DNA from: Flavobacteriales bacterium UBA1494
GTDB lineage: Bacteria; Bacteroidota; Bacteroidia; Flavobacteriales_E; Vicingaceae
Length of the DNA: 64,000 nucleotides
Direction: 5' to 3'
Assembly: GCA_905182175.1 (NCBI GenBank)
Contig: CAJJAT010000008.1
Span: 1-64,000 of the forward strand
Notes under the pieces: model-generated
The model's database searches: none
What the model was told of the DNA's origin: nothing
Seen by the model: only the letters and a program-made list of their open reading frames with translations
Position numbers and translations under genes: made by a program
Shown here: piece after piece, positions 1-64,000 of the stretch
How positions within the stretch are numbered: position 1 is the first letter of the stretch
How the letters are laid out: the number at the start of each line of letters is the position of its first letter

Positions 1-54
1 AACCAACTCCCAATCTAAATTTTCAAGCCACAACCCCTACTATTTTCGGGACGA

Positions 55-62
55 CAAAGATA
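55..62 (-). promoter_or_regulatory. Putative outward -7 box (TATCTTTG)
   Basis: On the minus strand positions 62-55 read TATCTTTG, a perfect match to the Bacteroidota -7 consensus TAnnTTTG. A TTTG lies 16 nt upstream (79-82 on the plus strand), shorter than the usual 19-20 nt spacing. It points out of the window, so the gene it would drive begins left of base 1. The 149-base stretch before the SDR gene shows no other feature. Confidence 0.35.
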
Positions 63-149
63 CCAAACTTTAACATTACAAAAACACTATTCATGTAACT
101 TTTTATAAACTTTTTTTGATTCGATATTAATTATTTTAAAATGAACTAA

Positions 150-830
150 TTAAGGGTTACCAATCGTTACAGGGAGTATGATACCATTGTAATACCTGTG
201 CGCTGTAAGTCCAAAGTTTAAGATGTAAGCTGCCATTTCTGTAGCAGATACAGGTGCTTGGAAGCCTGGGAACGCTTCTTCTAGCATTTCAGTTTGAACT
301 GCTCCTAATGCTAATGCATTTACTGAAATACCTTTTTTCCTAAATTCTTCTGCTAAACATTCGGTTAAAACACTTAATGCTCCCTTAGAAGAACTGTAAG
401 CCGACAAACCACTGTACTTACTGCTACCTTGAAAACCTCCCATACTTGTTATGTTTACAATATGGGAGTTTCCCGACATCCACGGAACTGCAGCTTGACA
501 CAAATTGATTGCTGAGAGAACGTTTACATCAAATTGCGTTCGGAACTCCTCCTTCGATGTTTCCATGAAAGGTTTATTTATTAATTGACCAGCGTTGTTC
601 ACTAATAAGTCAATTTTACCTACCGACTCAACCCACTCCTTAAGTTGAACAGTTAAATCTACACTTACCAAGTCCGCTACAAAACTGACAATACGTTTAT
701 TAGTATTACTCAATTGTTCTAGATTTTCTTTGTTTCTCGCAATTGCTAAAACATTATGCCCTTGACTTGCGGCCAATTTTGCAACCTCACTTCCTATTCC
801 TTTGCTTGCTCCACTAATAATGACGTTCAT
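150..830 (-). CDS. SDR family NAD(P)-dependent oxidoreductase
   Basis: Short-chain dehydrogenase/reductase of 226 aa, a normal length for a classical single-domain SDR. The nucleotide-binding motif SGASKGIG is at residues 6-13, NNAG at 78-81, and the catalytic residues Ser129, Tyr145 and Lys149 (YSSSK) are all present, so it should be an active cytosolic oxidoreductase. The substrate cannot be read from sequence; the short C-terminus has no targeting signal. The gene is monocistronic in appearance: its start faces a small membrane protein transcribed the other way. Start ATG at 830 puts the Rossmann strand at residue 2, as expected for the family. Confidence 0.9.
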   Translation of the reverse strand: MNVIISGASKGIGSEVAKLAASQGHNVLAIARNKENLEQLSNTNKRIVSFVADLVSVDLTVQLKEWVESVGKIDLLVNNAGQLINKPFMETSKEEFRTQFDVNVLSAINLCQAAVPWMSGNSHIVNITSMGGFQGSSKYSGLSAYSSSKGALSVLTECLAEEFRKKGISVNALALGAVQTEMLEEAFPGFQAPVSATEMAAYILNFGLTAHRYYNGIILPVTIGNP

Positions 831-945
831 GTTGTTTGTTTTGTATTTGGTTTTGATTGTTTAGACTTACTTTTACAACATAACAATTTTTCTATTGTTT
901 AATTGATTCTTTGAATTAGTAAAGCTTAAAAATAAAGGTAATATT

Positions 946-1131
946 ATGTTTACTACAGGTAGGTTAATTTTTGTTTTCTTCTTTTTGTTTGTTTTTATTG
1001 TTGGGCTAATCTATGCTTACAAGAAGGACATAGCAAAAAGCCCTTGGTACTTTAAGGGGTCTTATAAAATAATTTTAACATTGATTGGAGTCTATATGCT
1101 CTACTTTATTACTGTTCGGTATATTTTATAA
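946..1131 (+). CDS. Small two-helix membrane protein
   Basis: Hypothetical protein of 61 aa. It is very hydrophobic, with two predicted transmembrane segments (about residues 6-26 and 40-59) separated by a basic, tryptophan-containing hairpin (KSPWYFKGSYK). I do not recognise the family. The reading frame starts at an ATG in AT-rich spacer and ends 6 bp inside the 3' end of the convergent Nudix gene, a tight overlap that is common for real small genes here. Function unknown; the hydrophobic pattern rather than homology supports coding. Confidence 0.55.
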   Translation: MFTTGRLIFVFFFLFVFIVGLIYAYKKDIAKSPWYFKGSYKIILTLIGVYMLYFITVRYIL

Positions 1132-1746
1132 ATTCGAGCAGACATCTAAGAGTTCTCTGGTTATCATCGCCGAGGCTCCCCACAGTACTTGATCTTCCAT
1201 TAGAAACCCTTTCACCGACATTGTATTAGATGCAGTTATAACGTTGTAATCTGAAAGATCTTGGTTAATTAAGCTATCTAAGCGCACTTCCATTATTTGC
1301 CCTACCTCTCTGTCATCAGGAATAAACGAAGGTCGCCCTTGCTGAAACGAAACAAAGGGTTGCACCAGAAAATTACTTGGGGGTATGTACAACTCTGTTA
1401 AAGCACCTAAAATTTGAATTTTAGATGGCTCAATGTTAACCTCCTCTTTAGCTTCCCTCAACGCTGTATCCAATATCGACTTATCATCTACCTCAGCCTT
1501 TCCTCCAGGAAAGCTAATCTGCTTGCTATGCACTCCGTCATATTCAGGTCTCTGGATATATACGATGTGCAATTCCCCTAAGTGCTGATATAGATGAATA
1601 AGAACAGCGCTTCTTCTTGGTTCTAGTCCATTTTTAAAAGCTGCACCTGCAGGCTTCCGATGTTCCATTACCGTTTTATGCGACTTATAGCCGGGTAGTG
1701 GTTCAGCCAACTTTGCCTTTAATACTGAAATAAGGTGTTGGTTCAT
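1126..1746 (-). CDS. NUDIX hydrolase, CoA pyrophosphatase (NudL)-like
   Basis: 206 aa. The segment ISFPGGKAEVDD followed by TALREAKEEVNI is the variant Nudix box of the CoA-diphosphatase family (Escherichia coli NudL has the same spacing and an Asp in place of the first Glu). The upstream H-x-x-QISFPGG motif also fits that family. The predicted reaction is hydrolysis of CoA or CoA derivatives to 4'-phosphopantetheine plus 3',5'-ADP, in the cytosol, metal-dependent. The ATG at 1746 lies 3 nt downstream of the stop of the WG-repeat gene, so the two are probably co-transcribed. Specificity is inferred from family resemblance only. Confidence 0.85.
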   Translation of the reverse strand: MNQHLISVLKAKLAEPLPGYKSHKTVMEHRKPAGAAFKNGLEPRRSAVLIHLYQHLGELHIVYIQRPEYDGVHSKQISFPGGKAEVDDKSILDTALREAKEEVNIEPSKIQILGALTELYIPPSNFLVQPFVSFQQGRPSFIPDDREVGQIMEVRLDSLINQDLSDYNVITASNTMSVKGFLMEDQVLWGASAMITRELLDVCSNL

Positions 1747-1749
1747 TCT

Positions 1750-3870
1750 CTAAAGTTCATGTGAAGGAATTATGAACCTTCTTTGTTTTGTATCGAAATA
1801 GAAAGTGTTCTCTCCTTCCTCTATTTTTAATAGCCCCTGTCCATAGATCTTAATCTTATCATATATGAAAGGTAAAATAGGCTGATCTAAAATATTCAGT
1901 AATCCAACTTTAACCTGCTTAGCTATATAGACAGAATCGTTGACATATTTCAGAAATCCATATTTCGGCTGAAGGATCCACTCTCCTAATTGGTTAATTA
2001 ATCCAAAAGATGAATCCGTTTTCACGATAGCGTAACCAAACCGAAACTCTTCCGCCACAATAAACTGGTATTTAACTTTTAGTTGTAATTCTGAATTAGC
2101 ATACCCCCAAAACCCTTTTTTCTTTACAGGAAAGAGTTGCTTTGCAGAATAATAGTTTAGGTTCTCAAAAATTGCTGGAGATACTTCTTCTCCTGCACTA
2201 TCTAGAACTCCGAACTTCGATTTACGCTGAAATTTTGCATAACCTCTTTCAAATTTACCCCAAATTGAAGCAGGATTATTGTATGTATATACAATAGGTA
2301 TAACAATTGTTCCTTTTGTGTTTATATATCCATATTTATTATCCTCTTGAATAAGCGCCAAGCCTCCAGCGAAATCTTCGATTTTATTGTATTTAAATGG
2401 CAGAATTGTATCTCCTTTTATACTGATTAATCCGTAGAGACTGTCGTTTTTTGCAACAATTGCGGAATCTACCGGTACCGAGAGTTTTGAAAAATTGAAC
2501 GCAATTATTATCTGCAAATTTGTATCTATTAGCGCTTTTTTTCCTGAACTATCTATAATAGCAAAGTCATCAGAAAAATCACTTGCGTAATTGTAATTCA
2601 TAGCCGTTAGTTCAACTCCTTGTGAATTAAGATAACCATACCCGCTCTCTAGCGCTGCTAAAAAGATTCCTGAATAACATGGCTCGATAAAATCATACTT
2701 AAAAAGGGCTATTGCCTTGTTTACTCTATTCACAATGCCGAAAAAATCACCTTTCCCTACAATAGCAAGACCTTTTTTAAAGGAAAAGCCTTCATCGTAC
2801 TCTAAAGGTATCACCACCTCTCCTAGCTTATCTATGAACCCAATTTTTCCTTTTAACACTACTAATGCCAACCCTTCAGAATACTCTTCAACAAAAGTAT
2901 ACTTTGCTGCAACTTTAACATTCCCAGACCTTGTCATAAACCCCCACATACCTTCTAGCTGAAAAGGGAGGAAACGTTCGTTAGCTAAATCAAAATCATC
3001 CTGCAGCTCCTGTTTGAAAGGATAATTTGTGTACTTATCCTTAAACTGTTGAATAACTTTCGGACTGTAATCTGCAGTAAATAGTTTATAGATATTTCGC
3101 CACGCCGAAGAGATATTGCGGTTATTCGGATTCTCTGCAATAAACTTTTCATAGTCAGCAATACTTCTGTTCACCACCGATTTAAAATAAACAGAATCTT
3201 CAACTTTCGCTTTCTTCGGATGAAGTGGATATTTTTTTACGAAATTTTGGTACGAAAGCAAATCATCTTTGGCCATCAATTCCAGATAAAGCCGTTCATC
3301 TAGGGCACTTTTAGCTTGACCAGACAGATGCGATCCCGGATAAGATAGAATAAAAGCTTGATATGCACTTGAAGAGTTTTTTGCTTCTACAGTAAGGTAC
3401 TGCAAGCTATCTCTCTTTCTCTCGATTGCTTCATTAAAATCAGAGTCAAAGTATGCTAACATGTAACGTTCAAATTCACTCAACGAATTTTTTTGAACAG
3501 CAGCATAAAATGCCTTACAGTCAATCGTATCCTTCCAATTTTCGATGGCTATGGAATCGACCCCAAATTCTTCAAGCTTAGTTTTATCCTTTCTGTCGAG
3601 AAGCTTATAATGAAAGACAGATAAACTTATGTACAGATGAGCTGAGTCCAGACTATAAAATGGATTATCGTTTCTACCATAAATAACGCTCAGACCATAA
3701 GAGGCTGCAGCCTTATTTTTATCCCATTTTTTTTCAAATATAACCTTAGCTTTAAAGTAATTGTAAACAGACAATGCCTCGAAAGCCTTTTTCACTTTTC
3801 CCGCATGTGCAACGTTTCCTGATACCATCAATAAGGAACAAAAAGCGATGCTGCAGAGAGATTTCATCAT
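1750..3870 (-). CDS. WG repeat-containing secreted protein
   Basis: 706 aa with a signal peptide (basic MMK, hydrophobic core, cleavage near AHA at about residue 23). Residues about 30-300 are helical and tetratricopeptide-like. From about residue 305 to the end there are tandem WG repeats of about 45-50 residues with the pattern GxWGFMTRSGNVKVAAKY, GKIGFIDKLGEVVIPLEY, NKYGYINTKGTIVIP and so on. WG repeats form beta-rich arrays of uncertain function, probably periplasmic or surface-exposed. No T9SS sorting domain is present. The start is supported by a -7 box (TAATTTTG) four bases upstream of the ATG. First gene of a likely two-gene unit with the NudL-like hydrolase. Confidence 0.88.
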   Translation of the reverse strand: MMKSLCSIAFCSLLMVSGNVAHAGKVKKAFEALSVYNYFKAKVIFEKKWDKNKAAASYGLSVIYGRNDNPFYSLDSAHLYISLSVFHYKLLDRKDKTKLEEFGVDSIAIENWKDTIDCKAFYAAVQKNSLSEFERYMLAYFDSDFNEAIERKRDSLQYLTVEAKNSSSAYQAFILSYPGSHLSGQAKSALDERLYLELMAKDDLLSYQNFVKKYPLHPKKAKVEDSVYFKSVVNRSIADYEKFIAENPNNRNISSAWRNIYKLFTADYSPKVIQQFKDKYTNYPFKQELQDDFDLANERFLPFQLEGMWGFMTRSGNVKVAAKYTFVEEYSEGLALVVLKGKIGFIDKLGEVVIPLEYDEGFSFKKGLAIVGKGDFFGIVNRVNKAIALFKYDFIEPCYSGIFLAALESGYGYLNSQGVELTAMNYNYASDFSDDFAIIDSSGKKALIDTNLQIIIAFNFSKLSVPVDSAIVAKNDSLYGLISIKGDTILPFKYNKIEDFAGGLALIQEDNKYGYINTKGTIVIPIVYTYNNPASIWGKFERGYAKFQRKSKFGVLDSAGEEVSPAIFENLNYYSAKQLFPVKKKGFWGYANSELQLKVKYQFIVAEEFRFGYAIVKTDSSFGLINQLGEWILQPKYGFLKYVNDSVYIAKQVKVGLLNILDQPILPFIYDKIKIYGQGLLKIEEGENTFYFDTKQRRFIIPSHEL

Positions 3871-3874
3871 ATGT

Positions 3875-3882
3875 CAAAATTA
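3875..3882 (-). promoter_or_regulatory. -7 box TAATTTTG, 4 nt before the WG-protein ATG
   Basis: Reading the minus strand, TAATTTTG at 3882-3875 is followed by ACAT and then the ATG at 3870. In Bacteroidota transcription starts a few bases past this box, so the transcript would have almost no 5' leader. No clear -33 TTG is seen at the right spacing. Confidence 0.5.
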
Positions 3883-3933
3883 TTCATATTAAAGATTTAA
3901 CTTTAACTTCACAGTAAAAGCTTTTCGCAATAT

Positions 3934-5340
3934 ATGTTAACAAGTAAATACTCCATTTTTTCACTACTGTTATTTGGCTTAATCGCTTGTAGCGACGAGA
4001 GTAAAGTTGAGAATACTGAGTTAAAAAAAGAAGCAAAAACATACGATTTAGCTGACATTAAGGCAAACAAGCAATTAAGAGCTTTGGTTGACTACAGCAC
4101 AACTAGTTACTTTCTATATCGCGGCAGACCAATGGGCTTTGAATACGAACTTCTAGGTAGGTTCTGTAAATCTATTGATGTTGAATTAGCGATTATACCC
4201 ATTACCGACCTTAGTTCTGTAATGGATTCACTAAATAACTTTAAAGGAGATTTAATAGCAGCGAACTTAACTAAAACCAAAACAAGATTACAGCAAGTTA
4301 ATTTTACTAAAGCCCTAATAAGGACAAAACAAGTTTTAGTGCAGCGAAATGAAAAAGATGGTGACTACTTTATCTCTCATTTAGACGAATTAGAAGGAAA
4401 GGAGATTCATGTTCCCAAAGGGTCTACCTTTTATAGTAGACTAGAAAGCCTGGCTGATGAGATTGGAGGGAATATTTTAGCCAGAGAGACAGCCCAAAAT
4501 GTAACAGTAGAAGAGTTAATTGGAAGGGTATCTAAAGGCGAATTAGACTACACTATTGCAGATGAACATGTAGCAAAAATCAACAAAGCCTTTTACAGAA
4601 ACATTCATATTAAAAATGCTGTAAGCTTAGAGCAACAACTTTGTTGGGCTGTTCGAAAGAACTCTCCTGAATTATTAGCTACCATTAATAATTGGCTAAA
4701 GAAATTTAAAAAGACAACTGACTACCGGGTTATTTATCTCAAATACTACGGCAACACCTCCCTGTATAAATCTAGAGTAAACTCAGACTTTTTTACCACA
4801 AAGAGCGGTCAGATTAGTCCGTATGACGATTTAATTAAAGCCTATGCAGAAGAAATAGACTGGGATTGGCGTTTGTTAACTTCTCTTGTTTATCAAGAAT
4901 CAGGATTTGACCCCAATACTACCTCATGGGCAGGTGCGCATGGTTTAATGCAATTAATGCCGGAAACAGCAGCCGAGTACGGAATAGACTCGACAGCAAA
5001 TCCTAGAGAAAATATTGAAGCAGGAGTTGACTATTTAAAATGGCTAGAAGACCAATTCTCGGAGCGAGTAAGTGATTCTTTAGAAAGACGACAGTTTGTG
5101 CTTGCTTCTTATAATGTAGGACTAGGCCATGTTTTTGATGCCATGCGGCTGGCCACTAAAAATGAATTAAACCCTCAAGTTTGGAAGGGTAATGTTGCTG
5201 AAATGATTTTAAAGAAATCAAATCCTAAATATTACAGAGATCCTGTAGTTCACTATGGTTATTGCAGAGGAAGTGAAACCTATAAATATGTAAATGAAAT
5301 TTTTAGAAGATTCGAACATTATAAAAATGTAACTCAATAA
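3934..5340 (+). CDS. mltF: MltF-like membrane-bound lytic murein transglycosylase
   Basis: 468 aa lipoprotein: the N-terminus ends in the lipobox LIAC (Cys19). Residues about 45-275 form a solute-binding-protein family 3 domain and residues about 295-440 an SLT lytic transglycosylase domain, the MltF arrangement. The SLT signature YQESGFDPNTTS places the catalytic Glu at residue 322, followed by GAHGLMQLMPETA and the SYNVGLGH motif. It should cleave the MurNAc-GlcNAc bond of peptidoglycan to 1,6-anhydro ends at the outer membrane; the SBP-like domain is regulatory in E. coli MltF. It is divergent from the WG-repeat gene with only 63 bp between starts, so both promoters share this spacer. Confidence 0.92.
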   Translation: MLTSKYSIFSLLLFGLIACSDESKVENTELKKEAKTYDLADIKANKQLRALVDYSTTSYFLYRGRPMGFEYELLGRFCKSIDVELAIIPITDLSSVMDSLNNFKGDLIAANLTKTKTRLQQVNFTKALIRTKQVLVQRNEKDGDYFISHLDELEGKEIHVPKGSTFYSRLESLADEIGGNILARETAQNVTVEELIGRVSKGELDYTIADEHVAKINKAFYRNIHIKNAVSLEQQLCWAVRKNSPELLATINNWLKKFKKTTDYRVIYLKYYGNTSLYKSRVNSDFFTTKSGQISPYDDLIKAYAEEIDWDWRLLTSLVYQESGFDPNTTSWAGAHGLMQLMPETAAEYGIDSTANPRENIEAGVDYLKWLEDQFSERVSDSLERRQFVLASYNVGLGHVFDAMRLATKNELNPQVWKGNVAEMILKKSNPKYYRDPVVHYGYCRGSETYKYVNEIFRRFEHYKNVTQ

Positions 5341-5423
5341 TTGATAATTTCTTCCGAACGCGATACTATAAAATCTTTCTAACTAAAGTTTTCAATAATT
5401 CAAATCATATGACATTCTGAGCC

Positions 5424-5431
5424 TACTTTTG
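5424..5431 (+). promoter_or_regulatory. -7 box TACTTTTG, 5 nt before the M16 peptidase ATG
   Basis: TACTTTTG at 5424-5431 matches TAnnTTTG exactly and is followed by TAGTA and the ATG at 5437. It supports this start and suggests a leaderless or nearly leaderless transcript. Confidence 0.55.
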
Positions 5432-5436
5432 TAGTA

Positions 5437-6678
5437 ATGAAAAGTGAAAATGAGTTTGTAATTTTTGAATTGTCCAATGGTCTGCGAGTGGTGCATAGAC
5501 AGGTTGACAGACCTATTGCACATTGTGGTTTAATGATTAATGCAGGTACCAGAGATGAACTTGAAAACGAGAACGGTTTGGCTCATTTTATAGAGCATGC
5601 TATTTTTAAAGGTACGACAAAAAGAAAATCGTTTCATATTCTGAATCGTTTGGATAGTGTTGGAGGAGAGATTGACGCTTACACTACTAAAGAATCAACT
5701 TGTTTTTACGGCACCTTTCTAACTGAATATTACGATCGGGCCATTGAACTAATTAGCGACATTACGTTGAACAGCACATTCCCAGAAAAGGAAATAGAAA
5801 AGGAAAAAGAGGTCGTTTTAGATGAAATAAATGTTTACTTAGACACTCCTTCTGATCAAATTTACGACGATTTTGAAAGTCAAGTATTTCAAAACCATTC
5901 GCTTGGAAAGGCAATATTAGGCACAGCAGATAGCGTTAGAAGTTTTAATAAATCCATGATTGAAAGCTATACTTCACGACTATATAAGTCGCGAAATATG
6001 GTTTTTTCGAGCGTAGGTAATATTTCTGTCAGTAAACTAAAACAGAAATTAGAGAAGCACTTTGCACATCTCCCAACTGAAGAGGTCACTCAGCAGCGAG
6101 ACGGTTTTACTCCAACTAAGAGTGAAATTATAAAGGTTTCTAAAGATACTTACCAAACACATTGTGTTTTGGGTAAAGCAGCTTACGATGTAGACGAGAG
6201 AAAACGCCTTTCATTGATTTTATTGAACAACGTTTTAGGTGGACCAGCAATGAATTCAATTTTAAATTTAAAGGTGAGAGAGAAGTACGGCTATACTTAT
6301 AATATAGAGTCAAACTATTCTACCTATACCGATAGCGGACTTTTTAGTATTTACCTCGCTTCGGATCCTAAGTACATGAACCGATGTATAACTGCTATTG
6401 AAAGAGAGCTCAAAAACAGCCGACAACAAAAAATGTCTGCAACTAAGCTTTCGTTGGCTAAACAACAATTGAAAGGACAAATCGCTATTTCTAGAGAAAG
6501 TAACAATAACATGATGCTTTCTTATGCAAAAAGTTTACTCGTTCACAATGAGATTGATTCTATTGAAACCACTCACAATAAGATCGACCAATTGAGTGCA
6601 GAGGAGTTATTGGACGCTGCGAACCAGCATTTCAACAAAGATGAGTTTCACTATTTGTATTTTGAAGGAAAAAGTTAA
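5437..6678 (+). CDS. M16 family zinc metallopeptidase (processing-peptidase-like)
   Basis: 413 aa, the normal length of a single-chain two-domain M16B peptidase (PqqL/mitochondrial processing peptidase beta type). The inverted zinc motif HFIEH is at residues 50-54 and the third ligand Glu130 lies 76 residues further on, the family spacing. The C-terminal half carries the second M16 domain with the conserved R-x-x-x-Y region (KVREKYGYTYN). No signal peptide is seen, so it is probably cytosolic or periplasm-associated by another route. The gene stands alone downstream of the lytic transglycosylase. Substrate unknown. Confidence 0.93.
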   Translation: MKSENEFVIFELSNGLRVVHRQVDRPIAHCGLMINAGTRDELENENGLAHFIEHAIFKGTTKRKSFHILNRLDSVGGEIDAYTTKESTCFYGTFLTEYYDRAIELISDITLNSTFPEKEIEKEKEVVLDEINVYLDTPSDQIYDDFESQVFQNHSLGKAILGTADSVRSFNKSMIESYTSRLYKSRNMVFSSVGNISVSKLKQKLEKHFAHLPTEEVTQQRDGFTPTKSEIIKVSKDTYQTHCVLGKAAYDVDERKRLSLILLNNVLGGPAMNSILNLKVREKYGYTYNIESNYSTYTDSGLFSIYLASDPKYMNRCITAIERELKNSRQQKMSATKLSLAKQQLKGQIAISRESNNNMMLSYAKSLLVHNEIDSIETTHNKIDQLSAEELLDAANQHFNKDEFHYLYFEGKS

Positions 6679-6754
6679 TCCTATAACCTTCCTTTATAGT
6701 GAACTCTCTACTGTAGGTAATCCCGACAGTAATTCTCCTCTTTGTTCCCCATCA

Positions 6755-7210
6755 TCACACTGCCGTTGAATGTCTTGCTACCAAAAACTTTACCACTAAC
6801 TTGTCAATTGCATAAGTAACATCAGCTTCAGAAAGATCTTCAATTTTCTTCCACAGAAAAGTGTGCTCGTCACCCTCGTCAATATCAAGTGACTTTTGGT
6901 TTTGTTGAATAGAGTCAATCGCATTGCTATTTACGGTATAATAAATACTGATGAGTTGCTCATCAGTGGCAAAAGTTGATACTTGAAAGATGTCTGTTGT
7001 ATAAAAATGCTCTACCTTATCGATGTCGATGCCCAATTCTTCTTGAAACTCTCGTTTCAAACAATCTATAACCCCTTCACCTAGCTTATGCCCTCCTCCT
7101 GGAAATTTAGTGAAACGTTTTCCGAATCTGAATTCCTTTGAAAGCAGAATTTCGTTGTGCTTGTTAAGCAACAATCCGTAGACTCTAATATTGTATCGTT
7201 TTAAATCCAT
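6755..7210 (-). CDS. NUDIX hydrolase
   Basis: 151 aa single-domain Nudix protein. The box GGHKLGEGVIDCLKREFQEE is a perfect match to GX5EX7REUXEEXGU, so the catalytic metal site is intact. The remainder matches ADP-ribose/(d)NTP-type Nudix folds but the substrate cannot be assigned. It is convergent with the M16 peptidase and divergent from the TonB-dependent receptor. A near-consensus -7 box (TAATTTAG) lies 9 nt upstream of the ATG. Confidence 0.9.
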   Translation of the reverse strand: MDLKRYNIRVYGLLLNKHNEILLSKEFRFGKRFTKFPGGGHKLGEGVIDCLKREFQEELGIDIDKVEHFYTTDIFQVSTFATDEQLISIYYTVNSNAIDSIQQNQKSLDIDEGDEHTFLWKKIEDLSEADVTYAIDKLVVKFLVARHSTAV

Positions 7211-7274
7211 AGTTACACACTAAATTAAAAGCCATTGACGTTTGAGGAAGACCAATTTTCGAGTTACAATTTAC

Positions 7275-7282
7275 TATTTTTG
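7275..7282 (+). promoter_or_regulatory. -7 box TATTTTTG, 5 nt before the TonB-receptor GTG
   Basis: TATTTTTG at 7275-7282 is followed by ACGCC and the GTG start at 7288. It decides in favour of this unusual GTG start, because no ATG follows for many codons and the signal peptide begins here. Confidence 0.5.
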
Positions 7283-7287
7283 ACGCC

Positions 7288-9819
7288 GTGATAAAGAAAC
7301 CCATATACAGCTTACTTGTTTTATTCTTTTTCTACTTTTCTACAGAAGCTCAGAACACTGCAATTTTAAAAGGAAAAATCACTGCCAAAAGAGGCAAATC
7401 TGTTGAGGGAGTGAACGTTTCAACCAGTAATGACCGAACAGGAATCATTACCGATGCGTCCGGAGAGTATTCGATTGATATCCCTTCGAACAAAGATATT
7501 GTTTTAAGCATAACCCACATAGGTTATATAAACCAACAATGGAAAGTAAATTTAGACAGCAGTGAAACAAGAGTTTTTGATGTAAAGCTGAAGGAGTCGA
7601 ATTTTGCTATTCCTGAAGTGGAAGTAAAAGCTGAAAAGGATCGAGAAAATACGATGGAGGCCCTTGACCCAAAAAACTTAAAGTATATTCCTTCGCCAAA
7701 TGGGAGTTTTGAAGCCGCTATTAAAACCCTTATGGGAGTTTCTTCCAATAATGAGCTGTCGTCGCAGTATAATGTTAGAGGAGGGAGCTTTGACGAGAAC
7801 CTAGTTTACGTAAATGATATTGAGATTTACCGTCCTTTTTTAACTCGAAGTGGGAATCAAGAAGGGTTAAGTTTTATTAATGCTGACCTAGTGCATAACA
7901 TCGACTTTTCTGCTGGTGGTTTTGAAGCGCGTTATGGCGACAAAATGTCATCTGTTCTTGCTGTAGAGTATAAAGAACCGAAAAAGTTTTCAGGATCTGT
8001 AACCGGAGGACTTCAAGGTGGTGCAATTCACGTAGAAGGTTCCTCTGAAAATCATCGTTTTACTCACATTACCGGAATTCGGTACAACAGTAACGCTTAC
8101 GTTTTAGGAAGTTTAGATACTGATGGAGACTACAGAGTAAATTTTGCTGATGTTCAAACGTACTTAACATACGATATATCTGATAAATGGGAAATTGGGT
8201 TTTTAGGCAACTACGCTAGAAATCAATACAACTTTGTGCCAGAGACAAGAGAAACAGCCTTTGGAACTATTCAGGAAGCATTGAAATTGACCATATTTTT
8301 TGAAGGACAAGAAGTTACTGATTTCGAAACCTATTTCGGTGCGATTACCAATACCTATAGACCAAGTTCTAAGCTTGAACTAAAGTTGATTACTTCGGCC
8401 TTTCAATCAAGAGAATCAGAAACATTCGACATTTTAGGGCAATACAGAATTGATGAATTGGAACGTGATTTAAGCAGTGACAATTTTGGTGGAGTATCTG
8501 GCAGTAGAGGAGTTGGTTCCTATTTGAACCATGCCCGTAATTATTTGAATGCTTCAGTTGTAAATGCTCAGCACAGAGGAAAGTTATTGAGAGATAACGG
8601 TTCTTACGAATGGGGGGCTAAGTTTCAGCACGAGCAAATTCGAGATCAGTTGAAAGAATGGGATTTGATTGATTCTGCAGGCTTTTCCTTGCCACAAGTA
8701 AACACTACGCCCGGAGTTGCACCAAACGGTCAGCAGGAATTGGTGTTGTTTAACTCTTTCCGTTCTTCAAATACGCTTAGTTCAAATCGATTAATGGGTT
8801 ATGCCCAGCGCACCATTCGTTTTGCAGATAAAAAAGATGGAGCTTATACATTAACAGCAGGAATTAGAGCAAACCATTGGGATCTAAACCAAGAAACGGT
8901 TTTTAGTCCGAGAGTGAATTTAGCTTGGGAGCCTGACTGGGAGAGAGATTTCTTGTTTCGTTTTAGCACAGGTTTTTATCACCAACCAGCTTTTTATAGG
9001 GAATTGAGGGACTTTGAAGGAAACTTAAATAGAAATATTAAGGCACAAAGATCGATTCATTATGTATTGGGCGCAGATTATAACTTCACTGCATGGGGAA
9101 GACCTTTTAAATTTGTAGCCGAGGCTTACTATAAACAAATGGATAACATTATCCCCTATGAAATAGACAATGTAAGAATACGATACTATGCAGAAAACAA
9201 TGCAGATGCTTTTGCAATGGGAGCAGACTTCAAGATAAATGGCCAATTTGTAAAAGGAGTTGACTCTTGGTTAAACATTGGGTTTCTTAATGTTCAGGAA
9301 AATATTAAAAACGATAGCTATACTACCTACTTTAATACCGACGGAGAAGAGATCCAAGCGGGTTTTACTTCCAATACAGATACCGCAAGTTTTCAAGTAA
9401 CTCGTCCGGGACATATTCCTAGACCAACAGATCAGCGATTTAATTTGAGTTTATTTTTTCAAGATTACCTACCAAAGAATCCAACTTATAAGATGCACCT
9501 CACCTTTCATTACGGATCGGGCTTGCCTTTTGGTCCACCCTCGAATGAGCGATTTAAGGATACCTTACGAATTCCTGCTTATTTGAGAGTGGATATGGGA
9601 TTCTCTAAACAACTGTTAGGCGAAGACAGTAAGGTTTCCCCTACTAGTCCGTTCCGACATTTTAATTCAATTTGGATCGGTTTAGATATATTCAACCTGT
9701 TACAGAAAAACAATACCCTTTCCTATTTATGGGTTACCGATGTTTCTAATCGTCAGTATGCCGTTCCTAACTTCCTTACATCAAGACAGATTAATTTAAG
9801 GTTGCAAATGAAGTTTTAA
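7288..9819 (+). CDS. TonB-dependent outer-membrane receptor with carboxypeptidase-like regulatory domain
   Basis: 843 aa, GTG start. A signal peptide (about residues 1-21) is followed by a carboxypeptidase-regulatory-like beta-sandwich (about 25-105), a plug domain (about 120-230, with YNVRGGSFDENLVYVNDIEIYRP split over the plug motif) and a 22-strand-type barrel ending in INLRLQMKF with terminal Phe. It should import a ligand across the outer membrane using TonB/ExbBD energy. No SusD partner is adjacent, so it is not a polysaccharide-utilisation pair; the ligand is unknown. The stop is followed directly by a remnant of a phospholipase D-like gene. Confidence 0.93.
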   Translation: MIKKPIYSLLVLFFFYFSTEAQNTAILKGKITAKRGKSVEGVNVSTSNDRTGIITDASGEYSIDIPSNKDIVLSITHIGYINQQWKVNLDSSETRVFDVKLKESNFAIPEVEVKAEKDRENTMEALDPKNLKYIPSPNGSFEAAIKTLMGVSSNNELSSQYNVRGGSFDENLVYVNDIEIYRPFLTRSGNQEGLSFINADLVHNIDFSAGGFEARYGDKMSSVLAVEYKEPKKFSGSVTGGLQGGAIHVEGSSENHRFTHITGIRYNSNAYVLGSLDTDGDYRVNFADVQTYLTYDISDKWEIGFLGNYARNQYNFVPETRETAFGTIQEALKLTIFFEGQEVTDFETYFGAITNTYRPSSKLELKLITSAFQSRESETFDILGQYRIDELERDLSSDNFGGVSGSRGVGSYLNHARNYLNASVVNAQHRGKLLRDNGSYEWGAKFQHEQIRDQLKEWDLIDSAGFSLPQVNTTPGVAPNGQQELVLFNSFRSSNTLSSNRLMGYAQRTIRFADKKDGAYTLTAGIRANHWDLNQETVFSPRVNLAWEPDWERDFLFRFSTGFYHQPAFYRELRDFEGNLNRNIKAQRSIHYVLGADYNFTAWGRPFKFVAEAYYKQMDNIIPYEIDNVRIRYYAENNADAFAMGADFKINGQFVKGVDSWLNIGFLNVQENIKNDSYTTYFNTDGEEIQAGFTSNTDTASFQVTRPGHIPRPTDQRFNLSLFFQDYLPKNPTYKMHLTFHYGSGLPFGPPSNERFKDTLRIPAYLRVDMGFSKQLLGEDSKVSPTSPFRHFNSIWIGLDIFNLLQKNNTLSYLWVTDVSNRQYAVPNFLTSRQINLRLQMKF

Positions 9820-10271
9820 GCAGAAGCGAAAAGCGAGAGCTAAAAGAGTTAATTGCTCAGCAACGATTAGAAAAGCGAGAGCTAGACTTACTGAGGAGTA
9901 AAATTTTCGATATTGATTTAGAATTTCAAAACAAATTAAGAAAGGCTCAACTAATAACTTGGCTGGAGAATGCTTCTAAACTGATCTTAACAAAAAAGGA
10001 AATTTCTGTTGGCGCCAACAAAAGTTATTTTAGTCCAGGAAGTGAATACAAGTCAGCAATTATTCAACAGCTAAAATCTGCAAAAAACACCCTTCGTATT
10101 TGCATTTTTACCATTAGCCACAATGAAATTTCTGAAGAAATACAATATTTTAACGATTGTATTATAATGTCTCGTTGCTCTTTTCTGCTAAAACATCTAT
10201 CCATTCAACAATGGTCATTGTTAAATAATAGCTTTTGTTCCCTTCTATGGTATGTTTTACACCCTGCTTGA
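9820..10271 (+). pseudogene. Remnant of a phospholipase D-like (PLDc) nuclease gene
   Basis: An open frame with no ATG runs from the end of the TonB receptor to TGA at 10269-10271. Its first half is strongly protein-like: a charged coiled coil (SEKRELKELIAQQRLEKREL) and then SYFSPGSEYKSAIIQQLKSA and KNTLRICIFTISHNEISEEI, which is how the N-terminal part of a PLDc_2-type domain reads. After about 10145 the similarity stops and no HxKxxxxD motif follows. Both the start codon and the catalytic part are missing, so this is a fragment left by deletion or rearrangement. Family assignment is from memory of the motif, not a search. Confidence 0.55.
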
Positions 10272-10502
10272 TTTACCTGAAATAATCAATTATTGTGCAA
10301 CCTAACGAAACCTTCCAAAACCGTAGTAGTGATGACGGCTTTAGTTTGCCGCAGGGTTACAAACCACTGCGAAGCTTCTAGTATTGTTCAACATCCTGAG
10401 GTACGGGGACACTTTACTTTTACTTTCTTCTCTTTTTCCATTTAACAAATTATTTCCTGCAAAACTTTCCCCTTCTATATAGGCTCATTTAATTCCCCAC
10501 TA
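10272..10502. other. Non-coding spacer with small palindromes
   Basis: No gene is visible. The segment around 10330-10385 can fold (GCAGGGTT paired with AACCACTGC), and the rest is AT-rich. It separates the PLDc remnant from the inverted repeats behind the RHS cassette and probably consists of repeat debris. Confidence 0.4.
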
Positions 10503-10664
10503 CCGCACGATTGCATCGTCTGGTCTGACTGACTTGCAGTCCAATAAAATTAACTCTAATTAAAAAGCCAACTCATCTCTGAATTGGCTTCCTGTTTGTT
10601 TTTAACTTACCATCAAGCATCATAGCATTTCAAATTAACTTACACACACGATGCAATCGTGCGG
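10503..10664. repeat. Perfect 17-bp inverted repeat bracketing a terminator
   Basis: CCGCACGATTGCATCGT at 10503-10519 is repeated in exact inverse at 10648-10664. Outside it the match continues imperfectly for about 20 bp on each side (ATTTAATTCCCC against ATTTAATCCCCT), so the arms are about 40 bp. Between them lies a bidirectional terminator. A second, partial copy of the CGGCAG-n-GGGGAT part follows at about 10690. The right arm is read as the last residues of the lipoprotein gene, so the element has changed the 3' end of that gene. Confidence 0.7.
10563..10603. terminator. Bidirectional Rho-independent terminator
   Basis: AAGCCAACTCA at 10565-10575 pairs with TGAATTGGCTT at 10580-10590 (one mismatch) around a TCTC loop. 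A-rich sequence precedes it and T-rich sequence follows it, so it can work in either direction; on the minus strand it would end the lipoprotein/RHS transcript. Confidence 0.6.
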
Positions 10665-11150
10665 CAGCAGGGGATTAAATCGAACGGCAGTGGGGGATGC
10701 ACGGACAAACACAAAAGAATTACCATCTTCTGAATCCTCATAGATTTCTACTGAGTTTTCATTAAAACTAATTGAATGAAAAGACTCGCAATCAATATTT
10801 AGCAAATAATTACCAACTCCATTATATTCTGTCTTTTCCAACTTATAATTTGACTTACAAATGATTTCATTTTCATTAAAGTAAATCAATATTCCATTTT
10901 CAAACTTAATATAATATTTCAAGTCTAATATTGAATCCAATTCACTCCAAGCTAATCTTATCGATTTTAATTCCCATAAACTATCTTGTTCTGTATAATT
11001 AAAAATAGAATCTACAAAGGAAGAATCAACCTCTAATTCCTCATATTTTGTTAATTCTTTAATACTTTCATCTTCTAAATTCATTTTCGCCTTTTTAGAA
11101 GAACAAGAAAACATTATTAAAAAAGTGAAAAACATTGTTACTTTCATCAT
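10635..11150 (-). CDS. Lipoprotein, candidate immunity protein of the RHS tail
   Basis: 171 aa with a lipoprotein signal (MMKVTMFFTFLIMFSCSS; lipobox near Cys16). The mature part is acidic and beta-rich and I do not recognise a family. Its ATG overlaps the stop of the RHS-tail gene (ATGA at 11147-11150), which is typical of toxin and immunity gene pairs, and a periplasmic lipoprotein would be a sensible neutraliser of a secreted metallopeptidase toxin. This role is inference from position only. The last 22 or so residues (from RASPTAVRF on) are encoded by the inverted repeat, so the native C-terminus has probably been replaced. Confidence 0.65.
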   Translation of the reverse strand: MMKVTMFFTFLIMFSCSSKKAKMNLEDESIKELTKYEELEVDSSFVDSIFNYTEQDSLWELKSIRLAWSELDSILDLKYYIKFENGILIYFNENEIICKSNYKLEKTEYNGVGNYLLNIDCESFHSISFNENSVEIYEDSEDGNSFVFVRASPTAVRFNPLLPHDCIVCVS

Positions 11151-12160
11151 GGCCCTTTTTTCTTCTTCATTTTTGCGTTAACTCTATTTATTTCCATGTC
11201 AATAATTTCTTCATTAATTAAATCAGAATAGACTTTAGCCTTTGTCGGATTTTTATTCTCAAAATCTGCCCAAGATTCTGTTCTTCTCAGTCCTATCCAA
11301 GACATTGCCTGATACCAATCTTCTGTATGAGATGTTCCCATATCCTTGTCAAACTCTTTCATGCCGTCAACTAACAAACCTCTATTAAATGAGGCCATCT
11401 GATTATGATGCAAGTCACTTTGTTTCTGTTTACTTTTATGATATGGATTATTATAATGATCATCATATCCCGGATAGTTAGATATACCATCAGTACTTAT
11501 TCTAAGATTCTTTTTTTGATGAATCCCTTCATGTAAAATAACCATTGCTAAAAAAGTTTCGTCTGCAATTAAATAACCATTTTGAAAGTATTCCTTTTGG
11601 ATTGATGTAACGAATCCATTTGCACCAATGCCACCTCCTCTTGCAATAGAAGCACTAGCACCATGCCCTAAGTTTCCTCCCGATAAAATCTTCTCATTAA
11701 AGAAATGATTGTCCTGATTAGCTAAAAAATTTTTAAATACTTGTTTGTAAATTGAATTTGCACTTAAAGTATTAATAAAACTTGATCCTAAATTCTTCTT
11801 TAAATAATTATTCCAAACAACCTCTCTACCATCAGGGTCAACAAATACCATAGGATTATTTAAAACAAAATTATAAGGACTTGCATAAGGATACTTTTGC
11901 GCCAAAGGATCTAAACTTAACCACCTTCCTAATCTTGGATCAAGTATCCTCGCTCCGAAGTCATAACTATTCCCTGATCCTTTCAGCTCATTATCTCTTT
12001 CCATACCGTTAAAGCCATACCTATACCCATCTCCACTTGTAAAACTTCGCCCCGCCATCTGCATGCCAAAGGGGTAATAATATGCTACTTTGCCTTTAGT
12101 CACCCTACAATCCCAAAACCTCAACCCCTTGCTCAAACACAATGTCCACAGGAATTCCAA
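11147..12160 (-). CDS. 5'-truncated RHS repeat-associated core protein with HExxH toxin-like C-terminus
   Basis: Only the end of an RHS/YD-repeat protein is present. The hyperconserved RHS core is clear (YYYPFGMQMAGRSF, RYGFNGMERDNELKG, YDFGARILDPRLGRWLSLDP, YNFVLNNPMVFVDPDGRE). After it comes a variable tail of about 220 aa with HEGIHQ (11516-11533), a zinc-metallopeptidase-type HExxH, and further His residues (DLHHNQ). RHS similarity begins at about 12090, immediately after the stop of the neighbouring peptidase gene; the open frame to 12160 starts with TTG inside that gene and is not RHS-like. There is no credible start codon or signal, so the tail is an orphan fragment that may be silent or act as a reservoir for recombination with a full-length RHS gene elsewhere. 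Confidence 0.75.
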   Translation of the reverse strand: MEFLWTLCLSKGLRFWDCRVTKGKVAYYYPFGMQMAGRSFTSGDGYRYGFNGMERDNELKGSGNSYDFGARILDPRLGRWLSLDPLAQKYPYASPYNFVLNNPMVFVDPDGREVVWNNYLKKNLGSSFINTLSANSIYKQVFKNFLANQDNHFFNEKILSGGNLGHGASASIARGGGIGANGFVTSIQKEYFQNGYLIADETFLAMVILHEGIHQKKNLRISTDGISNYPGYDDHYNNPYHKSKQKQSDLHHNQMASFNRGLLVDGMKEFDKDMGTSHTEDWYQAMSWIGLRRTESWADFENKNPTKAKVYSDLINEEIIDMEINRVNAKMKKKKGP

Positions 12161-13763
12161 GATCTGATAATCTTTCTAAGTCGCTTTGTAAGTCCGCTTT
12201 GATCACCGTTTCTTCAGCAACCAATTTTGCTACGCCTTCATAATTCCCGTCGCCTTGTAATTGTAATATTTTAGCAGAAAGGGCATTCATTGCGTCGTTC
12301 ATTTTATCGTAATCAATTTTATATTTTCCTGCTTCAGATCGCATAAATACCCCTTCGTCTTTAAAAAAGTTGAAACGAATCATGTTTGCTTTGCCATGAG
12401 CAGAGGAAGTTCCAAAACGGATGGAACGAAAAATACTTGCCATAAAGGTGGTGTAATAAGATTTCAAATCTCCTTCGATTTCTCCTTTTGCATGAAGTTG
12501 AGTAATCATGTATAACCCTAAAATATCAGCTTTCCCTTCTTCTAATGCTGAAGCGTGTTCTTTCAAAGCTGCCCGTACCGTTCCTTTACCATCCAATGTA
12601 TTTTTAATTCCTAGGCCATGCGCTACTTCATGAAACATGGTATTGGCAAAAAATGCATCGAAATTGATATAGTCTCTTTGGCTTTCATCAATCAACTCTG
12701 CAGCTATTGGTAAAAGAATTTTATCAAACTTCGCTTTCATGGCATTTTTCAATTGCGACCTTCTTGTTCCTTTCTCCAATTGAATTTTTTCATCGTTTGG
12801 TAAGTTCACTGCTATAGTTTTACTACCGGCATTGCAGTCCCCAGCATAATAAATCACATCAAAAGCGGCTAACTGAGAATCTGTTCCGGGCTTTTCTGCT
12901 TTGTATTTTTCATCCACCGGTAAATTCGTTTGCAATTCAGGAAGCATGCTTGCATATTTTGCCAATCGCTCAGTCCATTCCATGTCTTTTACTAAAACGT
13001 ACGCTTCATAAGAGGCTTTATTTCCAAACAATTGATCTTCGTAGGTCTCAATTGGTCCACAAATAATGTCAATTTGATTTTCTGTCATGTCCATCCAAGC
13101 CATATCTGACTTAAAAAACTCGCCTGTAATTAGCGCTTCGGCTCTAAACATTAAATGATTTTTGAGTTGCTCGTTGTCTGCGTAATATGAAGCACCAAAT
13201 AATAATTCTGCCGCTTCAGCTAATTCTGTTTTAAAAGCTACATGAAATGGGATGCTAATTAATTGGCCGGTAGAGTCTCTGCGAATCAAAGTATACAATG
13301 AGTTTTTACCCTCTAAATCGGAAGACTCGAACTCCTCCTTTGTCATGTCCGCTGGATAATAATTTGCTCCCAAAGGTTTCTCTCCTACCCCATCAACAAA
13401 AGGTTCATTCGCATCTAACCTGTCCCAAGGGCCGTAATTAATGTTTGCGAATTGCCTTGTATTTTCGTTTGAAATACTTTTCAAAAATTCTTCTTTATCA
13501 CCGTATGCTTGCTTCCAAAAAAGACCATCCATAATTTTAGCAACCTTAATCAGGCTAGGAATCATCTTTCTTTGGTTCTCTGAAAGCATTGAAACATCAG
13601 TAGTTAATTTTACTTTGACGTACTTTTGTAATCTTCTTTCAGCATCCGAAAGCACTTGACTTACCTCTACTGTGGAAGTAGTCTCTGAATCTACAGCTGG
13701 TTTAGGGTTATTTTGACAAGCCGCCAACGAGAATGCTAATGCAATAGGAAGTATCTTTTTCAT
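12105..13763 (-). CDS. M49-like zinc peptidase lipoprotein (dipeptidyl peptidase III/Nudix-M49 type)
   Basis: 552 aa lipoprotein, lipobox LAAC near residue 16. The zinc-binding motif is HEVAHGLG with the downstream EEGKAD glutamate ligand region, the arrangement of the bacterial M49-related hydrolases rather than the HELLGH of classical DPP III. An intact active site and normal length argue for an active exported peptidase anchored to a membrane. The stop is directly followed by the RHS fragment, and the gene is divergent from a META-domain lipoprotein. Databases often mislabel such proteins as dihydrofolate reductase; nothing here supports that. Confidence 0.8.
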   Translation of the reverse strand: MKKILPIALAFSLAACQNNPKPAVDSETTSTVEVSQVLSDAERRLQKYVKVKLTTDVSMLSENQRKMIPSLIKVAKIMDGLFWKQAYGDKEEFLKSISNENTRQFANINYGPWDRLDANEPFVDGVGEKPLGANYYPADMTKEEFESSDLEGKNSLYTLIRRDSTGQLISIPFHVAFKTELAEAAELLFGASYYADNEQLKNHLMFRAEALITGEFFKSDMAWMDMTENQIDIICGPIETYEDQLFGNKASYEAYVLVKDMEWTERLAKYASMLPELQTNLPVDEKYKAEKPGTDSQLAAFDVIYYAGDCNAGSKTIAVNLPNDEKIQLEKGTRRSQLKNAMKAKFDKILLPIAAELIDESQRDYINFDAFFANTMFHEVAHGLGIKNTLDGKGTVRAALKEHASALEEGKADILGLYMITQLHAKGEIEGDLKSYYTTFMASIFRSIRFGTSSAHGKANMIRFNFFKDEGVFMRSEAGKYKIDYDKMNDAMNALSAKILQLQGDGNYEGVAKLVAEETVIKADLQSDLERLSDLGIPVDIVFEQGVEVLGL

Positions 13764-13850
13764 CTTTTAAATTCTTAGTTTTTTACCTTTATAAATGTAT
13801 TAATTTGCATTTGTAATTTCAAGAATAGTTTTACTTAGATATTAGATCCC

Positions 13851-14354
13851 ATGAAAACAGCAATCGCCACCATATTTGCCATTTTATTACTTACGCCTTC
13901 TTGTAAAAACAAAAAGGAAGTAACTGAAAAAGAAACCAAAAAAGTAGAATCTGTGACCCAAACCACAGCTAAGTCAATGACGCCATTTGGAAAAGACCTA
14001 GGTGGTGAATTGGTAGGAAAATATTGGAAAGCCATAGAATTAATGGGCGAACCTGTTGAGATGACCGAAGAAATGAAAAAGGAGCCCTATTTAACCTTTA
14101 AGCGCGATGGAACTATAACTGCATATGGTGGATGCAATACTATTTTCGGAGACTATAAATTGGGAGTTAAAAATTTCGTTGAAATGAACAATTTTAGCCA
14201 AACAGAAATGGAATGCAATTTTAAGAGTTATGAAGAGAAAATGACTGAAGCACTAATTTATGGCAAACAATATATCTTTACAGGAGAAGACCAGATGCAG
14301 ATTATTATTGGCAAAAGAGCTCCATTAGGAACTTTTAAAGCAGTTTACTTTTAA
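13851..14354 (+). CDS. META domain (HslJ-like) lipoprotein
   Basis: 167 aa lipoprotein with lipobox TPSC near Cys18, then a charged linker. The META domain occupies about residues 55-165; its hallmark YGGCNTIFGDYKL and a second Cys (MECNF) are present. E. coli HslJ of this family is linked to novobiocin resistance and heat shock, but the biochemical role is unknown. The gene is divergent from the M49-like peptidase and convergent with rluD. Confidence 0.82.
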   Translation: MKTAIATIFAILLLTPSCKNKKEVTEKETKKVESVTQTTAKSMTPFGKDLGGELVGKYWKAIELMGEPVEMTEEMKKEPYLTFKRDGTITAYGGCNTIFGDYKLGVKNFVEMNNFSQTEMECNFKSYEEKMTEALIYGKQYIFTGEDQMQIIIGKRAPLGTFKAVYF

Positions 14355-14468
14355 GAATTGAATGCTATAGAATCTGAAATGAAGAATGTGGAGTTTAGAA
14401 TGGAGAAATTCAGTTAAGAATGTGGAATGAAGAATTTAAAATGAAAACAGAAAAATTAGAATAAAGTG

Positions 14469-14513
14469 AGTAGAGTAGATAGTTTAAACTAAAAAACTAG
14501 CTTAAACTCTACT
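14469..14513. terminator. Possible bidirectional terminator hairpin
   Basis: AGTAGAGT at 14469-14476 pairs exactly with ACTCTACT at 14506-14513; inside it AGTTTAA can pair with TTAAACT. It lies between convergent genes. The surrounding bases (14360-14460) are a low-complexity patch with repeated GAATGTGGA-like words and hold no gene. Confidence 0.4.
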
Positions 14514-14595
14514 ATTCTGATTTCAACATTACTCAACCGTGACTTTGTAGTTTTAGCCTTCACCTTTCCTCACATAGCTTTTGGATAAACACGTA

Positions 14596-15663
14596 TTACC
14601 CCTCTAACTCGTCGGAGTCGTCTTCGTGTTCAACTTCTAATTCTCTACCTATTAAATAGCGGTCCCATTTGTCGAGAACTTGTTGCATGTCATCTGGTAA
14701 GTCAGAATTAAACTCCATCCATTCTTTTGTTTTAGGATGCGTAAAGGCCAATGTTTTTGCATGAAGTGCTTGACGTGGTAATATTCTAAAACAATTTTCT
14801 ACAAATTGCTTGTATTTAGTAAACGTTGTTCCTTTTAGAATCCTGTCACCGCCATATTCCGAGTCGTTAAACAATGGGTGTCCACTCCACTTTGAGTGAA
14901 TTCTTATTTGGTGCGTTCTGCCGGTATCTAATTTATATTCCACCAACGTTACATAACCGTAGCGCTTCAAAACTTTGAAGTTCGTAATTGCTGTTTTCCC
15001 AATATCCCCTTCAGGAAAAACATCCATTACTTTTCGGTTCTTATGCGAACGCCAAATATTTCCCTCAATTTTCCCTTCATCTTCTTTCACATCTCCCCAA
15101 ACCAAAGCCTGGTATCTTCTATCGGATGTTCGGTTAAAAAATTGTTTCGATAAATGTGTTAAGGCTTGTTCCGTTTTGGCAACCACCATAATACCTGTGG
15201 TGTTCTTATCTAAACGATGCACCAACCCTGGCCGGCCTTCATTCCCTTCTGCCTCCGGCAAATTTTGAAAATGATAGATTAATCCATTCACCAATGTCCC
15301 ATCCCAATTTCCGTAACCGGGGTGTACCACCATTTCTGAAGGTTTATTTAACACCAAAAGAGTGTCGTCTTCATAAACAATATCCAAGGGAATATTTTCA
15401 GGAAGAAGCTCTGTCTCTCTTGGAGGGTAAGGCAACTGAATTGAGATTTCGTCCTCAGGTTTTACTTTGTAATTGGTCTTTACCACTTGTCCGTTCACAA
15501 TAATATTCCCATCTGCTGCAGCTTGCTGAATCTTATTCCGTGAGGAATTTGGCAAGCGATCAGTTAAAAATTTATCTATTCTTAAAACTGCTTGACCTTT
15601 ATCAGCAATGATATTGTGATGTTCAAAAAGCTCATCATATTCTGGTTTTCCTTCGTCGCTCAT
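14596..15663 (-). CDS. rluD: 23S rRNA pseudouridine synthase, RluD family
   Basis: 355 aa. An N-terminal S4 RNA-binding domain (about residues 25-85) is followed by the RluA/RluD catalytic domain with HRLDKNTTG; the catalytic Asp is residue 152. It should isomerise uridines (in E. coli U1911, U1915 and U1917) of helix 69 in 23S rRNA. The ATG at 15663 is 4 nt after the stop of a T9SS protein, itself overlapping a PASTA gene, so rluD is the last gene of a three-gene operon. A C-terminal acidic tail (EVEHEDDSDELEG) is unremarkable. Confidence 0.93.
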   Translation of the reverse strand: MSDEGKPEYDELFEHHNIIADKGQAVLRIDKFLTDRLPNSSRNKIQQAAADGNIIVNGQVVKTNYKVKPEDEISIQLPYPPRETELLPENIPLDIVYEDDTLLVLNKPSEMVVHPGYGNWDGTLVNGLIYHFQNLPEAEGNEGRPGLVHRLDKNTTGIMVVAKTEQALTHLSKQFFNRTSDRRYQALVWGDVKEDEGKIEGNIWRSHKNRKVMDVFPEGDIGKTAITNFKVLKRYGYVTLVEYKLDTGRTHQIRIHSKWSGHPLFNDSEYGGDRILKGTTFTKYKQFVENCFRILPRQALHAKTLAFTHPKTKEWMEFNSDLPDDMQQVLDKWDRYLIGRELEVEHEDDSDELEG

Positions 15664-15667
15664 GGTA

Positions 15668-17875
15668 CTATTGTGATAAAATAACTTTTTTGGTCAATTG
15701 GTGTCCGCTTTCGCTTTGTACTTTCAAAAAGTAAATCCCTTTTGGCAAGGAAGATAAATCTATTTGATGGTGATATACTTGATTCAAAATCTGCTTCCCT
15801 GTTACATCAAATAATTGTAATGTTTCAAATTTAATTTCACCGTCGAATCTCAGATTTAAGATGCCATTCGTAGGATTTGGAAATACAGTTAGATCGCTTT
15901 GAGTTAAACGCTCCGCCTTTATTCCTACATCAAATACTCTATTTCTAAATACTGGTCGAAGCATTAAAGCCCCGTCGTCTATTCCTGCAGAGGCCGCAGT
16001 CCAAAGTGCTCCATTTTGACTAAAAAACACCTTGTCTTTATGATTTGTGTTCAAGTCATACCCAACATTTACGCTATTTGCACCAATGGTTTTAAAACCA
16101 ATGTAAAATGTTTGCCCTACGACTAAAGCCGTATCTAAGGTATAGGTTACAATACCATTCGTTTCAGAAAAAACTGGAGCTGCTGTTGCTGTTCTTTCGT
16201 AAAGTAAGACTGTAGGATTTAGGGAACTCCATACCGATAAGACTATTTTTTGCTTGGTAACGTCATCCTTTTGCGGTAAAAAATAAGTTTGAAAACCCTT
16301 TAATGTATCTGCAAACGGGATATCATATCTAACAGCCATATATGCTGTTAAGCCATCGATGCTTAAAGCAGGATTAACTCCGTATCCCGCCTCCGCTGTT
16401 CCATCGTCATATGCATAATAATCTTGCAGCACAGTGCGAGAAATAACAGTATCGTTACTTCTAATAAAGTCATTTCTAGGCCTAAATTGAATGTCAAAAA
16501 TTGACTCAAAAACGATTGCTGTGTCAACTTGAGCTGCAGGAAATTCAAAAGGAGTTGGATATCTAAACTGAAAAGTATCTTGAGGTAGGTTAATTGAAGA
16601 TGTTGGATCACTCGGAAACTTGTACAGATTACTCCCAGGCGCTGTTGGATCAGGAACGGTCAGAAAATTAAATACCAGAAAATTTCGATCACTTGCATTA
16701 TTTACAATTGTAAAAGCGGAATCTGCCATGTAACTGGAAGGGTTATTTCGAAAATGCCAATACGGCATAGCGTAATAATCTTTCAACATAGAAGGAGCAT
16801 TATACACATAGGCTATATCGTTGTAAAACTCTTGAGTTTCTGTTCTATTGTCGTCTAAATAAATATAATCAATGTGCCACTGATCAAATGCCCCTGCGCT
16901 ATTTGCATAATTTTTAAATCTAAATCGGAATCCATCCTGTTGCAAGAAAACAGGAACTTTAATAATTTCTTGCGCAAAAGTATCGGCTGCAAAGCCAATC
17001 GAATTCCAGATTCCGGCCCATCTCTTAGTGCTAGCATTGTAAAACTCCAGCACCAGTGAATCTCCACGCTCCGGTCCATCTCTCGCTAAACCTTTGGGCT
17101 GATAGAAAAAACTCAGGTACACATTTGTGTCCGCCACATTTTCGAGATCTAGAGGTACAGAAGACAAATAATCGGCAATAACTCGCAATGGTTTGTCAAT
17201 ACCGTAAGGTTGTCCTAACTCATCTAACCCATCAAACGTTGCAACTCCGATGGAAGGGGGATTAAGGCCGAATGTTCTATTTATATAGGTGGATGCATCT
17301 GTCCACAAGTCAGCAGGGTTTGGGGCAACAGTAAACAATGTAACAGAATCTTGTCTAAACCGGGCGTTAACATAAACAGTGTCTTTTGGTACGCCAGCTT
17401 GCTCTGAATAATTGTATGCAGGAAACACCACATAATTTTGATAGTCTGCGGTACAATCCGTTAAATCTGAAAACTGAATAGTGATGCTTAAATTTGCTTG
17501 CCGGCTATTGGTATCACCCTGTTGATTTACAAGATACTTAAAGGTTGAGTCTTCAGTGAAACCAACAGTATCAGGAAAAGGCCTACCGCCAATGAATAAT
17601 TTGTAAAAAACACTATCAGTCAGCCGACTGTCAGTTAAATCAGTAATTCGCTTTCTTTGACGATTTGTCGAAAAATCATCAATAAATGGCAAATCTAATG
17701 TATCATACAAAAAGATGAAATTTTCCTCAGAAATTTCTACCTTATTATTTGCAATTTGATTGCCCCCGGCAGGAAAAAGAACAGGGTTTGTTATCGGAAC
17801 CGATAAATAGTCTTGCGCATTTAAGTCCGCAAAAAATACCATTGCCACCAACAAAAATTTAAATTGCTTTACCAT
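15668..17875 (-). CDS. T9SS type A sorting domain-containing protein
   Basis: 735 aa with signal peptide (about residues 1-20) and a C-terminal T9SS type A sorting domain: VFPNPTNG, then LQLFDVTGKQILN, GIYFLKVQSESG and TKKVILSQ at the end. The body contains beta-sandwich segments (jelly-roll-like, about 270-350) but no catalytic motif I recognise. It should be exported by Sec and then by the type IX system to the surface. It sits between the PASTA and rluD genes with overlapping or adjacent ends (its ATG shares bases with the PASTA stop), so it is translated from the same message. Confidence 0.88.
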   Translation of the reverse strand: MVKQFKFLLVAMVFFADLNAQDYLSVPITNPVLFPAGGNQIANNKVEISEENFIFLYDTLDLPFIDDFSTNRQRKRITDLTDSRLTDSVFYKLFIGGRPFPDTVGFTEDSTFKYLVNQQGDTNSRQANLSITIQFSDLTDCTADYQNYVVFPAYNYSEQAGVPKDTVYVNARFRQDSVTLFTVAPNPADLWTDASTYINRTFGLNPPSIGVATFDGLDELGQPYGIDKPLRVIADYLSSVPLDLENVADTNVYLSFFYQPKGLARDGPERGDSLVLEFYNASTKRWAGIWNSIGFAADTFAQEIIKVPVFLQQDGFRFRFKNYANSAGAFDQWHIDYIYLDDNRTETQEFYNDIAYVYNAPSMLKDYYAMPYWHFRNNPSSYMADSAFTIVNNASDRNFLVFNFLTVPDPTAPGSNLYKFPSDPTSSINLPQDTFQFRYPTPFEFPAAQVDTAIVFESIFDIQFRPRNDFIRSNDTVISRTVLQDYYAYDDGTAEAGYGVNPALSIDGLTAYMAVRYDIPFADTLKGFQTYFLPQKDDVTKQKIVLSVWSSLNPTVLLYERTATAAPVFSETNGIVTYTLDTALVVGQTFYIGFKTIGANSVNVGYDLNTNHKDKVFFSQNGALWTAASAGIDDGALMLRPVFRNRVFDVGIKAERLTQSDLTVFPNPTNGILNLRFDGEIKFETLQLFDVTGKQILNQVYHHQIDLSSLPKGIYFLKVQSESGHQLTKKVILSQ

Positions 17876-18699
17876 TATTGAATTGTGTCTAGTGGCACAC
17901 TAACGGTATGGACAACCTTATTCGTATCTAATGTTAAAAAAAGATCAATTGAAGCACCCATTCTTACGCTTGGCTCTTGACTAAATGGGGGAATTTGTCT
18001 GTAAACAATAGCTTTTGCTGAGTCATCTGCATTCTCTACCGTCTCATCAAAAAGCAAAGAACCTAAATTCAATGATTTTGATTGTAGTAAATCGTTCGCC
18101 ATTTCTGTTGTAAACTCTTTTAAATAGGGTACTTCTACCAACTCATTGCTTAAACCTTGACCAACTACTAAGTCTATCACACTTCCTTTGCGAATTCTTT
18201 CTCCGACCCTAATCTCTTTCCCGTCCATATTTTGCTCCAAAATACAGTTCACACACATGTCTGGTTTGTATCTTTTATCACCCACAACTAACCCGTACGT
18301 TTCTAAAATAGAGGTTGCTTGGCGCAAGGATCGATCCACTAGTTTTGGCATTTTAATTGTAACCGGTTGTTCAGCCGCTACAGTCAAATATATAGTTCTT
18401 CCCTCCTTAACAAAATTTCCTGCTGCAGGGTGCTGGTCAAGTATTGTTCCTCCTGCCTTTCCCTTTACAAAAAGAGAATCTGACACTTCGGTTTGCAAGC
18501 TACCTTTTTGATTTATTGCCAGTTCTGTTTCAGTACTGTGCATTCCTACAAATTCTGGAACGTCAATATCTTCCCCGTGCTTTGTGTAGGTATCCAAATA
18601 ATATAAAATTCCGAACAACCCTCCAGCTACTAACAATATGGCAACCAAAACATTAATCCAAAAAACCCTACTTACCAAAAAACGAACAAAATGACTCAT
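17875..18699 (-). CDS. PASTA domain-containing membrane protein
   Basis: 274 aa. One transmembrane helix (about residues 13-33) anchors a periplasmic part of three PASTA domains (about 45-110, 112-180, 185-255) with signatures such as VPEFVGMHSTETE, MPKLVDRSLRQA and VPYLKEFTTEMA. PASTA domains bind peptidoglycan or beta-lactams in other proteins; no kinase or transpeptidase domain is attached. First gene of the PASTA-T9SS-rluD operon and divergent from ddl. On the minus strand a TATTTTTG box lies 22 nt upstream of the ATG. Confidence 0.9.
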   Translation of the reverse strand: MSHFVRFLVSRVFWINVLVAILLVAGGLFGILYYLDTYTKHGEDIDVPEFVGMHSTETELAINQKGSLQTEVSDSLFVKGKAGGTILDQHPAAGNFVKEGRTIYLTVAAEQPVTIKMPKLVDRSLRQATSILETYGLVVGDKRYKPDMCVNCILEQNMDGKEIRVGERIRKGSVIDLVVGQGLSNELVEVPYLKEFTTEMANDLLQSKSLNLGSLLFDETVENADDSAKAIVYRQIPPFSQEPSVRMGASIDLFLTLDTNKVVHTVSVPLDTIQ

Positions 18700-18770
18700 G
18701 AAGGAATAAAATTACGTTGTTCAAAAATAAGAATATTAGTAGGTTAATGTTAATTAATAGTGCAGCTATG

Positions 18771-18803
18771 TTGGTAAACGTAAAATTAGAATGACTTATT
18801 TTG
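18771..18803 (+). promoter_or_regulatory. Probable ddl promoter and start-site decision
   Basis: TTG at 18771-18773 and TTATTTTG at 18796-18803 (one mismatch to TAnnTTTG, 22-nt spacer) place transcription start near 18808. This lies downstream of the first possible ATG (18791), so the real start should be ATG 18827, where the conserved ligase N-terminus MKPVIAIAAGG begins. Confidence 0.4.
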
Positions 18804-18826
18804 AAAGTAATAATAAATTCATAGAA

Positions 18827-19798
18827 ATGAAGCCAGTAATTGCCATAGCAGCAGGAGGAGATTCGGCAGAAGAGGAGATATCACTACAATCTGCACAAAC
18901 TGTCCTAGATAATATTGATGAATCGAAATACAAAGCGGTTTTAGTCGTGATGAAAAAAGGCGTTTGGGAGGCTCGATTGGCCAATCACTCTTTTGAAATT
19001 GACAAAAATGACTTTAGCTTTGAGCAGGACGAAAATCGAATTCGGTTTGATTACGTCTTTATCGCCATTCACGGTACGCCGGGAGAAGACGGAAAGTTAC
19101 AAGCCTATTTTGACTTGTTGAACATTCCATATTCCTCACCCAATCACATTGGTTCAACCTTAACCTTTAATAAATGGTACAACAATACGTTGTTGAGACA
19201 ACTTGGTTACTCAGTTGCAACATCGCACTACATTAGAGCCGGCGATAGAATTGACCTTGACGACATTGTTGAAAAAATTGGATTACCTTGCTTTGTAAAA
19301 CCTTGCTCTGCAGGCAGTAGTTATGGCGTTTCTAAGGTAAAGAAGCTAGATCAGCTAGAATTAGCCTTAACAAAAGCTTTTCAATTTGATAGGGAAATTA
19401 TGGTGGAAGAAAACCTTCCAGGCAAGGAAATAACGTGCGGAGTTTTCAGAAGAAATGGAGAAATAATCCCAATGCCAATCACCCAAATTATTCCTAAGGG
19501 GGAATTCTTCGACTATCAAGCAAAGTACGAGGGAAATTCAATGGAAATGACTCCTGCAAGAATAGATGAAGAGAGCTACAAGCTAACGCAACAATTATCA
19601 AAAGAAATTTACCACAAATTAGATTTGCGGGGTGTTGTTAGAGTAGATTATATGTTGGTAGAAAAAACACCTTACGTAATTGAAGTAAATGCAGTACCTG
19701 GGTTATCTAAAGCTAGTTTAATACCGCAGCAAGTAGCTGCAATGAAAATGTCGTTAAAAGATTTTTTTACAGCAATTATAGAAGAAACAATAAATTAA
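18827..19798 (+). CDS. ddl: D-alanine--D-alanine ligase
   Basis: ATP-grasp ligase making D-Ala-D-Ala for peptidoglycan. From ATG 18827 it is 323 aa, the usual length; the open frame extends 12 codons upstream to 18791 but those residues are not ddl-like. Visible motifs: GGDSAEEEISL at the N-terminus, AIHGTPGEDGKLQ, PCSAGSSYGVSKV (ATP-binding loop), EITCGVF, RVDYML and EVNAVPGLSKASLIP (metal and substrate binding). The stop is immediately followed by the ATG of the O-methyltransferase, so ddl, the methyltransferase and meaB form an operon. Confidence 0.93.
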   Translation: MKPVIAIAAGGDSAEEEISLQSAQTVLDNIDESKYKAVLVVMKKGVWEARLANHSFEIDKNDFSFEQDENRIRFDYVFIAIHGTPGEDGKLQAYFDLLNIPYSSPNHIGSTLTFNKWYNNTLLRQLGYSVATSHYIRAGDRIDLDDIVEKIGLPCFVKPCSAGSSYGVSKVKKLDQLELALTKAFQFDREIMVEENLPGKEITCGVFRRNGEIIPMPITQIIPKGEFFDYQAKYEGNSMEMTPARIDEESYKLTQQLSKEIYHKLDLRGVVRVDYMLVEKTPYVIEVNAVPGLSKASLIPQQVAAMKMSLKDFFTAIIEETIN

Positions 19799-20437
19799 AT
19801 GGACTTTCTAGATAAGAAGTTAGAAGAATACGTAGTTGAACACACTTCTAAAGAAAGTGATTTCCTATCTGCGTTGCATCGCGAAACTTACATGAAGGTT
19901 TTACAGCCTAGAATGCTAAGTGGCCATTTTCAAGGACGAGTATTGAGTATGATTTCAAAAATGATTCAACCTAAACGAATTCTAGAGTTGGGAACCTACA
20001 CGGGGTACTCAGCACTTTGCTTGGCCGAAGGCTTACGGGCAGATGGGCACCTTCACACCATAGATAAAAACGAAGAAAGAGAAGATTTTGTGCAGTCGTT
20101 TATTGACCGATCTAACTTTAAAAATAGCATCACCCAGCATATCGGGAAAGCATTAGAAATAATTCCAACTTTAAATGAAGCTTGGGACATTGTATTTATT
20201 GACGCTGATAAAAAGAACTATATCAATTATTACAATTTAATTTTACCCCAATTAAAAACGGGAAGCTATATTTTAGCCGATAATATTTTATGGAGCGGAA
20301 AAGTTGTGGACGAAAAAGCAAATGACATGGACACTGTTCTGCTGAGAGAGTTTAATCAAAGAATGACGGAAGATTCACGTATTGAGAATGTATTGTTGCC
20401 TATTCGCGACGGAATTCAGATTGGAAGAGTAATTTAG
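19799..20437 (+). CDS. Class I SAM-dependent O-methyltransferase
   Basis: 212 aa, Methyltransf_3 family (caffeoyl-CoA/catechol O-methyltransferase type). Motif I is LELGTYTGYSALCLAEGL at about residue 61; the metal-binding IDADKKNY at about 135 and ADNILWSGKV follow in family order. These enzymes methylate phenolic hydroxyls using a divalent cation; the bacterial substrate is generally unknown. Directly abuts ddl upstream (no spacer) and lies 6 nt before meaB. Confidence 0.9.
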   Translation: MDFLDKKLEEYVVEHTSKESDFLSALHRETYMKVLQPRMLSGHFQGRVLSMISKMIQPKRILELGTYTGYSALCLAEGLRADGHLHTIDKNEEREDFVQSFIDRSNFKNSITQHIGKALEIIPTLNEAWDIVFIDADKKNYINYYNLILPQLKTGSYILADNILWSGKVVDEKANDMDTVLLREFNQRMTEDSRIENVLLPIRDGIQIGRVI

Positions 20438-20443
20438 AGGCTC

Positions 20444-21466
20444 ATGCAAAACAAAAATTTCAAACGCAAAAAAGTTAGTTTTCCAAATGTAAAAGAGTTG
20501 GCTAACGGAATACTGAATGGAAATTTTCCTGCACTAAGTAAAGGCATAACGTTATGCGAAAGTAAAAGGCTTGAAGATAGAAAGTTTGCGAATGAACTAG
20601 TTAAAGAATGTTTGCCTCACTCAGGTAATTCAATTCGAATTGGAATTACAGGAGTGCCAGGTGTTGGAAAGAGCACTTTTATTGAAAGTTTCGGTATTTA
20701 TTTAATTGAAAATCATTCTAAAAAGGTAGCCGTATTAGCTGTAGACCCTAGTTCTAAACGGTCTAGAGGAAGTATTTTAGGAGATAAAACTAGAATGAAC
20801 CAATTAAGTGTTCACCCCAATGCTTTTATTAGACCTAGCCCGAGTTCCGGCGCTTTAGGGGGAGTTACCCACCACAGTAGAGAAAGCATTATTTTGTGCG
20901 AAGCTGCAGGTTTCGACACCATTATTGTTGAAACGGTTGGCGTTGGTCAATCTGAAATTGAAGTAAAAGAAATGACAGATTTCTTTTTACTTTTAATGCT
21001 AGCGGGTGCCGGAGATGATTTACAAGGCATTAAGCGTGGCATAATGGAAATGACCGACGGAGTGCTGATTAACAAAGCAGATGGCGATAATTTATTGAAT
21101 GCAAAACGAGCGAAACGAGAATACCAAAGTGCGCTTCATTTATTTCCGCCATCAAGCAGCGGCTCAACTCCAAAGGTTGAAATATGCTCTGCGCTAGAAG
21201 AGTTCAATCTAGAAAAAGCTTGGAACTTAATCGATGATTTTGTAACGCTTACAACTGAGAATAGCTATTTTGAAAAGCAACGTCAAGAGCAGCTCAATGC
21301 ATGGTTTAAAAAAAGTATTCAAGAGCGTTTAAACGTTGCTTTGTTTGGAAATGAGCGCATAAACACCTACATCGGGAATCTTGAAAAGCAAGTAAGCAAC
21401 CGGGAAATTTCGCCAACAGAAGCTGCAGAACAAGTATTTGAAGAATTTAAGAAGTCAATAGTTTAA
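20444..21466 (+). CDS. meaB: Methylmalonyl-CoA mutase-associated GTPase MeaB (ArgK family)
   Basis: 340 aa. G3E-family P-loop GTPase: Walker A GVPGVGKSTFIE, switch region VDPSSKRSRGSILGDKTRM, ETVGVGQSE (G3) and NKADGDN (G4). MeaB protects and reloads the B12 cofactor of methylmalonyl-CoA mutase. The mutase itself is not in this window. C-terminal helical dimerisation region is complete. Last gene of the ddl operon; the next 418 bases carry repeats only. Confidence 0.93.
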   Translation: MQNKNFKRKKVSFPNVKELANGILNGNFPALSKGITLCESKRLEDRKFANELVKECLPHSGNSIRIGITGVPGVGKSTFIESFGIYLIENHSKKVAVLAVDPSSKRSRGSILGDKTRMNQLSVHPNAFIRPSPSSGALGGVTHHSRESIILCEAAGFDTIIVETVGVGQSEIEVKEMTDFFLLLMLAGAGDDLQGIKRGIMEMTDGVLINKADGDNLLNAKRAKREYQSALHLFPPSSSGSTPKVEICSALEEFNLEKAWNLIDDFVTLTTENSYFEKQRQEQLNAWFKKSIQERLNVALFGNERINTYIGNLEKQVSNREISPTEAAEQVFEEFKKSIV

Positions 21467-21627
21467 GTGCAACCACAATCTCATAATGTTATTGGTTACG
21501 GAGACATGTTACAATGATTGGCATTCAATTGTTGGGGCTTAAATTCTACTGTCGTTTCGCATAAACTTTACAAGTTATTGACCGGCCTTAGCTAAGTTTG
21601 AATTATCGGTGTTTAGAAAATTGCGCA

Positions 21628-21790
21628 TTTCGACTCTGCTCAATGTGACAATGTTGACTTTGCTCGATGTGACATTTTAGGTTATATCAATGCAACAATT
21701 TACAGTTGACTTTTTATTAGATTACAGGTTAGGCCTAAGGGCCGACTTTAATTTGCTCAATATGACAGTTTAAATTAGCTCAATGTAACA
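21628..21790. repeat. Four degenerate copies of a GCTCAATGTGACA repeat
   Basis: Copies at 21628-21650 (the longest, beginning TTTCGACTCTGCTCAATG), 21659-21674, 21752-21767 and 21777-21790. A further related copy (TTCGACTCCGCTCAGCGCGA) occurs at 51320. Such words are common intergenic repeats in Bacteroidota. They fill the 21467-21884 gap between convergent meaB and ppx; no gene is seen there. Confidence 0.6.
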
Positions 21791-21884
21791 ATCTGAACAA
21801 TATATAATCTACAGCATCACTAGGATATGTATGAATGCCTCCTCTGCCAAAACGACACTAATAACTAACCGTCAGACAAGTATA

Positions 21885-22784
21885 TTAATTTGCTGCAACA
21901 TGCTCCTTGTACAAATGCCGCATAATACCATCTACTAAACCTACTTTTGGAACAATTACTCCTTCGCAACCACTTTTAGATAAGGCGAAAACAAACAACT
22001 CTGTTGCAGGTACAATAACATCTGCACGATCAGGCCGAAGGCCTAATGTCGAAATTCTTTCATCAAAAGAAAGTTCCTTTAAGCGTTGTAACCATCTCTT
22101 GGTGTCAAGTGTCGGCAATACTTCCATTTCCTTGCGTTGCGTGAGCTTAAACAAAGTGTTTATATTCCCCCCAGACCCAATTATATTTTTAGGCCGGTAT
22201 TCTTTTTTAATTTCAGTTAACCAATCTGATAACTCTTTCCACGTTTTCTCTGAGACTAAATCATCCTTCAAGCGAATTGTTCCAATGTTAAACGAACGTG
22301 CTTTTACTGTTTGACCTTCTTTAAAGAGTGTTAATTCCGTGCTGCCACCTCCTACGTCCATATATAAATACACTTCACTTTGGTCTAACTTTTCCGCAAT
22401 ATGATTTTCGAAAATCAAACCCGCCTCCTCGTCGCCGGTGATTAATTCAATATCTAATCCTGATTTTGCTTTTACAGCTGCCAAAATTTCGTCTCTATTC
22501 AATGCATCTCGCATAGCAGATGTAGCGCAAATACGATACGAAGTGACGTTAAATGCAGCCATTAAATGTTTAAAGCCAGCCATGGCATCGCTCAACTCCT
22601 CTATTTTATGCACAGGAATAGGTCTGTTATGAAAAGAATCTTCCCCTAAACGAATCGGTAAACGAACTAAGGATGCTTTCTTAAAAACCGGTCCAAATTC
22701 CGTCTCAAAAACATAACCAAAAAATAATCGCACTGCATTCGAACCAATGTCAACTGCCGCAAAACGCAAACTACTTTCCATCAT
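21885..22784 (-). CDS. ppx: Exopolyphosphatase/GppA-type phosphatase
   Basis: 299 aa, the short form of the Ppx/GppA family: only the two actin-like ASKHA lobes, no C-terminal HD domain. Motifs: AAVDIGSNAVRLFFG at the start, CATSAMRDA, GDEEAGLIF and YMDVGGGSTELTLF. It removes terminal phosphates from polyphosphate and/or hydrolyses pppGpp. It starts 14 nt after the ppk1 stop, so synthesis and breakdown of polyphosphate are co-transcribed, as in many bacteria. Confidence 0.92.
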   Translation of the reverse strand: MMESSLRFAAVDIGSNAVRLFFGYVFETEFGPVFKKASLVRLPIRLGEDSFHNRPIPVHKIEELSDAMAGFKHLMAAFNVTSYRICATSAMRDALNRDEILAAVKAKSGLDIELITGDEEAGLIFENHIAEKLDQSEVYLYMDVGGGSTELTLFKEGQTVKARSFNIGTIRLKDDLVSEKTWKELSDWLTEIKKEYRPKNIIGSGGNINTLFKLTQRKEMEVLPTLDTKRWLQRLKELSFDERISTLGLRPDRADVIVPATELFVFALSKSGCEGVIVPKVGLVDGIMRHLYKEHVAAN

Positions 22785-22798
22785 AATAATTTTATTTA

Positions 22799-24886
22799 CT
22801 ATTTTTTAGCATCCGCTTTTTTTAATTGATTCGAGAAGTAATCGTAAATCGCATATTGCGAACGAACTACCTCAACGCCTTCTCTACGAACGTATTCGTT
22901 CGAAAGATCCGAATTCCACTTTCTTGCTTTTGTGTTATCCGCCAATTGCAACGCTAAGACATTTAAGAGCATTTTCTTAATATTTTCATCTAAAATTGGC
23001 GTCATTACTTCCACTCTTCGATCTAAATTCCGTCGCATCCAATCCGAAGAACCAATGTAAACTTTCTCTTCACCTCCATTGCAAAATACAACAACTCTTG
23101 CGTGTTCTAACAGTCTATCAACTATTGAAATTGCCTCTATATTTTCACTCATTCCTGCTACTCCATTTACCACAGAATTTACACTTCGAGCAATAATTTT
23201 AATCTTCACACCAGCTCTACTTGCTTCGTAAATCTTTTTCGCCATCTTCTGATCATGTAAGTTATTCACCTTAATAATTACATACGCCTCTTTTCCGTCT
23301 TTGGCATTCTTCATTTCATTGTCGATGAATTTCATAAATCGACGCCTTGCATTAAAAGGTGCAACGATTAAGTGCTTAAACTGATAGCGCTTGTAATTGT
23401 CTCTAAAGAATTTAAAAATCTTATTCACCTCATCGCTAATTTCCTCACGACAAGTCAGTAAAGAATGGTCGCAATAGACTCTTGCTGTATTTTCATGAAA
23501 ATTACCTGTTCCAATGTGACAGTATCGGACAGAAACCCCATCCTCTTTTCTTTTTATTACCAACAATTTAGTGTGAACCTTTAAGCCAGCAGCACCAAAA
23601 ATTACCCTCACCCCTTCGTCCTGCAGTTTATCAGTGTAGTTCATGTTAGACTCTTCATCGAATCTGGCTTTCAATTCCATGACAACGGTCACCGACTTGC
23701 CATTACGAGCAGCGTTAATTAGTGAGTGAATCACCTTCGAGTTCTTACTCACCAAACGGTAAATCGTAATTTTTATAGAAGTCACAGCGGGATCAATTGC
23801 CGCCTCTCGCATTAAATCAATTACATGGCTGTAAGATTGATACGGATAACTTAACAGAATATCTTGTTTTTTAATTTGCTCAAAAACACTCACCTTTCCC
23901 TTTAAAATAGGGTGTGCTAATGGCGGCATACTTTTATAACGCAGTGCAGAAGATCCAATTTTGGGAAAATTCATGTAATCCTTAAAATTGTGATAACGCC
24001 CGCCCGGCACCAAAAGATCATCGTCTTCTAGACCTACTTTTTTGATCATAAACCTCAGCAAATCAGTGTCCATTTCAGCATCGTAAATCATGCGCACTGG
24101 GTCTCCTTTTTTGCGGTTTTTTAGACCCTCTGTTAATTTCTCTATGAATCCTGTGGTAACATCGTCTTCAATATCCAACTCTGCATCTCTTGTAATTTTA
24201 ATGGTAAAAGCTTCAATGTGGTTGTAATGAAAAATTGCAAAAATTTCCGGCAAACAAGTCCGGATTACATCGTCAAGAAGCACAACATTTTTAGTTCCGT
24301 CTTCTTCGTTTAACACAAAAAAGCGACTGACAATTGCAGTTGGAATTTCAATTAAAGCATACTTTACTTCTTGCTCAACATCTTCTTCGATTTTACAGAG
24401 CTTAATAACCAAGTAAGCTGCCTTGCCATTTAGTTCGGGTAAATCTCTGTCTTCTGAAAGCATTATGGGAACCAAAGCAGGCTGAACAGTTGAGTGAAAG
24501 TAGTCTTTCACTTTTATCATCTGATTTTCATCTAGCTCCTCTTCATTCAAAAAAAAGATTCGCTCTTTCTCCAACTCATCTTTTACAGTTAGATAAGCCT
24601 CTTCAAATCTAATTTGCATTTCAGCATTCCTACTTGAAATTGTCAGAAACGTTTCCGCCGGATCGTAATCCAACATCTCTTTCTCTTTTTGAGAAAGATC
24701 CAACATTTTTTGAACAATAGGAACTCTCACTCTAAAGAACTCATCTAAATTATTGGAGAAAATTCCCAAAAACTTTAGCCGCTCCAATATGGGAACAGAC
24801 TTATCTTCTGCTTCTTGCAGCACTCTTTCGTTAAAGGAAAGCCAACTTATTTCTCGATCGTGAAAAACGTAATTCTTATTGCTCAT
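22799..24886 (-). CDS. ppk1: Polyphosphate kinase 1
   Basis: 695 aa, full-length PPK1. N-terminal domain begins REISWLSFNERVLQEA; the phospho-accepting His is His438 (VHTKLLVIK) and the second conserved His is His595 (LEHARVVVF); HIGTGNFHENTARVYCDHSL is also present. It reversibly polymerises the gamma-phosphate of ATP into polyphosphate. First gene of the ppk1-ppx operon. The start is well supported: a TATCTTTG box lies 4 nt upstream of the ATG with a -33 TTG at 20 nt spacing. Confidence 0.95.
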   Translation of the reverse strand: MSNKNYVFHDREISWLSFNERVLQEAEDKSVPILERLKFLGIFSNNLDEFFRVRVPIVQKMLDLSQKEKEMLDYDPAETFLTISSRNAEMQIRFEEAYLTVKDELEKERIFFLNEEELDENQMIKVKDYFHSTVQPALVPIMLSEDRDLPELNGKAAYLVIKLCKIEEDVEQEVKYALIEIPTAIVSRFFVLNEEDGTKNVVLLDDVIRTCLPEIFAIFHYNHIEAFTIKITRDAELDIEDDVTTGFIEKLTEGLKNRKKGDPVRMIYDAEMDTDLLRFMIKKVGLEDDDLLVPGGRYHNFKDYMNFPKIGSSALRYKSMPPLAHPILKGKVSVFEQIKKQDILLSYPYQSYSHVIDLMREAAIDPAVTSIKITIYRLVSKNSKVIHSLINAARNGKSVTVVMELKARFDEESNMNYTDKLQDEGVRVIFGAAGLKVHTKLLVIKRKEDGVSVRYCHIGTGNFHENTARVYCDHSLLTCREEISDEVNKIFKFFRDNYKRYQFKHLIVAPFNARRRFMKFIDNEMKNAKDGKEAYVIIKVNNLHDQKMAKKIYEASRAGVKIKIIARSVNSVVNGVAGMSENIEAISIVDRLLEHARVVVFCNGGEEKVYIGSSDWMRRNLDRRVEVMTPILDENIKKMLLNVLALQLADNTKARKWNSDLSNEYVRREGVEVVRSQYAIYDYFSNQLKKADAKK

Positions 24887-24890
24887 TCCC

Positions 24891-24921
24891 CAAAGATAGG
24901 GAATGAATCAGATTATCTCAA
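24891..24921 (-). promoter_or_regulatory. ppk1 promoter: TTG-N20-TATCTTTG, 4 nt before ATG
   Basis: On the minus strand TTG (24921-24919), a 20-nt spacer, TATCTTTG (24898-24891), GGGA and then the ATG at 24886. Both boxes match the Bacteroidota sigma consensus with correct spacing. It is the best promoter in the window and implies a leaderless or nearly leaderless mRNA. Confidence 0.65.
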
Positions 24922-24946
24922 TACAAAAAAAGTTAAGAATTAGCCG

Positions 24947-27571
24947 CTAGAAGCTCTGCAATTGTTTTGTCAATAAATCAATCTTTTCTTGAGCGTCTGC
25001 CATTTTTTTCCTTTCAATAGCTACAACTGCATCAGGGGCGTTTGAAACGAAGCGTTCGTTCGACAACTTCTTTCCTACTGACTTCATAAAACCCTCATTG
25101 TACTTGATTTCTTCTAGAATCTTAGCCTTTTCCGCCTCCATATCAATTGCGCCACCCATTGGAATAAAATACTCGTTCCCAGCTAAGACAAAAGAGATGC
25201 TTCCGCTTACTTTTTCTGAGACGTATTCAATAGAAGATAAGTTGGTCAATTTTATGGTCGCTCCGTCAAAACGTTTGTTCGGTTTATTAGCAATTACTTT
25301 CAGCTCTAACTTATCCTTAAAGGAAATACTTTTCTCTTTTCGAACAGTTCTAATTTCTGAAATCAAATTCTTAGTCAATTCAAACTCATCTACCAAGTCA
25401 TTTTTCTTTAAAATTACCTTCGGCCAATGATTCACCATTAAGCTATCTCCATCTTTTCGGTCGGTAATGCTTTGCCAAATCTCCTCTGTAATAAATGGCA
25501 TAAACGGATTTAACACTCGCATTACATTCTCTAAATGACGAATTACTTGATCGTAATTTTGTTTGGCCATTGGCCTGCCATATGCTGGTTTAACTAACTC
25601 CAAATACCACGAACAAAACTCATCCCACGTTAATTTGTAGCTCGTCATTAAAGCATCAGACATTCTAAACTTGTCATAATTGCCATTTAACTCATTTAAA
25701 GCTACTTGAAAACGATCTGCAAACCATAAATCAGCTTGATTCGCAACCTCATCAATTTCAACTGAATCAGATACTTCCCATCCTTTAATTAATCGGAATG
25801 CATTCCAAATTTTGTTCGAGAAATTTCTTCCTTGTTCACAATAGCTTTCATCAAACAATAAGTCATTCCCTGCAGGTGAACTGAACAACATACCAACCCT
25901 TACACCATCAGCTCCATGTTTTTCAATTAACTTAATGGGGTCTGGAGAATTACCCAACGACTTGCTCATTTTTCTTCGCTGCTTGTCGCGAACGATACCG
26001 GTGTAGTATACATTTTTAAAAGGTTTTTGACCTTTGTATTCGTATCCTGCCATAATCATTCGAGCAACCCAAAAGAACATAATCTCAGGAGCAGTTACCA
26101 AATCATTTGTTGGGTAATAATATTGTATGTCTTTGTTATCAGGATTTTTAAATCCATCAAAAACTGAAATTGGCCATAGCCAAGAAGAAAACCATGTGTC
26201 TAATACATCTTCATCTTGTCTCAAGTCATTCAACGTTAAAGCAGCATTACCTGACTTTTTTTTGGCTACCTCTAGCGCTTTTTCTGCTGTGTTGGCAATT
26301 GCAAAATCTGAAGGACCTTCACCATAGTAATAAGCTGGAATTCTATGTCCCCACCACAACTGACGAGAAACACACCAATCTTTGATGTTCTCCATCCAAT
26401 GTTTATACGTATTTTTTGTGTTTTCAGGATAAAACTTAATCTCATCGTTCATGACACTATCTAAAGCTGGTTTTGCCAACTCGCCCATTTTCATGAACCA
26501 TTGTAGAGATAGTTTTGGCTCAATTACAGCATCTGTTCGTTCAGAAAAACCAACTTTATTTGTCAATTCCTCCACTTTAGTAAGTCTCCCTTGCTCCTTT
26601 AAGTCGGCTGCAATTTTCTTACGAACTACAAATCGATCTTCTCCAATGTAAAATTGTGCTGCATCAGAAAGTGTTCCATCATCATTTAAAATGTCAATTG
26701 ACGGCAAGTTGTGCTTTAAGCCCAACTCATAATCATTAATATCATGGGCAGGAGTAACTTTCAAACAACCTGTTCCAAACTCAAGGTCAACATAGTCGTC
26801 TTCAATAATCGGAATTTCTCTATTTAAAATAGGTACAATTGCTTTCTTGCCTTTCAAATGCGCCCATCGCTCATCTTTTGGATTAATGCAGATAGCGGAA
26901 TCTCCCAAAATTGTTTCCGGACGAGTCGTTGCAATGGTTAATTTTTCATCAGAACCAACAATGTCATATTCTACATAGTACAATTTAGACCGGACTTCTT
27001 TATGGATTACTTCTTCATCCGAGAGCGCCGTTTGTGCTTTCGGATCCCAATTCACCATTCGAACACCTTTATATACCAACCCTTTGTTAAACAAATCAAC
27101 AAAAACGTCAATGACAGCTTCCGATAAATCCGGCTCTAACGTAAACTTTGTTCTTTCCCAATCACAAGAGGCTCCTAAACGCTTCAATTGCTTTAAAATA
27201 GTTCCGCCATACTCATCGGTCCATTCCCAAGCATGCTTCATAAATTCTTCTCTAGAAAGATCCGCCTTTTTAATTCCACGCTCTTCTAATCGTTTTACAA
27301 CTTTAGCTTCAGTGGCAATGGAGGCATGATCAGTTCCTGGAACCCAACAGGCATTTTTCCCTAATAGCCTAGCTTTTCGAACCAATACATCTTGAATTGT
27401 ATTGTTCAACATATGGCCCATGTGCAGAACTCCCGTTACATTCGGCGGCGGAATAACAATCGTATACGCCTCTCTTTCATCCGGTTCAGAATGAAAAAAC
27501 CCTTGATCTTGCCACTTATTGTAACACGCTTCGTCTTTCGCTAAATGATCGTAATTTTTAGGAAGTTCCAT
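24947..27571 (-). CDS. valS: Valine--tRNA ligase
   Basis: 874 aa class Ia synthetase. The HIGH motif is HMGH at residues 50-53 (PPPNVTGVLHMGH) and KMSKS is at 534-538. The editing (CP1) domain, anticodon-binding domain and the C-terminal coiled-coil arm (MEAEKAKILEEIKYNEGFMK onward) are all present. Charges tRNA-Val and hydrolyses mischarged Thr-tRNA. A TAATTTTG box lies 18 nt upstream of the ATG. The gene is divergent from the DUF1573 gene. Confidence 0.97.
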   Translation of the reverse strand: MELPKNYDHLAKDEACYNKWQDQGFFHSEPDEREAYTIVIPPPNVTGVLHMGHMLNNTIQDVLVRKARLLGKNACWVPGTDHASIATEAKVVKRLEERGIKKADLSREEFMKHAWEWTDEYGGTILKQLKRLGASCDWERTKFTLEPDLSEAVIDVFVDLFNKGLVYKGVRMVNWDPKAQTALSDEEVIHKEVRSKLYYVEYDIVGSDEKLTIATTRPETILGDSAICINPKDERWAHLKGKKAIVPILNREIPIIEDDYVDLEFGTGCLKVTPAHDINDYELGLKHNLPSIDILNDDGTLSDAAQFYIGEDRFVVRKKIAADLKEQGRLTKVEELTNKVGFSERTDAVIEPKLSLQWFMKMGELAKPALDSVMNDEIKFYPENTKNTYKHWMENIKDWCVSRQLWWGHRIPAYYYGEGPSDFAIANTAEKALEVAKKKSGNAALTLNDLRQDEDVLDTWFSSWLWPISVFDGFKNPDNKDIQYYYPTNDLVTAPEIMFFWVARMIMAGYEYKGQKPFKNVYYTGIVRDKQRRKMSKSLGNSPDPIKLIEKHGADGVRVGMLFSSPAGNDLLFDESYCEQGRNFSNKIWNAFRLIKGWEVSDSVEIDEVANQADLWFADRFQVALNELNGNYDKFRMSDALMTSYKLTWDEFCSWYLELVKPAYGRPMAKQNYDQVIRHLENVMRVLNPFMPFITEEIWQSITDRKDGDSLMVNHWPKVILKKNDLVDEFELTKNLISEIRTVRKEKSISFKDKLELKVIANKPNKRFDGATIKLTNLSSIEYVSEKVSGSISFVLAGNEYFIPMGGAIDMEAEKAKILEEIKYNEGFMKSVGKKLSNERFVSNAPDAVVAIERKKMADAQEKIDLLTKQLQSF

Positions 27572-27732
27572 GGTAAAAGATTAAGTCCACAAAATTACTT
27601 AATTGTCAATGTTTAATTTTTAGTTTTCGTCATTTCATTTTATTATTATCGACTACATCATTAAAACTCTTAATTAATAATTTATTCTGTTAAATATCTG
27701 TTAACAGCTTTTTCGAACCATTTTTGTTTCTC

Positions 27733-27740
27733 TATCTTTG
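27733..27740 (+). promoter_or_regulatory. -7 box TATCTTTG upstream of the DUF1573 gene
   Basis: TATCTTTG at 27733-27740 matches TAnnTTTG; the ATG follows 27 nt later, so this transcript should have a normal short leader. A weak TTTC lies at the -33 position. Confidence 0.5.
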
Positions 27741-27767
27741 ACACATTAAAATATAAACTAAATTGAA

Positions 27768-28220
27768 ATGAAAAAATTAGGCGCAGTATTAGGATTATTT
27801 TTATTCTTCACAGTTGCAGTAAGTGCACAAGGAGCAGCAAAACTTGAATCAGCAGGCGGTGCAGAAATGACTTTCGAATCAGAGGTTATTGATTACGGAA
27901 CAATTGCTCAAAATGCAGATGGGCTGAGAGTATTTAAATTTACCAACACAGGTAATGCTCCCTTGATTATATCTAACTCAAAAGGATCTTGTGGTTGTAC
28001 TGTTCCAACTTGGCCAAAGCAACCAATTAATCCAGGTGAAAAGGGAGAAATTAAAGTAAAGTATGCAACTAACAGAGTTGGCCCTATTAACAAATCAGTT
28101 ACTGTTACTTCCAATGCTTCTACTCCAACCAAGGTATTAAGAATTAAAGGAAATGTTTTAGTAAAAGAAACTACTCCTGTTAAAAAGGAAGAAAGCTTAT
28201 CTCCAAAAGCGATTAACTAA
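27768..28220 (+). CDS. DUF1573 domain secreted protein
   Basis: 150 aa with a signal peptide (about residues 1-21, cleavage near SAQG). The DUF1573 Ig-like domain (about 30-130) has its hallmark FKFTNTGNAPLIISNSKGSC followed by GCTVP, and PINPGEKGEIKVKY. The conserved Cys pair CGC is present. Proteins of this kind are abundant in Bacteroidota envelopes; no biochemical role is established. It has its own promoter and a strong terminator. Confidence 0.88.
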   Translation: MKKLGAVLGLFLFFTVAVSAQGAAKLESAGGAEMTFESEVIDYGTIAQNADGLRVFKFTNTGNAPLIISNSKGSCGCTVPTWPKQPINPGEKGEIKVKYATNRVGPINKSVTVTSNASTPTKVLRIKGNVLVKETTPVKKEESLSPKAIN

Positions 28221-28236
28221 TTCAATTTCCAACCAA

Positions 28237-28271
28237 ATAAAAAAAGCTGCGCAATTTGCGTGGCTTTTTTT
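28237..28271 (+). terminator. Rho-independent terminator after DUF1573 gene
   Basis: A-tract, then GC-n2-CGCA paired with TGCG-n2-GC around a short AATT-type loop, then a run of seven T. It lies 17 nt after the stop codon. Confidence 0.75.
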
Positions 28272-28729
28272 ATGCCGTCCAAAATTTAAGTGATATAACA
28301 TTGTTGGACTAGCTACTTTGAGGTTCTTCCTATTGAGATACTAGCTTGCTTCCAAAAAAGAATTTGAGTTGATAAAAAAATTCAATTTATTACAATTATT
28401 ACCGAAACGTATTGGCTCATTCAGGTTTTATTTAGGATTTGGTTGAAACTTGCGGTAAGTTGAAAAACAAGCGACAAAAACAGAAAAGCAAGCCCATTAA
28501 GAGGCTTTACGAACTTACTTCGAAGGCAAATTTTCATTCTCACTCTCAGTCATATTCTATATTAATTTCTCGTCCTGACGGTTTTCTAAAAAGTTTACAC
28601 ACTCTAAAATAAGCACCTAAGCAGACAAGTTTAATCAGAAAAAATTAATTTCGGTAGCAGTCATAAATAATTTTAACGCCCACTTTATCTTTTCAACAGA
28701 GGCCAATTTAACAGTCTAAAAAAGTTGAA
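28272..28729. other. Gene-free spacer before the mscL remnant
   Basis: No ORF or protein-like frame was found on either strand. Composition is AT-rich with no long repeat. It may be decayed DNA beyond recognition, since two clear pseudogenes follow. Confidence 0.4.
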
Positions 28730-29179
28730 ATAAAACTAATCAAAGAGTTTAAAGAGTTTGCCATTAAAGATAACATGATGGATATTGCAATCGGTGTAAT
28801 TATTGGAGCTGCATTTAATAAAGTGGTAAATGTTTTGGTAAAAGAAGTCTTACTTCCACAACTCTAATTGCTTACTGACGGAATTAATTTGCAAACAAAA
28901 AAGATTATTTTAAGAGAGGCCATGGTTAAAAATGGAGAAAAGACACGTGAACAAGTTGCTATTGGTTATGGTAAACTCTTAGAAGTTGGTGTTGACTTTG
29001 TTATTATTGGATTTACTGTTTTTATTATTGTAAAATTCATGAATAGCTTAAGAAAGCAAGCACAAGACCCCAATGACAAAAAGGTAATTACACCGAAAGA
29101 CATTGAATTCCTAAACAACTTAAATGTACTCATGGAAAAGCAAAACCAATTGTTAGAAGAAGGTTTCAGCAAGACCTAA
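28730..29179 (+). pseudogene. mscL: Large-conductance mechanosensitive channel, broken
   Basis: The full MscL reading frame can be followed: [40 protein letters not shown], then TAA at 28865-28867 where the family has PPxGLL, and after it LLTDGINLQTKKIILREA, VDFVIIGFTVFIIVKFMNSL and a cytoplasmic helix. Both transmembrane helices are recognisable. The expected ATG has become ATA (28730-28732: ATA AAA CTA ATC AAA). A stop between the first helix and the loop plus a lost start codon make two independent lesions without any frameshift. The 103-aa open frame from 28868 is only the C-terminal part of this gene and is unlikely to be a gene of its own. Confidence 0.85.
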
Positions 29180-29262
29180 TTGAAGTCGAATGGATGAAAT
29201 AGTTCAACCTGATTTCAAATCGAATAATAAGGACATTTAATAAACCCAGACTAATAACTAAC

Positions 29263-29694
29263 CAGAAGACCATCATTCAATTTTATACTTCTTTCAAAAT
29301 GAATATGCTTTAGGTGTAATAGCTTGCTATCACGAAGATGTAATTTTTAAAAACCCAGCTTCTGTTGATTTAAAAGGTGTTCGAGCAAAAGCGATGTGGA
29401 AAATGCTTTTGAGTAAAAAAGAAAAAGTGAAATAACTGTTTCCTTAACGTTATACATGACAGCAAAACAGATTGGGTTGTGCATTATAAATGCGGCCCAA
29501 ACAAAAAAGATTTTATCAATAATGTATCAGCCAGTTTTGAATTTAAGAATGAAATAATTGTGAAATACACTGACTATTTTGATGTCTAGAAATGGTCTTA
29601 TCGAGCTTTAGGAATTAGCTAGTACTTGTTAGGCTAGCCAGGTTTATGAAGAGAAGATGCCAAGATCCAACCGGCAAACTATTGAACAGGAGAA
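29263..29694 (+). pseudogene. NTF2-like / SnoaL-type protein, broken
   Basis: Decayed gene of the nuclear-transport-factor-2-like fold. One frame gives FFQNEYALGVIACYHEDVIF, KNPASVDLKGVRAKAMWKML, LSKKEKVK and a stop; after a frameshift DSKTDWVVHYKCGPNKKD and NNVSASFEFKNEIIVKYTDY, FDV, stop, KWSYRALGIS, stop, YLLG follow. The order CYHxDVxFxNP, KGxRAKAMWKMLL, ISAxFEFxxxxIxKHTDxFD and WSxxALG is the order seen in SnoaL-like proteins. At least one frameshift and several stops. Function of the ancestor unknown. Confidence 0.7.
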
Positions 29695-29717
29695 TAAGTT
29701 TGCAGGTACGCATTGAA

Positions 29718-30512
29718 CTAATTTGCCAAAAACTCTTCTATAGATTTCCAATACAAATCATATTGTGCTTGATTGTTGTGCCCTGCATTTTTGATACTGA
29801 TTGTCGTCGCTCTAGTAAACTCTTCAGATAATTTCAATCCACTTTCAAACCCAACAACGGCATCGTTTTCTGATAGTAAAATAAGTGTTGGGCAATCCAC
29901 TTTTGGAACCATTTTATACGTTTCAAAGTGATACTTTAAAAGCCAATCTATTGGCAAAAACGGAAAACGTCGTTTCGCGACAGATTTAATGCTGTAAAAG
30001 GGAGTCTCTAAAATTAACTTTGACGGATTATTATTTGAAGCAATATAAGTTGCAAAAGTAGAACCTAAGGAACGACCATAAAGTATAATTTCACCTTCTT
30101 CAAATTCCTCTTTTGTGTAGTCATAAAAGGCCTGAGCATCAGTATTCATAGCAACCTCAGAGAACTCTCCTCCATTTTTGCCGTATCCTCTATAATCCAT
30201 TATTACAATGTCGCGGTTAAATTTTAACAGTGGCTGTATTATTTCTCCCCACCTGCTTAAATCGCCCGCGTTGCCATGAAAGTAAAGAATAACACCTTTG
30301 GAATTTTTAACTTTAAAATGCAACGCATTTAATGTTACACCTTCATTCTCCAAGTTTATTTCTTCTGCAGCATTAGAAAACCAATACTCATATTCCCGAT
30401 CTAAATGGGAAGGTAAAAAAAGGAGTGATTCTTGGAACAAGTAAAGCCCCGCTGCAAAAATTAAATACACCCCTAGAAAAGTCAAGACAACTCTTTTAAC
30501 CCACTTTCTCAT
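29718..30512 (-). CDS. Alpha/beta hydrolase, membrane-anchored (BEM46-like)
   Basis: 264 aa. An N-terminal transmembrane helix (about residues 8-27) is followed by an alpha/beta hydrolase domain with LYFHGNAGD (oxyanion region), IMDYRGYGKNGG, the nucleophile elbow GRSLGS and the acid/base residues in SENDAVV and GHNNQ. This is the layout of the BEM46/ABHD13-like family. Its ATG overlaps the stop of the preceding hydrolase gene (ATGA), and the two proteins are paralogues: same length, same membrane anchor, same motif spacing. Substrate unknown; a membrane lipid esterase or thioesterase is possible but not shown. Confidence 0.88.
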   Translation of the reverse strand: MRKWVKRVVLTFLGVYLIFAAGLYLFQESLLFLPSHLDREYEYWFSNAAEEINLENEGVTLNALHFKVKNSKGVILYFHGNAGDLSRWGEIIQPLLKFNRDIVIMDYRGYGKNGGEFSEVAMNTDAQAFYDYTKEEFEEGEIILYGRSLGSTFATYIASNNNPSKLILETPFYSIKSVAKRRFPFLPIDWLLKYHFETYKMVPKVDCPTLILLSENDAVVGFESGLKLSEEFTRATTISIKNAGHNNQAQYDLYWKSIEEFLAN

Positions 30513-31372
30513 TTTTTTGAATTATGCTTTACTCGATGACTAGTCGTTTCTAAATCCACGGTAGTTGGTTTGGTATTAATTATTTCAGCTAGCATTTTAT
30601 GATACGACTCAAAAGCGTTCAAATTCTTGTGACCTCCGCCAATTATGGCATATAACCTTGTTTGGTCTTGTCTTATTTTAGATAGCTTAACCGAGCTTTT
30701 AAAAGGAATCAAATTATCGTTAGTTCCATGTATAATATGAATCGGACACTCTACATACTTTAACCATTTGTAGGTTGGTATCGGATATTTCAAAATAACC
30801 GACATGGGCATGAAAGGAGCATACCGAGCCGTAACCTTACTCAAACTGTAATAAGGAGCATCTAAAATCAACATTCTTGGTTGGTTCGTGGAAGCCAACT
30901 TTGTAGCAAAGCCGGAACCCAGAGAACGACCATAAAGAATAATGTATTTTTCATCTACCTTTTCCTTCATTTTATTGTAAATGAGTTGAAGGTCATTTTT
31001 TAAAGCCTTTTGAGTTCTTCTTCCCGTACTTTTCCCAAAACCTCGATAGTCAATCATAAACACATCGTAATCGTGTCGCGTAAAATCTACTGCAAATTTG
31101 CCCCAACCGCGCATACTTTTGGAATTGCCTTTCAAATACAGCACCACTCCTTTCGGATTTGCAACTTTAAAATGTAATCCGTTTATTAAAGCCCCATCTC
31201 GGGTTTCTATGTTGTACTCCTCTACTTCCTGATTTTCATAAAAATATTGAAAATCTTTATCTAACTTCTCGGGATTAAAGAGTAAATAATCCTGTAAGTA
31301 ATACAACAAAATACTTAAACCAATGTAGATTGCTAAAACGACTAAGCCAATGTATACCCAGTTTGACATCAT
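30509..31372 (-). CDS. Alpha/beta hydrolase, membrane-anchored (tandem paralogue)
   Basis: Paralogue of the next gene downstream. Transmembrane helix at about residues 5-25, then LYLKGNSKSMRGWG, FMIDYRGFGKSTGRRT, nucleophile elbow GRSLGS, IHGTNDNLIPF and GGHKN. The open frame reaches back to TTG at 31387, but ATG 31372 is preferred: TACTTTAG, one mismatch from the -7 consensus, ends 4 nt upstream of it. The C-terminus carries about 25 extra basic residues. The pair forms an operon with a 4-bp overlap; tandem duplication followed by divergence is the simplest explanation. Confidence 0.87.
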   Translation of the reverse strand: MMSNWVYIGLVVLAIYIGLSILLYYLQDYLLFNPEKLDKDFQYFYENQEVEEYNIETRDGALINGLHFKVANPKGVVLYLKGNSKSMRGWGKFAVDFTRHDYDVFMIDYRGFGKSTGRRTQKALKNDLQLIYNKMKEKVDEKYIILYGRSLGSGFATKLASTNQPRMLILDAPYYSLSKVTARYAPFMPMSVILKYPIPTYKWLKYVECPIHIIHGTNDNLIPFKSSVKLSKIRQDQTRLYAIIGGGHKNLNAFESYHKMLAEIINTKPTTVDLETTSHRVKHNSKK

Positions 31373-31476
31373 AGCCCTAAAGTACAAATTTTTTAAAATA
31401 GTTGCTTTTCAAACAAAAACCCCTTTATCTTAAGCTAATTAAAGGAAAGTGTTTCTGTACTTGATTACTAGAAAAG

Positions 31477-32325
31477 CTATTTTGCAACCATTAGTTTCTT
31501 TGAAACGAATCCTTTGTTTAAATAAACCTTCAGAAAGTATATCCCGCTCTCTATTTCGCTTATATCAAGTCTATTTTCTGCGTTCATGAACGTTTTGATC
31601 AAGTGACCTTTTACGTCTAACAACTCTATCTCTTTCGCACCCATACCATTCAAATTTAATCCAATATAAATTGAAGCTGGGTTGGGTAGAAGAGTCATCT
31701 GATTTAGCAAATCATTTTCTCCAATTGCGGTTAAAACCATATTGGTTTGACAATCATACGTTGGATGTGTTATGCCTGTGTAATTAATCACATTATTTTT
31801 TAATTGACAGAGCAGTCCTTCTCCTGTTCCTATAGCAGCGCAATCTATGCCAAATGTGGTACCAACTCCTTCAATCATTGAAAATGCCAAACTATTTGAA
31901 GCAAAATTTGTACGCAGATGCTTTCTTCCATTTTGAACATAAACCGAATCAACAACAAAACCAATTGTCTTTAATGTATCTCCTACTTGCATAGACAAAT
32001 CAACAATTTTAACTATTTGATTGCCTAAATAGTTTAGATTGTAATAATACACTCGACCGTTCATGTTGTCTTCTGAAAGATAAAAGTCATGAGGAAAAGG
32101 ACTACTGCCAATTTTAGAAACTCTTTTGAAGTTCATTCCTTGAATCACGGTATCCATCCCATAGACAACCGTAGCGCTATCGATATTTGAACAACCCAAA
32201 CACCCAAAATAGGCATACTTCCATGAGGTTTCATTTGTTCCAAAAATGGATTGATATTGGGCTTGAAGATTACTTACAATACTTACAAAAGCAGAGACTA
32301 AAATTATTTTATATAAAATTTTCAT
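31477..32325 (-). CDS. T9SS type A sorting domain-containing protein
   Basis: 282 aa with signal peptide (about residues 1-22). The C-terminal 75 residues are a T9SS sorting domain: LLPNPASIYIGLNLNG, IELLDVKGHLIKTFMNA, ESGIYFLKVYLNKGF and KKLMVAK. The central part has several Cys and is of unknown fold, common in small surface proteins of Bacteroidota. Unlike the T9SS genes at 49-54 kb this one has an intact reading frame from signal to sorting domain. Confidence 0.85.
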   Translation of the reverse strand: MKILYKIILVSAFVSIVSNLQAQYQSIFGTNETSWKYAYFGCLGCSNIDSATVVYGMDTVIQGMNFKRVSKIGSSPFPHDFYLSEDNMNGRVYYYNLNYLGNQIVKIVDLSMQVGDTLKTIGFVVDSVYVQNGRKHLRTNFASNSLAFSMIEGVGTTFGIDCAAIGTGEGLLCQLKNNVINYTGITHPTYDCQTNMVLTAIGENDLLNQMTLLPNPASIYIGLNLNGMGAKEIELLDVKGHLIKTFMNAENRLDISEIESGIYFLKVYLNKGFVSKKLMVAK

Positions 32326-32710
32326 GTTTTCTAAATTTTACTGAATGATTCAATGACTTACTGTCAACTGAAATTCCATCAACTATTCAAATAATTGAAT
32401 AAGCAGCAGGCGTAAATATTTATAAATCATTAACATATATATTTAGCAAACAAATCAAAAACATGCTTATTTAAAAATAATACACAAAAAATATAGACCC
32501 ATATTTATGCCAGCCTCATTTCTTTCAACACTGTCAACCGTTAAGAAGCCACTCATACCAACTAGTATAAATTTCTGTTAGCCTAGCATTTAATTCTAAA
32601 AAATTATTTCTCCATGATCAAAAGTCATCGTTTCAAAGAAAGTGAGCTCTTAATCCATACCGTTAGTTCTATTCTCATCGCTTACTTTTACCATTCGAAA
32701 AACAAAAAGT
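32326..32710. other. AT-rich divergent spacer
   Basis: 385 bases between divergent genes. No ORF, hairpin with T-run or repeat stands out. TACTTTTA about 20 nt before the ATG at 32711 is a one-mismatch -7 box for the nucleoid-associated protein gene. Confidence 0.35.
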
Positions 32711-33757
32711 ATGTTCAACTATAACTATTGCGAAATTGAAGAATTAGCTACACACCACGTGGGCAATAAAAATAACGAAGGCAAACTGCAACTTTCCAAT
32801 ACAACACTCGCCCCTGACGATGAAGGACTGAAAGAACTGTTATTGCGCTATTTCCTAAAACCATTTACTGCTCATGAGTTATACAACTTCACCTTTTCTG
32901 GAGGAGAATTTGAAATGAACCCGCTTTTCAACTACTGCGAATCTATTTTTAAGGATAAGATTCCATTTTTGGAGAACAGCATTAAAATTGCACAGTACTT
33001 GTTTGATTTGAGCATTCACCCAAACATTAAGCCAGGAGATTTATTTGTTGTCCGTTTCTCGAATTTAAAGCTGAACGATGAAACGGTAGAAGCTATTGGG
33101 ATCTTTAAAGCTGAAAATGCGCATCCTTTTTTATTGGTTGAAAATGAAGAGGAAGATCCTAACATATATGCTGTAAATGGCATTAATGTAGACAAGCTAG
33201 ATAAAGGCTGTATTATTTTTAACCAAAATAGAAACGATGGCTATAAAGTTGCTATTGTTGACAAAGCGAATAAAGAAGATGAAGCCAAATACTGGAAAGA
33301 TAATTTCTTAAACCTTAAGCCTTGCAGCGATGAGTTTCATCACACCAAGACCTTTCTAAACATAGCTAAAACCTATGTTACCGAAAAAATGGACGAAGAT
33401 TTTAACGTTGAAAAAACGGATAAAATTGACATTTTGAATCGATCAGTTGAATATTTTAAAACCAACGAAAGCTTTAATAAAGAAGATTTTGAAGAATCTG
33501 TTTTTCAAAGTGAAGAAGTAATTAATTCATTTCGATCTTACGACAGTGAATACAGAGAAACGAATGAGATTGAAGTCAAAGATGAATTCGATATTTCGGA
33601 TCAAGCAGTCAAAAACCAGTCTAAATTTTTCAAAAGCATTTTGAAATTAGACAAGAATTTTCATGTTTACATTCATGGAAACAAAGACATGATAGAACGT
33701 GGCGTCGAGAGTGATGGCCGTAAGTTCTACAAAATATTTTACGAAAAAGAGGAGTAG
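32711..33757 (+). CDS. Nucleoid-associated protein (NA37/YejK family)
   Basis: 348 aa, single domain of the bacterial nucleoid-associated protein family (NdpA/YejK, phage NA37). Characteristic features: the N-terminal IEELATHHVGNKNNEG, the central KPGDLFVVRFSNLKLNDETV followed by AIGIFKAEN, and a C-terminal half rich in Glu and Lys. It is cytosolic and expected to associate with DNA. Members also occur in defence-island and phage contexts, but here the neighbours (a decayed membrane protein and a VF530-ASCH gene) do not form a recognisable system. Confidence 0.85.
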   Translation: MFNYNYCEIEELATHHVGNKNNEGKLQLSNTTLAPDDEGLKELLLRYFLKPFTAHELYNFTFSGGEFEMNPLFNYCESIFKDKIPFLENSIKIAQYLFDLSIHPNIKPGDLFVVRFSNLKLNDETVEAIGIFKAENAHPFLLVENEEEDPNIYAVNGINVDKLDKGCIIFNQNRNDGYKVAIVDKANKEDEAKYWKDNFLNLKPCSDEFHHTKTFLNIAKTYVTEKMDEDFNVEKTDKIDILNRSVEYFKTNESFNKEDFEESVFQSEEVINSFRSYDSEYRETNEIEVKDEFDISDQAVKNQSKFFKSILKLDKNFHVYIHGNKDMIERGVESDGRKFYKIFYEKEE

Positions 33758-33788
33758 CATCAATACTTTTCAAACAGAAAGTAGAGTT

Positions 33789-34636
33789 ATGGAAAATGAC
33801 TTTGGTGGACTATTAGAGGAGACAAAAACACTTTAAAGAATATCAAAACCCTACTTGAGGGATATCGCAAAGTGGTACATTTTTTTGGGATCATAAGGCT
33901 TGCTTTTGTTAAGACATCTGTAATTGCAACTTTAGTATCACAACTGGAGCCGAACCTTTTAGCCCTCTGTTATTTTTTGCTCATCGCTTTTTGCTGCGCC
34001 TTCATACTCCAAAATAGTTATCGTCTGTCAACAAACCAGGAGGTTAGACTAAAAGTTACTTTCGGTCTGCTGCTTTGGCAACTCTTCATTTTATACTCTC
34101 TAAAAGTGGCTTTACGTTAACTCTAGAATTCCCGCCAAGTTTCGATACCCTTTTTATACTCCCTTCTTTTCTTTTTGCAGGAATATTCCTTTTTAAGACC
34201 AGAATCTAATAATGGGTTAAATAGATTACAGATCAACAAATCACTTTATTTCAGAGTTTCCGGATTGCTGTAGAATTCCTTTTTATTTGCAGTTGCGCTG
34301 AGGGAATTTTGCACAAAACGTCACGATTGAAGGATATAACTTGGACATAATCTTTGGATTTAGCGCACCTCTGATTTACATACTTGTTCACCTTTGCAAA
34401 ATTAGAGGAAAAAGGCTCGTACTTATTTGGAATTATTTAGGTCTCTTTGTTCTTGCTTCTGTCCTATTTGTATTTATCACGACACTCTATTTGCCTTACT
34501 TTCTTAGCTTTAATCACACTCCACTAAAATTTCATTTTTTGAATATTCTCTCATTTTAGTGGACAGTTTTGTGATGCCATTAGCGGTGTTTTTTCATTGT
34601 CTTTCAATACTTCATATTAAGAAGAGAAATTTCTAA
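33789..34636 (+). pseudogene. Polytopic membrane protein, frameshifted
   Basis: No single frame spans this region, but consecutive pieces read as one membrane protein. ATG 33789 begins MENDFGGLLE; after a shift KNTLKNIKTLLEGYRKVVHF and hydrophobic helices run to 34120; then PPSFDTLFILPSFLFAGIFL (about 34130-34205), FQSFRIAVEFLFICSCAEGI (about 34250-34310), VTIEGYNLDIIFGFSAPLIY with two more helices to 34559, and VDSFVMPLAVFFHCLSILHI to the stop at 34634-34636. The order fits a Bacteroidota integral-membrane family whose hallmark is T-x-EGxNxDIxxGxxAP; I know no name for it. At least four shifts or stops separate the pieces. Confidence 0.6.
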
Positions 34637-34645
34637 TTTTACCGC

Positions 34646-35359
34646 ATGGGAGAAGCAACACAAGAACAGCTTAATAATCCGCTGCACGGAGTAAAATTGC
34701 AAGACATTTTAGAATATTTAGAAGCTAATCTCGGTTGGGAAGAAATGGGCGAAGCTACAGGTATTAATGCTTTTATGCATCGACCAACTCTAAAATCTAG
34801 TTTAAGATTTCTGCGAAAAACAGATTGGGCAAGAACGAAAGTGGAAGAGCTATATTTAAACACTATACCTGCTCCCGCTCCCAAAACAGTGATTGACATG
34901 TGGGCATCTTTTGTTGCTCAAAGTCCTGAATATAAAGACGAAGAGTTGGGTGAATGGTTTCACTTTTGCGACAACGAGAAAGATGCCAAAGAATGCGCTC
35001 AACTTACCAAAGACGGAATAAAGCAAGCTTCTTCAACTTCGTTATGGTGGTTTAAAAAGAATAACGAAGACTTACCCGAAGTAGGTAATCTGTACATTGT
35101 AACGGATTGGTACAAGATTGCAAAGGCCGTGGTTAAGGTCATTAAAATAGAGCAAACACCATTTAACGAAATAACAGAAGAATATGCCATTGCCGAAGGT
35201 GAAGGTGACAAATCTTTAGAGCATTGGAAAAAGGTGCATTGGGACTATTATTCTCGAGAGATGGAAGAATTCGATGAGAAACCAACAGAAGACCTGATGA
35301 TTGTTTGCGAGCATTTTGAGACACTATTTACGACAGACAATATTTCTAAAGAGGATTAG
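34646..35359 (+). CDS. VF530 DNA-binding domain fused to an ASCH domain
   Basis: 237 aa made of two recognisable domains. Residues about 9-72 are a VF530 (DUF2132) domain: NNPLHGVKLQDILEYLEANL, GWEEMGEATGINAFM, LKSSLRFLRKTDWARTKVE. Residues about 95-235 are an ASCH domain of the YqfB type: ELGEWFHFCDNEKDA, KDGIKQASSTSLWWF, LYIVTDWYKIAKAVVKV, EGEGDKSLEHWKKVHWDYY. The ASCH fold relates to RNA binding, and the E. coli YqfB member hydrolyses N4-acetylcytidine. VF530 is a small helical domain, normally a protein of its own, with suggested DNA binding. TAATTTTA, a one-mismatch -7 box, ends 4 nt before the ATG. Confidence 0.85.
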   Translation: MGEATQEQLNNPLHGVKLQDILEYLEANLGWEEMGEATGINAFMHRPTLKSSLRFLRKTDWARTKVEELYLNTIPAPAPKTVIDMWASFVAQSPEYKDEELGEWFHFCDNEKDAKECAQLTKDGIKQASSTSLWWFKKNNEDLPEVGNLYIVTDWYKIAKAVVKVIKIEQTPFNEITEEYAIAEGEGDKSLEHWKKVHWDYYSREMEEFDEKPTEDLMIVCEHFETLFTTDNISKED

Positions 35360-35369
35360 TTTAATACCC

Positions 35370-36548
35370 ATGAAAAGAATTTGCCATGGCCTACTTTTTT
35401 TAACAGTCCTTCTTTTTTCTGCTTGTAAAGACGAAGCCGAAACGGATGAAAGAGTATTCCTTGAAAAGGAACAAGCCTTTGAGCGAAATTTTGGAGGTGC
35501 TGCTGAAGACATTGCATATTCAATTGTGGAGAAAGATGGGTTCTTATATTCTTTTGGTTTAAGCAAGAGTTTTGGAGAACCAAATGGCGATCACTATCTC
35601 ATTAAAACTGACCTTCAGGGAAATTTAATCTGGGAAAAAACGTATGGCGGAGCCGCTAAAGAAGAAGGCTATCGTATAAAAAAATCTGCTGACGGAAATT
35701 TATTTTTACTTGGGGTTACTGAAAGTTCAGGAAACGGAGCAACCGATGTTCACTTGCTAAAAGTTGACATTGAGGGGAATGTACTTTGGGAATCTGTAGT
35801 AGGCGGAAGCAACAGAGATTCTCCTGCTACATTGGTAGAAAAGGCCTCTGGTGAAATTATTATTGCAGGAAATACCGAAAGCTACGGCATTGGTTCTGCC
35901 GATATTTATTTGGTTTGGATAGACGCAAGCGGGACCTTTATCCGACAAAAAACACATGGCGAAAGCTTACTGGATGGAAGTTCTGACTTGCTAGAGCTTG
36001 CCACAGGTGAATTGATGCTTTTTGGCTACACCAATAATTACGGAACAGCCTCTAGAGATTTTTACCTACTAAAAATGACCTCCCTAGGAGATTCCATTTG
36101 GTCTAAGCGTTACGGCGGAAATGCGAGTTACGAAGAGGCTCACCAATTACTGCAAACGGCAAATGGCAATTTCCTACTTCATGGACACACTTCGAAAACA
36201 GACCCGAACCATAACATGTATTCTGTACTAGTGGATAGTGCCGGAAATACAATTTGGGAGCGAGAGTTTGGAGGAAATCAGCATGACGGAGGACAAGCTG
36301 CAATTATTAACTCAGCCGGTAACTTTGTTTTATTGGGCCGAAGTATGAGTTTTGGAAATCAGCGTCAACTGCTATTTGTTGAGCTAACTCAAAATGGTAA
36401 TTTAATTCAACAACAGCAGATTGGAAGTGCTAAAAATGAACGAGCAGACGACATTATAGAGGCAAACAACTCCTATTACATAGTAGGACATTCAGATAAT
36501 TTTGGATCGGGAGATAACGATGTATATTTAATTAAAAAGTTGAAGTAG
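35370..36548 (+). CDS. Lipoprotein with tandem beta-propeller-like repeats
   Basis: 393 aa from ATG 35370, where a lipoprotein signal begins (MKRICHGLLFLTVLLFSAC). The open frame extends 23 codons further up into the preceding gene, but the lipobox decides the start. The mature protein consists of about seven repeats of about 50 residues with the pattern YGG...GYxI...DGNxxLLGxTxSxGxGxxDxxLLKxDxxGNxLWE, the type found in Bacteroidota proteins that probably form a beta-propeller. There is no T9SS sorting domain. It may be co-transcribed with the VF530-ASCH gene (10-nt gap). Confidence 0.8.
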   Translation: MKRICHGLLFLTVLLFSACKDEAETDERVFLEKEQAFERNFGGAAEDIAYSIVEKDGFLYSFGLSKSFGEPNGDHYLIKTDLQGNLIWEKTYGGAAKEEGYRIKKSADGNLFLLGVTESSGNGATDVHLLKVDIEGNVLWESVVGGSNRDSPATLVEKASGEIIIAGNTESYGIGSADIYLVWIDASGTFIRQKTHGESLLDGSSDLLELATGELMLFGYTNNYGTASRDFYLLKMTSLGDSIWSKRYGGNASYEEAHQLLQTANGNFLLHGHTSKTDPNHNMYSVLVDSAGNTIWEREFGGNQHDGGQAAIINSAGNFVLLGRSMSFGNQRQLLFVELTQNGNLIQQQQIGSAKNERADDIIEANNSYYIVGHSDNFGSGDNDVYLIKKLK

Positions 36549-36573
36549 AGCCAGAAATGTCACCTGAAGAATA

Positions 36574-36599
36574 TCAAATTTAAAAGCTTTTGTATTTGA
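36574..36599. terminator. Hairpin between convergent genes
   Basis: TCAAAT at 36574-36579 pairs with ATTTGA at 36594-36599 and AAAAGCTTTT lies inside; it separates the repeat lipoprotein gene from ruvX. AT-only stems make it weak. Confidence 0.35.
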
Positions 36600-36641
36600 G
36601 ACTAATTCATCGCTGTATTAAATCATTGATCAATTAACGTC

Positions 36642-37070
36642 TTAACGATTCTCCATAAACCGTTGCAGAATTAACGTCGCACTAATTTTATCCACCAAAG
36701 CTTTGTCTCTCCTCTTTTTTTTACTAAGTCCTCCATCAATCATCGTTTGAAAAGCTATTTGCGATGTAAAGCCCTCATCTTGCCGCTCAATTTGTAAGGT
36801 CGGAAAGCGCTTTTTAATGAAGTTAATAAAGGGTACGATCTTATTTTCAATTTCAGATAATTCGCCACTCATACGTTTTGCCTGTCCCACCACAAGAACC
36901 TCTATGTCCTCCTTCAGCAAATAGGTTTTCATGTACTCTTGCAAATCCTTTGTTTCAACAGTAGTTAATCCACTAGCGATGATTTGAAGGGAGTCTGTTT
37001 CTGCAATACCGGTACGTTTAGCACCATAATCAATAGCTACTAGTTTTGGCAAAATATTTTTTTTTGCCAA
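36642..37070 (-). CDS. ruvX: Putative Holliday junction resolvase RuvX/YqgF
   Basis: 142 aa, RNase H-fold YqgF family. Catalytic-site motifs: VAIDYGAKRTGIAETD near the N-terminus, VLVVGQAKRMSGE, RQDEGFTSQIA and KALVDKISATLILQRFM at the end. The usual DER triad here reads DEG: a Gly replaces the conserved Arg after the Asp-Glu, worth checking. The only start codons available are TTG (37070 or 37052); 37070 is listed, but LPKLVAIDYG from the second TTG is equally possible. In E. coli the protein is needed for 16S rRNA 5' maturation. It lies convergent to the lipoprotein and divergent from lgt. Confidence 0.85.
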   Translation of the reverse strand: MAKKNILPKLVAIDYGAKRTGIAETDSLQIIASGLTTVETKDLQEYMKTYLLKEDIEVLVVGQAKRMSGELSEIENKIVPFINFIKKRFPTLQIERQDEGFTSQIAFQTMIDGGLSKKKRRDKALVDKISATLILQRFMENR

Positions 37071-37128
37071 ATTACGAAGGCTTAAGATATATTAGAGTTT
37101 AAGAAGCAAGCGACCGATTTGCTATGCT

Positions 37129-37136
37129 TATTTTTG
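37129..37136 (+). promoter_or_regulatory. -7 box TATTTTTG upstream of lgt
   Basis: TATTTTTG at 37129-37136 matches TAnnTTTG; ATG 37156 follows 19 nt later. No -33 TTG at proper spacing is seen. Confidence 0.45.
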
Positions 37137-37155
37137 GTTTATATAACAAAACCAC

Positions 37156-38325
37156 ATGTATCCAACTTTATCCGATATGATCCGAGATTTACTCGGACTA
37201 GACATTCCACTACCCTTCCCGACTTTTGGATTTTTTGTTGCTCTTGGCTTTATTGTCGCAGCTTATTTCTTTACGGAAGAGATGAAAAGAAAAGAAGCCA
37301 ACAAGCTTTTATTTTCTAGACTAGTAGATGTTAAAATTGGCGAAAAGGCCACTACTTGGGAGTTAATCTCAAACGGATTATTAGGTTTTGTAGTCGGTTT
37401 TAAGTTTGTAGAAGGTGTTTTCCATTACAGTGCTTTAGTAGAAAATCCGCAAACCTTTCTATTCTCTGGCAGGGGTAATTTTATTGGAGGTTTATTGGGT
37501 GTAGCTCTTTTTGCTTGGATGAAATTTAGAGAGAAGGACAAAGAAAAACTTGCCACTCCTAAAATGGTGAAACAAAGAATTCATCCACATGAATTAGTAG
37601 GCAACATGACAATGGTTGCTGCCATTGCAGGAATTTTAGGCTCAAAAATCTTTCACAACTTAGAAAACTTATCAGAATTTGCCGCTGACCCAATTGGTGC
37701 TTTGGTTTCATTTAGTGGCTTGAGTATTTACGGCGGTTTAATAGTTGGTGGTGGTGCCGTTATCTATTACGCTGTTAAAAACGGGCTGACTTGGATTCAC
37801 GTTGCAGATGCTTGTGCCCCCGGACTTATGGCTGGTTATGGAGTTGGAAGAATTGGTTGTCAATTATCTGGCGACGGGGATTGGGGAATGCCAAACGATG
37901 CCCCAAAACCAGAGTGGATGAGTTTTTTACCAGACTGGATGTGGGCTTTCGACTATCCTACAAACGTATTGGGAATAAACCTCCAAGAAGACTTTCATAA
38001 AATGGGCTTAGAAAGTATTACCGGTAATGCATGGCCAACTCCTTTTTACGAAACAGTAATGGCACTGACCATTTTTGCCATACTATGGGCCATTCGCAAG
38101 AGAATAACGGTCCCCGGAGTCATGTTCAGTTTGTACTTGGCATTTAATGGCATTGAACGTTTTTTTATCGAAAAAATTCGAATAAATCCAGACTATCATT
38201 TCCTAGGAATAGAGGCTACACAAGCCGAAATTATTTCTGTTGCGATGTTCATTTTTGGAATTCTAGGCATGTTTTTCTTTACCAAAAACAAAAATCGATT
38301 TATCCCTAAAGCTACTGAAGCATGA
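37156..38325 (+). CDS. lgt: Prolipoprotein diacylglyceryl transferase
   Basis: 389 aa integral membrane enzyme that transfers diacylglycerol from phosphatidylglycerol to the lipobox Cys of prolipoproteins. Seven transmembrane helices can be drawn; the signature GYGVGRIGCQLSGDGDWG and the upstream SIYGGLIVGG motif are present. It is about 100 residues longer than the E. coli enzyme, mostly through a basic cytoplasmic loop after the second or third helix (MKFREKDKEKLATPKMVKQR) and a long periplasmic segment near WMSFLPDWMWAFDYPTN. Overlaps the next gene by 4 bp (ATGA). Several lipoproteins in this window are its likely substrates. Confidence 0.92.
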   Translation: MYPTLSDMIRDLLGLDIPLPFPTFGFFVALGFIVAAYFFTEEMKRKEANKLLFSRLVDVKIGEKATTWELISNGLLGFVVGFKFVEGVFHYSALVENPQTFLFSGRGNFIGGLLGVALFAWMKFREKDKEKLATPKMVKQRIHPHELVGNMTMVAAIAGILGSKIFHNLENLSEFAADPIGALVSFSGLSIYGGLIVGGGAVIYYAVKNGLTWIHVADACAPGLMAGYGVGRIGCQLSGDGDWGMPNDAPKPEWMSFLPDWMWAFDYPTNVLGINLQEDFHKMGLESITGNAWPTPFYETVMALTIFAILWAIRKRITVPGVMFSLYLAFNGIERFFIEKIRINPDYHFLGIEATQAEIISVAMFIFGILGMFFFTKNKNRFIPKATEA

Positions 38326-39119
38326 AAATCTCGTTAGATTTACTTTGTCACGATGTTGTTGAACTATGCCGTGAAGTTGGCCTCTTTATTAAAATGGAGG
38401 AGCATAAAGTTGTGCAAGCCGATGTAGAAACAAAATCAAAAAATTCTTTGGTCAGCTACGTTGACAAAACCGCTGAAGAGAAACTTGTAAAAGACCTCGC
38501 TTTATTTTTACCAGAGGCAGGTTTTATTGCAGAAGAAGGAACTTCTGACAAGGTAGGTGACGTTTACAACTGGATCATTGATCCGTTAGACGGAACAACT
38601 AACTTTTTGCACGGAGTACCTACCTACTCGGTAAGTGTGGCTCTAAAGCAGAACGATAAAATTGTGCTCGGTGTAGTTTACGAGGTAAACAGAGACGAAT
38701 GTTTTTATGCTTGGGAGGGCAGTAATGCTTTTTTAAATGGCGATACAATTAAGGTAAGCTCTACCTCTAAATTGGCAGATTCTTTAATTGCAACTGGCTT
38801 TCCGTATTACGATTACAAGCATTTAGATAACTATTTTGAACTGTTGAAAGAACTGGCAAAAAATACCAGAGGAGTTCGAAGAATAGGCTCTGCTGCGGTT
38901 GATTTAGTTTATATGGCTTGTGGCAGATTCGATGCCTTTTTCGAATACAGCTTACATGCATGGGACGTCGCAGCCGGTGCATTTATTGCGCAACAGGCAG
39001 GAGCAGCGATAGAAGACTTTAAAGGCGGAGACAATTGGCTGTTTGGAAAAGAGATTGTAGCTGTAAACCCTTCCCTTAAAAATGAATTTACCCGGTTGCT
39101 GCAAGCCAAGTTAAAATAA
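38322..39119 (+). CDS. Inositol monophosphatase family protein
   Basis: 265 aa, FIG superfamily (SuhB/IMPase). Metal-binding motifs EEGTS, WIIDPLDGTTNFLHG and WDVAAGAFI are intact, so it should be an Mg2+-dependent, Li+-sensitive phosphatase acting on inositol-1-phosphate or a related sugar phosphate; some family members act as 3'-phosphoadenosine phosphatases. Its ATG overlaps the lgt stop, so both are co-transcribed. Length and start are normal. Confidence 0.92.
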   Translation: MKISLDLLCHDVVELCREVGLFIKMEEHKVVQADVETKSKNSLVSYVDKTAEEKLVKDLALFLPEAGFIAEEGTSDKVGDVYNWIIDPLDGTTNFLHGVPTYSVSVALKQNDKIVLGVVYEVNRDECFYAWEGSNAFLNGDTIKVSSTSKLADSLIATGFPYYDYKHLDNYFELLKELAKNTRGVRRIGSAAVDLVYMACGRFDAFFEYSLHAWDVAAGAFIAQQAGAAIEDFKGGDNWLFGKEIVAVNPSLKNEFTRLLQAKLK

Positions 39120-39369
39120 CTTAGATTTTACACTCATCGTAGCATCTAGGTCAACCCCACCATTCACCTCAACTTAAATTCCTAAGAATATTGTAGCATG
39201 CTACTGTTGTTAGCAAATACCCAATTGTCCTTAAATAAATTCTGTACCGATATAGTCGTCTAATGTCGCACACTTCGTTCCTCGTTTGCTCGTTATCTAA
39301 GTATTCGAAATTTACCAATTCTACGTTTTAAAACAATTGATTTTGTAATAGTATGTATCAATGAAAAGC
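39120..39369. other. Gene-free spacer
   Basis: 250 bases after the inositol phosphatase gene with no ORF, hairpin or repeat that I can support. It marks the beginning of the decayed interval that reaches to 44.4 kb. Confidence 0.35.
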
Positions 39370-39612
39370 CTAATTGATCTTACTAGTATTTGTTTCTCTG
39401 AAGAATAAAATGAGATCGTACAAAAAGCCAACAAACAGTCCAAATAAATAACCTCCTATGAACAGCAGTGCACCCAACCTCAATAAAAGCTCATTCTAAT
39501 TTTAAAAAATCATTTCGGCAGAATACAGCAGCAATTTATCCATTGCCTTCGATTCGTGAGGTTCTTCTAGTGATTTCGCTCCATCAGATAATTTTATCTA
39601 ATCTATCTTTTA
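39370..39612 (-). pseudogene. Small membrane protein remnant with two stops
   Basis: On the minus strand one frame reads KSLEEPHESKAMDKLLLYSA, EMIF, stop, N, stop, NELLLRLGALLFIGGYLFGL, FVGFLYDLILFF, RETNTSKIN, stop (39370-39372). An amphipathic leader followed by a glycine-rich transmembrane hairpin in the same frame is hard to explain by chance. Two TAA/TAG codons interrupt it. No family recognised. Confidence 0.5.
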
Positions 39613-39742
39613 CAACTAGGTGTTAAAATTAAATTATACTAAAGCAGTTCTGTAGCATATAAATACACTTCTTTTATTTCAAGAACAAAGTCCAACAAGA
39701 ATAAAGTAGCACACAAAACTTGCATCGGCTTTAGAATTCGAT

Positions 39743-39800
39743 CTTAAAAAAGTCCCAACAGGAATCTCGACATTGCTCGATGACCATTGGGACTTTCTAT
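39743..39800 (-). terminator. Rho-independent terminator
   Basis: AAAGTCCCAA at 39749-39758 pairs exactly with TTGGGACTTT at 39787-39796; read on the minus strand the hairpin is followed by a T-run. An inner stem (TCTCGA...TCGATGA) extends it. It sits after the YfbK-like pseudogene and is probably its surviving terminator. Confidence 0.65.
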
Positions 39801-39923
39801 TAAACCAACTATTTTATTAACTAAGGTAATTAACCTTTTAGGAATTCTCACGAATTTCTATTATTAAGACCCCATTTCGTCAGAAACGTTGCTTCTGTCC
39901 GCTTATTTTATTTAAAATTTATT

Positions 39924-41932
39924 TTATTTTATCAATTCAACCGTTTGAACCAATTTTAAAAACTCAGCACGGTAGCGGTTTTCATCTACACCTTTGGCCA
40001 TTTTAGCAATTTCTTTAATATTTTTATATTCCATGTCTTTTACACTTTCAGACTTCCAAAATTTCATCCAAAAAGAGGCAACTCCTGCCGAAAATTGAGG
40101 GTTATGGGAAGATTCTTGAAATTCAACCGTTTCGTCTTTCATTATCTTAGTGATTAATATTGACTTCTTCCATTCAGGTTCTTTGTATCGAAACTTAACA
40201 GTCAGCAATTCGTCTGACAAAGATTCAAGCACCTTCTCTTTTTGATATTTTAGCTTGTCAATTTCCTTAATCTTTTCTTCAGAACCTGCGGGAATAATTT
40301 CATACAACACGGTTACAGTGTGTCCTGCTCCCAGCTCCCCTGCATCCTCTTTATCGTCGTTAAAATCTTACGCTTCTAACACTCTATTTACACAGCTAAT
40401 CAATCGGTAGGCTTCTACTCTAGCGGGGTTAAACTCTGCCTGAACCTTCACATCTTTTGCGATGGTAAATAAAGTCCCTCCCATTTCATTTACCAACACT
40501 TTTTTTTGCGTCTAATATGTTATCGATGTAATTGTAATTCCCATTTCCTTTGTTCGCTATTTGCTCCATTTTATAATCTTGTAAATTCCCATTTCCAAAA
40601 CCCAAAACAGATAGGAAGACGCCTCCAGCTCTCTTTTCCTTTATAAGTTCCACCAAAGCCTCCTGACTGCATGTTTCAACATTAAAATCGCCGTCTGTGG
40701 CCAATAAAATGCTGTGGTTTTCTCCTTCAATAAAATTCTTTTCAGCGATTTTATAAGCCAATTGAATTCCTGCACCGCTTGCAGTAGACCCACCTGCTGA
40801 TAGCTAATTCAACACTCGCTTAATTTCCTCTTTCTTGTCGCCCTTTGTAGATTTTAGGACAACTCCGGCAGCACCAACATATACCACAATTGCAATTCGA
40901 TCTTCTTCGCGTAATTGGTCAATTAATAATCCCAACCCTTTTTTTAGCAGTCACAATTTATCTGCACTGTTCATAGAACCTGATACGTCTAACAAAAAAA
41001 CTAGATTACTATTGGTGCTTCTTCCATGTCAATCTTTTTTCCTTGAATGCCGATTAAAGCCAATTGACGACTAACATTCCAAGGGCAGTTCGTCAGTTCA
41101 GTAGTTATTGAAAACGAGTGATCACTCGCAGGTTGAGGATAGTCGTAATCGAAATAATTAATTAGTTCTTCAATTCGGACTGCTTCGGGTGGAGGCATGA
41201 TACCATCGTTTAAGAAACGTCTCATATTCGCATATGCCGCCTCGTCAACATCAATACTAAAAGTTGATAGTGGTTCTTTTCGTGGTGTTTGAAATACATT
41301 ATCAGCTAATTTCGATACGACTCATTCCCTTATCGAACAGGAGTTTAAATTAGATCATAACCCAAAGTTCCAATTGTTTTAACCCCGTCAATAAATGTGA
41401 CTGAGCTACCAGATCTTTGACCTCTGAAAAATGTATATCCAGATCCATTATCTCTAGATGAGATCCCATTTCCTGCAATTTTAGTAATATCTGCAACGGA
41501 ACGAACTGCCATTTGTTGAATTTTAGCTCCACTGACAGTTGACCCAGTCTCGCTTTGGTCCGGTTCAATTAAACGCTCTGCAAATACTACTACTTCTTCG
41601 ATATCTATCCCCTATTTCATCTCAACCTTTAAAAAAACAAGTTTAAAAAGTGTAACCTCCACCGCTTTTATCTTTTTAGGACGAAAACCGACATAGGTCA
41701 CAACAACATTATATTTCCCTGCCGGTATAAGCTCTAAGGTAAATATTCCATCAAAATCAGACGTAGTTGACAAAACTTCTATCGAGTCACTCAGTAAAGA
41801 AACATTGGCGAAGGGTATCGGTTCTCCGTTCGCCTCCTTGGTGATCGTGCCTTTAATTGTGCCCGTGTATTGTTGAGGAAATATTGGTTGAATTGAGAGT
41901 AGTGCTACTAATATGAGAATGTACCTTTTCAT
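39924..41932 (-). pseudogene. YfbK-like von Willebrand A protein, heavily fragmented
   Basis: A once large secreted protein can be reassembled in order on the minus strand. Signal peptide and carboxypeptidase-regulatory domain (41932-41615); in-frame TAG at 41612-41614; TonB-plug-like segment (GIDIEEVVVFAERLIEPDQS, KIQQMAVRSVADITKIAGNG, FRGQRSGSSVTFIDGVKTIG); TAA at 41350; the YfbK N-domain (STFSIDVDEAAYANMRRFLN, PPPEAVRIEELINYFDYDYP); a frameshift near 41020; the vWA domain with intact MIDAS DVSGSM (40972-40989); TGA at 40951; TAG at 40804; GENHSILLATDGDFNVETCS; a shift near 40500; TAA at 40368; and the C-terminal DUF3520 part to 39924. Five in-frame stops plus at least two shifts show long inactivity. 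Such proteins occur widely in Bacteroidota; function of the intact form is unclear. Confidence 0.85.
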
Positions 41933-42392
41933 AGCGTTGGGTTTTAGAAGTTTTGTAGCAATAGCGCAATGTGCTTGCTATTTTGACACCAACTAGGAGT
42001 ACTTCCGTTACCTCGAGGCTATTACTCCTTTTTTAAAAAATACATAAAACAATAATAAACAAATAGTTGAAACTTAAATATAGCTAAACAAATTACAGTT
42101 TCTGCTTGCTTTTCCCAAAACCCTAACTGTTCTACGCGTTCAACTTTATATCCGGCACCTAATATTCTTCAAGAATACTTTGCTCCTTAAAAAATATATA
42201 ATGTTCAAAATCCGTCCTGTTTTAAAAATGAAGATCGAATAATGTTGTTCCCTTTCAGTACTTATACCTTGGCTATCATGAGCTTATTTTGTGACCAATT
42301 GTCGATACTTCCGTTAATAATATTTAGGAAGCTCCCTCCGCAGTTAGTCAAATATACTCAATTAAATTATTCGAAGTGTTTATTAGACCATG
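41933..42392. other. Spacer with one hairpin, otherwise decayed DNA
   Basis: GGAGTA near 41995 pairs with TACTCC near 42026 and T6 follows on the plus strand. The rest shows only scattered short protein-like pieces on the minus strand, likely leftovers of the second YfbK-like copy; nothing firm. Confidence 0.35.
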
Positions 42393-42826
42393 TCCTCAGG
42401 GCTTGGTAATATCCGCAGCGGAACGAACCGCCATTTGCCAATTCTATTCTCTAGTCATAGAATCTGACCGTTGATTTTTTTCTTGCACCGATTCTATATT
42501 TTCTTCTGTAAAATATCTTATTTCGTATATTTCAATATCCCTTACCAAGATATTATTCTCCAATTTTATTTCCAACGTGGATTCAGAGTCTTCTTTCAAA
42601 TAAGTTACCTTTTCCTAGAATGCAGAACCTCCGAACTCTGCAACAATGTTATATTCCTCTGCAACAAGTAACCCAAAACTGAAGTCTCCGTCAAACGAAA
42701 AGGTATCCGAATTGGAAGGAATACCGGAGAATTGCAAATTAACTTTTACGAAAGAAATTGCTCCTCTAAATTTTTGTACGACAACAGTTCCTCCTATTTT
42801 TGATAGCAGCGGAAGTATTTAAGATG
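42393..42826 (-). pseudogene. Second, partial YfbK-like gene copy
   Basis: On the minus strand: GGTVVVQKFRGAISFVKVNL, PSNSDTFSFDGDFSFGLLVA, EEYNIVAEFGGSAF, stop, EKVTYLKEDSESTLEIKLE, and, in the same frame after a stop, NWQMAVRSAADITKP. The last piece is nearly identical to QQMAVRSVADITK in the neighbouring pseudogene (41480-41520), and the first part has the same carboxypeptidase-regulatory layout. So this is a tandem paralogue reduced to its N-terminal third. At least three in-frame stops. Confidence 0.65.
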
Positions 42827-42998
42827 TAGATAAACTTAACAGCAATGCTATACATTACTTGAAGCATTTAAGAGATATCTTACATCAATTTCGTTGCTTA
42901 CATAATTTCCCGATCACATCAATGCGAATCGCTTCATTACAACCAATAAGATTCAAATACACCAGAACAAATTAACAGTGACTTTAAAAAGTAGCGTA

Positions 42999-43541
42999 TC
43001 ACTTCGCCCTTCTTTCTTTACGAAGTCTATTTCTTCGTTCTTTTTTAGTCTCCACATTTATATCTAGTTTCTTAATTAGCTCCTCTTCTTTACCATTTTC
43101 ATCAGAATAAAATCTAATAATTTGAGTATACTTTATGGCAACCAATCTACCTTTTGTTTTACCAATTATCATCTTTGGTAAGGTTGCAATTACCCTAATT
43201 GCTTCTGCTTCTAAGCTAGGAGCAAAAGTTAGACCCTTCGTAATATTTATATCTTCAATCTCCCCTATCTTACTCACTAAAAAGCTTATATAAATAACGC
43301 CTTCTTGCTTTTTTTCAAATGCTTCTTTGGGATATTTTATTTCACTTTGAATGTGATTGTAGATTGCATTTTCATTGCATGAATACTTTTCCAACCAGTC
43401 GGCCTCGTTTTCACAACCAGGAAATACAGGAATGTCTTTAACTATTTTATATACCTCCGTCTCTTTTTCTTGAATTACTTCTTGAGCTTGTGCCAAAGAA
43501 AGGCTAATTGAGACTAAAAATAGAAGAATAAACTTTTTCAT
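42999..43541 (-). CDS. TonB C-terminal domain protein (energy transducer TonB-like)
   Basis: 180 aa with a cleavable signal peptide (about residues 1-19) instead of a TonB transmembrane anchor. The TonB_C domain (about 60-145) is recognisable: IPVFPGCE near its start, NAIYNHIQSEIKYPKEAFEK, EGVIYISFLVSKIGEIEDIN, EAEAIRVIATLPKMI. Bacteroidota have many such soluble or lipid-anchored TonB-C proteins, sometimes linked to BlaR1-type sensors. It is the only intact gene between 39.1 and 44.4 kb. The basic C-terminal tail (KKERRNRLRKERRAK) is unusual for a periplasmic protein. Confidence 0.8.
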   Translation of the reverse strand: MKKFILLFLVSISLSLAQAQEVIQEKETEVYKIVKDIPVFPGCENEADWLEKYSCNENAIYNHIQSEIKYPKEAFEKKQEGVIYISFLVSKIGEIEDINITKGLTFAPSLEAEAIRVIATLPKMIIGKTKGRLVAIKYTQIIRFYSDENGKEEELIKKLDINVETKKERRNRLRKERRAK

Positions 43542-44041
43542 ATAATTGATTTAACTTATGCTTTAATAAAATATTAGTAACTGGATTAATTTCAACCTAC
43601 TGCTAAAATAAACTATACGGTATTGCTATAAAAAAGGTTTTGAATATTAACACTTATTTACACATAACAAGAACCATATATTCAATTCTAATATGCTTTC
43701 CATGTTGCAAATCAGAATACATTTGAGGAAAGGTTTTAATTATATCCAATGCTAATTAATCTAGTTGTTTGTAATTTGTACTGCTTACCATTTGTTCGCC
43801 ATCATCCATTCCTTATCAATTTATTAAGGCTCACAATTTACGATTTAAATACTTCCATTCGGGTTTAACCTTTTAGTAAAGCATTTATAACCAATTTTTG
43901 AATAAAAACTCGAATTAACTTATTCGTGCAATTATCTTTTTCTAGTTTATCTATTCCATTACAGCATGTTAACTATGCCAACAAACCTTCAACACTTGTA
44001 AATTGAGTTGACTCTTTCCTCTTGTTATCTACAAAGACCCC
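43542..44041. other. Gene-free AT-rich spacer
   Basis: 500 bases without an ORF, repeat or hairpin that I can support on either strand; part of the decayed interval. Confidence 0.35.
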
Positions 44042-44403
44042 TTATTTACTCAATATTAAGTACTTTAAAACACTAAACACCTCGTTATTATCCAACAATG
44101 CATAAGGCATTCCTTTTTTAATAACATCCCTTATTTTTTATGAATCGGATAGTTTAACTCTAGAAGATACTACTTTAACTGACTCTAGAAAATTCTCTTG
44201 TCGTTATTAGATAAAACAAACTCTGTCTGAAACTCTACTGCAAGATTTTTTAAATTTACCTCATCTTTCTCTAAAAATCTGAAGACCAATGCCTCTTGTC
44301 TTGAAGCGACTGAAAAGGAGTTACACTTATACTGTACAGTTTATCAAACCAATAACCAAAAGAAACAGCACTAAAAATAAATAGTAAGAAAATCCCAATC
44401 ATA
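44042..44403 (-). pseudogene. Unknown membrane-anchored protein, broken
   Basis: From ATG 44403 the minus strand reads MIGIFLLFIFSAVSFGYWFD and KLYSISVTPFQS, then shifts to SRQEALVFRFLEKDEVNLKN and LAVEFQTEFVLSNNDKR, then shifts again to ENFLESVKVVSSRVKLSDS, stop, KIRDVIKKGMPYALLDNNEV, FSVLKYLILSK, stop at 44042-44044. The pieces are consecutive, similar in composition and together make about 115 residues with one N-terminal helix. Two frameshifts and one stop. I do not recognise the family. Confidence 0.5.
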
Positions 44404-44418
44404 GCCTAGTAGAAACAA

Positions 44419-45897
44419 CTAAACTCTGTTGGCTCTCCATTTCGATTTTGAGACAGCGGCTAATGTTTCTGCAGTGGAACTTTTTGAATTCCCAACTAAA
44501 CTCGCAGCGACCAGTGCAGCGATTTCTTGCTCATCGTCCTTTTTAGTCTGTAAATATTCCGGCTTAAAGTGATTTTTTACAAAATTTGTATCAAAACTCC
44601 CTGAGATAAAAGCTTCATGCTCGAGTGTAAATCGGCAAAAATCCATTGTCGTTTTTACTCCTTTTATTTGATATTCATCAATTGCTCTCAACATTCTTTG
44701 TCTTGCAGTTTCTCTATCTTTTCCAAAAGTCACCAACTTGGCAATCATAGGATCGTAATAAATTGGAATCTCCATTCCTTCCTCAAAACCGTCGTCAACT
44801 CTCACTCCTAGTCCTTGCGGGCGAACATAGGTTTCTAAGGTTCCAATATCCGGTAAAAAATTATTCATCGGGTCCTCTGCATATACCCTAACTTCAAAAG
44901 AGTGACCTTGAATTTTTAAGTCATCTTGTGTAAACGCTAATTTTTCTCCACGAGCTACATTAATTTGTTCTCGCACCAAGTCAATTCCTGTAATTTGTTC
45001 TGTTACCGGGTGCTCCACTTGAAGCCTAGTATTCATCTCTAAGAAGAAAAAATTCAAGTTTTCATCTAACAAAAACTCAACGGTTCCTGCTCCAACGTAG
45101 TCACAAGATTTTGCAACCAACACAGCAGCTTCGCCCATCTGCTTTCGCAATTCAGGAGTAAGAACAGCAGACGGAGCTTCTTCAATTACTTTTTGGTGTC
45201 TCCGTTGAATAGAACATTCTCTTTCGAACAAATAAACAACGTTACCATGAGTGTCTGCCAATATTTGAATTTCAATGTGACGAGGCGAACCTACGTATCG
45301 TTCAATAAATACAGCTCCATCACCAAAAGAAGAAATCGCTTCGGAAACAGCTCTGTCCATTTGTTCTCTGAAGTCTTCTACTCGCTCAACAACTCTCATG
45401 CCTTTACCACCGCCGCCAGCACTGGCCTTTACCAAAATTGGAAAACCAATTTCTTGGGCAATTTTTTCAGCCTCACCAACATCTGTTACGGCCTCATCTG
45501 TTCCGGGAACCAGTGGAATATTATATTCCTTAACAGCTGCTTTTGCCGCTAACTTGCTCCCCATTACTTCCATCGCTTCAGGCGAAGGACCAATTAACGT
45601 AATTCCAGCATCACTTACTTTTCTAGCAAAGTCTGCATTTTCAGATAAGAATCCGTATCCGGGATGAATGCCATCTACATTCATCTCTTTGCTTAATTCA
45701 ATGATATAATCTCCTCTTAAATAAGATTCCGAAGATGCCGGAGGCCCAACACAAACGGCTTCATCAGCATAGCGAACGAACAAAGCGTTACGATCTGCTT
45801 CAGAATAAATAGCTACCGTTAAAATCCCCATTTCCTTGGCCGTTCGCATAATTCGCAAAGCAATCTCTCCTCGGTTAGCAATCAAAATCTTATTCAT
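44419..45897 (-). CDS. accC: Acetyl-CoA carboxylase biotin carboxylase subunit
   Basis: 492 aa from ATG 45897, where the canonical MNKILIANRGEIALRIMRTA begins; the open frame extends 29 codons upstream but those residues are not AccC-like. ATP-grasp motifs KASAGGGGKGM and EMNTRLQVEHPVTEQITGID are intact. It carboxylates biotin on AccB, the first step of fatty-acid synthesis. A C-terminal extension of about 45 residues beyond the E. coli enzyme (KKDDEQEIAALVAASLVGNS, then a Ser-rich linker) is typical of subunits of Bacteroidota acyl-CoA carboxylases. accB is not adjacent. TAATTTAG, a one-mismatch -7 box, lies 17 nt upstream. Confidence 0.93.
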   Translation of the reverse strand: MNKILIANRGEIALRIMRTAKEMGILTVAIYSEADRNALFVRYADEAVCVGPPASSESYLRGDYIIELSKEMNVDGIHPGYGFLSENADFARKVSDAGITLIGPSPEAMEVMGSKLAAKAAVKEYNIPLVPGTDEAVTDVGEAEKIAQEIGFPILVKASAGGGGKGMRVVERVEDFREQMDRAVSEAISSFGDGAVFIERYVGSPRHIEIQILADTHGNVVYLFERECSIQRRHQKVIEEAPSAVLTPELRKQMGEAAVLVAKSCDYVGAGTVEFLLDENLNFFFLEMNTRLQVEHPVTEQITGIDLVREQINVARGEKLAFTQDDLKIQGHSFEVRVYAEDPMNNFLPDIGTLETYVRPQGLGVRVDDGFEEGMEIPIYYDPMIAKLVTFGKDRETARQRMLRAIDEYQIKGVKTTMDFCRFTLEHEAFISGSFDTNFVKNHFKPEYLQTKKDDEQEIAALVAASLVGNSKSSTAETLAAVSKSKWRANRV

Positions 45898-46109
45898 ATC
45901 TATTAAGTTTTGCGCTAAATTAGTTCTTTTAGATAAAAGATAGTAAACCCTTTTACTCTTAAAAAAGAGACGTTGCTCTGCCATTCATAACCACATAACT
46001 CTGCTCAATAAACTAGCCTTAACAACGAGCAAAACGAGCTTTATGATTATTTAATTTTCGATAATTTTAGCTGAATTAAAACAACACAGATTCTAACACA
46101 CTACAAACA

Positions 46110-46583
46110 ATGAGCAAAACTTTTTTTCAAGAAAAACAGCGTTTTAATCAGTGGATAATTTGGCTTTTGGTTCTATCCATCGCCAGTCTTTCTATTTATC
46201 GTTTTTTTGAAAGCAATGGAGGAATGGAATTCTTAGTGCCTTTCATTATTATTGGTCTGGTTATTCTTCTTTTTCTAAGCTTACAGTTGCGAACCAAAAT
46301 TGACGAGGTTGGCATACATGTTCAGATGTTTCCGATTCATTTAAAACCTGTACTTTACACGTGGGAAAAACTAAAAAGTGTTGAAGTAGTTGAGTACAGC
46401 CCGCTCAAAGAGTATGGTGGTTGGGGAGTTCGGATTTCAGGTAATGGAAAAGCATTTAATGTAAAGGGAAACAAAGGAATTAAACTCCAAACTATCGATG
46501 GAAAAACTCGAATGATTGGAACTCAGAAAATGGAAGAGGCAAAAACATCAATTGGTCAATGGTTTAATCCGGCAACGAGTTGA
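46110..46583 (+). CDS. Membrane protein with PH-like domain (DUF6141-like)
   Basis: 157 aa. Two transmembrane helices (about residues 16-33 and 41-60) are followed by a cytoplasmic beta-rich domain (TKIDEVGIHVQMFP, YTWEKLKSVEVVEYSPLKEY, GGWGVRISGNGKAFNVKGNK) resembling bacterial PH-like domains. Family name is tentative. The gene is divergent from accC and has its own spacer on both sides. Confidence 0.7.
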   Translation: MSKTFFQEKQRFNQWIIWLLVLSIASLSIYRFFESNGGMEFLVPFIIIGLVILLFLSLQLRTKIDEVGIHVQMFPIHLKPVLYTWEKLKSVEVVEYSPLKEYGGWGVRISGNGKAFNVKGNKGIKLQTIDGKTRMIGTQKMEEAKTSIGQWFNPATS

Positions 46584-46771
46584 TTTAAAAATTCAATAAT
46601 CATTTAATTAAGCAATAATCTAACTTTTTACTACTTTAATTAAGCCATATATAATCAGGTAATTACACATTTTAGGCACCTCTAAATTTTTAGCATTTTC
46701 GTCATTTCCTAAGTTTAAAACCCTGTTCAACTTTAAACTCTAAGTACTTTTACTGCACAACTATTAAAAAA

Positions 46772-47470
46772 ATGCACCTATTTTATTCCACTAACATTTC
46801 AGAAAACACGATTACGTTAGACAATGAGGAGTCGAAGCATTTGGCAAAAGTACTGCGCCTTGAAATGGGAGATAACGTTCTCGTTATTGACGGAAAAGGT
46901 TCTCGTTACTTCTGCTCTATTCATTTGGCACACCAAAAGGCTTCTCAACTTACCATTATAGAAAAAGAGGTAGTGAACGAATTCTACGGAATTGAAATTG
47001 CTGCAGCCCCTACCAAAAACCTCAACCGATGGGAATGGTTTTTAGAAAAAACGACAGAAATTGGAATCGATGCTATTCACCCTATTGTAAGCTTCCACTC
47101 CGAACGAAAAGTACTCAAGAAAGACCGCCAAGAGCGAATTTTAGTAAGTGCCATGAAGCAGTCATACAAGACCAAACTACCACAGTTGAGCGAATTAGAA
47201 AAATTCAAGCAGTTTGTGAAAAGAGATTTTGATGGCAAAAAGTTTATTTGCCATTGTTACAATGATTTGCCAAAAAAGACCTTAAATGAAAGCTATAAAA
47301 AAGGTGAGAAAGCCTTACTTTTGATTGGGCCTGAAGGCGATTTTAGCAAAGAAGAAATTGGATTGGCCATGCAACAAGGCTTCGAGCCAATTGCACTTGG
47401 AGCAAGTCGATTAAGAACTGAAACCGCAGCTATTGTTGCCTGTCACACCATACATGTATTGAATGCGTAA
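46772..47470 (+). CDS. rsmE: 16S rRNA (uracil(1498)-N(3))-methyltransferase
   Basis: 232 aa, SPOUT-class methyltransferase. N-terminal PUA-like domain (NEESKHLAKVLRLEMGDNV) and the C-terminal knot with LLIGPEGDFSKEEI and LGASRLRTETAAIVA are typical of RsmE. It methylates U1498 of 16S rRNA with SAM. It overlaps the DUF4159 gene by 8 bp, and the THUMP-like methyltransferase follows, so three genes probably form one unit. TACTTTTA, a one-mismatch -7 box, lies about 20 nt upstream. Confidence 0.93.
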   Translation: MHLFYSTNISENTITLDNEESKHLAKVLRLEMGDNVLVIDGKGSRYFCSIHLAHQKASQLTIIEKEVVNEFYGIEIAAAPTKNLNRWEWFLEKTTEIGIDAIHPIVSFHSERKVLKKDRQERILVSAMKQSYKTKLPQLSELEKFKQFVKRDFDGKKFICHCYNDLPKKTLNESYKKGEKALLLIGPEGDFSKEEIGLAMQQGFEPIALGASRLRTETAAIVACHTIHVLNA

Positions 47471-48119
47471 ATTATTTTTCCTCTTACTTATTATTCCATT
47501 TACAGGCGTTGCGCAGGATGGGAATTTTCAAATTGCCATTTTAAAATACAACGGTGGCGGCGATTGGTACTCTAATTTAGAAACCTCTTTGCCCAACCTC
47601 ATTGATTTTTGCAACACCAATTTAAATACCACTATCAAAAAGGAACAAGCCATTGTTGAGCCTTCTAGCACAGAGTTGTTCGACTACCCTTTTGTGCACA
47701 TGACCGGACACGGCAATGTGGTATTTAACTTGGAAGAATCCGAGAATTTGAGAAGTTATTTAATGGCAGGTGGCTTTCTTCACATTGATGATAATTACGG
47801 TATAGATCAATTCATTCGCAGAGAAATAAAAAAAATATTTCCGAATGAAGAGTTAATCGAGATTCCTTTTTCTCACCCAATCTACCATCAAAAATTTTAC
47901 TTTAATAATGGGCTTCCTAAAATTCATGAGCACGATGGCGAAGCTCCCGTTGGCCTTGGAATTATAAAAGAAGGACGCTTGGTGCTTTTTTACAGTTCGG
48001 AATGTGACTTAGGTGATGGTTGGGAAGATCGTGAAATTCATAATGACTCAGAAGCGACTAGACTAAAAGCATTGAAAATGGGTGCAAACATTGTTTCATT
48101 TGTATTTTTAGGAGAATGA
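47463..48119 (+). CDS. DUF4159 domain exported protein
   Basis: 218 aa with signal peptide (about residues 1-17, cleavage near GVAQDG). The DUF4159 domain fills the rest: FQIAILKYNGGGDWYSNLET, FDYPFVHMTGHGNVVFN, LMAGGFLHIDDNYGIDQFIR, EIPFSHPIYHQKFYF. The fold is glutamine-amidotransferase-like but the family has no known enzyme activity. In many Bacteroidota it follows rsmE, as here (8-bp overlap), a conserved pairing without explanation. Confidence 0.9.
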   Translation: MRKLFFLLLIIPFTGVAQDGNFQIAILKYNGGGDWYSNLETSLPNLIDFCNTNLNTTIKKEQAIVEPSSTELFDYPFVHMTGHGNVVFNLEESENLRSYLMAGGFLHIDDNYGIDQFIRREIKKIFPNEELIEIPFSHPIYHQKFYFNNGLPKIHEHDGEAPVGLGIIKEGRLVLFYSSECDLGDGWEDREIHNDSEATRLKALKMGANIVSFVFLGE

Positions 48120-48151
48120 TTCTCCTTTTCTAAAAAGAATCTGACACTATT

Positions 48152-49300
48152 TTGAACAAGACCGTTTTAGGATTTATTGAAGAGCACTGTAATCGATCTA
48201 CAGCCGAACTTGCATTGCTATTGAGTAAAAAACCTGAACTGCCAAAAGCTTTTATTCTGAATCAAATTAACGGATTCCAAAAGGCAAAACAAAAACTTCC
48301 ATTTTTATTAGAATTTGAGAATTTTATTTACCCCAGTGCACTAGCTTTTTCACAAGCCTCTTCTGAAAAAACGGGAAAGTATAAGGCAAAAATCCTAAAC
48401 GTAAAAAAAGTGTTAGACCTCAGCGGAGGAATGGGAATAGACAGTTACTTTTTTGCACTATTTACAGAAGAAGTCACATACATTGATATGAATGAAGAAC
48501 TAGTGCAAACTGTTCGTTCAAACTTTGAAACTCTAAAAACAAATAACATCTCGTGTATACATGCGAAAGCAGAGGACTTTATATTGCAAGGCAATAATCG
48601 TTATAACCTGGTTTACCTCGACCCAGATCGTAGAGCTGCGAAGGAAAAAGCTTTTAAAATTGACGATTGTGAACCGAATGTAGCCGAATTAATTCCTCAT
48701 ATTTGGCAGAAGTCGAAGCAGTGTTTAATTAAACTATCTCCTATGCTCGATATTCAGCAAGCGCTAACTCAATTGCCTTTTTGCAAGGAAGTGCATGTGG
48801 TATCGGTAGACAATGATTGCAAAGAGTTGTTGTTTCTGTTGGAATATGGGTTTGAAAATCCTCCACTAATTCAATGCATTAACATTCAAAAACAAAACAC
48901 GCAACACTTTGAATTTAACTTTGAGCAAGAGCGTTCCACAAACAATGCGTTAGGCGAAGTACAGAGTTATTTATACGAACCAAATGCCTCCATTTTAAAA
49001 GCAGGAGCATTTAAAACTCTAGGTCAAAAATTTGGACTCACAAAATTGGGAACCAATACTCACTTATACACCTCTGCTAACGTACAAAGCAACTTTCCGG
49101 GTAGGATCCTAAAAGTTTTGGAAGTCTCAAAACCTAAGAAAGGATTGACTCAACAGGCCAATGTTGTTTGCAGAAATTTTAGCATGAAACCCGAGCAACT
49201 GAAGAAAAAATATAACATTAAGGATGGCGGAAAGCAGTTTTTGTATGCCTTTAGTTTGGAAGATGGAAGTAGGAATTTTGTATTAGGAGAATTAGTTTAG
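48152..49300 (+). CDS. THUMP-like domain class I SAM methyltransferase
   Basis: 382 aa. An N-terminal helical part (about 1-80) precedes a Rossmann methyltransferase with motif I VLDLSGGMGIDSYFFA, acidic loop YIDMN, and a catalytic-loop YLDPDRR; the C-terminal part corresponds to the THUMP-like domain (LKAGAFKTLGQKFGLTKLG). Similar proteins are predicted RNA methyltransferases. Start is TTG at 48152; no ATG is available before the conserved region. It follows the DUF4159 gene after 32 nt and ends the rsmE unit. Confidence 0.85.
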   Translation: MNKTVLGFIEEHCNRSTAELALLLSKKPELPKAFILNQINGFQKAKQKLPFLLEFENFIYPSALAFSQASSEKTGKYKAKILNVKKVLDLSGGMGIDSYFFALFTEEVTYIDMNEELVQTVRSNFETLKTNNISCIHAKAEDFILQGNNRYNLVYLDPDRRAAKEKAFKIDDCEPNVAELIPHIWQKSKQCLIKLSPMLDIQQALTQLPFCKEVHVVSVDNDCKELLFLLEYGFENPPLIQCINIQKQNTQHFEFNFEQERSTNNALGEVQSYLYEPNASILKAGAFKTLGQKFGLTKLGTNTHLYTSANVQSNFPGRILKVLEVSKPKKGLTQQANVVCRNFSMKPEQLKKKYNIKDGGKQFLYAFSLEDGSRNFVLGELV

Positions 49301-49329
49301 ATTGATTCTATTGTCGCTGTGCTTTGAAG

Positions 49330-49420
49330 TGAGGCAACCTGCTTAATAAGCTAAGATCGCTTTCCGCCTACTCTGCGCTGCGTGCGGAAAAGTCTGCCTC
49401 GATGACGTTTTTCTTCAGAA
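49330..49420. repeat. Imperfect palindromic element
   Basis: GAGGCA at about 49331 is matched inversely by TGCCTC at about 49395, and TTTCCGC at about 49360 by GCGGAAA at about 49383. Nested inverted arms around a GC-rich centre suggest a small palindromic repeat between the rsmE unit and the T9SS gene cluster. Confidence 0.45.
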
Positions 49421-49446
49421 TTGTAAGCAATAAGAGCTGAAGCAAT

Positions 49447-49662
49447 CTACTGAACAACTAACTTCCCACTCACAGATTCTGATTCTTTCAACGCACTCCT
49501 AATTTGATAAAAGTAAGTGCCACTTTTCAAATTAGAAATATTTATACAATGTGTTGAGCTTTCTATTAGTTTCTGTCGGCTAACTAACGTTCCAGTTGCA
49601 TTGTAAATAACTAGATGTTCATTTTGTTTCATATGATCTGTTTTATTCATGTTAAAAGACAT
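49447..49662 (-). pseudogene. Orphan T9SS sorting-domain fragment
   Basis: 71 codons that encode only the last part of a T9SS type A domain: NEHLVIYNATGTLVSRQKLI, NISNLKSGTYFYQIRSALKE and SGKLVVQ. No signal peptide and no cargo part exist upstream; the frame runs directly into the 3' end of the next T9SS gene. A 3' fragment left by deletion or recombination. Confidence 0.65.
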
Positions 49663-49676
49663 GTCTTTTTTTGATC

Positions 49677-51282
49677 TTACTGTTTTATAATCTTCTTCGT
49701 CAAAACCACTCCGTTTTTTAAAACTACTTTCAGAAAATAGATTCCATTGTCCAAATTTGTCAGGTCGAGTGATTTCAACCGGGCATCTCGGTACATTTTT
49801 TCGGTCGCCGAGTGATTCAAACTTTGTTTGGATTGTATCGAGGCGTCCGAAAAAACACTCGATGACCAGTTGAAATTATATTCCTTAAAACCTTTCACCA
49901 ATCGAGACCCCCTCAAATCAAAAACCTCAATTGTTTTTATTTCAGCTTCACTTTCAATGGCAACCATACCATTCGAAGGGTTTGGATAAACCGAAACCTC
50001 ACTTCTCGGCTCCGCTCGAAGACCGGTTTCATCAATACCCACAGGTATGCCGCCGTTTAACCCTGTTATTTTAATAAGTGGTTGACTTGCTTGCCCATCC
50101 CATTTTAAAAAGTTACCGCCTACATAATACCCGCCAAACTTTGAGGGAATGATCGCTGACACCAAACCTTGAAAAAGAGCAAAAGAAAACTGATCAGCAC
50201 TATCAGGACCTGCGGTTGTAAAGTATTGTGGCTCTAAAACTCCGTTTGAATCTAACTTAACTATTGATTTCTTCTGAACCCCCTTGATAATGTGTAAAAT
50301 AACCTCCAACTAAATAGCCCTTATCGGGAGTTTCAACTATGGTTGATGTTCCTTGAAAGCCATTTAGTGCAAAAGCACCATTACGATATTGAAACGAGGC
50401 ATCAATTTGGCCATTTGGCATAAGCCTTACTAAATAAGTCCTATTAGTATCGCCTCTTAAAAAATAGGTTCCCAATATAAAAATACGACCAGCGCTATCT
50501 GCTGATGTAGTGCCATAAGTGCCTCCTGAAATATTAGGATTTATTGGAGAAGTAAAAGTTGTATCTAATGTACCGTCTAAGTAAATGCGGCACATTCCTT
50601 CAATAGGAATACTATCGTAATGCGAAAAACGCAGCGGGTTGCCGTAAATAATTATTCGGTTGCTATCGTACCGCACAAATCCCTCGGGCTGACCATAAGT
50701 TGCATCGTGATTAAAGGTACTGTCCCACAAGCCTTGGGGGGTTAGTTTAATAATGTGCCTGCCGGGGAAAGTATCTGTGCCCTGAATAATTTTGCAGGCC
50801 TTACCGCTGTTGTCTCTACCATTCGCAAATAATGAGGAGCCGTCGGGGAAGATTAAAGCATTGCCACTGCATCTTACTGCACCTATTTTATTTTGACCCC
50901 AATTAGTTGAAAGCAGATTCGTATTTCCTAAGGTTTCAATAAATCCTATCCCTGTACTACCAAATGTAACTAATCTATTTGCACTATACCTTTCAATACC
51001 TCCAATCGAATTAAACCCAACAAAACTAAATGGAAGAGAAGGACTTCCGTCGTCCTTGCAAGTAATAATATTGCGAAAGAAAGAACTGCCCAAGGTTGTT
51101 GAAAAATTACCTACCCCATACAACCGTCCATTGTTGGAATCTTCATATAAACCGTTAACAATAGTTCCTCTTCCCGCTCGTATATCAAAAAAAGGCTGAA
51201 AAGTAGTATCCAACACAAAGGATTGTGCAGTACTGCCCAATCCTAAGAGTATGAATAGACCGATGATGAGTATTTTTTTCAT
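49677..51282 (-). pseudogene. T9SS cargo protein, frameshifted, with an in-frame palindrome
   Basis: Signal peptide and delta-60-type repeats (LDTTFQPFFD, LWDSTFNHDA, LDTTFTSPIN, IDASFQYRNG) run from ATG 51282 to a stop at 50257. The protein continues in another frame (VQKKSIVKLDSNGVLEPQYF to KKIIKQ) ending at 49677. The shift lies in a run of five C (five G on the coding strand) at 50279-50283: with one base less, THYQG joins VQKKS correctly. The T9SS domain (VSVYPNPSNG, IEVFDLRGSRLVKGFKEYNF, LDLTNLDNGIYFLKVVLKNG) is interrupted by about 33 extra residues encoded by the palindrome at 49773-49875. Confidence 0.8.
49773..49875. mobile_element. 103-bp MITE-like palindrome inside a T9SS sorting domain
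   Basis: Outer arms TTTCAAC (49773-49779) and GTTGAAA (49869-49875), continued as TTTCAAC-n-GG-n-CATC on both sides. Inner arms TTTTTTCGG-n-CGCC and GGCG-n-CCGAAAAAA. The whole element can fold into one hairpin. It keeps the reading frame and adds about 33 residues within the last 70 of the protein. No transposase is encoded, so a non-autonomous palindromic element is the best description. Confidence 0.7.
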
Positions 51283-51319
51283 GGTTTTGTTTTTATTTTA
51301 ACCCGATTGCTTTGTGCAC

Positions 51320-51341
51320 TTCGACTCCGCTCAGCGCGACA
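51320..51341. repeat. Copy of the TTCGACTCCGCTCA repeat
   Basis: TTCGACTCCGCTCAGCGCGA plus CA, related to the copies at 21628-21790. Lies between two broken T9SS genes. Confidence 0.55.
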
Positions 51342-51361
51342 AAGTAATGAGGTTTTAATTG

Positions 51362-51455
51362 GTCATTGCGAGGAACGCTTGTCCGCCATTTTAGGTGGGA
51401 AGAAATCGGTTTTATCATACCAGATTGCCGCACTCCTATCATCGTTCGCAATGAC
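51362..51455. repeat. 94-bp inverted-repeat element (GTCATTGCGAGGAACG)
   Basis: GTCATTGCGAGGAACG at 51362-51377 is matched inversely by CGTTCGCAATGAC at 51443-51455, with a three-base difference. Elements starting with GTCATTGCGAGG are widespread in several phyla. A third degenerate copy (GTCATTACAAGCGAAGCG) is at 51497-51535, reaching the stop of the next T9SS gene. Confidence 0.65.
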
Positions 51456-51535
51456 AGTTTGATTTGTCCTTTTCGCTTTGCCATGACTTTACTGTTCGTC
51501 ATTACAAGCGAAGCGCAACGCAGTAAAGTAATCTG

Positions 51536-52446
51536 TTATTGTTTTAAAACTTTCCTCACTACCAATTCTCCTCCTTTCAAATGTACTTTTATAAAGTAAA
51601 CGCCCGGTGCGTTTGGCAATTCTACAGCAGTTGCAATGCTAAGTGGAGTTAAAGTAAACAGCAGATTTCCAGCTAAGCTATGCACCTCAAGGGTCTCTAT
51701 ATTTAACTCACTCTCAATGTTTATTATTCCTTTTGTTGGGTTGGGAGAGATTCTAACTTCCAATTCAGATTCGGAAATTTTATTTGTATTCAAACCCGTA
51801 ATTAGCTGACAAGTGCCTACAGTGTTAGTATAAACATTTTGTCCATTGTTTGTAAAACAGTAGAGTATTCCTGTCTGCCAAGGATCACATATATTGTAAT
51901 CGCCTAACAAACCTTGATTTGAACCAATTCCTTCTATCAATCTTAGGCTGTCCGTGTTAAAAATTGAGCAATTGTTAAAAGTCAATCTTCTTCTAAATAT
52001 TCCACCTAAGAAGATACTATCAACTCTCGAAACTACCAATGGTACATTGGATTGATTATGAATGCGTTTGTATGAAATTGGCAATGTGTCACCAACAAAT
52101 AAATTGAAGTCATAAAGCAAAGTATCTCGATTGTGGTTAGGAGGTAAAAAATAAATTCTTTTGTTTACACTATCGTTGCGGAATGCCCCAGCATAATAAC
52201 CATATATACTAAAGCTATTTGTATTAGAACAACCAGTCGCTCCTTGAGTATATGCTTTTGTATTTAAATAGACTCCACGATAAACAACTCCGTTAACAAC
52301 AGTATCCCCAACTAATTCGTAATGATGTTCATCACAAAAACTATATCAATCCAAGAAGCATTTGAAGTTGGAAATGGCTCGTAAGTTTGAGCAAAATAAC
52401 CAAGACTCATTGTCCCCAAAATAAATAGTAGTAGTACCTTTTTCAT
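51536..52446 (-). pseudogene. T9SS cargo protein, frameshifted near its N-terminus
   Basis: ATG 52446 starts a good signal peptide (MKKVLLLFILGTMSLGYFAQ, then TYEPFPTSNASWID). After about 52345 the frame shifts to YSFCDEHHYELVGDTVVNGV, VYRGVYLNTKAYTQG, RIYFLPPNHNRDTLLYDFNL and on to the T9SS domain (VRISPNPTKGIINIESELNI, PNAPGVYFIKVHLKGGELVV, RKVLKQ) at 51536. The body resembles small surface proteins with a sequence xxxFCDxxHYELxGDTxxNGxxY seen elsewhere in Bacteroidota. A single shift is visible, so inactivation may be recent. Confidence 0.75.
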
Positions 52447-52451
52447 AATAG

Positions 52452-53853
52452 TTATTCTTTAATCACTTTTTTGGTAAACACCTCTCCGTTTTTCATATGT
52501 AATTTCAAGAGGTAAATCCCTTTTTTTCGGTTGGTGAGGTTGATTTTGTTCACACTTCGACTATTACTCAGTATGAAAAAATCCTGTATCACAGCGCCTT
52601 TCAAATCAAACAATTCCACCCTGTCCAAACCTTCAATCTGCGGAATATTCACCACATCTTTAGTTGGATTAGGGTACACCTTCATATCAGGAGTAACTTC
52701 TTTAAAACCTGAATTAAGGCTTGTAATTAAACCATTGGTATCCGTTTTTAACACAAAAACATCATTTCCTGTGCCGCCTGGGGCGTTTAAAATAAAACCC
52801 GTCATGGCAAAACCACCATCTGAAGTTACAATCAAGTCTCTTACGTATTGATTTATATCTAAACCGTGGTAGTTGTAATCTCTACTCCACAATAAATTAC
52901 CTGCACTATCCAGCATGCTCAAGTTTATATCATCAACTTGCAGTCCGTTGTACATTCTAATACTTGAGCCTGCGCAAATAAAATTACCATTGGGCAACTC
53001 TTTCCCTACATTGTAACCCTCGTCTAAATTATTAATGCCGTGCTTTCGACGCCAAATTAAATTACCAGCTTGATCTATTTTTAAAATAGCACGTTGTGCA
53101 CCTTGTGGGTGATACCCCGGACCAAACAAAGCATAATTGCCATCATGTAACACCTCTACATGCCCTTTTTTTTGACTGAGTAATTCATGGTAATATTTTT
53201 TCCATACCAAGTTGCCAACACTGTCTACCTTTGTTAAAAATAAATCTAAATGCCCACCCGGTGTTTCTTCTTCTACTGCGCTAAAAACATAACCGCCAGC
53301 TGCTGTGGCTTGCAAGTTTACAATAGTGGCATCAAAACCTAGTTTGCTGTGCGTTTTAAACCACAATACATTGCCTAAGGTATCTATGTTGGCAACATAA
53401 GGCTTACGCTCAGCAGGAATGGTATCTGTATAAAACCCATAGACAATAAAAGTACTGTCTGCTTTTAAATGCATATCATGGATACGATCATTAAAGGCAA
53501 AGTTCGAAGAAACTGTTCTTAGTGTATCCCCCATTAAATTCATTTTCAACAAGTAACTATCTGCCGCCCCTTCTATTGGATTATATTGAGCTCCATAACC
53601 GTAATAAGAATTTCCGTTTTTTAACCCGCCATTAAAGGAAGGGTTAGAAACATAGGAATAATTTAAATGGATGGGAGATGACCCCATAGAATCTACAAAT
53701 AGAATCTTTGCTCCTCTTATTCCTCTTGTAGTATTTCCAAATATTACGAGATTAGATAATTGATTAGATTCAAGTATAACAATTCCAAAATCATTTTGAT
53801 TATTGTAATCATAAGTAGAATAAAAACAAGAAGATGTAAAAAAGGTATTTCAT
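52452..53853 (-). pseudogene. T9SS cargo protein with lost signal-peptide frame
   Basis: ATG 53853 begins MKYLFYIFLFLFYL and stops; the following codons in another frame give YSTYDYNNQNDFGIVILESN, IFGNTTRGIRGAKILFVDSM and then a long open frame (from 53687 as ATG, 411 aa) with repeats LxKMxxxGDTL, NIDTLGNVLWFKTHSKLG, KVDSVGNLVWKKYYHELL, MLDSAGNLLWSRDYNYHG and a full T9SS domain (KVYPNPTKDVVNIPQIEGLD, KGIYLLKLHMKNGEVF, TKKVIKE). Without the shift in or just after the signal peptide (about 53810-53840) the protein would be complete. As it stands the 411-aa product would lack a secretion signal. Confidence 0.7.
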
Positions 53854-53915
53854 TTTACTTAGCTATTTTCTAAATTAGATTGCTTCAGCGGCTATCGCAT
53901 TCTCGCAATGCTCAA

Positions 53916-54401
53916 TTATTGTGTCATTACTAGTTTACCATCAAACAAGCGTTCACCCTTTAAAGTTACTAAAAAATGATACACTCCATTGTTCAAATGA
54001 CTTACATCTAGCTTTTGACGTTCAGTTACAGTTGACAATTGTTGTTCTTTCACCAATCTTCCATTTACATCAAACACCTGTAAATTCGCATTTTGATCAC
54101 CTTTTAATTGGTAAACAATAGTAGCGTTGCCGTTACTTGGGTTTGGAAAAACAGAGAACTGAGCTAAGTTGCTTGAACTTTCTGTTGAACCTTGTTGATT
54201 AATCGCAGCATTTCGCTTTTTTACTACAGGGTGATGCTTGAACTCTCCGCTTAAAAGTGCAAATAATGCTTCCGCTTCATCGCCTTTAGCTCCATTGTTG
54301 TATTGCAATTTCTCTACAGCAGCTGTAGGAAATTCAGCTGGGTTCGCAGATTTACCGTTCTGATATATTGGAATCGTTTGACGATTGAAGGCAGCAAAAA
54401 A
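53916..54401 (-). pseudogene. T9SS protein, 5'-truncated
   Basis: The open frame starts after a stop near 54402 without a start codon: FFAAFNRQTIPIYQNGKSAN, PAEFPTAAVEKLQYNNGAKG, then FSVFPNPSNGNATIVYQLKG, LQVFDVNGRLVKEQQL and GVYHFLVTLKGERLFDGKLV with MTQ at the end. The first ATG (54308) leaves 130 aa with no signal peptide. Only the last 160 residues of a larger surface protein remain. Confidence 0.65.
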
Positions 54402-54476
54402 AGGTTAGTATTCTTGGTATTTAACCTTTTGAAAATCCCTTATTTTCTCTGAACTTCGCACTTTAAAATATAGAAT

Positions 54477-55670
54477 ATGCCTAAGATTTCGGAAAGGGGA
54501 TTAAACATGCCTGAATCGCCAATTAGAAAGTTGGTTCCTTTTGCTGATAAAGCAAGAGACAAGGGAGTTGGAGTGATTCATTTGAACATTGGACAACCAG
54601 ACATTGAGACACCAAAAGTTGCTTTAGATGCGGTTAAAAATATTTCAATGGACGTATATGCTTACAGTCATTCTGCAGGAAACGAGTCCTATCGAAAAGG
54701 GCTTGCAAAATACTATGACAACATCAGCAAAGGAATAACCTTTGAAGATATTATGGTAACAACAGGTGGTTCTGAAGCATTGGCTTTTGCATTCACTGCT
54801 TGCCTCAACTTAGGTGACGAAGTAATTATTCCTGAGCCATTTTATGCCAACTACAATGGTTTTGCCGAAGCAACTGGGGTAACAGTAGTACCAATTAGCT
54901 CTTCTATTGAAAGTGGTTTTGCATTGCCAAATATTGAAGAGTTTGAGAAAAACATTACTTCAAAGACGAAGGCAATTCTAATTTGCAACCCTGGTAACCC
55001 GACCGGTTATTTGTATTCTCAAGAAGAACTAAATAAACTAAGAGACATCGTTAAGAAACACGATTTATACTTGTTTGCCGATGAAGTCTACAGAGAATTC
55101 TGCTACGATGGCAAAGAGCATCACTCTTTATTGAACTTAGAAGGAATTGAAGATAACGTTATCGTGGTTGATTCTGTTTCGAAACGATACAGCATGTGTG
55201 GCGTTCGAATTGGTGCTATGATTTCTAGAAACAAAGAAGTAATGAAAGCTGCTTTAAAATTAGCTCAAGCAAGATTAAGTCCACCTTTATTAGGTCAAAT
55301 TGCAGGAGAAGCAGCTTTGCAAACTCCGACTTCCTACTTTGAAAAAGTGAGTAAAGAGTATGTAGAAAGAAGAGATATTTTAGTTGACGGACTAAATGCA
55401 ATTGACGGAGTTTTCTGCCCAAAACCGGGTGGCGCATTTTACGCCGTAGCTCAATTACCAGTGAAAGATTCTGATAAATTTTGCCAATGGATATTGGAAG
55501 ATTTTGAATTCGAAGGCGAAACGGTTATGATGGCACCTGCTAGTGGCTTCTATTCTACAAAAGGGAAAGGAAAAAATGAAGTTCGGTTGGCATATGTTTT
55601 AGAAAAAAACAAATTAAAAAAAGCAATACGTTGCTTAACAGAAGCATTAAGGGTTTATCCAAACGACTAG
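54477..55670 (+). CDS. Pyridoxal phosphate-dependent aminotransferase, class I/II (aspartate type)
   Basis: 397 aa fold-type I aminotransferase. Motifs: NIGQPDIETP, TTGGSEALAFAF (phosphate binding), CNPGNPTGYLYS, FADEVYREFCY, and the PLP lysine Lys236 in SVSKRYSMCGVRIG; RLAYVLEKN includes the carboxylate-binding Arg. Most likely transfers amino groups between aspartate (or an aromatic/neutral amino acid) and 2-oxoglutarate. One base separates its stop from uppP, so they are co-transcribed. Exact specificity cannot be told. Confidence 0.92.
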   Translation: MPKISERGLNMPESPIRKLVPFADKARDKGVGVIHLNIGQPDIETPKVALDAVKNISMDVYAYSHSAGNESYRKGLAKYYDNISKGITFEDIMVTTGGSEALAFAFTACLNLGDEVIIPEPFYANYNGFAEATGVTVVPISSSIESGFALPNIEEFEKNITSKTKAILICNPGNPTGYLYSQEELNKLRDIVKKHDLYLFADEVYREFCYDGKEHHSLLNLEGIEDNVIVVDSVSKRYSMCGVRIGAMISRNKEVMKAALKLAQARLSPPLLGQIAGEAALQTPTSYFEKVSKEYVERRDILVDGLNAIDGVFCPKPGGAFYAVAQLPVKDSDKFCQWILEDFEFEGETVMMAPASGFYSTKGKGKNEVRLAYVLEKNKLKKAIRCLTEALRVYPND

Positions 55671-55671
55671 G

Positions 55672-56466
55672 ATGGATGTTTTAGATGCAATAATCCTCGG
55701 TATAATTCAAGGACTAACTGAATTCTTACCGGTCTCTTCAAGTGGACACTTAGAAATTGCTAAAGCTATTCTAGGTGATGAATCTCTTCCCAAAGACAGT
55801 TTATTATTTACCGTAATTCTTCATTTTGCAACTGCCCTGAGCACCATCGTTATTTTCAGAAAAGACATTGGAGTTATTTTAAAAGGCTTGTTTCAATTCA
55901 AATGGAACGAGGAATTACAATTTTCTTTGAAGATTATTCTATCCATGTTGCCTGCGACCTTTATCGGCCTTTTTTATGAAGAAGAATTAGAACAGCTGTT
56001 TGGCGGTAATATTCGTTTTGTTGGCGCTATGCTTTTAGTTACTGCCGTTTTACTATTACTAGCTGACTTAAGTAAAAAAACATCGAAGAACGTTACCTTC
56101 AAAGACGCTGCAATTATCGGCATTTCTCAAGCCATCGCCATGCTACCGGGAATTTCAAGATCAGGCGCTACAATCTCTACTTCAGTAATGTTAGGCAATG
56201 ACAAAAGCAAAGCGGCTAGATTCTCATTTTTAATGGTTGTACCCCTTATACTTGGTAAAGTAGCAAAAGACATCTTAGGTGGCAAGATAACAATAGAGTC
56301 GAGCAATTTTACGCCGTTATTAATTGGTTTTATTGCAGCGTTTGTTTCTGGTTTATTTGCGTGTACACTTATGATCAGGTTGGTTAAAAAGAGTAAACTC
56401 AAATATTTCTCTATCTATTGCGCCGTTGTTGGGGTTGTCGCTATTGTATTTGGTTTCATGAACTAA
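55672..56466 (+). CDS. uppP: Undecaprenyl-diphosphatase (BacA/UppP)
   Basis: 264 aa membrane protein. Both signature regions are present: GIIQGLTEFLPVSSSGHLEI near the N-terminus and AMLPGISRSGATISTSVMLG in the centre, including catalytic Glu, Ser and Arg residues. It dephosphorylates undecaprenyl diphosphate, recycling the lipid carrier of peptidoglycan and giving bacitracin resistance. Start ATG lies 1 nt after the aminotransferase stop. Confidence 0.95.
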   Translation: MDVLDAIILGIIQGLTEFLPVSSSGHLEIAKAILGDESLPKDSLLFTVILHFATALSTIVIFRKDIGVILKGLFQFKWNEELQFSLKIILSMLPATFIGLFYEEELEQLFGGNIRFVGAMLLVTAVLLLLADLSKKTSKNVTFKDAAIIGISQAIAMLPGISRSGATISTSVMLGNDKSKAARFSFLMVVPLILGKVAKDILGGKITIESSNFTPLLIGFIAAFVSGLFACTLMIRLVKKSKLKYFSIYCAVVGVVAIVFGFMN

Positions 56467-56647
56467 AGCAAATACTATTTTAATTCCTGTTGAAGTTTAT
56501 CTCTATTCAAAAATCAGAAACCCTACAATGATATTCATAATGGTATTTAAACAAGATATCTACACTAAGAACTTAAGAGTTTTGAAAATTTTATCAGATT
56601 TAAACCAAACTGAAACCCCTGAGAATTGATTTGATTAAGTTTACTTT

Positions 56648-57199
56648 ATGAAAAGGAGACTTTTTATTGTTTTGCTTCTATTTGCTTCCTTCACAGGATT
56701 TGGCACTTCCAGCAAGCCTACATTAGATAATTCGCGAGCAGAATACCTGACCGCATTAAGCGATTACTTAACTGCCCAAAAAGTGTATGAATCGTTTTTA
56801 AATGGGACAACACCAACTGCAAAAATATTAGCGTACCAAATAGCTTTCGAGGGTATTATAACTAAAACTACTTGTAACATTTTCAAGAAAATGAAGTATG
56901 TAACTAAAAGCGAAGACAGCTTTAAAAAAGCTATAAATCTAGATTCAAATGATTTAGAAATACGATTTATACGTTTAGCAGTTCCATTTAATATATCCGA
57001 ATATTTAGGTTTTAGCAACAAAATCCAGTCAGACAAAGAATTTATTCTAAAGCATGCTCCAAGCTTTGACTTTCACTGCATTCCTGCAACGCCTAACGAT
57101 AAAATAATAGGATTTGTGCACGGTTGTGAAAAGTCTACTGCGGTGCAAATTGAAACAATTGGTAACTCTTTAATTACTTTCCAAAAAACTACCCCATGA
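56648..57199 (+). CDS. Secreted hypothetical protein with TPR-like region
   Basis: 183 aa with signal peptide (about residues 1-20). The mature part is helical with a segment (SFKKAINLDSNDLEIRFIRL, AVPFNISEYLGFSNKI) that resembles one tetratricopeptide unit. Similar small proteins exist in Flavobacteriales but carry no function. Its stop overlaps the start of the DUF2807 gene (ATGA), so the two are translated together. Confidence 0.7.
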   Translation: MKRRLFIVLLLFASFTGFGTSSKPTLDNSRAEYLTALSDYLTAQKVYESFLNGTTPTAKILAYQIAFEGIITKTTCNIFKKMKYVTKSEDSFKKAINLDSNDLEIRFIRLAVPFNISEYLGFSNKIQSDKEFILKHAPSFDFHCIPATPNDKIIGFVHGCEKSTAVQIETIGNSLITFQKTTP

Positions 57200-57912
57200 A
57201 AAAATTACCATTAATTGCCATTGCAACCATTATAGTTGGATTTTCTTCTTGTAACTTTTTTGGAAACTGCCTGCAAGGCGAAGGTCTAATTGTAGAACAA
57301 GTGGTCACTATTGATACTTTTGATGAAATTGAATTGGAGCAGAAAGCAGAGGTATACTTGAAGCAAGCCTCACAACAAAAAGTTACAATTGAAGCTCCCC
57401 AAAACATTATAGATTTACTCTTAACTGAAGTGAGTGGCGGAACTTGGAACATTGATTTCTCCCGTTGTACGAAAACAGAAGAACCAATAAAAATTTACAT
57501 TGAAACAAATGATATTCAAGAAATAACCGTAGAAGGGTCTGGCAAAGTATTCAGTGAAGGTTTAATTGAAAGCAATGAGTTAGTTCTAAAGATAAATGGC
57601 TCAGGTTTAATAGATTTAAACGTAATGGTAAAAGAATTAAAAACGGAAATATCCGGTTCAGGAGACGTTAATTTAATAGGAGAAACGAAACTTCATAAAA
57701 TTGAAATCAACGGCAGTGGAGATATTGATTCGTATGATTTAATTAGTGATGAAAGCGAAATAGAGATCAACGGCAGTGGCAATGTGAAAGTAAATGTTTC
57801 ATACGCCTTGGACGTTGACATAGATGGAAGTGGCGATGTGTATTACATAGGAAATGTTAAAGAAATCTCTTCACAAGTTAACGGAAGCGGCAAACTAAAC
57901 CAAGAGCATTAA
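57196..57912 (+). CDS. DUF2807 (GIN domain) lipoprotein
   Basis: 238 aa lipoprotein, lipobox SSC near Cys16. The C-terminal two thirds form the putative auto-transporter adhesin head GIN domain, a beta-helix-like fold built from short repeats with the invariant centre GSG: VEGSGKV, INGSGLI, ISGSGDV, INGSGDI, INGSGNV, IDGSGDV, VNGSGKL, seven in all, 16-22 residues apart. Such domains are common in Bacteroidota envelope proteins; ligand unknown. Ends 4 bp before the convergent NamZ-like gene. Confidence 0.9.
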   Translation: MKKLPLIAIATIIVGFSSCNFFGNCLQGEGLIVEQVVTIDTFDEIELEQKAEVYLKQASQQKVTIEAPQNIIDLLLTEVSGGTWNIDFSRCTKTEEPIKIYIETNDIQEITVEGSGKVFSEGLIESNELVLKINGSGLIDLNVMVKELKTEISGSGDVNLIGETKLHKIEINGSGDIDSYDLISDESEIEINGSGNVKVNVSYALDVDIDGSGDVYYIGNVKEISSQVNGSGKLNQEH

Positions 57913-57916
57913 TTTC

Positions 57917-59149
57917 TCATTTGTATATCAAATACTTTTCTCTAGTCTTCTGATAATTTTCTAACCCTTCTTTCCAGGTTTTCCGGATTTCAGGAGCTGT
58001 TTTACCTGATTTTATTGCAGCTTTTAAGCTAGAATTACCTGCTAATAAATTGAAGAAACTGGTAAAAAATTTCTCCTTTTCAGGAAATTGATTGTAGCAG
58101 TCAATCAAGTATGAAAGATTCAATTTTGCCCATTTTCTAGCACCACCATTTTTTGCATTCGTTAAATCCACGCCATAACAAGTTTCGCCATTCAATTTAG
58201 GATTCTTAGCACCTGCCATTGGTTTGGGCATGAAACTATATTTATACGTTTTCAAGGCAGGGTGCCCTAACTGTTGGAACGGAGCTGAAGTTCCCCTACC
58301 AATGCTTATTGGAGTTCCTTCAAAAAAGCACAGAGAAGGATACAAGTAAATAGAATTCATATTCGGTAAATTCGGAGACGGAGCCATAGTAATTTTATAT
58401 TCCATATCTCGTGCATAATTTTCACATTGAATAACTGTTAAGTCGCAACTTACTTCATTTTTTAACCACTTTTCTCCATTAATCATTTTAGCATACTCTC
58501 CTATTGTCATGCCATGAACAACCGGTACTGGGTGCAGTCCAACAAATGACTTTTGAGCATTTTCCAAAATTGGTCCATCAATAAAATGACCATTTGGGTT
58601 TGGACGGTCCAACACAATTAGAGGAATACTTTGCTCAGCACAAGCCTCCATAACATAATGCAAGGTTGAAATGTAAGTATAAAACCGAACCCCAACATCT
58701 TGAATATCAAATAGAACAACATCCACTCCTTCTAATTGACCAGCTGTTGGTTTTTTGTTGCTTCCGTACAGAGACATGATGGACAACCCAGTTTTAGAAT
58801 CAACCTCATTGTTCACCTTTTCCCCAGCATCTGCGGTTCCTCTAAAACCATGCTCCGGACTAAATACTTTAATTATGTCGACGTCTAACTCCAATAAGCT
58901 GTCTACCAAATGAGTTTCTCCAATTAACGATGTGTGGTTGCCCACAAAACCGACCTTTTTGTCTTTCAACTTTGAAACAAATAATTCCATCCGCTCATTG
59001 CCAAGAATAATTCTTGGCAATTCCCTTTCCTGAGCAGTAAAGTCTTGTTCCCCTGCTCCAGTTTTTTGAGGTGCAGATGAGCATGCAAAAGCGCTTTGAA
59101 AAATCAATAAAAATATGCTCCACTTTTTAATTACTACTTGCCTTTTCAT
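57917..59149 (-). CDS. namZ: DUF1343 lipoprotein, exo-beta-N-acetylmuramidase NamZ family
   Basis: 410 aa lipoprotein (lipobox FACS near Cys23). The DUF1343 domain is complete: VGFVGNHTSLIGETHLVDSL, VFSPEHGFRGTADAGEKVNN, VVLFDIQDVGVRFYTYISTL, VLDRPNPNGHFIDGP, GRGTSAPFQQLG. Members studied in Bacillus and Tannerella release terminal N-acetylmuramic acid from peptidoglycan fragments, suiting a recycling role together with lytic transglycosylases such as the MltF-like enzyme at 3.9 kb. Gene is divergent from the LolC/E-like permease. Confidence 0.88.
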   Translation of the reverse strand: MKRQVVIKKWSIFLLIFQSAFACSSAPQKTGAGEQDFTAQERELPRIILGNERMELFVSKLKDKKVGFVGNHTSLIGETHLVDSLLELDVDIIKVFSPEHGFRGTADAGEKVNNEVDSKTGLSIMSLYGSNKKPTAGQLEGVDVVLFDIQDVGVRFYTYISTLHYVMEACAEQSIPLIVLDRPNPNGHFIDGPILENAQKSFVGLHPVPVVHGMTIGEYAKMINGEKWLKNEVSCDLTVIQCENYARDMEYKITMAPSPNLPNMNSIYLYPSLCFFEGTPISIGRGTSAPFQQLGHPALKTYKYSFMPKPMAGAKNPKLNGETCYGVDLTNAKNGGARKWAKLNLSYLIDCYNQFPEKEKFFTSFFNLLAGNSSLKAAIKSGKTAPEIRKTWKEGLENYQKTREKYLIYK

Positions 59150-59154
59150 TTACC

Positions 59155-59162
59155 TATTTTTG
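59155..59162 (+). promoter_or_regulatory. -7 box TATTTTTG upstream of the permease gene
   Basis: TATTTTTG at 59155-59162 with a TTG 14 nt upstream (shorter than consensus). It lies 25 nt before the TTG start at 59188 and overlaps the leader region of the divergent NamZ-like gene. Confidence 0.4.
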
Positions 59163-59187
59163 TCATTCATTCTAAGTCTTTCTTCCT

Positions 59188-60405
59188 TTGAATTTCGAAC
59201 TATTCTTTGCAAAAAAAATCATTAAAGGAGGAAAGAACTCCTTTTCGAAACCAATAATACGAATTTCAATCGTAGCCATTGCCCTAGGCATAGCAATGAT
59301 GACACTTTCGTTGTCAATTGTACAAGGTTTTCAAGCAGAAATAGAAAAAAAGATCACCGGATTTGGAGCGCACATTCAAATTTCAACTTACGACTCAAGA
59401 GGTTTGCTAGAGAATAAACCGATTTCAAAAAATCGGGATTTTGTTCCAACTTTACTTAAAATTGATGGTATACATCATATTCAAACCTTTGCCAATAAAG
59501 CTGCTATATTACAATTTAAAGAGAACAACTATGGGGTTGTTATGAAAGGCGTAGGCCCAGACTACAAATGGTCATTTTTTGAGCAATATATAACAGAGGG
59601 AAACATCCCTAAGCTTGACAGTTCTATAAAAACAAACGATATCTTAATTTCTTCAACCATTGCAAATAAATTGCAGCTAAAGAATGGAGATGAGGTACTC
59701 GCATATTTTGTGCAACAACCTCCAAGAACTAGAAAATTTAAAATTCGCGGAATTTATAGCACGGGATTTGGCGAAATGGACGAGCAAATTATTTTGGGCG
59801 ACATACAACATATCCAAAAATTAAACGGCTGGGAAGATCACCAGATTGGAGGATTTGAAGTCTTAATTGATGACATTGAGCGAGTAGAAGAGTTAGACGA
59901 AAAAGTATACGAAGCTATTGACTATGACTTAAGCTCCACTTCAATAAAAGATGCACGACCTGATATATTTAACTGGTTAGAGTTACAAGATATAAATGTG
60001 ATAATAATTATTAGCTTGCTAGTTCTAGTTTGTGGAATTGATATGATTTCAGCACTGTTAATTTTGATTTTGGAACGAACCAACATGATTGGAATCTTAA
60101 AAGCAGTCGGGGCGCAAAATGCTAGTATTCGTAAAATATTTTTATACAATGCAAGCTACCTTATTGTAATGGGATTATTTTGGGGCAATCTACTCGGCTC
60201 AGGAATCTCTTTGCTACAATTAAAGTTTGGGTTTATGACCCTGCCTCAAGAAGCATACTTTATCGATAAGGTTCCAATTCAATTCGATTTTATTAACCTT
60301 CTACTGTTAAACGTTGGCACATTAATCTGTTGTTTCGTAATGCTGTTAATTCCATCGGGTATTATTGCTCGTATTAGTCCGGTAAAAGCAATTCGATTTC
60401 AATAA
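59188..60405 (+). CDS. ABC transporter permease, LolC/LolE (FtsX) type
   Basis: 405 aa with TTG start. Topology: one N-terminal helix (about 24-48, ISIVAIALGIAMMTLSLSIV), a large periplasmic MacB-like domain (about 50-265), then three helices (about 272-300, 320-345, 370-395), which is the four-helix FtsX/LolE layout. The C-terminal ISPVKAIRFQ is typical. LolCE releases lipoproteins for outer-membrane transport; the ATPase partner LolD is not adjacent, so a role in lipoprotein export is likely but not proven. Followed by cbs on the same strand. Confidence 0.88.
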   Translation: MNFELFFAKKIIKGGKNSFSKPIIRISIVAIALGIAMMTLSLSIVQGFQAEIEKKITGFGAHIQISTYDSRGLLENKPISKNRDFVPTLLKIDGIHHIQTFANKAAILQFKENNYGVVMKGVGPDYKWSFFEQYITEGNIPKLDSSIKTNDILISSTIANKLQLKNGDEVLAYFVQQPPRTRKFKIRGIYSTGFGEMDEQIILGDIQHIQKLNGWEDHQIGGFEVLIDDIERVEELDEKVYEAIDYDLSSTSIKDARPDIFNWLELQDINVIIIISLLVLVCGIDMISALLILILERTNMIGILKAVGAQNASIRKIFLYNASYLIVMGLFWGNLLGSGISLLQLKFGFMTLPQEAYFIDKVPIQFDFINLLLLNVGTLICCFVMLLIPSGIIARISPVKAIRFQ

Positions 60406-60447
60406 AGATTTAATATACGTTTCAGCATCTTCAGCCGCCGAATTCGT

Positions 60448-60455
60448 TACCTTTG
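60448..60455 (+). promoter_or_regulatory. -7 box TACCTTTG upstream of cbs; decides start
   Basis: TACCTTTG at 60448-60455 overlaps the TTG (60453) at which the longest open frame begins, so translation must start later; ATG 60474 is 18 nt downstream and begins the conserved MKYYDNILETIGNTP. Confidence 0.5.
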
Positions 60456-60473
60456 CCATGCAAATTATTTGAC

Positions 60474-61844
60474 ATGAAATATTACGATAACATTCTAGAA
60501 ACCATTGGAAATACACCTATGGTTAAGCTAAACAAAATAACCAAGGATATTCCGGCATTAGTATTGGCTAAAGTAGAAACCTTTAACCCAGGACACTCTA
60601 TTAAAGATAGAATGGCTCTAAAAATGGTAGAAGATGCCGAAAAAAGTGGCAAGCTAAAGCCAGGTGGAACTATTATTGAAGGAACTTCTGGTAACACAGG
60701 AATGGGCTTGGCCCTTGCTGCCATCGTTAAAGGATACAAGTTGATTTGCACCTTAGCTGATAAACAATCCAAAGAGAAAATGGATATTTTAAGAGCTATG
60801 GGAGCAGAAGTAATCGTGACTCCTACTAATGTTGCTGCTGATGATCCAAGATCTTATTATTCAGTTGCAAAACGATTAAACAAGGAAATTCCAAATTCAT
60901 ATTACCCCAATCAATATGATAACTTATCTAACCGAACTGCTAACTACGAGCAAACAGGTCCTGAGATTTGGGAACAAACAGATGGAAAAATAACCCACCT
61001 AGTAGTTGGTGTTGGCACAGGTGGAACTATTTCTGGAACGGCAAAGTATTTAAAAGAACAAAACCCCAATGTTAAAATTTGGGGAATCGATACGTATGGT
61101 TCTGTTTTCAAAAAATACCATGAGACAGGTATTTTTGATGAAAAAGAGATTTACTCTTACATCACCGAAGGTATTGGAGAAGATATCCTACCTGAGAATG
61201 TTCAATTTGATTTAATAGATCATTTCGAAAAAGTAACAGATAAAGATGGCGTAATCATGACCCGAAGACTAGCCAGAGAGGAAGGTCTTTTTATGGGTAA
61301 CTCGGCAGGATCTGCTATTGCTGGTCTACTTCAAATGAAAGACCAGTTGACAAAAGATGACGTAGTTGTCGTAATTTTTCACGATCATGGAACTCGTTAT
61401 GTTGGTAAGATGTTTAACGATGATTGGGTAAGAGATAGAGGGTTTATGGAAGTTGATAAAATAAATGCTCTGTCGGTAGCAAGCAGCCACGAAGGTAAAA
61501 AGCTTGTAACTGCAACTCCGGATCATGATTTATCAGATGTTTTAAGCTTGATGACAAAATACGACATTTCTCACATCCCTGTTATGGAAGGGGAAGAGTT
61601 TGTAGGGGCTATCAACGATTCTGAATTGTATTCTGTCATCGCTAGAAAAGGTGGTAAAGATCTTGGAAAAGTAAAAGACCACATGACTAAAGCCTATGAT
61701 TTTGTTGATGGGAATGCATCATTAGAAGAATTAGCAGAAGTGTTAAACAAACAAAACCCTGCAGTTTTAGTAAAGAATAGATCGAATGAGGTTCAAATTA
61801 TCACCATCCACGATATAATAGCTGCAATCAACCCAAAATCGTAA
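60474..61844 (+). CDS. Cystathionine beta-synthase / cysteine synthase with CBS domains
   Basis: 456 aa. Fold-type II PLP enzyme: PLP Lys44 in HSIKDRMALKM, phosphate and substrate loops EGTSGNTGMG and GTGGTISGTAKYL, followed from about residue 330 by two CBS modules (VTATPDHDLSDVLSLMTKYD, ISHIPVMEGEEFVGAIN and DHMTKAYDFVDGNA). The arrangement is that of eukaryote-like cystathionine beta-synthase, condensing serine (or activated serine) with homocysteine or sulfide; CBS modules suggest regulation by adenosyl ligands. Whether it acts as CBS or cysteine synthase cannot be decided from sequence. An extended terminator hairpin follows. Confidence 0.9.
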   Translation: MKYYDNILETIGNTPMVKLNKITKDIPALVLAKVETFNPGHSIKDRMALKMVEDAEKSGKLKPGGTIIEGTSGNTGMGLALAAIVKGYKLICTLADKQSKEKMDILRAMGAEVIVTPTNVAADDPRSYYSVAKRLNKEIPNSYYPNQYDNLSNRTANYEQTGPEIWEQTDGKITHLVVGVGTGGTISGTAKYLKEQNPNVKIWGIDTYGSVFKKYHETGIFDEKEIYSYITEGIGEDILPENVQFDLIDHFEKVTDKDGVIMTRRLAREEGLFMGNSAGSAIAGLLQMKDQLTKDDVVVVIFHDHGTRYVGKMFNDDWVRDRGFMEVDKINALSVASSHEGKKLVTATPDHDLSDVLSLMTKYDISHIPVMEGEEFVGAINDSELYSVIARKGGKDLGKVKDHMTKAYDFVDGNASLEELAEVLNKQNPAVLVKNRSNEVQIITIHDIIAAINPKS

Positions 61845-61853
61845 TAAATAGTC

Positions 61854-61895
61854 AATCAGGAGTTATAAACAAGAACATCTTTATAGCTCCTGATT
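61854..61895 (+). terminator. Long hairpin after cbs
   Basis: AATCAGGAG at 61854-61862 pairs exactly with CTCCTGATT at 61887-61895, and TATAAA with TTTATA inside. A short T-run (TTTT) follows. It separates cbs from the patatin gene. Confidence 0.65.
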
Positions 61896-61953
61896 TTCAA
61901 CACCTATTGGCTCTTTGTTATTAGTTAATTTTAACTAATTCATAAACCCAACC

Positions 61954-64000
61954 ATGAAAGTAAAGTGCCTGCTAATATTACTCCTTTTCTTGAGTCAATT
62001 AAAGGCTCAAAAAGTAGGTGTTGTTTTGAGCGGCGGTGGCGCTGCAGGTTCAGCACATGTGGGAGTTTTAAAAGCCCTTGAAGAAAGCGAGATTCCAATT
62101 GACTATATCGTTGGAACCTCCATTGGGGCTTTAATTGGAGGTCTTTATGCCGCTGGTTATTCTCCTGAACAAATCGAAGTAATGATTAGCTCACCTGAAT
62201 TACGGAATTCCGGAAATGGTCTTATAGACGAGAAATTTCTATTTTACTTTACAAAAACCGATAAAAATAGCTCTGTTTTTTCATTGAATTTTAACGTAAA
62301 TTCTGTCCCGGGGTCAAACTTTCCTACCAACTTAGTCTCTTCGATTTCTATAGACTATGGCCTAATGGAACTATTTAGCCCTGCAAACGTAGCGGCTGAC
62401 CGAAATTTTGATCAATTAATGGTTCCTTTCAGGGCTACCGCTTCAAACGTTACTCAAAAAAAGCAGACTATATTTAAATCTGGAGACTTGTCAAAATCGA
62501 TTAGAGCTTCAATGACTTACCCATTTTATATCTCACCGATAACTATCGATGGAGATCTAATGTTTGATGGAGGATTAGAAAATAATTTCCCGGTTGACAT
62601 TATGTGCGACGAGTTCTTTCCAGATTACATTATAGCGAGTAACGTCGCAAGTCAGAATGTTGAACCAACAGAAGACAACTTTATTGCTCAGTTGAGAAGT
62701 ATTTTAACGAACCAATCTGACTTTGAAATTAGCTGTGGAAAAGGCATTATCATTAATACTGACGTTAAGGACATTTCAACTTTTGACTTTTATGGCACCG
62801 AACTAGCGCTAAAGCGAGGATACTTTACTGCTAAGAAACTAATTGACTCCATTCAGATGGATGTAAAAACAAAACGCACAAAATCTGAGGCAACCTTAAG
62901 ACGGAATCAATTTAATTCAAAGAAACCAGCATTAAAGTTTGATTCTGTGAAAATATCAGGTGGTTATAGTAATCAAAGCCGCTATTTTAAAAGATCATTA
63001 AATTTAGATAAAAGCAACATTAACTCTACAGACTTAAGAGCATCATACTATAGATTAACATCAAACCCCAAAATCAGAAACGCTTACCCAACAGCAATTT
63101 ACAATAAACAGACAGGCAATTTCCAGCTGGATTTAGACATAAAAAAAGAGAAAATTTTCAAAGCTTCATTCGGGGGAGTAATTACAACAAAACCGTTCAG
63201 TACCGGATTCTTTCAACTTGACCATAATCTTATAAAGAAAACTGAATTAACAACTAGTGCAAACATTTACTTTGGAAGCTTCTATAATTCGGCACAAGCA
63301 AAAGTGAAATGGAATGCTACATTCGGAATACCATTTTACATAGAGAGTAAGTTTAGCGTAAATAGTTTCGATTATTTTAATGGAAGAGCAACGTTCATTG
63401 ATGACATTAATCCTCCGTATATTATAAATTCCGAACGATACTGGAGCACCCGGATTGCCATACCATTCTACACTAACGGCAAAATTATGGCCGGGTACAG
63501 CTACATGTGGCAGAATTATGAATACTACCAGTCCAACAGTTTTGTAAGAGGTGATACATCAGACAGAACTAGCTTCGAAGGAAATAAGTTTTTTATAACC
63601 TATGATCGTAATTCGTTGAACAGAAAACAATACGCAACAAAAGGCAGTAAGTTACTCATGAGGCTTTGCAGCGTAAATGGCAGAGAGAATACTACTCCGG
63701 GCTCTACAGCGCCAATTACATCTAGTGTTAATGAAAATCGAAGTTGGTTTGAAGCTCATGCGCTGTTGCACAAGTATTTTTTAAAGAAACGTAAGATTCA
63801 CCTTGGAGTTTCACTTGAAGCAAATGTATCAAGCCTTCCTATTTTTCAAAACTACACGGTCACAAGTTTAATTTCCCCGGCATTTGCTCCTTTGCCTGAG
63901 AATAGGACAATTTTCCAAGATAGATATAGAGCACGGTCTTACGCAGGTATTGGACTAAAAGCCATTTACTCTTTTAGAGATTTAATTGATTTTAGAGCAG
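61954..64000 (+). CDS. Patatin-like phospholipase with C-terminal beta-barrel (partial)
   Basis: Open from ATG 61954 to the window edge (at least 682 codons; 3' end missing). Signal peptide (about residues 1-18), then a patatin domain with GGGAAGSAHVGVL (oxyanion glycines), nucleophile Ser56 in GTSIGA and the catalytic Asp205 in DGGLENNFP. After about residue 330 a POTRA-like stretch (LKFDSVKISGGYSNQSRYFK) leads to alternating beta strands with aromatic girdles (ASFGGVITTKPFSTGFFQLD, WSTRIAIPFYTNGKIMAGYS, FEAHALLHKYF), a BamA/Omp85-type barrel. This is the layout of type Vd (PlpD-like) autotransporters: an outer-membrane phospholipase that exports its own enzymatic domain. Confidence 0.88.
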   Translation, partial: MKVKCLLILLLFLSQLKAQKVGVVLSGGGAAGSAHVGVLKALEESEIPIDYIVGTSIGALIGGLYAAGYSPEQIEVMISSPELRNSGNGLIDEKFLFYFTKTDKNSSVFSLNFNVNSVPGSNFPTNLVSSISIDYGLMELFSPANVAADRNFDQLMVPFRATASNVTQKKQTIFKSGDLSKSIRASMTYPFYISPITIDGDLMFDGGLENNFPVDIMCDEFFPDYIIASNVASQNVEPTEDNFIAQLRSILTNQSDFEISCGKGIIINTDVKDISTFDFYGTELALKRGYFTAKKLIDSIQMDVKTKRTKSEATLRRNQFNSKKPALKFDSVKISGGYSNQSRYFKRSLNLDKSNINSTDLRASYYRLTSNPKIRNAYPTAIYNKQTGNFQLDLDIKKEKIFKASFGGVITTKPFSTGFFQLDHNLIKKTELTTSANIYFGSFYNSAQAKVKWNATFGIPFYIESKFSVNSFDYFNGRATFIDDINPPYIINSERYWSTRIAIPFYTNGKIMAGYSYMWQNYEYYQSNSFVRGDTSDRTSFEGNKFFITYDRNSLNRKQYATKGSKLLMRLCSVNGRENTTPGSTAPITSSVNENRSWFEAHALLHKYFLKKRKIHLGVSLEANVSSLPIFQNYTVTSLISPAFAPLPENRTIFQDRYRARSYAGIGLKAIYSFRDLIDFRA

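Follow-up and report, generated by a model that had tools for sequence, protein, structure and literature searches.

A probable stack of tagged REP hairpins in a type IX sorting domain of a Flavobacteriales bacterium

How can a long palindrome lie inside a protein-coding frame and leave that frame open? The question is raised by a locus of Flavobacteriales bacterium UBA1494, found in a stretch of 64,000 nt of contig CAJJAT010000008.1 (assembly GCA_905182175.1), which is referred to here as the window; the genome to which it belongs (G000) comprises 3.33 Mb. A palindrome at 49773-49875 of the window belongs, on the minus strand, to the ORF at 49677-50309, to which it adds about 33 residues (FNWSSS...DARLK) between KGFKEYN and SLDLTNLDNG of a T9SS sorting domain. 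Our reading, to which we give a probability of roughly 0.8, is that tagged REP hairpins are stacked here, having entered a permissive loop of the sorting domain in frame, and that they were moved by an activity other than a recognisable RAYT of their own genome. The features of the locus are summarized in Table 1.

Table 1. Features of the locus, with positions in the window
Feature	Position	Strand	Description
N-terminal ORF, 341 aa	50257-51282	-	DUF5122 beta-propeller repeat; same gene as the C-terminal ORF, in another frame
Homopolymer run	50279-50283	-	C on the plus strand, G on the coding strand; the two frames diverge in this zone
C-terminal ORF, 210 aa	49677-50309	-	T9SS type A sorting domain; insert = residues 147-179
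Outermost REP (probable)	49756-49911	+	encloses the middle and inner REPs; makes up most of the domain loop
Outermost REP, head	49756-49771		TTTGTCA-GGTC-GAGTG
Outermost REP, stem	49772-49782 with 49866-49876		ATTTCAACCGG with CCAGTTGAAAT
Outermost REP, tail	49898-49909		CCAATCGAGACC; degenerate
Nested part	49773-49868	.	core of the palindrome, 96 nt; in frame, absent from homologues
Middle REP	49784-49867	-	contains the inner REP; the two run in opposite directions
Middle REP, head	within 49856-49867		GTCATCGAGTG
Middle REP, stem	49847-49855 with 49796-49804		TTTTTTCGG/CCGAAAAAA, 9 bp
Middle REP, tail	49784-49795		TGTACCGAGATG
Inner REP	49803-49845	+	GTCGC-CGAGTGATTCAAAC-TTT-GTTTGGATTGTATCGAG-GCG; exact family pattern

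An insert in the sorting domain

A preliminary description of the locus spoke of a near-perfect palindrome of 103 bp. The palindrome is indeed there, and the stretch 49766-49882 folds far better than shuffled sequence, both as RNA (-38.6 kcal/mol, z -4.97) and as DNA (z -5.10), with none of 200 shuffles as good in either case. "Near-perfect", however, overstates it: in the fold, an outer stem of 11 bp is followed by several stems with interruptions, and the tip forms a hairpin of its own, while a repeat tool returned a single 14-nt arm pair (93%). Judged by eye, the outer arms of the palindrome, TTTCAAC/GTTGAAA, resemble an integron attC site, an element marked by conserved core sites and accompanied by an integrase and an array of cassettes. 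Nor is the 103-bp unit what repeats, as had been supposed. The whole unit occurs once in the 3.33-Mb genome; 99 other relatives gave no full match, and plasmids gave no match at all. One central fragment only was matched, in G030, and this match was the entry point to a family of smaller REP hairpins, which are the repeating unit.

NCBIfam TIGR04183 recognizes the sorting domain as two stretches, and Pfam PF18962 aligns 102 of its residues to 75 profile positions. At E up to 1e-8, 11 of 60 genomes have a homologue of the gene, the genome of the window being one of them. In nine of the others (G002, G012, G013, G015, G019, G024, the distant G035, G047 and G053) the sorting domains are without the extra residues, which confirms the earlier reading of an in-frame insert; the nested part comes to 99 nt, or 33 codons, if the cut is set at the best homologue alignment. 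Removal of duplicates and of domains lacking a PNP motif reduced 76 HMM matches to 41, and in 38 of these the distance from PNP to the end is 60-89 aa. The window domain has 103 and that of the eleventh homologue, L201 of the congeneric G001, has 102; a third long domain was rejected as an artefact of an upstream PNP. Structure prediction from four sequences gave a weak model (mean pLDDT 45.5), in which the stretch 142-176, most of the insert, has pLDDT below 50 and is placed between predicted strands at 136-139 and 178-182.

Two further observations concern the same gene family. Directly downstream of the host gene, at 49447-49662 on the minus strand, a lone ORF of 71 aa consists of a T9SS sorting domain only, without an upstream secreted protein, and is perhaps a gene remnant. 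In G015 (C9:839419-846469), five homologues of the secreted beta-propeller gene stand in tandem, with nearly identical sorting domains.

A family of tagged hairpins

The palindrome is built from tagged REP hairpins with a head GTCA..GAGTG, a tail TGTATCGA and a variable, covarying stem. The family pattern CTCGATACAAT-N6..36-AATCACTCG matched 23 of 395 genomes of the class and none in the reversed control. In a scan of named genomes the family occurred in at least 119 stretches, nearly all of them labelled Flavobacteriia or other Bacteroidota. One contig labelled as a Klebsiella pneumoniae MAG (L128, CALPPA020000238.1) also has a REP of this family, otherwise seen in Bacteroidota, and is probably wrongly labelled or mis-binned.

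We read 160 units, 159 from loci of the named-genome scan (among the matches listed) and one from a further locus, L192. Their consensus is YGTCA-N-TTCGAGTGATT-stem-AATTGTATCGAGAA-N'. The core was fixed by the search pattern, so that only the tag, the pair N:N' and the stem are informative. The GTCA tag is present in 150 of the 160 units, and the base before it is C or T in 155 of 159 (among the matches listed); N and N' are complementary in 140 of 160 (G-C, C-G, A-T or T-A; 68 + 54 + 14 + 4). Across 35 aligned units, 99.0% of cells are paired as against 88.7% in shuffles, and there are 41 double-change cells as against 11.5, with 0 of 500 shuffles as high in either measure. Two of the five covariation measures were unremarkable, namely double-change pairs (463 of 500 shuffles as high) and further pair types (47 of 500). 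The family is one of tagged REPs.

It is not, as the preliminary description had proposed, a repeat type that spreads in reading frames. Elsewhere, an ORF test at 120 aa placed 148 of 158 copies between genes; five overlap the end of an ORF, and the remaining five lie inside ORFs judged spurious; in the window's own genome, the other sites or groups (seven of seven) touch no ORF of at least 100 aa with a start codon. The exact pattern reaches at most seven copies per genome. In three of 159 other REPs (L051, L095 and L163) the loop contains a repeat that belongs, by motif, to another REP class. The notion that palindromes are targeted as a family-wide rule was tried and rejected, the mean flank complementarity over 157 sites being 5.02 versus 5.12 in swapped flanks.

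The genome of the window has about ten REP sites, found on contigs C1, C8 (the window), C9, C11 (three), C14 (two), C23 and C26. The tagged pattern occurs there in six places versus one in the control. A covariance model scored 150 of 4749 candidates in this genome, so that degenerate copies are sampled in part. On that basis it gave ten matches at E up to 10: four at E below 0.01 (C26, C11 twice, C9), the inner REP of the window (26.9 bits; E 0.012 in the whole genome, 0.00023 in the window) and five weaker ones. One of these five, at G000:C1:170829 (E 0.11), was set aside as chance; it sits in an ORF that we take from its translation to be rsmG-like. A scan for head, tail and stem, over 458 kb made up of the window and 20 stretches, found 13 pairings versus none in the reversed sequence, a count that is not an estimate of density because several of the stretches were picked for known matches. 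Twelve of the pairings are at REP sites, some of them joining neighbouring units, and one was judged chance.

Some sites of this genome differ in layout. At 21625-21673 of the window, on the minus strand, two tandem hairpin units (GTCACATCGAGC.. and GTCACATTGAGCAGAGTCGAAATG) resemble REPs but belong to a simpler class. At G000:C26:9237-9279 (L048, L218), a REP core without the GTCA tag is flanked by long arms that complement each other (CAAAACCTAG..CTAGGTTTTG); it stands downstream of a gene named selD-like from its translation and resembles a terminator hairpin with a REP at its tip. At G000:C14:207435-207700 (L247 10430-10720), a REP and a REP-like unit repeated in tandem stand upstream of a 332-aa ORF.

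State of the host gene and depth of the stack

L201, the eleventh homologue, is the closest to the window gene (44% identity in the N-terminal part), and their orthology rests on similarity. At the same spot of its sorting domain it has an in-frame linker of 45 aa, which corresponds to two REP-like hairpin segments. The first of these (62 nt) was equalled in its match to REPs by one of 1500 shuffles by mean score and by none by best score. The second has a hairpin fold of z -2.86 and was likewise equalled by 0 of 1500 shuffles by best score, but by mean score it is not REP-like (224 of 1500 as high). The REPs of the window and L201 resemble each other more closely than any of 5000 shuffles, but so high a score is also reached by 22 of 258 other REPs, so that a single ancestral insertion in the two genes is not proven.

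Where full-length homologues are free of lesions, the gene is a single frame of 494-517 aa. The window gene is split over two frames that part near its homopolymer run, L201 has one in-frame TGA, and the homologue in G002 has one TGA and one TAA. With lesions in all three congeneric copies, the ORF that contains the insert is a predicted protein whose open frame may be a relic. The palindrome could then be a matter of decay: REPs would have landed in a dead gene, and the open frame would be luck. In favour of this, the REPs of the family have on average 43% of their frames open and at least one open frame in 95% of cases. Against this, the sorting domain runs uninterrupted to its stop codon in both the window and L201, with similar residues flanking the linker, and the one frame of six that is open through the L201 linker is the coding frame. 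In addition, the lesions of the window and L201 genes are single and could be assembly errors. We regard decay in a pseudogene as a serious possibility, though a somewhat improbable one.

How many REPs are stacked in the window locus depends on the outermost layer, which we infer to be a true REP. Its GGTC and GACC are complementary, and its tag, TGTCA, fits YGTCA; the tags of the middle (GGTCA) and inner (GGTCG) REPs deviate. Once the nested 96 nt are removed, the outer REP measures 62 nt, as does the first REP of L201, and compared with 258 REPs these 62 nt reach a mean score of 8.15, the best of 1500 shuffles reaching 4.8.

Enclosure of one REP by another was tested in two ways, both designed after the layers had been noticed by eye. 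When a stem was required, two of 246 REPs lay inside another core of the family, both in the genome of the window; swapped flanks gave no case in 50 rounds, and shuffled flanks gave 0 of 300,000 for each of the two cases. With a longer core and no stem required, one of 190 REPs was enclosed, namely that of the window; here swapped flanks gave a mean of 0.035 (at most 1), and shuffles of the window flanks gave 2 of 200,000. The same genome holds a second stack, near 69.7 kb of C1, in which three REP layers of alternating orientation lie in an intergenic region (DNA fold z -6.64).

The alternative is that only the middle and inner REPs are real, as a pair flanked by native codons, ..EYN on one side and SLDLTNL on the other. 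The outer stem would then belong to the middle REP, and the head at 49756-49774 would be coding sequence that looks like a REP head by chance. The outer head does overlap the codons for SLDLTNL, which are plausible as native sorting-domain sequence and resemble a motif of the homologues, and the outer tail is degraded, so two layers plus a coincidence are possible. It also fits that the linker minus 33 residues has the length found in L204 and L211, and that the REP on C26 has long arms outside its core. But all 1500 shuffles of the outer 62 nt fall short in the REP match, and the C1 stack has a clear third layer. The outer head (17 nt, one mismatch) is moreover the sole site within three mismatches in 64 kb, about one being expected at that looseness. 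At the window locus we consider three layers more likely than two, and the two-layer reading rather unlikely.

Proposed movement of the hairpins and relation to known repeats

On the preferred reading of a three-layered stack, the outer REP would have landed in the sorting-domain loop, antisense to the gene; a second REP would have inserted into it in the other orientation, and a third, reversed again, into the loop of the second. The units are non-autonomous hairpin repeats, in line with the original view of a non-autonomous palindromic repeat inside a reading frame; they would be mobile, and their mover would be something other than a recognisable RAYT of this genome. They would stay in the gene because none of the insertions shifted the frame or brought in an in-frame stop, and because all that grew was a loop; the protein would presumably tolerate them and draw no benefit from them. 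A bolder version holds that in this genus a REP prefers other REPs as its insertion site, with orientations that alternate, building self-targeting, Russian-doll palindromes without a RAYT and letting a protein loop grow by in-frame accretion. A first REP in a permissive loop of a gene would then attract later insertions to the same place. We offer this version as speculation, with the odds against it.

A RAYT-type transposase, for which a search had been suggested, was not found: no Y1_Tnp gene is present in the window's own genome, at 96% completeness. A RAYT might still have moved the REPs and been lost since, an account with which the REP architecture of tag plus hairpin agrees, as does the presence of Y1_Tnp in 17 of the 23 pattern-positive genomes of the class. 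Yet Y1_Tnp is absent from the other six (G000, G095, G176, G196, G285 and G369), and one of these, G176, is a single-contig genome rated 100% complete. Furthermore, among 30 Y1 loci that were fetched, a subset of the Y1 matches with flanks of at most 1.5 kb, a REP core lies near one (L192) and a head alone near one more (L169). A lost RAYT is accordingly doubtful in our view. A role of the long hairpin as functional RNA or terminator, which its strong fold and the terminator-like position of the C26 copy downstream of a gene might suggest, is highly improbable, given that the palindrome lies inside an open frame, that 16 REP loci gave no Rfam family at gathering score, and that Rfam matches over 45000-53000 of the window were two in number and sub-threshold, the one over the palindrome being ceN43 (26.1 bits versus a gathering score of 50).

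Among known repeats, the closest relatives in kind are the CGTC/TGTC-tagged REPs of Di Nocera et al. (2013; PMC3733652). According to that paper, these have an unpaired (C/T)GTC tag on a short stem-loop, are mostly intergenic, are reported in Bacteroidetes, and have no dedicated transposase, the spread of the CGTC repeats being unexplained. The present family shares the unpaired YGTC tag, the dispersed and mostly intergenic copies and the lack of a dedicated transposase. In contrast to the 8-9 bp stem, 4-5 nt loop and CCA-like tail of those REPs, its stem and loop vary in length, the stem being longer and interrupted by a bulge and an internal loop (GTG / TGTA); no CCA consensus follows the tail, and REP is nested in REP. 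A further trait of CGTC/TGTC-tagged REPs is a high copy number per genome; the window's genome has about ten sites, with 150 of 4749 candidates scored. GTAG REPs (PMC6006769) likewise have a tag followed by an imperfect hairpin, but their tag is GTAG or GTGG and they have a cognate RAYT that they flank; here the tag is GTCA and the genome has no RAYT.

REPs inside ORFs are themselves not new. GTAG and CGTC REPs lie within ORFs of several species, and the CGTC-tagged REPs of R. conorii are equated with RPE-4 and RPE-6 (PMC3733652). In Rickettsia orthologues, RPEs are inserted at the same sites, with the frame kept and in solvent-exposed areas, and RPE-4, RPE-6 and RPE-7 frequently contain ATGAC, the complement of GTCAT (PMC3767692, on R. 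japonica). The comparison with Rickettsia palindromic elements drawn in the preliminary description is therefore apt in kind, since in-frame REPs and same-site RPE inserts are already in print; the YGTCA tag matches as well. Both systems have coding insertions that keep the frame at the same site in orthologues, here the window gene and L201, both with lesions upstream. They differ in that the phylum is another one and the position inside a gene is the exception here, and the likeness is one of tag and placement.

REPINs are inverted doublets of REPs. The units described here are nested and not side by side.

A REP in the middle of a palindrome is known from the CGTC-1 dimers of H. neapolitanus and from GTAG-23 of T. 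roseum (PMC3733652), but in our case the palindrome around the REP is a member of that REP's own family, oriented the other way, and the nesting probably goes two levels deep. A search of the open-licence literature for nesting of REPs or for T9SS together with palindromes returned nothing to the point among the papers listed, a search by the letters of the REP core returned unrelated papers among those listed, and neither PMC3733652 nor PMC12306157 contains the word "nested". As far as that literature shows, the novelty lies in the stacking of REPs inside REPs, in a T9SS domain as host and in the site shared by two genes of Bacteroidota, the lineage in which this in-frame case occurs.

The presence of two such stacks in a single genome is a concrete trace of repeated insertion of a repeat into a repeat, and one that can be dated by comparison of strains. 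The inserts at the same site in two congeners suggest, in turn, that a secretion-signal domain of Bacteroidota accepts residues encoded by REPs, as Rickettsia proteins accept RPEs.
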